Source: a virus. From it: a DNA stretch of 20,050 bases. Made by a program: the position numbers and the translations under genes. Below, in pieces: positions 1 through 20,050 of this stretch; the stretch's first letter is position 1; each line of letters opens with the position of its first letter. The stretch is taken from positions 1 to 20,050 of IMG/VR virus record IMGVR_UViG_3300025132_006587; one strand, given 5' to 3'. The notes under the pieces were generated by a model that saw nothing but the letters and a program-made list of their open reading frames with translations, searched no databases and had not been told where the DNA came from.

Positions 1-1
1 T

Positions 2-304
2 GAGACTAATACAGAAGGTAAAGGTAGTTGGGAAAAAAGTGATGATAGTGATAGGAATTTGAGATTATTAGAATCAGTATGTGTACAACATGAAATTGAC
101 CATTTGAATGGTATTGTATGTATGGATAGAAAAATTGAAACAACTTTTAAACGAGATACGAAAAAGATTGGTCGTAATGAAATTGTAGAATTAATTGGTG
201 GTGCACATTGGAATGTTGTTACAAAGATGAAATGGAAGAAGGCTCAGATGTTTATACAAAGTGGAGATTGGATGTTATACGAAGATTGGAAGAGAGAACA
301 ATAA
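2..304 (+). CDS. def: Peptide deformylase, C-terminal part (start lies upstream of window)
   Basis: The frame is open from the first bases of the window, so the true start and the early motifs (GxGxAA, EGCLS) lie outside. What is seen is the third deformylase motif, QHEIDHLNG (the metal-binding HExxH), followed by a basic C-terminal tail. Peptide deformylases remove the formyl group from the initiator methionine of new proteins, using Fe2+ or Zn2+ bound by the two His of HExxH and a Cys from the missing motif. Phage-encoded deformylases are known from marine T4-like phages. The tail after the HEIDH helix is about 65 residues, longer than a minimal deformylase, and contains W and K residues of no known role. 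The stop overlaps the next ATG (TAATG), so translation is probably coupled. Confidence 0.85.
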   Translation, partial: ETNTEGKGSWEKSDDSDRNLRLLESVCVQHEIDHLNGIVCMDRKIETTFKRDTKKIGRNEIVELIGGAHWNVVTKMKWKKAQMFIQSGDWMLYEDWKREQ

Positions 305-405
305 TGTGGTTATTAATAGATATATTTCAAATTGTAGTATCACTTATAGTAGGAACAATATGTTTAACAGCACTTTATGTATTGTTGTTTGAGGATTTAG
401 GATGA
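304..405 (+). CDS. Very small single-helix membrane protein
   Basis: A 33-residue frame beginning MWLLIDIFQIVV, almost entirely hydrophobic, with a short acidic end (FEDLG). It would form one transmembrane helix. Its ATG overlaps the deformylase stop and its own TGA overlaps the next ATG (ATGA), so it sits in a tightly coupled chain of small genes, which is the main reason for calling it. No family is recognised and no function is proposed. Confidence 0.5.
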   Translation: MWLLIDIFQIVVSLIVGTICLTALYVLLFEDLG

Positions 406-545
406 GTAAGAAATCAATATATGATTCAGGTACTACGAAAGGTAGTGCACCAAGAACATCAGATAAGAAAAGATATGATGATAATTGGGAAAAGATTTTC
501 GGTAAGAAGAAGAAAAAGGAGAAGACGAAAAAAGATGAAAAATGA
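402..545 (+). CDS. Small lysine-rich protein of unknown function
   Basis: A 47-residue frame starting MSKKSIYDSGTTKG and ending in a strongly basic segment rich in KKK and EK. The N-terminal part has a YDSG...APRTSDKRYDDNWEKIF pattern that does not look like random sequence, and the tail is polybasic, so nucleic-acid or ribosome contact is possible but is inference only. The ATG overlaps the TGA of the preceding gene, and its 3' end overlaps the start of the nucleotidyltransferase gene by 11 bases. It is read in a different frame from the neighbouring enzyme, whose upstream in-frame extension is therefore probably not translated. Confidence 0.55.
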   Translation: MSKKSIYDSGTTKGSAPRTSDKKRYDDNWEKIFGKKKKKEKTKKDEK

Positions 546-990
546 AAAAGTAGTTATATGTAGTGGATATTTTGACCCACTTCATGTTGGTCATATTGAA
601 TATTTAAAGATGGCAAAATCAATGGGTGACACATTAGTAGTTATCGTGAATAATCACGAACAATGTATGAAGAAAAAGGGTGATGAGTTTATGGAACAAC
701 ACGATAGATTAGAAATCATATTTCATTTAGATATGGTTGATGAGGCACTTTTATCAGTTGATGAAGATAAAACCGTATGTAAATCATTAGAGTTAGTTGC
801 TCAATTTAAACCACATGCAGAATTGACTTTTTGTAATGGTGGTGATAGACACTTTGGTGATATACCAGAAGCCAAAGTTTGTAGTAAATTAAATATTAAA
901 ATGGTAGATGGATTAGGAGAAAAAATTCGTTCATCATCAGAGTTGACTGGATTAGTTGAGTATGATAAACCAGCTCGTGATAGGTATTAA
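535..990 (+). CDS. Nucleotidyltransferase of the glycerol-3-phosphate cytidylyltransferase / RfaE2 type
   Basis: A 151-residue single-domain protein. It shows the class signature GYFDPLHVGH at residues 11-20 (HxGH, H17 and H20, which contact the nucleotide phosphates) and the C-terminal IRSSS motif near 131-135 that corresponds to the ISSTxI/RTxGISTT signature. The family transfers CMP or AMP from CTP or ATP to a phosphorylated substrate (glycerol-3-phosphate, ethanolamine phosphate, heptose phosphate, pantetheine phosphate). The substrate cannot be read from sequence. The ATG at 535 is chosen because the HxGH fold begins right after it; an in-frame ATG at 421 would add a basic stretch that only mirrors the overlapping small gene. 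The stop directly abuts the next ATG. A role in modifying a cell-surface or lipid precursor is an inference. Confidence 0.82.
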   Translation: MKNEKVVICSGYFDPLHVGHIEYLKMAKSMGDTLVVIVNNHEQCMKKKGDEFMEQHDRLEIIFHLDMVDEALLSVDEDKTVCKSLELVAQFKPHAELTFCNGGDRHFGDIPEAKVCSKLNIKMVDGLGEKIRSSSELTGLVEYDKPARDRY

Positions 991-1638
991 ATGAAAAAAA
1001 TAAAATACAATACTAAGAAGTTTAACTTTAGAGAGAAGATACAAAAACATTATAATGTTGCATTTGAATCTTTTCACATTGCACATGATTATAAATTACG
1101 AACAAGAGAAACAGACCAACAAACTGAGTTTCATAAAATATTCTATAATTCATGGGACAATGATTCTGAGTTAAGAAATATGTATGATGACTTCATGATA
1201 AAGGTAGTTAAACCAATGTTTGATAATGATGAGATAGTTTATCAAGCAAAACCATCGTTTAGGGTTCAACTTCCAAATAATCTTGGTGTGGGTGAATTTC
1301 ATAAAGATAGTAAGTATCGTGAAGATAAAGAATGGGTAAAGAAAATAAAAGAACGAAATTTCTTTTTACCATTAACAAATGCAAAGGATACTGCAACGAT
1401 TTGGGTAGAGAGTGAACCTGATAAAGGTGACTACTCACCTATGAATTGTGAGTATGGAGATTTAGTGATGTGGGATGGAGCGAATCTCACACATGGTAAT
1501 AAACAAAATAAAACCGAGTTTACAAGAGTATCTATGGACTTTAGAGTTATGAAGAAAGTGAATTATTCCGAGTCTTCCGCCGTCTCTATAAATACAAAGA
1601 TACCTTTTAGAATTGGTGGATATTATAAAACAATATGA
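991..1638 (+). CDS. 2-oxoglutarate/Fe(II)-dependent oxygenase-like protein
   Basis: A 215-residue protein with a jelly-roll oxygenase layout: GEFHKD gives the HxD iron ligands (H104, D106), WDGANLTHGN gives the distal His (H168), and R179 in FTRVSMDFR fits the 2-oxoglutarate carboxylate-binding Arg. The strand pattern between them (FFLPL, ATIWVES, GDLVMWDG) also fits. It resembles the StrG/phytanoyl-dioxygenase-like oxygenases seen in phage and antibiotic-sugar clusters. It would hydroxylate a small molecule or a side chain; the substrate is unknown. It starts immediately after the nucleotidyltransferase stop, so the two may act on one pathway. A GC-richer patch near the 3' end (about 1568-1590) is odd for this genome but keeps the frame. 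Confidence 0.75.
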   Translation: MKKIKYNTKKFNFREKIQKHYNVAFESFHIAHDYKLRTRETDQQTEFHKIFYNSWDNDSELRNMYDDFMIKVVKPMFDNDEIVYQAKPSFRVQLPNNLGVGEFHKDSKYREDKEWVKKIKERNFFLPLTNAKDTATIWVESEPDKGDYSPMNCEYGDLVMWDGANLTHGNKQNKTEFTRVSMDFRVMKKVNYSESSAVSINTKIPFRIGGYYKTI

Positions 1639-1645
1639 GGTTATA

Positions 1646-1843
1646 ATGACAAAACAAATGACAAAAAAAGAATGGTTAAACGAATCGGTATTTAGAGATA
1701 CTTTTGGTAGACCATATAATTTATCTGATGTTCCTATGACAATGATGACTCGTTCTGAATCCTTTAAAAAACAAGGAGTAACGAGAAAAGATATAAATGA
1801 ATTTTGGGAAGATAATAAACATAAATACACAAAGGAGATATAA
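1646..1843 (+). CDS. Small protein of unknown function
   Basis: A 65-residue hydrophilic protein starting MTKQMTKKEWLNESVFRDTFGRPYN. The ATG at 1646 is preceded by GAGG at 1637-1640; an in-frame ATG at 1661 is an alternative, and an upstream ATG at 1613 lies inside the oxygenase gene without a clear ribosome site. The sequence has no membrane segment or known motif. Its C-terminal part (SFKKQGVTRKDINEFWEDNKHKY) looks like an amphipathic helical segment. The stop overlaps the next ATG (TAATG). Confidence 0.6.
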   Translation: MTKQMTKKEWLNESVFRDTFGRPYNLSDVPMTMMTRSESFKKQGVTRKDINEFWEDNKHKYTKEI

Positions 1844-2046
1844 TGTATTTTGAAGCACAAGTAGTATTTACAGAAGAGATACCAACAAAGAATGGTGTAA
1901 GAGAAAAGAAAACTCGTAGAGCGTTTTTAGTTGAGTGTGATTCTGTATCAGTAGCAGAAGCAAAAGTAAATGAGGTATTAAAAGATTCACCTTATGTTTT
2001 TGAAGTTAAAGTAGTTAAAGAATCTAAAATTGTAGAGGTAATATAA
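1843..2046 (+). CDS. Small DUF4494-like protein
   Basis: A 67-residue protein, MYFEAQVVFTEE..., with a FLVECDSVSVAEAKV segment. The order (short beta strand with an aromatic start, a variable loop with NG, a second strand ending LV-D/E-x-xS, then an A-E-A helix) resembles one repeat of the DUF4494 family, which is found mainly in Bacteroidota and their phages; this is recognition by eye, not a search. Function unknown. It is coupled to both neighbours by TAATG overlaps. Confidence 0.55.
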   Translation: MYFEAQVVFTEEIPTKNGVREKKTRRAFLVECDSVSVAEAKVNEVLKDSPYVFEVKVVKESKIVEVI

Positions 2047-2195
2047 TGACATTCGTAGAGGCATGTGATTTACTAACTGAAATATTAGTTGGTAAGAAAA
2101 AAGAAACTCTTTTACAAAAGAAAAAGAGAACAAGAAAAATAAAACCTAATCTTAAAACTAAAACCAAAAGAAAATATACGAGGAAGAAGAAATGA
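2046..2195 (+). CDS. Small basic protein of unknown function
   Basis: A 49-residue frame starting MTFVEACDLLTEILVGKKK, with a short helix followed by a tail of about 30 residues dominated by Lys, Arg and Thr (for example TKRKYTRKKK at the end). Such polybasic tails bind nucleic acid or acidic surfaces, but nothing more specific can be said. Both ends overlap neighbouring genes (TAATG at 2044-2048; ATGA at 2192-2195), which supports real translation. Confidence 0.5.
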   Translation: MTFVEACDLLTEILVGKKKETLLQKKKRTRKIKPNLKTKTKRKYTRKKK

Positions 2196-2332
2196 ATCCA
2201 AAGGTAGAAATGATATTTGATATCATAATTACAAGTCTTAAACTTGGTGCAGGATGTATATTACTATATGTAATGTATCAATTCTCTTTAGGTATGGAAG
2301 CTTGGGTTGAATTAGATAAGGTGATGAGATAA
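2192..2332 (+). CDS. Small single-pass membrane protein
   Basis: A 46-residue frame, MNPKVEMIFDIIITSLKLGAG..., with one hydrophobic stretch at about residues 8-34 and a short charged C-terminus (ELDKVMR). It is coupled by an ATGA overlap upstream and a TAATG overlap downstream. No family is recognised. It precedes a predicted exported protein, so the pair may act together at the envelope, but this is only positional inference. Confidence 0.5.
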   Translation: MNPKVEMIFDIIITSLKLGAGCILLYVMYQFSLGMEAWVELDKVMR

Positions 2333-2919
2333 TGTTACAAGGTTTTTTAAGTGGACTAATCTTATTCACATCATTTAGTGCAAGAACACCTAACGATGAT
2401 TCTATAACTCAAGATGATTATGAGATTGCTCTTGGAGTTAAGAGTGAGAACATATATATCAAAAGAGATTGGGAACGAGAGTTAGGACAATCTTATACTG
2501 ATGATGAGATTTGGTTTGAGTATGAACCTAAGAACTTTTATTTTAAACCACAATATGTCAATAAGACATCTCGTGATTTGAAATATGGTAAGGCTGATGT
2601 TCGTTATCGTAGTGGTATTTATTCTATTGGTTACACAGGATTATTTTCAGATGATAAATTTGAGAGTGGTTTATCAATGGGTATCCAAAAGAAAAAAGAA
2701 ATCAACGATAAATTCTCAATGGAAATTAAGTGGGATGGTTATTATTTCAGAAATGAATTAACTGGTGAGAATCGTTTTGATATGGAAGATTATGCACAAA
2801 TTAATTGGAAAATATCAGACAAGTTGATACTTACTAATATCTTTGATTATAATGATATCAAGGGTAGGAAATATTATAAATTCAAAATAGGAGTAGAATA
2901 TGTCCTTGGCAGAAATTAA
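2332..2919 (+). CDS. Predicted exported beta-rich (outer-membrane-barrel-like) protein
   Basis: A 195-residue protein with a short signal-peptide-like start (MLQGFLSGLILFTSFSA, possible cleavage after SFSA). The rest alternates polar and aromatic or hydrophobic residues in short strands rich in Y, F, G and D, and ends in ...GVEYVLGRN. The repeated strand-turn pattern (YYFRN, YAQINWKIS, LILTNIFDYND, YKFKIGVEYV) is what outer-membrane barrels of the porin or YdiY type look like, but about 175 mature residues allow only a small barrel. No family is confirmed. A phage protein of this kind could alter the host surface (for example superinfection exclusion) or take part in lysis; both are inference. 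Confidence 0.6.
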   Translation: MLQGFLSGLILFTSFSARTPNDDSITQDDYEIALGVKSENIYIKRDWERELGQSYTDDEIWFEYEPKNFYFKPQYVNKTSRDLKYGKADVRYRSGIYSIGYTGLFSDDKFESGLSMGIQKKKEINDKFSMEIKWDGYYFRNELTGENRFDMEDYAQINWKISDKLILTNIFDYNDIKGRKYYKFKIGVEYVLGRN

Positions 2920-3058
2920 AAAGAGATTAGAAGAAGCGTACAATCAAGAAGATTGGAACATCGTTGAAGATTTAATAGATGTGTTAGATACTCACATCAC
3001 GATAGGTGAAGGTGATGAAGTATTTGAATGGGAAGATGACCATGATGAGATTGATTAA
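2900..3058 (+). CDS. Small acidic protein of unknown function
   Basis: A 52-residue protein starting MSLAEIKKRLEEAYNQEDWN, with an N-terminal helix and a very acidic tail (EWEDDHDEID). AGGAG at 2889-2893, six bases before the ATG, is a good ribosome site, and the start overlaps the end of the preceding gene by 20 bases. The pattern of two short helices followed by an acidic tail is common in phage accessory proteins of unknown role. Its stop lies three bases before the mature 5' end of the tmRNA. Confidence 0.65.
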   Translation: MSLAEIKKRLEEAYNQEDWNIVEDLIDVLDTHITIGEGDEVFEWEDDHDEID

Positions 3059-3061
3059 TAT

Positions 3062-3403
3062 GGGGCTGACTGGTATTGACAGGTATTGGAAGGGATTGAG
3101 TGCAACAGAGATTGAGTATGTCTCGTTCACAAAAGACTCACAATTCTAATTGGCAATCAAGTCAATTTTGCTTACGCTTAGTTCGTAAGTCGTCACACCA
3201 TGACACCGATAATGGGATGTGGCGTCGGAATCGGTAAGACCACTCACTTCAGGTTTAGAGTCTAAATGAAATCTCAGTTAAACCATTCTGTGTAAAATGG
3301 GACATGGTGGGTTGTTGGTGACTACCGATTTGGAACCAACTAAGTTGTGAATGACTTAACTTGGAAAATAGGCTGGACGCGGGTTCAATTCCCGCCAGCT
3401 CCA
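3062..3403 (+). ncRNA. ssrA: Transfer-messenger RNA (tmRNA), one-piece form
   Basis: tmRNA rescues ribosomes stalled on broken mRNA: it enters as an alanyl-tRNA mimic and then serves as template for a short degradation tag. Seen here: GGGGCTG at 3062-3068 pairs with CAGCTCC at 3396-3402 as a 7-bp acceptor stem; the T arm is GCGGG, TTCAATT, CCCGC at 3379-3395, inside the typical GGACGCGGGTTC context; the 5' end reads GGGGCTGACTGG. A pseudoknot (PK1) forms from GAGAT/GTCTC (3108-3112, 3120-3124) and TGAGT/ACTCA (3113-3117, 3136-3140), ending 11 bases before the tag frame, the usual distance. A 6-bp hairpin CTTACG/CGTAAG (3171-3176, 3184-3189) holds the tag stop in its loop, as in helix 5. The length of 342 is normal for a one-piece tmRNA. 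Discriminator A3403 is followed by CTA, so CCA must be added after transcription. Confidence 0.95.
3152..3181 (+). other. tmRNA tag reading frame, GNQVNFAYA then TAG
   Basis: Starting 11 bases after pseudoknot PK1, the frame GGC AAT CAA GTC AAT TTT GCT TAC GCT TAG encodes GNQVNFAYA. This frame is preferred over the others because of its distance from PK1, its stop in the helix-5 loop, and the match of its N-F-A-x-A part with the N-Y-A-L-A-A ending of known tags. A glycine resume codon is characteristic of Bacteroidota tags such as GETNYALAA. The alternative frame beginning GCA (3153) gives AIKSILLTLSS and lacks a tag-like ending. Confidence 0.7.
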
Positions 3404-3423
3404 CTAAAAAATGAGGTTACAAA

Positions 3424-3744
3424 ATGTTAGTAGAGTACATATTATTAGGAATATTATCACCGATACTTTTAAACTTAATGCATTTGATGGTTGGATTGTA
3501 TGTTGTGGTACAAAGAGGTAATATATTATCTTTAGGTTTTTCGGCAATGGGATTTCTTACAAAATCAATTGGTATGATATTTTTGGTTTATTTAGGAATA
3601 TCAATTCTGAATTTAGATATCAAAATATTTATACCATTAATAACATTCTTTTGGTTTTTCACACATGTAGTTGAAGGATTTGTTATCCAACATTATATGA
3701 GAGAAAACGAAAGTGAATACATAAAAAGTATACAAATAAAATGA
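3424..3744 (+). CDS. Three-helix membrane protein of unknown function
   Basis: A 106-residue protein with hydrophobic segments at about residues 4-29, 36-62 and 66-86 and a charged C-terminus (MRENESEYIKSIQIK). The ATG lies 20 bases after the tmRNA and is preceded by GAGG at 3413-3416. Its size and three-helix layout faintly recall small ATP-synthase-associated AtpI-like proteins, but no motif supports that. It overlaps the start region of the following envelope protein, so both may work in the inner membrane. A holin-like role is possible but unsupported. Confidence 0.65.
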   Translation: MLVEYILLGILSPILLNLMHLMVGLYVVVQRGNILSLGFSAMGFLTKSIGMIFLVYLGISILNLDIKIFIPLITFFWFFTHVVEGFVIQHYMRENESEYIKSIQIK

Positions 3745-3773
3745 ATTTTAACAAACTTAGGAGATATTTATAT

Positions 3774-4331
3774 ATGACTATTGTAAAGGATTTCCTTAAC
3801 TTTAGGAAAAATGAAATGAACAAATTAAAATTATCAATAATGATATTAATGCCAATCTTGGTATTTAATACTTTTGTTTGGACAACAATTTTTGAAAAGT
3901 ATAAGGAAAATATGTTATTAATGACATCTGAACTTCAGAGAGAAAACGAGAGATTAAATTCTCTTGTAGAGGAGTTCAAATTAGAGGGAATGGAAGTGAC
4001 GGTAACTATGTATCACCCTGTTAGTCGTCAGACAGATTCTACACCGAACATTCTCGCGGATGGAACGCGAATAAGAGTCCACAAGGCAAGTGAATACAAA
4101 TTTATTGCGGTGAGTAGAAATCTTCTGAAACGACATGGTGGTTTCTTAGATTATGGTGATTTCATTGTTTTAAAAGGAACTGATGGTAAGGATGGTGTTT
4201 ACCAAGTTAAAGATACGATGAATAAAAGATTTGTTAATCGTATTGATATCTTAGAATCACCAGGAACTAAACCTTACAAGTTTGATAGTGCAAAAATAGT
4301 AAAGACAAATTTAGTAATGAATAATAATTGA
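3774..4331 (+). CDS. Membrane-anchored protein with a 3D (RlpA-like) domain
   Basis: A 185-residue protein: one transmembrane segment at about 20-40, a predicted coiled coil at 41-68 (LQRENERLNSLVEEF), then a domain at about 74-160 resembling the 3D/RlpA double-psi barrel (VTVTMY...IAVSRNLL...VKDTMNKRFVNRIDIL, with D147 and D158). The family binds or cleaves peptidoglycan, as in MltA. The first Asp of the usual three is replaced here (IAVS instead of AVDP), so lytic activity is uncertain. The start at 3774 is chosen because AGGAG sits at 3759-3763; an in-frame ATG at 3741 overlaps the previous stop but has no ribosome site. The topology (N-in, domain in the periplasm) suggests a lysis or cell-wall role, by inference. 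Confidence 0.7.
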   Translation: MTIVKDFLNFRKNEMNKLKLSIMILMPILVFNTFVWTTIFEKYKENMLLMTSELQRENERLNSLVEEFKLEGMEVTVTMYHPVSRQTDSTPNILADGTRIRVHKASEYKFIAVSRNLLKRHGGFLDYGDFIVLKGTDGKDGVYQVKDTMNKRFVNRIDILESPGTKPYKFDSAKIVKTNLVMNNN

Positions 4332-5884
4332 TGAAAAAACAAAAATGGTTTTATGAAAAGTCTAACATTGCGAGTAAAGACAATCCAATTAATATAACCT
4401 ACGATGAATTACTTCACAAGAGTGATTCAGATGTAGAGAAGTGGATTGATGAACTTCGTACATATGTTATTACCCAATGGGATGAGAATGGTCAACCACC
4501 TGTTATTGGTCAGAATGAAGACGAGATAATCAGTAATTGGAAAAAATTATTTGGGTATGATGTAGAAGGGTTCTTTGATGAAAAAACAAAAGTCATAAAG
4601 AACTTCAACAAGTATGCAAGTGGAGTGAATCAGTTCTTTCCAACAATGTTAAAAACAAAAATATCTACAGGTGTAAGTAGTGAAGGTGCAACTTCTATTT
4701 ATGACCACTTCAAAGAAGATAATCTAAGAGAAACATTTAAGAAGGCTATGTTGAGGTCACTATATAAAGACTCAATGTATACTTTTAGTTTAAGTGTTAA
4801 GGTTAAGGAAATGGGTGTAAGTAATGTATCTGATTTTCTAACACAAACTAATCAAGACCCAACTTATGGTATTATGGTTATTAGACAAAGTGATACCAAA
4901 CCAGTAGATATAGATTCTCAATATCTTATATTAAAAAAGAGTGAAGTAGAAATGTACCTAACCACAGGTTGTTTGACAGAACAAAATCTTAGAACAATTG
5001 GTGATGAACTAAAAGATAGTTATGAATTAAAAAATGGTGAGAAAAGATATTACCATTATTATATTAGAAAGTATAAAAGAAAACAAAGAATTTTTCCAAG
5101 TGCACTTCAAGTATTTAGATTAGGACTTGGACAACCTGCAGTAAACTTTCCACCATTGACTGCAAAGTTTTTATATGAACATTTTACAAAACATATCAAA
5201 GATGATAAATTAATTATATGTGACCCAAGTAGTGGTTGGGGTGGTAGAATCTTAGGTGCAATGTGTAGTGATAGAGATATTCACTATGTTGGTATTGACC
5301 CAAATCCTGATAACTTAGGTAGATATGAAGAGGTTGCCGACTATTATAACAAACATTGTTTCAATCCTAATCCATTTTGGGGTAAAGGTGAACCAAACAC
5401 ATATGAAATATTTAGAGAGGGTAGTGAAGAAGTTGGGAACAATTCTAAGTTTAAATCGTATAAGGGACGCTTGGATATGGTTTTCACATCACCACCGTAC
5501 TTTAACAGAGAACAATATTCACAAGATGAGAATCAAAGTTTTAAAAAGTTTAGTGCTTACGAAGATTGGAGAGATAACTTTCTCAGACCAACTCTTGAAA
5601 CAATGTACACTTACTTAAAACCTGATAGATATTTGTGTTGGAACATTGCAGATATCAAAGTAGGTAGTAATAAATACATTCCATTAGAACAAGATAGTAT
5701 TGATGTAGTGGAAAGTCTTGGTGGTGAATATCAAGGTATTTATAAAATGTTAATGACAAGGATGGTTGGTATAGACGCATCCAATGTAAAGAATTCAGTA
5801 ATGATTAAATCACACCCACTTAGTCGTGGTGGTGATTACTTTAAGTTTGAACCAATATTAATTTTTTATAAACCGAAGGAGTGA
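4331..5884 (+). CDS. DNA methyltransferase (SPPY type, N4-cytosine or N6-adenine) with long N-terminal domain
   Basis: A 517-residue protein. The SAM-binding motif I is DPSSGWGGR (about D298-R306) and the catalytic motif IV is TSPPYF (S387-Y390), followed by strands typical of the Rossmann-fold amino-methyltransferases (YLKPDRYLCWNIADIK). The order I then IV fits the gamma-like arrangement. SPPY in motif IV is most common in N4-cytosine methylases, but adenine cannot be excluded. About 290 residues lie before motif I, much more than a minimal methylase, and may be the DNA-recognition domain; they contain a basic YIRKYKRKQR stretch. No restriction enzyme is adjacent, so this is an orphan enzyme, probably for self-protection or epigenetic control. 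ATG 4331 overlaps the previous TGA; TTG at 4328 is less likely. Confidence 0.88.
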   Translation: MKKQKWFYEKSNIASKDNPINITYDELLHKSDSDVEKWIDELRTYVITQWDENGQPPVIGQNEDEIISNWKKLFGYDVEGFFDEKTKVIKNFNKYASGVNQFFPTMLKTKISTGVSSEGATSIYDHFKEDNLRETFKKAMLRSLYKDSMYTFSLSVKVKEMGVSNVSDFLTQTNQDPTYGIMVIRQSDTKPVDIDSQYLILKKSEVEMYLTTGCLTEQNLRTIGDELKDSYELKNGEKRYYHYYIRKYKRKQRIFPSALQVFRLGLGQPAVNFPPLTAKFLYEHFTKHIKDDKLIICDPSSGWGGRILGAMCSDRDIHYVGIDPNPDNLGRYEEVADYYNKHCFNPNPFWGKGEPNTYEIFREGSEEVGNNSKFKSYKGRLDMVFTSPPYFNREQYSQDENQSFKKFSAYEDWRDNFLRPTLETMYTYLKPDRYLCWNIADIKVGSNKYIPLEQDSIDVVESLGGEYQGIYKMLMTRMVGIDASNVKNSVMIKSHPLSRGGDYFKFEPILIFYKPKE

Positions 5885-5889
5885 CGAAG

Positions 5890-7203
5890 ATGAAATTTAG
5901 AGATTACGATGTAGAGATACCAAAACCATATCATAATGGTAAACAATGGATTTATGATGATACACCAACATATCAGAATTTATTAGATTGTTTTATGGAA
6001 ACACAAAGACCAGAGGGTGAAAAGAAAATTCGTGAACATTATGGTAACACGAGATTAAGAGACCCATTTAGAAAATTAAATAAAATGGACTTACAATTAG
6101 CGTTTGACCATGTAAAAGGTCGTGAAGGACATGCATATGAGGTTGATTGGGTAGAAGATAATGATGGTAAGATTGTTGCATGTATTTTATATTACAACAT
6201 GAAGAACATGAAAACACAATTTAAAAAGATTAAATCTTTTACAGGAGCAGAATATAAATTAGTCACAAAGAGTGATGCGTATATTCGTGAGATTGCATGT
6301 TATCCTGGTCAAGAACAACATTTATATGACTTGATAAAAAGACATGAGTCAGAGGGTAGTAGTATATTTGATGAAGGAACGACCGTAGTTGAGTGTGATA
6401 TGCAAAACAAAAGGATGGTTGAATTACTACAAGACTTAGGTTATGAAAGAAGAGATAACTTGATTACGAGTTTTGCAGATATGTATGGTTATTGGTTCAA
6501 AGGAGAACATACAGGTGAACTCGCAAAATCACAAGAAATCTCACTACAGAGATTAGACTTAGATGTTCAAGACACAGACCCACTAATGGAACAAATCTTT
6601 GCACTACAAGAAGACTTTGCTAACCACTATAGTAATTACAATAAAGGTAATTCATGGAGTGGTATTGTGGTTCGTGGTTATGGTGGTAAAGAAGACTTTA
6701 TTATCAAACCTGCAGAGATGAATCAAAAGTGGAGAAAAGAAAATGCAGAAAAGTTAGAGTGGAAGGTAGAGGATACACCACTTAGAGAAAGACTTACTGA
6801 AGTAGAGAAGTTTGCTAAACTCTTACCATTTGAACATGAAAGAATTCGTATCTTGAAATTAAGTCAAGGTGAGGGTGAACTTGAAAGACATACTGATAGA
6901 CAAGATGTAGAAGCTGGAATTGGTGATGGTCAATGGGCAAGACTACACTTTCCATTAAAGACAAATCCAAAGGTTGAGTTTACTCAATGGAATTGTGATG
7001 GTAGTGTTACTAAATCTCAAATGGGTAAAGGTGAGTTGTGGTATTTAGATATGAGAAAACCACACACTGCTATTAATTTTGGTGAAGAGGATAGATATCA
7101 TTTAATCATAGATGTTAAGTCAGGACCAGAATTAAGAAAATGGTTAGTGGATAGTAGTCACAAATATCCAAGTAACAAACAACCAGATTGGTATGTTGAT
7201 TAA
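5890..7203 (+). CDS. Fusion of a GNAT-like domain and a 2OG-Fe(II) oxygenase (Asp/Asn hydroxylase-like)
   Basis: A 437-residue protein. The C-terminal part (about 310-420) is a cupin-type oxygenase: HTD at 334-336 (iron ligands H334, D336), distal H392 in KPHTAINFG, and R402 in DRYHLIID for 2-oxoglutarate, which is close to the aspartyl/asparaginyl beta-hydroxylase family. The middle (about 80-205) resembles a GNAT acyltransferase: a KIVACILYY strand, the YIREIACYPG segment, and a C-terminal LLQDLGYERR like the usual LYxxxGF end. The acyl-CoA loop is not clearly seen, so this half is less certain. Start 5890 is chosen because AAGGAG lies at 5876-5881; GTG 5881 overlaps the methylase stop. Being next to a DNA methylase suggests base or protein modification, but the substrate is unknown. 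Confidence 0.75.
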   Translation: MKFRDYDVEIPKPYHNGKQWIYDDTPTYQNLLDCFMETQRPEGEKKIREHYGNTRLRDPFRKLNKMDLQLAFDHVKGREGHAYEVDWVEDNDGKIVACILYYNMKNMKTQFKKIKSFTGAEYKLVTKSDAYIREIACYPGQEQHLYDLIKRHESEGSSIFDEGTTVVECDMQNKRMVELLQDLGYERRDNLITSFADMYGYWFKGEHTGELAKSQEISLQRLDLDVQDTDPLMEQIFALQEDFANHYSNYNKGNSWSGIVVRGYGGKEDFIIKPAEMNQKWRKENAEKLEWKVEDTPLRERLTEVEKFAKLLPFEHERIRILKLSQGEGELERHTDRQDVEAGIGDGQWARLHFPLKTNPKVEFTQWNCDGSVTKSQMGKGELWYLDMRKPHTAINFGEEDRYHLIIDVKSGPELRKWLVDSSHKYPSNKQPDWYVD

Positions 7204-7222
7204 AAATAAATTAAAAAAAAGC

Positions 7223-7252
7223 TTGACAACAGCGGTAAAAATGTTGTATATT
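7223..7252 (+). promoter_or_regulatory. Sigma70-type promoter upstream of the HD hydrolase gene
   Basis: TTGACA at 7223-7228 and TATATT at 7247-7252 are separated by 18 bases, inside the 87-base gap between the oxygenase stop and the next ATG. The -35 is a perfect consensus match and the -10 matches five of six. It is the clearest host-type promoter in the window and would start transcription near 7259, giving a leader of about 30 bases and driving the HD hydrolase, second methylase, coiled-coil protein and sigma factor. Confidence 0.7.
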
Positions 7253-7290
7253 AAGGGTATATAAAAAACGAAAATACGAAGGTTATAAAT

Positions 7291-8070
7291 ATGAATCTAA
7301 CAGAACAACAACTATTGGATAATTACACCAAGTTGAGAAACATAGTAAATGAAACATTTACAGGTGAACGACTTGATAATTTAAATAAGATGTATGACTT
7401 CTTTGAAGACAGAATCATTGTTGCACCAGCAAGTGGTAAACCAAATTACCATTATGCTTTTGCAGGTGGGTATGTTCTTCATGTTTTACATATAGTTGAT
7501 ACGGCAAGAAAGTTAACAAAAGTATATGAGTCTATCGGTGCAGTCATTGATTATACTGATGAAGAGTTAGTATTTGCAGGTTTACATCACGACTTAGGTA
7601 AAGTTGGTGATTTAGAACATGAATACTATCTCGTTCAAGAAGATGATTGGAGACGAAAAAAACTTAATGAATGGTTTACTCAGAATCCTGAGATGCAGTT
7701 TATGGGAGTTACAGATAGAGCATTATGGTTGTTACAACACTTTGATGTTAAAGTATCACAATTAGAATGGTTGGCAATCAAGGTTAGTGATGGTATGTAT
7801 GATGATGCAAATGTTCAGTATTTAAAAACATTTAAACCTGAACATAGTTTCCAATCAAGTCTTCCTTATCTTATACATTGGGCAGACCACATGGCAACAA
7901 GAGCAGAGTACACCGAATGGAAATACTCAGAAAAGAAAACTACTGAAAAGGTAAACAAATCAGTTACCAATATCAAACAGGCAGTAGGTAAACAAGTAAA
8001 AGAAAAAGTAGAGACACAACCAAGTGCATCTGCAAAGGATTTATTTGATGAGTTATTCGGAGATAAGTAA
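7291..8070 (+). CDS. HD-domain phosphohydrolase-like protein
   Basis: A 259-residue protein. The HD metal site is visible: H64 in GGYVLHVLH, H100-D101 in LHHDLGKVGD, and D199 in HWADHMATR, in the usual H...HD...D order. HD proteins hydrolyse phosphate esters such as nucleotides, cyclic nucleotides or (p)ppGpp, or cut nucleic acid; the substrate is not evident. A helical, charged linker (about 215-245) leads to the last residues SASAKDLFDELFGDK, an acidic-hydrophobic tail resembling the clamp-docking tails of T4 replication and late-transcription proteins. The gene follows the promoter at 7223-7252; its 3' end overlaps the second methylase by 23 bases. A role near the replication fork, such as nucleotide clean-up, is inference. 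Confidence 0.82.
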   Translation: MNLTEQQLLDNYTKLRNIVNETFTGERLDNLNKMYDFFEDRIIVAPASGKPNYHYAFAGGYVLHVLHIVDTARKLTKVYESIGAVIDYTDEELVFAGLHHDLGKVGDLEHEYYLVQEDDWRRKKLNEWFTQNPEMQFMGVTDRALWLLQHFDVKVSQLEWLAIKVSDGMYDDANVQYLKTFKPEHSFQSSLPYLIHWADHMATRAEYTEWKYSEKKTTEKVNKSVTNIKQAVGKQVKEKVETQPSASAKDLFDELFGDK

Positions 8071-8719
8071 CATCTATAACGAAGATTGTCTGATTACTTT
8101 AGGTAGGGAATTAGAATATGATTATGTATTCTTTTCCCCACCTGAATATTCAGAGATGGGATTAGAACCACTTAAAGATGATAAAAAATACTTTGGTTGG
8201 ATGGAAGAAGTTTATAGTAAATTTAATCCAAGAAAAAATATTGTAACTATTGTAATAAGTGATAGAAGATTTAAAAGAAAGACGATACCAAAACATCAGT
8301 ATTGTACAGACATTATGAAAAATTTAGGATACGATTTATTAAATCAAAAGATATGGGAAAAGTCAAGAGAGATAAATATGTTTAGATACAATTATGCTTT
8401 TGTTATGTCTTATGCACGAAAGAGTTTTAAGTCTAAAAACACAAAATTATTTAAATACGATACTTGGTTTCATCCACATCATTCTTACAAAGGTTATTCA
8501 TATAATATGCCCCAAGAAGTTGCAGAAAGATGTATAGGTAATTATACAGAAGAGGGTGATATTGTATATGACCCTTTTATGGGAATTGGAACTACTGCAC
8601 TTGCATGTAAAAAGTTAAATCGTAAATATTTAGGTTCCGAAATAGATAGTGAAACATTTGAAATGGGTATGAACAGAATTAATCAATCAACAATAGGGAG
8701 TATAGAGAAATGGTCTTAG
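8048..8719 (+). CDS. Second DNA methyltransferase, beta-type order with unusual SPPE motif
   Basis: A 223-residue protein. Motif IV comes first (SPPE at residues 30-33, FFSPPEYSEMG) and motif I last (DPFMGIGTT at 175-183, followed by ALACKKLNRKYLGSEI). This IV-TRD-I order is the beta class of amino-methyltransferases, and the C-terminal part is well conserved. The aromatic residue normally closing motif IV (PPY/W/F) is E33, with Y34 next to it; activity is therefore uncertain. About 140 residues between the two motifs would hold the target-recognition region. ATG 8048 is chosen because AAAGGA lies at 8034-8039; an upstream in-frame GTG at 8024 is inside the HD gene. No restriction enzyme is near. 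The stop at 8717-8719 overlaps the next gene. Confidence 0.85.
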   Translation: MSYSEISNIYNEDCLITLGRELEYDYVFFSPPEYSEMGLEPLKDDKKYFGWMEEVYSKFNPRKNIVTIVISDRRFKRKTIPKHQYCTDIMKNLGYDLLNQKIWEKSREINMFRYNYAFVMSYARKSFKSKNTKLFKYDTWFHPHHSYKGYSYNMPQEVAERCIGNYTEEGDIVYDPFMGIGTTALACKKLNRKYLGSEIDSETFEMGMNRINQSTIGSIEKWS

Positions 8720-8961
8720 AGATAATATTTGGATGTCTCGCAGTTACATTTGGATACACAACTTTTAACCTTACGAGAAAAGTAGAGAGGTTAGAAAGTT
8801 GGGTTGAGGAATATGCAGATAGAGTGGTACAAACTAAGACTACACTTGACCAATTAGATTCAGAAGGTAAATTTGAAGCAGACGATGAAATCGGTGTAGT
8901 ATTTGAAGGTATCAAACAAACAATTGAAGAGTTAAACACAATAACAGAAAAGGATATATAA
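8710..8961 (+). CDS. Small membrane-anchored coiled-coil protein
   Basis: An 83-residue protein with a hydrophobic N-terminal helix (about 4-20) followed by a coiled coil (KVERLESWVEEYADRVVQ, about 22-50) and an acidic C-terminal helix. The start overlaps the methylase 3' end by 10 bases and its stop overlaps the sigma-factor ATG (TAATG). No family is recognised. Because it is coupled to the late sigma factor it may be expressed together with it, but nothing in the sequence ties it to transcription. Confidence 0.6.
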   Translation: MVLEIIFGCLAVTFGYTTFNLTRKVERLESWVEEYADRVVQTKTTLDQLDSEGKFEADDEIGVVFEGIKQTIEELNTITEKDI

Positions 8962-9686
8962 TGCCAAGAAAAGCAAAAAAAGGTTCAACAAGATATTATT
9001 TTACAGATTCAACTGAACAGGCAGTAATCAGACATAATAAAGAAACTCGTCCACACATGAGACAGAGAATCTATAATGAACATATTCGTACACCATTTGA
9101 AAAACTGGCAGAGAACATCATTCATACATTTAAGTTTTATTACTTTGATGTTCCATCTGAAGATGTTAAACATGAGGTAGTGAGTTTCTTGTATATGAAT
9201 ATGCATAAGTTTACTGAGGGTAAAGGTAAGGCATTCTCTTACTTTAGTATTGTTGCAAAGAATTACTTAATTCTACATAACAACAATAACTATAAGAAGA
9301 TGAAGATGCATGATGGTGAAGAAGTTACTGATTACAAACGAGACCCTGTTCGTGAAACAGATATCCTTGATATGAAGAGTGCAAAGAAAGAGTATCTTGA
9401 TTTGTTTGTTGAGTATTGGACAAATAACTTGACAACCGTATTTAAGAGAAAACAAGATATTGATGTGGCAAATGCAGTGATATATTTGTTTGAAACTCGT
9501 GAGAATATTGAGAACTTCAATAAGAAAGCTCTATATATTTTGATTCGTGAGATGACAGGTTCTAACACACAACATATTACTCGTGTTGTTAATGTGATGA
9601 AGAAACATCATGTAAACTTACAAAAGAACTATCTTGCTACTGGTTCTGTGGAGACACGATATACTGGTAGTTGGAATAACCTATAA
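8961..9686 (+). CDS. 55: T4 gp55-like late sigma factor
   Basis: A 241-residue protein. The centre matches sigma region 2: YMNMHKFTEGKGKAFSYFSIVAKNYLI (about 78-104), the helix that binds the RNA polymerase beta' coiled coil and the -10 DNA in sigma70 proteins and in T4 gp55. Gp55 directs host RNA polymerase to TATAAATA late promoters with the sliding clamp. This copy is longer than T4 gp55 (185 residues): residues about 180-207 (LYILIREMTGSNTQHITRVV) look like a helix-turn-helix, possibly region 4-like. The C-terminus (ETRYTGSWNNL) is not the acidic-hydrophobic clamp-binding tail of T4 gp55. It is the last gene before the terminator at 9691-9720 and stands just before the virion module it would switch on. 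Confidence 0.8.
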   Translation: MPRKAKKGSTRYYFTDSTEQAVIRHNKETRPHMRQRIYNEHIRTPFEKLAENIIHTFKFYYFDVPSEDVKHEVVSFLYMNMHKFTEGKGKAFSYFSIVAKNYLILHNNNNYKKMKMHDGEEVTDYKRDPVRETDILDMKSAKKEYLDLFVEYWTNNLTTVFKRKQDIDVANAVIYLFETRENIENFNKKALYILIREMTGSNTQHITRVVNVMKKHHVNLQKNYLATGSVETRYTGSWNNL

Positions 9687-9690
9687 AATA

Positions 9691-9720
9691 AAAAAGGGAA
9701 GTTTTTACACTTCCCTTTTT
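9691..9720. terminator. Bidirectional rho-independent terminator
   Basis: A perfect 11-bp inverted repeat, AAAAAGGGAAG (9691-9701) and CTTCCCTTTTT (9710-9720), with an 8-base loop. It has A-tracts on the left and T-tracts on the right, so it can stop transcripts from both sides: the sigma-factor operon on the + strand and the convergent minus-strand gene. Confidence 0.9.
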
Positions 9721-9740
9721 CATTTCTATCCGAATTAGTA

Positions 9741-9962
9741 CTATTTACGGAATAAACCCACCAACACCAACAACGCGACTAACCCAGCGAAACCGGATTC
9801 GCCGAATGTGTTTATGATTGATGTTAGGTTACCGATAACATTTACACCGAAGATACCACTTCCAAATATTACTTCAGAAATCGCACCTATGGCCACCAAA
9901 GATAACATCAAATCCGCTAGGTCATTGATATATCCCTTAACTATTGTTATGATTTCCTTCAT
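9741..9962 (-). CDS. Small two-helix membrane protein (holin-like size), only minus-strand gene
   Basis: A 73-residue protein, MKEIITIVKGYINDLADLML..., with hydrophobic segments at about residues 15-40 and 56-71, a glycine-rich middle and a basic end (GLFRK). GGAG stands 8 bases before the ATG on the minus strand. It is the only convincing gene on this strand. By hand count its GC is about 40 percent, while nearby late genes are about 30-35 percent, so codon use differs. Two helices with a short turn and a charged end are compatible with a class II holin, or with a small virion or membrane component; there is no motif to decide. Its transcript would end at the shared terminator and may begin at the TATAAATA element at 10041-10048. 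Confidence 0.75.
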   Translation of the reverse strand: MKEIITIVKGYINDLADLMLSLVAIGAISEVIFGSGIFGVNVIGNLTSIINTFGESGFAGLVALLVLVGLFRK

Positions 9963-10103
9963 TTATGTTTCTCCGTTATAGTCGGATTTTCACCGACATA
10001 AATAACTATTATATATATTGGACTTTTATGGTCTCATATATATTTATATACAACGATTTTTTGAAGTTTTAATATTTATTAATGATAACGAACAGGCAAA
10101 ATT
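9963..10103. promoter_or_regulatory. Divergent AT-rich intergenic region with late-promoter-like element
   Basis: This 141-base gap separates the minus-strand gene from the virion operon. On the minus strand it contains TATAAATA at 10048-10041, the consensus of T4 late promoters, which would give a leader of about 70 bases before the minus-strand ATG. Within that leader, GTCGG/CCGAC (9981-9985, 9993-9997) forms a 5-bp hairpin just before the ribosome site. For the + strand no good -35/-10 pair or TATAAATA is seen, although a promoter for the virion operon is expected here. Confidence 0.5.
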
Positions 10104-10493
10104 ATGGCAAACGATTACGAAATATTTGAAGGTAAGACCTTATCTGATGTGTTCAAAGACATCTATGACAATTCCAAAACTAATAAACAACAATTAGAAG
10201 TACTTATGAAAGAAGTAGTTGGATTTATTAAAGATGGTGATACGGCTGTGCAAATAATTCCTATGTTGAAAGAATATTTAGAAATCAATGTAAAAAATGA
10301 TGAACAATTAGTTAAACTTGCTACGGTTGTACAAAGAATCATGGCTGCAGAGGGTAGAATGAGTGATGATAGTGGTAGTGAATTCGGACTAACAGATGCA
10401 GAAAAGAAACAATTAATGGATGCCATAGAAGGAGATGTTCAAGATTTACAAGACCATCAAGATAATATCATATCGTCAATAAAGGGTGATTAA
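10104..10493 (+). CDS. Acidic helical protein of unknown function, first gene of virion operon
   Basis: A 129-residue protein, MANDYEIFEGKTLSDVFKDIYDNSK..., predicted mostly helical, without Cys, and acidic, with a Ser/Asp-rich linker near residues 88-93 (DDSGSE) and a C-terminal helix pair. The FEGKTLSDVFKDIY start is probably a conserved structural element among marine T4-like phages, as I recall it, but no role is known. It is followed by a TAATG overlap to the spike candidate, so it is likely virion-related or an assembly helper. Confidence 0.7.
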   Translation: MANDYEIFEGKTLSDVFKDIYDNSKTNKQQLEVLMKEVVGFIKDGDTAVQIIPMLKEYLEINVKNDEQLVKLATVVQRIMAAEGRMSDDSGSEFGLTDAEKKQLMDAIEGDVQDLQDHQDNIISSIKGD

Positions 10494-11671
10494 TGCCAGT
10501 AACAATAAAACTTAAAGAATTAAGTGGAACAGGAGTTTCCAAAGATAAAACTGGTTTAGTAAATGCACAAAATCAAAATTTAATTAATAAGTTAAATGAA
10601 ACAAATGAGTTGTTCTATGAATTAGAACCACTTGAGGTTTTAAATGTTTGTTTACAAGAAGAAGATTTACCACTAAACAATGAAACTGGTGAACCAGATT
10701 ATACATATTATGGTGGTATTAGAGGTAGATTTTTACTTAGTGAAGATAATCTAAATATAAGTAATTGTAAATTTTATAGACCATTGATGCCAGATATACA
10801 AAAAGTTCCTGTAGCAGGAGAAGTAGTATATGGTTATGTAGATGGTAGTAATAGATATTATTTAGGATTTGTTCATTTAAATAATTCAGTAACCAACATG
10901 GGAAGGCCAGGTATCAGTAATTTGACAGATAATTCTGCAAACATTCCTAATAGTACTGATACATGGCATAGGTCACCGATGGTTAATCCAGATAAATACA
11001 AACCTGGTTATTATTATAAAGAAAATTTAAATATAAAAAGACCTGTAATGTTTGAGGGTGATACACTTGTTAATGGTAGACATGGACAAATAATTAGATT
11101 AGGTAGTAATCAAGTTGATGAAAAAGAATTATCACCAAGTATAAAAATCACTAATGGTTCTACAGGATTAATTGGTGATAACCTAAGTTCTGAAAATCCT
11201 AACACAGATTTAAGTTCTATAAATATGACTTTCAATGAGACCATAGATATTGAACTTCCAATGACACCAAAAAAAATTGAAGACATTGTAGATTATGATA
11301 AATCACAAATACAAATTCGTAGTGATAGATTAATATTTACTTCACGAAATGATAGTATTGGGTTATACTCAAATAACAATGTAGAGATAAGTTCAGTAAA
11401 TGAAATTTTTGTTGATTCACCTAACTTAAGTATAACACATGACTCAACGAAAATAGGTAGTAGAGATGCACAAGAACCACAAGTATTAGGACAAACTTTA
11501 TATGATAAGTTAGAAGCATTAGTAACTGCAATTGGTGGTGTTACTGGTATACCAACACCAACAGGCCCAACACCTGGTCCTGTAAGTGCAGCACCTAATT
11601 GGAGTTCAGTAACATCTGCACTAAGTGCAGTCAAAGATGCATTAAGTGAGAAACATAGAATTGATAAATAA
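10493..11671 (+). CDS. Probable baseplate spike / hub-like structural protein (gp5-like OB domain)
   Basis: A 392-residue protein. Residues about 95-130 (VPVAGEVVYGYVDGSNRYYLGFV) look like the OB-fold strands of gp5/gpV-type spike proteins; FEGDTLVNGRHGQIIRLGS at about 187-205 matches the E/G-D-x-x-x-x-G-R-x-G-x-x-I-R-x-G-S pattern seen in phage baseplate spike proteins. Residues 270-325 alternate short strands (IQIRSDRLIFTS, VEISSVNEIFVD) as in a beta-prism, and QVLGQTLYDKLEALVTAIGG resembles the common gp5/gpV C-terminal helix. A Pro/Thr/Gly-rich linker follows near 352-363. No lysozyme domain is seen. It would puncture the outer membrane or cap the tail tube. Assignment by pattern, so moderate. 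Confidence 0.6.
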   Translation: MPVTIKLKELSGTGVSKDKTGLVNAQNQNLINKLNETNELFYELEPLEVLNVCLQEEDLPLNNETGEPDYTYYGGIRGRFLLSEDNLNISNCKFYRPLMPDIQKVPVAGEVVYGYVDGSNRYYLGFVHLNNSVTNMGRPGISNLTDNSANIPNSTDTWHRSPMVNPDKYKPGYYYKENLNIKRPVMFEGDTLVNGRHGQIIRLGSNQVDEKELSPSIKITNGSTGLIGDNLSSENPNTDLSSINMTFNETIDIELPMTPKKIEDIVDYDKSQIQIRSDRLIFTSRNDSIGLYSNNNVEISSVNEIFVDSPNLSITHDSTKIGSRDAQEPQVLGQTLYDKLEALVTAIGGVTGIPTPTGPTPGPVSAAPNWSSVTSALSAVKDALSEKHRIDK

Positions 11672-12105
11672 TGTCATTTAACACATTACAAAATAATTAT
11701 AGAAGTAGAATGAACAATGGTCAGTTCTTCAATACTACTGATGAGTGTGCAGAGTTTATCGTAAACCAATATCACTCTACTATTACGAGTGGTGGTGGTG
11801 CATACAAAATGACTACTGGTCAAAAAAGTTTAATATTATCACCAATGAAGACAGGACTACGAGCACAATCTACATCAGTATTACTTAGTGGTGTTGGTTT
11901 AGGTTTAGTTTCATATTGGACTGCATTGACTAATGGTACATTTGTGTCTGCAGGTGGAGTACCACCAACATCAACATGGGAAGATGATACATTGGATGGA
12001 TTTTTATCAAATATTGGAGATTATTTTAAAGAACATTTAGACTCGGTGATATTTACTAATACAGCGAGTGGTGCCACATTTAGTGGTGTCTATACGGTTA
12101 CATAA
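11671..12105 (+). CDS. Virion-associated protein of unknown function
   Basis: A 144-residue protein starting MSFNTLQNNYRSRMNNGQFFNTTDECAEFIVNQYHSTITSG. The N-terminal helix and the following G/S/T-rich, beta-prone part are typical of small phage structural proteins. It lies between the spike candidate and gp25, coupled to the spike gene by TAATG, so a role in baseplate or tail assembly is likely. It has no motif that names it. Confidence 0.65.
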   Translation: MSFNTLQNNYRSRMNNGQFFNTTDECAEFIVNQYHSTITSGGGAYKMTTGQKSLILSPMKTGLRAQSTSVLLSGVGLGLVSYWTALTNGTFVSAGGVPPTSTWEDDTLDGFLSNIGDYFKEHLDSVIFTNTASGATFSGVYTVT

Positions 12106-12117
12106 AGGAGTAAGAAA

Positions 12118-12597
12118 ATGAAAAAACGAGAACTAATAAAAGTAATAGAATTAATAGTTCGTAAAGAAGTAAAAAAACAAGTTAACGAGATATTTATTAA
12201 GGAGAACAGACAAAAATCTCTTAAGTCTCTCGCACAAGAAACAATACAACAAAAACCAAAACCTGTTGTTAAGAAACAAGAAAAGGTTACCTACACATCA
12301 AATGATTCATTGAATGATATATTAAATGAAACGGTAGGTCTATCCAAAGGTGATACCGAAGAGTATCCAACATTAGGTGGTGGTGTATTTGATTCAAGTA
12401 GAGCTTCAGAGTTATTAGGTTATGGTGATTCTATGATGGCAGGTGGTGATAAAGAAGCTCAAAGAAATATAAATGCTGCAATGACTATGAAAGAAGCAGG
12501 AGTCAGTTCTGAACAAGTACCTGAATCATTAGTGAATGCATTAACTCGTGACTATAGTGATTTAATGAAACACGATAAGTTCAAAGGGAAAAAATAA
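12118..12597 (+). CDS. Virion or assembly protein of unknown function
   Basis: A 159-residue protein with a strongly basic, amphipathic N-terminal helix (MKKRELIKVIELIVRKEVKKQVNEIF), a Lys/Gln-rich linker, and a C-terminal half with short acidic helices (GGDKEAQRNINAAMTMKEAG, DYSDLMKHDKFKGKK). A good ribosome site, AAAGGAG at 12104-12110, precedes the ATG. The two-part layout resembles phage assembly chaperones or scaffold-like proteins, but that is a comparison of shape only. It lies four bases before gp25. Confidence 0.65.
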   Translation: MKKRELIKVIELIVRKEVKKQVNEIFIKENRQKSLKSLAQETIQQKPKPVVKKQEKVTYTSNDSLNDILNETVGLSKGDTEEYPTLGGGVFDSSRASELLGYGDSMMAGGDKEAQRNINAAMTMKEAGVSSEQVPESLVNALTRDYSDLMKHDKFKGKK

Positions 12598-12600
12598 TAA

Positions 12601-13020
12601 ATGAGTGTAAGAGCAACAGATAAAAATCCTGATAAATTTATTGGATTGAAGTTTCCATTAAATAGTAATGCTTTTTCTACTTTTAATCAAAGTAAAACAT
12701 TATTAGAACAGACTAAATCTAATTTAAGGAATTTATTATTAACATCTAAAGGTGAAAGACCATTTCAACCAGAGTTTGGTAGTGACTTAACTAATTTATT
12801 GTTTGAACCAATTGTTGATAATATGGATGATAGGATTGAAGAAACAATAAGAGATGCCATAGATAATTGGTTACCTTATGTTAATGTAAATAATGTATTT
12901 GTTGTTCAAGATGCAAGTAACCCTAATTTAATACAAGTACAATTAGAATATTTTATAGAGACTGATAAAGAATCTTTAGAAAGTGTTACATTTAATTTTA
13001 ATAGAAGTATTGGAGAATAG
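12601..13020 (+). CDS. 25: Baseplate wedge protein gp25-like (gpW/gp25 family)
   Basis: A 139-residue protein. The family signature GERPFQPEFGSDLTNLLFEP lies at residues 51-70; GERP is followed by the conserved FG and LxxLLFEP helix, and the C-terminal half (RDAIDNWLPYV, IQVQLEYFI) completes the fold. Gp25 proteins lock the inner baseplate wedge and have a lysozyme-like fold in some phages. The following gene (gp6-like) is its known wedge partner, and the order 25-6 fits contractile-tailed phages. The length is normal. Confidence 0.93.
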   Translation: MSVRATDKNPDKFIGLKFPLNSNAFSTFNQSKTLLEQTKSNLRNLLLTSKGERPFQPEFGSDLTNLLFEPIVDNMDDRIEETIRDAIDNWLPYVNVNNVFVVQDASNPNLIQVQLEYFIETDKESLESVTFNFNRSIGE

Positions 13021-13022
13021 TG

Positions 13023-14999
13023 ATGCCTGATTATGGTACAAATAAAAAAATAGTTAGAAAAGAGGTAAATTATCTCGGTAGAGATTTCTCATCAATAAGA
13101 CAGAACTTGATTGAGTTTGCCAAGTCATATTTCCCAAATACTTATAATGATTTTAATGAATCAGACCCTGGTATGATGTTTATTGAGATGGCTGCATATG
13201 TAGGTGATGTTTTAAATTTCTATGTAGATAATCAATTTAGAGAAACTCTAATTTTACAATCAGAAGAAAAGAAAAACATCTACGAGATTGCACAATCACT
13301 TGGATACAAACCAAAGACTGCTTCACCTGCAAGTGCTGAGTTAGATATATCAATGAATGTTCCTGCAAAACAAAATGGGGATGGTGAGTATATACCAGAT
13401 TTAAGTTATGGTGGAGTATTATCAACAAATAGTATAGTGAGTTCAACAAGTGGTGTAGAGTTTACACTAAGTGATGATATTAATTTTAAAGTATCAAGTT
13501 CATTAGATTCACTTGTTACTGAACCAATAATACCAAGTTCAGGTGTTGTTCCAACAGAATTTAAATTAACTAAAAAGGCAATTGTAAAAAGTGGTACAAG
13601 AAAGTCTGAAACATTTACTTTTAGTAGTGCAAAGAAATTTGATAAAATTGTTTTATCAGAACCTAATGTTACTGAGATAATTTCTGTTACAGATAGTAAT
13701 GGTAACAAATGGTATCAAGTTCCTTATCTTGCACAAGACACCGTATATGAAGATGAAGAAAATTCTACAGAGAACGACCCAAATCTTTCACAATTCCAAA
13801 ACGATACACCTTACTTATTAAAACTTATCAAGACATCAAGAAGATTTACAACTAAAGTTAGAGGTGAAGATTTAAAAACAGAAATACTTTTTGGTAGTGG
13901 TGTTAGTGATAATCCTGATGAAGAGATAATTCCAAATCCAGATAATGTTGGTTCATCATTAGGAACAGGTGTTTCAAAAATAGATGAAACATTTGACCCA
14001 AGTAATTTTTTAAAAACAAAAACTTTTGGACTTGCACCAAGTAACACAACACTTACCGTATTATATAATCATGGTGGTTCAGTAGAACATAATGTTAAGT
14101 CCGATAGTATTACAAACAAAAGTAATATCACATTTACAATATCTGCAGATAATTTAGATTCAACAAAAAAATCAACTGCAGAAGAAAGTTTAACTTTTAC
14201 AAATCCAAAACCTGCAAGTGGTGGTAGTGATGAAGAATCAATTGAAACTATTAGATTAAATGCAGCATCTGTGTTTAATGCACAAGGTCGTTCTGTAACA
14301 CAAAAGGATTATATAACAAGAGTTTATTCTTTACCACAAAAGTATGGTAATATCGCAAAAGTATTTATTAGTCAAGATGAACAATTAGACAAACAAACAG
14401 ATAAAGTTATAGATTCTGTTACAGGTGAAGTTGTTGAACAAGTTAATGTTAGTATAAATCCAAATCCATTAGCATTGAATATGTATGTTCTTGGATATGA
14501 TGCAGATAGAAAATTGACTTCTATTAATAGAGCAGTAAAAGAAAACTTAAGAATTTACTTATCACAATATAGAATGGTAACAGATGCTATCAATATCAAG
14601 AGTGGTTACATTATTAATATTGGTGTTAGATTTAATATTATTACAAAAAGAGGATTTAACAAAAATGATGTATTGTTTAGAGCAATACAAAAAGTCAAAG
14701 ATTACTTTGATATACAAAAATGGCAAATGGGACAACCGATAGTTCTAAGTGATATTGCATATCAAATATCACTAACTGATGGTGTTGCAAGTATTGTTCC
14801 ACCAGATGTTGATAATCCAAATAAAGATATAGTTGTGATTGAGAATAAACATTTAGTAGAAAATGGATATAGTGGAAACATATATGATATACAATCTGCA
14901 CTAAAAGATGGTGTGTTATATCCTTCAAAAGACCCAAGTTGTTTTGAAGTTAAATATCCAAATACAGATATTGAAGCTAGAGTAGTAGGAGACTTTTAA
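13023..14999 (+). CDS. 6: Baseplate wedge protein gp6-like (baseplate J family)
   Basis: A 658-residue protein. The N-terminus shows the family core: YLGRDFSSIRQNLIEFAKSYFP, then YNDFNESDPGMMFIEMAAYVGDVLNFYVDN (about 17-70) and QFRETLI; the C-terminal half has NAASVFNAQGRSVTQKDY and repeated beta-J-like strands. Gp6 forms the dimeric ring of the baseplate and is the largest conserved wedge protein in T4-like phages. Start 13023 is chosen because GGAGA at 13012-13016 precedes it; GTG 13020 is inside the previous stop. Length is close to T4 gp6 (660). Its partner gp25 is immediately upstream. Confidence 0.92.
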   Translation: MPDYGTNKKIVRKEVNYLGRDFSSIRQNLIEFAKSYFPNTYNDFNESDPGMMFIEMAAYVGDVLNFYVDNQFRETLILQSEEKKNIYEIAQSLGYKPKTASPASAELDISMNVPAKQNGDGEYIPDLSYGGVLSTNSIVSSTSGVEFTLSDDINFKVSSSLDSLVTEPIIPSSGVVPTEFKLTKKAIVKSGTRKSETFTFSSAKKFDKIVLSEPNVTEIISVTDSNGNKWYQVPYLAQDTVYEDEENSTENDPNLSQFQNDTPYLLKLIKTSRRFTTKVRGEDLKTEILFGSGVSDNPDEEIIPNPDNVGSSLGTGVSKIDETFDPSNFLKTKTFGLAPSNTTLTVLYNHGGSVEHNVKSDSITNKSNITFTISADNLDSTKKSTAEESLTFTNPKPASGGSDEESIETIRLNAASVFNAQGRSVTQKDYITRVYSLPQKYGNIAKVFISQDEQLDKQTDKVIDSVTGEVVEQVNVSINPNPLALNMYVLGYDADRKLTSINRAVKENLRIYLSQYRMVTDAINIKSGYIINIGVRFNIITKRGFNKNDVLFRAIQKVKDYFDIQKWQMGQPIVLSDIAYQISLTDGVASIVPPDVDNPNKDIVVIENKHLVENGYSGNIYDIQSALKDGVLYPSKDPSCFEVKYPNTDIEARVVGDF

Positions 15000-16174
15000 T
15001 GCATTATTTTGAATACATAAACAGAGACACAACAATTTATTCAGGTGGTACAACATCATCGTTAAATGCTGGTCATGATGAAATATTAGAAGTTGTAAAA
15101 GAAGTAAGTGCAGATGGTGGTACAATAAATGTATCTCGTATATTATTAAGTGCAGACTACTCTTATGTATCTAAGTCAATCCAAGAAGGTAAGATACCTA
15201 CAGATGCAAAATTTTATTTAAATTTATATGATGCAGGTTCTAAAGATATAGAGGCAGAACAAAAACTTGTTATCTATATGGTTAGTGGTAGTTGGAAATC
15301 AGGAACTGGTAAAAAGTTTGATAGTCCTATAACTACAAATGGTGCATCATATCAATATAGAGACCAAGACCAAAAACTACCATGGGTGACAGGTTCACTC
15401 TTAACAGATGGCGGTTCTTGGTTTAGTGGTTCACAAGATTCTTATTCACAATATAACATAAGTGGGTCTTATAACTTAACTTTTGATAAAAGAGATGTTA
15501 GATTTGATGTAACTGATTTGGTTAGAAATCATATTTTTTCAAGTTCTATTTATCCAAATAATGGATTTATAGTAAAGAGGGAATCTACAGGTTCATATGG
15601 AACAACTTATTCATATAGTGGTGATACTTTATCAGAAGAAGGTGGAACTTCAAGACTTGGTACATTACAATTCTTTTCAAGAGAAACACATACAATTTAT
15701 CCACCATCATTAGAAGTTGTTTGGGATGATTCAAAGTGGACAACAGGAAGTTTAGCACAACTTACAGGTAGTGCATTAGACGATACCGTAATTTATTTTA
15801 AAGGTATACGAGACGAATATTTAGAAAAATCAATATCAAGATTTAGATTAGTTGGTAGACCAAGATACAATGATAGAGTGTTTGGTACAACACCCGAAGG
15901 TCTTACCGTACGAACATTACCAAGTGGTTCAACTTTTTATTCAATTAAAGATTCTGTAACTGAGGAAACAATAGTACCATTTGGAACAGGTTCAATTGTG
16001 AGTTGTGATGGTACTGGTAATTACTTTAATTTAAGAATGGATAGTTTCCAAGCAGAAAGACATTATGACATACATCTTAAAGTAGTTAGTGGTAGTGGAA
16101 CCACAGATGAATTGATAAATTACTATAGTGACCCAGCATGGTCATTTAAGGTTGTAAGAAACATTGAGAGATAA
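14999..16174 (+). CDS. Probable baseplate or tail structural protein, beta-rich
   Basis: A 391-residue protein, rich in S, T, G and Y, with repeated short strands (FYLNLYDAGS, KLVIYMVSGSW, FIVKRESTGSYG). The first part (about 40-75, INVSRILLSADYSY...DAKFYLNLYD) resembles DNRLRE-like carbohydrate-binding or adhesin domains. T4 has gp7 and gp8 after gp6, so a gp8-like wedge protein is possible, but no diagnostic match is seen. The start overlaps the gp6 stop (TAATG). A baseplate-peripheral or fibre-attachment role is likely from position. Confidence 0.6.
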   Translation: MHYFEYINRDTTIYSGGTTSSLNAGHDEILEVVKEVSADGGTINVSRILLSADYSYVSKSIQEGKIPTDAKFYLNLYDAGSKDIEAEQKLVIYMVSGSWKSGTGKKFDSPITTNGASYQYRDQDQKLPWVTGSLLTDGGSWFSGSQDSYSQYNISGSYNLTFDKRDVRFDVTDLVRNHIFSSSIYPNNGFIVKRESTGSYGTTYSYSGDTLSEEGGTSRLGTLQFFSRETHTIYPPSLEVVWDDSKWTTGSLAQLTGSALDDTVIYFKGIRDEYLEKSISRFRLVGRPRYNDRVFGTTPEGLTVRTLPSGSTFYSIKDSVTEETIVPFGTGSIVSCDGTGNYFNLRMDSFQAERHYDIHLKVVSGSGTTDELINYYSDPAWSFKVVRNIER

Positions 16175-16176
16175 CA

Positions 16177-16686
16177 ATGCCATATACAAAAGATGAGGCA
16201 ATAAAAAATTCCGAATTATACGATAGAATTATTAATGAGGAACGAATTGCTTTAAATCGTGAAATACAAACCAACAGAGAACTTATGGAAATAAGTGGGT
16301 CTTGGGATGCAACAAAACCATTGAGAGATGGTAATGGTGTGATATTATCTTATGAAGACCCAGACAATCTTGGTAACTCAGTTGAACAAGTTTATCAAAA
16401 TGTTCGTGTTATCAACCAACAACAATATTTTAATGATGAAATGTTACCAGAAATAGATAAAGAAAGAGAATTTAAAACTTTTATTTTTGAACAATTTTTT
16501 GAATATTATTCTTCTGGTAGAATACAACGACCAAGACCAGGTGAAGAAGTTTCTTTCAATCCACCACCAAATTTACCAGAACCTGATGAACAACCAATAG
16601 GTGGTAGAGATGATACTTTTGGTCAACCTGAAACACCATCAGGTTATCAACCAAGAATTCCATTAAAAGATAACATAGATTTATAA
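16177..16686 (+). CDS. Structural protein of unknown function with Pro-rich tail
   Basis: A 169-residue protein. The N-terminal two thirds are helical and charged (DEAIKNSELYDRIINEERIALNREI); the last about 55 residues are rich in Pro, Gly and Asp (PRPGEEVSFNPPPNLPEPDEQPIGG). It lies between two structural genes at 2 and 8 bases distance. It may be a connector of the large protein to the baseplate; no family recognised. Confidence 0.6.
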   Translation: MPYTKDEAIKNSELYDRIINEERIALNREIQTNRELMEISGSWDATKPLRDGNGVILSYEDPDNLGNSVEQVYQNVRVINQQQYFNDEMLPEIDKEREFKTFIFEQFFEYYSSGRIQRPRPGEEVSFNPPPNLPEPDEQPIGGRDDTFGQPETPSGYQPRIPLKDNIDL

Positions 16687-16694
16687 GGTAAGTA

Positions 16695-19600
16695 ATGGCA
16701 GAATACGGATTTAATAACCAAGAGAGAGAACAATATTATAAACCTGAAAGGGTATATAGTAGTTTTGGAAGAGATAGTGGAGACTATATTGTCTTAGAAG
16801 TTTTCCAAAATGATGAACTTGTGCTCAGAGATAAATTTAATCCTGATGTAAATACTGAAGGGTTTTTGGATTTAAATGTTGGTCAACATCTAAGAGATAA
16901 TGGATTATCGGATGGTGAATATATTGTACAATATAGATTCCTAAGAAAGTTAGCAGGTAGAGACCATTTAGTAATGGTAAATAGTAATGGTGAACTATAT
17001 GCAGGTAAAGTTATAACAAAAAATATAAATGGGGAAACAAGATATTACACTGCCCCACCACCAAATGCATCTGCACAATCTTTGACAGAGAATCCACCAC
17101 AAGAATTATTTATACGAGATTTAAAATATTCACTTGATAAAATTAGTGGTGATAGAACTGAAATCGTAGTAAAAACACAAGATTTTAAAAACCAAACATA
17201 TCATAAAAACTTTAGAGAGATGAATTCTATTGTAAAGTTTCAACCATTTCTTACTGCAGGTAGTGGTGCAAATGGTTCTATTAAGTTTGATGAAAATGAA
17301 CCAGGAATATTAGTTGCAGACCTACAAGATAATGACAGAGGGTTTACACAAAATATGGTTGGTGGTGAAATTAGATTACCAAGAATATTCCAAAAAACAA
17401 TTACAAGAGAATATGTTGAATCAGTATTAACAGAAGTACAGGTACCAGTAGAAGTACCACCAGATATACCACCACCACCGCCACCACCAGTTTATGAAGA
17501 TACACCACCTGAACCAGACCCACCACAAGACCCACCTGTTAATGATGAAGAGGAAGAGGATTATGGTGGTATGTTTGATTATGATGGAGTTTGTTTTCAT
17601 CCTAATACAAAAGTAACATTAAGTAATGGTAGACAAGTTCCAATCAAGATGATGAAGATTGGTATGAAAGTCAGAACAGATAAAGGTGTTGCAAGAGTTA
17701 AAAAAGTCATAAAGAGTGAAAGAGGTTTTGGTGACTTGATGGTTAAATATAAAAACCTTATTGTTACCGACCACCACCCAATCAGAACAAAAGATGGTTG
17801 GTTTATGTCAAGAGAGGTTGGGGAGATATATTATCAGAAACCACCTTTTAAAGTATGGAACTTAGTATTAGATAAAGACCATACAATTTTTGCAAACAAT
17901 ATAGTTGCAGCGACTCTTGGTAAATGGAAGACTACTGAGACTAAACATTGGCAAGAAAGATTTCTTGAAGAGAGAAATAGATTTAGAATGGGTACATCTG
18001 ATAGGGCAAGACAACAAGCGGCACAAAGAGCAGCAAGTGGTTATGTTGACCCATATCGTGGACAAAAACAAGGTTCGGCCAGACCTGCATACATTGATTT
18101 TGATGTAACAGGTAATGCAGATTTAGGTGAAGAAGGTACAGACCCATTAACACCAGGTAATGGTTTACCACAAGGTGGATTAATAGATAGTGGTGATGGA
18201 TGGGGTATGTATGGTGCAAACAATAACAACATATATCAAAATGAAGTTATTGTAGAAGATATAAATCAAGAAATGTTAGGACATGCAGAGTTACCTGCAT
18301 TAGAAGACTTTATTCAAAACACACCAGTACCTGAAGGAACACAAGACTTCACAACTGAGATTGTTGAAAGTTGGGTTACAAGATTTGAAGATGAAACACT
18401 TAACTTTGATTATGTTGCAACAATTACAGAGGTTCTTGATTATAATAAAGTAAGAGTAAGTTTAACATATCAACAGGCTGCAGATGCAAATGGACATGAC
18501 GGCCCAAGTGGTAGAGATGCTGATTGGTATGGGTGGAATGTTTTATATGAGAAAAACAATATAGAAAGATTTAAAACCTATATGGTTTGTGATGATGATT
18601 ATTATTTAATCACAAATGAAAATAAAGAATTTTTTAATGAAGATAATCAAAATTCAAAGAGAGTATTTAAATTAAAACAACCATTAAGTCCTGATAAAGA
18701 AGAATTAGATAAAGTATATTTTGTAGAAAAAAGATTACCATCTCATGTTGAAGTAGTTAGATTAATACCATTTATTGATGAAGACCCAGATGGTTTATTT
18801 TTACAATTACCTAATTTAAATTCAGTTGATAATCCAATTAATTTTAGGTCAACAAGATTAGAAACACATAATACATTATTAGGTAGTGACGATTTACTAA
18901 ACAAAGATATTGAGAGAAAATTAGTAAGTGGTAGTTTATTAAATGTACAAGTTAATACTGAATTTAATAGAACATCTGTAAATTTAGGTTTACAAAATGA
19001 TGATATTGGTTTTGGAAATTTTGTACACTACTCAAGTGCTGAAAGAAGAATTAGAAACTTTAAAAAGAAAGTTGAATTGATTGAAGGATATAATAAAACA
19101 AGTCAATCGTTAACACCTATTTCATCTTCGGTAAATAGAATTTCATCTATTGAAAATCAAAGACAACGAGTAATTAATTCATTTGACCCATTTGAACATT
19201 ATATGTATTTTGAAAGTTCATCCTATGTGAGTTCATCAATGGGACAATATCATTCAAACACATGGCCTAAAACTAATACATCAAAACCATATACATTATT
19301 ACACTCTACTGGTTCAGAAGCTGTAACTTGGTTTGATACTATGATATTAAGTTCTTCATTATACGATATTGATAATCCTGATAGACTTGTAAATAATTTA
19401 TCTTTACATGTTGTAGATGATACTGAAAATAATCCATTTATAGAATTTATGGATATGACAGGTCAACAATTTGATGAGGTATGGACATACACCAAACATT
19501 TAACAGATGTTAATAATAGGTCTGCAAATATATCTGAAGGTATATCAAAAGATATTGCAGCAGAATATGCAAAGTCACTTGGTTTAGAACTTACAAATGG

Positions 19601-20050
19601 TAATGACTTAATGATATTACCTGAATATCTTGAGGGTAAAAATTCAGATGGAACAACTAAGTATGAGTCACCACAAGAACAAGTGACAGAAGAGATTTGG
19701 AAAAGATTACTAAATAACTTACCTTACTTTGTAAAAACAAAAGGTAGTGTTAGATGTTTAAAAGGAATATTAAATTGTTATGGAATACCGAGTTCAATAT
19801 TAAGAGTAAGAGAATATGGTGGGCCAGATAATCAAGAACGAGTAAGTTATGAAGTAAAAAGAAAGTTTACATATGCATTAGATTTTCATAGTTCACAATA
19901 TGTAAAAAGTATATGGACAACTGATTTAAACAATCAATATCCACAAACATTAGAATTAAGATTTAGAACACCAAATAGTGTAGGAAGTTCTGGTAGTATG
20001 GTGATTGCACAAAAAGAAAATGATTGGGCAATACATTTAAAAGACAATGG
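16695..20050 (+). CDS. Very large tail structural protein with embedded Hint domain, incomplete at window end
   Basis: The frame stays open from ATG 16695 to the window end (1118 residues so far). The first about 250 residues are strand-rich, then a Pro-rich linker (about 255-290, VPPDIPPPPPPPVYED) leads to a Hint (intein-like) domain at about 300-405, then an acidic, Gly-rich region and a long mixed part. Near residues 999-1035, IWKRLLNNLPYFVKTKGSVRC precedes a beta-rich segment whose TLELRFRTPNSVGSSGSMVIAQ resembles the start of a concanavalin-A/LamG lectin fold. The large size and place after gp6 recall T4 gp7 (1032 residues) or a fibre. It would be part of the baseplate rim or a host-binding fibre. 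Confidence 0.8.
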   Translation, partial: MAEYGFNNQEREQYYKPERVYSSFGRDSGDYIVLEVFQNDELVLRDKFNPDVNTEGFLDLNVGQHLRDNGLSDGEYIVQYRFLRKLAGRDHLVMVNSNGELYAGKVITKNINGETRYYTAPPPNASAQSLTENPPQELFIRDLKYSLDKISGDRTEIVVKTQDFKNQTYHKNFREMNSIVKFQPFLTAGSGANGSIKFDENEPGILVADLQDNDRGFTQNMVGGEIRLPRIFQKTITREYVESVLTEVQVPVEVPPDIPPPPPPPVYEDTPPEPDPPQDPPVNDEEEEDYGGMFDYDGVCFHPNTKVTLSNGRQVPIKMMKIGMKVRTDKGVARVKKVIKSERGFGDLMVKYKNLIVTDHHPIRTKDGWFMSREVGEIYYQKPPFKVWNLVLDKDHTIFANNIVAATLGKWKTTETKHWQERFLEERNRFRMGTSDRARQQAAQRAASGYVDPYRGQKQGSARPAYIDFDVTGNADLGEEGTDPLTPGNGLPQGGLIDSGDGWGMYGANNNNIYQNEVIVEDINQEMLGHAELPALEDFIQNTPVPEGTQDFTTEIVESWVTRFEDETLNFDYVATITEVLDYNKVRVSLTYQQAADANGHDGPSGRDADWYGWNVLYEKNNIERFKTYMVCDDDYYLITNENKEFFNEDNQNSKRVFKLKQPLSPDKEELDKVYFVEKRLPSHVEVVRLIPFIDEDPDGLFLQLPNLNSVDNPINFRSTRLETHNTLLGSDDLLNKDIERKLVSGSLLNVQVNTEFNRTSVNLGLQNDDIGFGNFVHYSSAERRIRNFKKKVELIEGYNKTSQSLTPISSSVNRISSIENQRQRVINSFDPFEHYMYFESSSYVSSSMGQYHSNTWPKTNTSKPYTLLHSTGSEAVTWFDTMILSSSLYDIDNPDRLVNNLSLHVVDDTENNPFIEFMDMTGQQFDEVWTYTKHLTDVNNRSANISEGISKDIAAEYAKSLGLELTNGNDLMILPEYLEGKNSDGTTKYESPQEQVTEEIWKRLLNNLPYFVKTKGSVRCLKGILNCYGIPSSILRVREYGGPDNQERVSYEVKRKFTYALDFHSSQYVKSIWTTDLNNQYPQTLELRFRTPNSVGSSGSMVIAQKENDWAIHLKDN
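17592..17909 (+). other. Hint (hedgehog/intein-type) domain inside the large tail protein
   Basis: Residues 300-405 of the large protein. Block A is CFHPNTKVTLSNGRQVPI (Cys300 first), block B is VTDHHPIRTKDGW (H360-H361-P362), and block F is VWNLVLDKDHTIFANNIV (H396, N401-N402). These are the conserved parts of Hint folds, in the right order and spacing. The terminal HN plus C/S/T of a splicing intein is absent (it continues VAATLG), and no homing endonuclease is inserted. Confidence 0.85.

Follow-up and report, generated by a model that had tools for sequence, protein, structure and literature searches.

The window analysed here, a whole 20,050-base IMG/VR contig from a marine phage, almost certainly carries a complete one-piece tmRNA (ssrA) gene, which extends on the plus strand from the 5' G at 3062 to the discriminator A at 3403, and the tmRNAs of related phage records fall into two tag classes, short and long. 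The window gene is a new member of the phage tmRNAs already known; the extended tag found throughout its lineage has not been described, as far as the literature could be searched.

The initial annotation had proposed a phage-encoded one-piece tmRNA at this place, and this is borne out by the comparison of the window with all Rfam families (cmscan), in which the tmRNA family RF00023 was the sole match above gathering (47 bits for this model). The covariance-model check that had been suggested therefore gave a strong match, located at 3062-3406 on the plus strand and covering model positions 1-374 of 374 with 102.7 bits and an E-value of 1.6e-39. As this match is collinear and full-length, the gene does not have the permuted two-piece organization, in which the 3' part lies upstream of the 5' part. 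The acceptor stem, T arm, PK1, tag frame and stop-codon hairpin that had been recognised are all present in the sequence, the end previously placed at 3403 is exactly the discriminator A, and T4-like baseplate genes are found on this IMG/VR virus contig. ARAGORN made no call anywhere in the window and so missed the tmRNA. The CCA end is not encoded and must be added to the tmRNA, since positions 3404-3406 read CTA.

The folding of this RNA was analysed by covariation among 16 related sequences (alignment A3), using a structure written from the window sequence. Over these sequences 87% of the cells pair, and 36 of the 81 pairs are changed on both sides against a mean of 23 after shuffling, a value that none of 500 shuffles equalled. 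The covariation score was 0.335, compared with 0.179 (sd 0.009) in the shuffles and at most 0.140 when the partners were slid, and sliding them by 1-3 columns lowered pairing to 34-47%; deriving the structure from one aligned sequence favours it over the slid versions, but does not explain the double changes. Covariation is seen in the acceptor stem, helix 2, PK1, PK2 and the T arm. The acceptor stem (GGGGCUG at 3062-3068 with CAGCUCC at 3396-3402) contains one compensated pair, and the U opposite G3 is invariant in 16 of 16 relatives. PK1 (3108-3140) is formed by S1 (GAGA/UCUC, 3108-3111/3121-3124) and S2 (UGAGU/ACUCA, 3113-3117/3136-3140), with 100% of cells paired and 5 of its 9 pairs changed on both sides, so both elements in which compensatory changes had been anticipated do show them across relatives. 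Helix 2 pairs 3080-3106 with 3344-3375, and helices 2-4 of the count include 12 pairs with changes on both sides. In the T arm (GCGGG-UUCAAUU-CCCGC, 3379-3395) 100% of cells are paired and four of five pairs are changed on both sides. PK2 (3191-3235, S1a/S1b plus S2) is, like PK1, strongly supported, with double changes in 8 of the 11 pairs of stem 1. Support is partial for the probable PK3 (3247-3284; 60-84% of cells paired, three pairs changed on both sides) and weak for the PK4 region (3285-3340, including a hairpin GUUGGU...ACCAAC at 3314-3340; 66% of cells paired), because relatives vary in form there. Four pseudoknots are typical of many tmRNAs, although not of all.

The tag reading frame runs from 3152 to 3181 on the plus strand (GGC AAT CAA GTC AAT TTT GCT TAC GCT TAG) and encodes the nine residues GNQVNFAYA; the tags of relatives align with it in frame. 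Its resume codon GGC lies 11 nt past PK1 and is preceded by UAAUU (3147-3151), in which the A at -4 and the U at -5 correspond to A86 and U85 of E. coli. A86 is the main determinant of the tag frame in E. coli (PMC2481249), and the A at -4 is kept in the window and in 38 of 38 aligned long-class sequences. The UAG stop codon sits in the loop of the helix 5 hairpin (3171-3189), where CUUACG and CGUAAG form six pairs and 96.8% of cells are paired.

The gene is closely flanked by other genes of the same strand. Upstream, an acidic ORF of 52 aa (2900-3058) ends 3 nt before the tmRNA and, downstream, a hydrophobic ORF of 106 aa (3424-3744), which has a GAGG-type ribosome site, starts about 20 bases after its 3' end; neither matches any family. 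These short distances on both sides make it most likely that the tmRNA would be processed out of a longer transcript. No terminator-like site was found within 2000-4400, and the late-promoter-like TATAAATA, present 8 times in the window against 4.4 expected by chance, does not occur immediately before the tmRNA on the same strand. The next gene (3741-4331, start probably at 3774, same strand) encodes a conserved protein of 196 aa belonging to PHROG 21574, to which PHROG gives no function. The deformylase noticed before, which may belong to one operon with the tmRNA, is indeed present, about 2.8 kb upstream and on the same strand: its C-terminal end, cut by the window edge, occupies 2-304 and contains HEIDHLNG (PF01327, E 3e-6). 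Same-strand neighbours also include a cytidylyltransferase-like protein, two DNA methylases and a T4-like baseplate block (gp25, PF04965; gp6-like PHROGs). In addition, two oxygenase-like genes lie near the tmRNA, one at 991-1638 with a weak match to a 2OG-Fe(II) oxygenase model and the other at 5881-7203 with a match to Asp/Arg hydroxylase (PF05118).

Temperate phages often use ssrA as integration site (PMC12656738), and a tmRNA gene in a viral contig could be a relic of such integration, or contaminating host DNA. However, the window gene is complete, shows compensatory changes and has phage genes on both sides within a T4-like gene set, no integrase was recognised among the window proteins scanned, and the same neighbour recurs in many contigs; this synteny across divergent phages refutes the relic explanation, to which we give a negligible probability. 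Relatives of the 196-aa protein are encoded on 121 viral contigs, and in the loci aligned the tmRNA adjoins this same gene. We found a full-length tmRNA above the cut-off in 33 of 50 related phage records, most of which were reached via the 196-aa protein and a few via the baseplate protein. The statement of the initial annotation that tmRNA genes are rare in phages thus holds for phages overall (402 of 18,146 genomes; PMC9004378), but not within this lineage. Relatives that share the 196-aa neighbour and have no tmRNA were also observed (L109-L146), the full-length gene being absent from their whole tree group, and a further 18 loci from this group contained none either.

Surveys based on ARAGORN miss part of the one-piece phage tmRNAs and read long tags wrongly: this program called 11 of the 25 covariance-model-positive relatives tested, and all 8 long tags that it called were truncated. 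These misses and truncations helped the long-tag class to go unseen. For the same reason, the figure of only 2.5% marine among one-piece phage tmRNAs has to be read with care, as the survey that produced it (PMC9004378) was run with ARAGORN.

Tags of the short class have 9-11 aa and usually end in AYA (GNQVNFAYA in the window; GNTANYAYA, GTQFNYAYA, GNYANVAYA, GTYSNVAYA, GTQANLTYAYA and others elsewhere), and DNYTQYAYAA also occurs. Tags of the long class start at the same resume position and have the form G-D/E-x-S-L-x-G-L-x-I-D-W-H-L-A ... QP[ST]YAYA(A); we have collected 54 distinct ones of 34-42 aa, a range that leaves out one (L252) read past the usual stop (49 aa), and a motif scan located the long tag on 141 viral contigs. 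They are about four times the usual tag length, at or above the top of the published range of 8-35 aa (review, PMC8012679). All but one of the 54 end in YAYA, AYAA or close variants, the tail being FAYA in the window and mostly AYAA or YAYA in the long class. The usual LAA ending, typical of ssrA degrons of the ClpXP type, is found in neither class. When the window is compared with one long-tag locus (L093), the two tags are alike at both ends (codons GGC...GCT TAC GC), as if an in-frame loss or gain of some 28 codons had taken place in the interior of the tag.

Mapped on a tree built from the 196-aa protein, the tag classes and the absence of the tmRNA require at least four changes. Long tags turn up at several points of this tree, a distant group among them, and short tags at two points or more; without an inferred root and with some long branches, the tree does not give the direction of change. 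We prefer to read the distribution as a long-tag ancestor followed by reductions to the short form.

Among 50,697 phage records there was no named-phage DNA match to the window. By the baseplate protein, the nearest named phages are Microcystis phage Mel-JY01 (46%), the uncultured 484-kb LR756508 (40%) and Flavobacterium immuto (39%); a full-length tmRNA is absent in the first and the last and present in LR756508, and blastn with the latter's tmRNA matched only itself. In this tmRNA (L174:1935-2378; LR756508.1 92434-92877), the frame from the expected resume codon reads GVNNADYESAGFTAEDFAQMDGESLYHGSERKPAAV, a tag of 36 aa unrelated to the long tags of the window lineage; this is a manual reading, ARAGORN placing an 8-aa tag in another frame. 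Judging from this sequence, long tags may not be confined to the window lineage. Searching named phages for the long tag of the window lineage gave no match with E below 3. Two Pedobacter matches proved to be due to chance, as one is antisense to a large ORF and the other spans the same 15 residues; this leaves a phage-like contig of 7.5 kb from the MAG TMED198 as the only bacterial source.

Selection acts on the long tag at the level of codons, and its RNA is structured as well. In its own frame pN/pS is 0.27 for the N-terminal block and 0.18 for the C-terminal block, compared with 0.8-2.7 in the two other frames. Since the peptide motif had served to find most long-tag loci, a possible source of bias in these values, the calculation was repeated on 15 loci found via neighbours, independently of the tag motif, giving 0.36 and 0.27 versus 0.9-1.5. 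Codon-position entropies of 0.30, 0.17 and 0.76 indicate that third positions vary most; changes of length stay in frame and stops fall at one place. Selection on the short tag is weak (pN/pS 0.77). At the RNA level, the long-tag segment of 19 sequences folds more stably than its synonymous shuffles (mean z -2.9); the fold includes stems GGGUUG/CAACC and GCGA/UCGC, and a small hairpin is located at the resume codon. This folding signal, together with the placement by ARAGORN of a short tag inside the long segment, is what an untranslated RNA arm would have in its favour, but the variable third positions, the frame-keeping lengths, the single stop place and the low pN/pS restricted to one frame make such an arm highly improbable. 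Because of the folding signal some conserved residues (S, GL, QP) may nevertheless be partly held by RNA structure too, and the whole motif should not be credited to a protein receptor. The isolated long-tag peptide is predicted to be disordered (pLDDT 60).

We propose that the window gene very probably yields a working tmRNA that would perform trans-translation during infection together with host SmpB. The tmRNA would be excised from a longer phage transcript by RNase P at its 5' end and by trimming at its 3' end, a host enzyme would add CCA, host alanyl-tRNA synthetase would charge it with alanine through the G3-U pair, and host SmpB would bind it. Cutting of mRNA by phage or host nucleases in infection would leave stalled ribosomes; the tmRNA would enter ribosomes stalled on cut or non-stop mRNA, the extra tmRNA returning them to use, translation would resume at GGC, adding A-GNQVNFAYA, and the tagged product would meet a host protease. 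The dependence on a host factor is deduced from the search for SmpB genes, which yielded none in the window or among the related records covered, including contigs of 164.8, 125.6 and 120.4 kb; all these records are classed as possible fragments, so that this absence is suggestive only. The same absence would fit a decoy RNA with an irrelevant tag, which would block trans-translation in the host by binding to SmpB or alanyl-tRNA synthetase, and mycobacteriophage DS6A has in fact little beyond a tRNA-like domain, a similar molecule being a strong inhibitor of tmRNA (PMC4131195). However, a decoy does not need a readable frame, and here the mRNA-like domain is retained as a whole, together with the A at -4, an open tag frame and the hairpin around the stop codon, and the long tags are under codon-level selection, so we consider a decoy very unlikely.

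With respect to the fate of the products, we lean towards the tag leading to degradation. The C-terminal end is the best-kept part of the tag in both classes, as expected for a degron. A tag that rescues ribosomes and leaves a stable product, or a long tag acting as a peptide with its own target, would agree with the missing LAA end, with the conserved SLxGLxIDWHLA block far from the C-terminus and with plaque formation in E. coli requiring ribosome release and not tag function (PMC2481249); given that C-terminal conservation and the lack of any match to the long tag in PDB, we regard it as unlikely. If the tag is a degron, tails such as N[FY]AYA (window) and QP[ST]YAYA(A) (long class), without LAA, would probably not contact a protease in the same way as the tag of the host does, and their unusual form hints at an altered or additional contact; that the contact differs from that of ClpX with LAA we put forward only tentatively. 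Neither the C-terminal domain of Lon nor SspB was found in any of 14 phage records. A gene for a ClpP-like serine protease is present on the minus strand of two long-tag records, 109 and 120 kb in size (L266:1501-2127 and L267:1504-2109).

The window lineage bears on the question of why phages carry tmRNAs: the gene is kept beside a conserved neighbour, and it is chiefly the tag, on which the fate of a rescued protein depends, that sets it apart from the usual bacterial tmRNA; our guess is thus that product fate, or the protease used, differs. More speculative, and in our opinion rather unlikely, is a new kind of tag in which the RNA-structured and protein-conserved SLxGLxIDWHLA...YAYAA sequence of 34-42 aa would deliver rescued proteins to one specific receptor, for example an adaptor or a protease distinct from host ClpX, a 9-aa core being left in some phages, including the window. 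If this were true, the phage would change what becomes of rescued proteins in the course of infection. With 54 distinct long tags and natural short-tag counterparts in sister phages, the question of tag fate is testable.

Compared with the bacterial one-piece tmRNA (RF00023), the window gene is alike in its architecture, G3-U acceptor pair, A at -4, hairpin-ended tag frame and pseudoknots, and differs in the tag tail (AYA/AYAA in place of ALAA), in the D-loop (GGUAUUGAC versus the Rfam consensus GGaUUCGAC), in not encoding CCA and in the 34-42 aa tags of many relatives. Phage tmRNA genes are known from the mycobacteriophages Bxz1, Catera and others and from Bacillus phage G (PMC4131195); the window belongs to a different lineage with different tags, without DNA similarity to the phage records mentioned above and without SmpB in the records searched. 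The marine phage Melnitz and the pelagimyophages (PMC9004378) are likewise marine myophages with their own tmRNA, for which the same role has been proposed, but their tmRNAs are permuted and two-piece, whereas that of the window is one-piece. As for possible hosts, the TMED198 contig (L256, NHIV01000037.1) carries a long-tag tmRNA and tRNA genes for Ala, Cys and Gly, and this marine bacterial MAG has its own tmRNA with a different tag (ADYGYAAAA), so the binned phage contig is a weak hint to TMED198 as host. Finally, according to a review (PMC9382460, which cites Gur and Sauer 2008 and Ge and Karzai 2009), the tag of Mesoplasma florum, from a group without ClpXP, is longer than that of E. coli and ends in NYAFA for Lon. 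The phage tags resemble these Lon-read Mollicute tags, as described there, in the aromatic-A tail (NYAFA versus N[FY]AYA) and, in relatives, in length, a resemblance only, and the long ones differ in sequence, having 34-42 aa with a motif of their own. By analogy with Mollicutes, the long tag would probably be a degron that makes contact at more than one site, and the likeness of the tails may serve as a lead.
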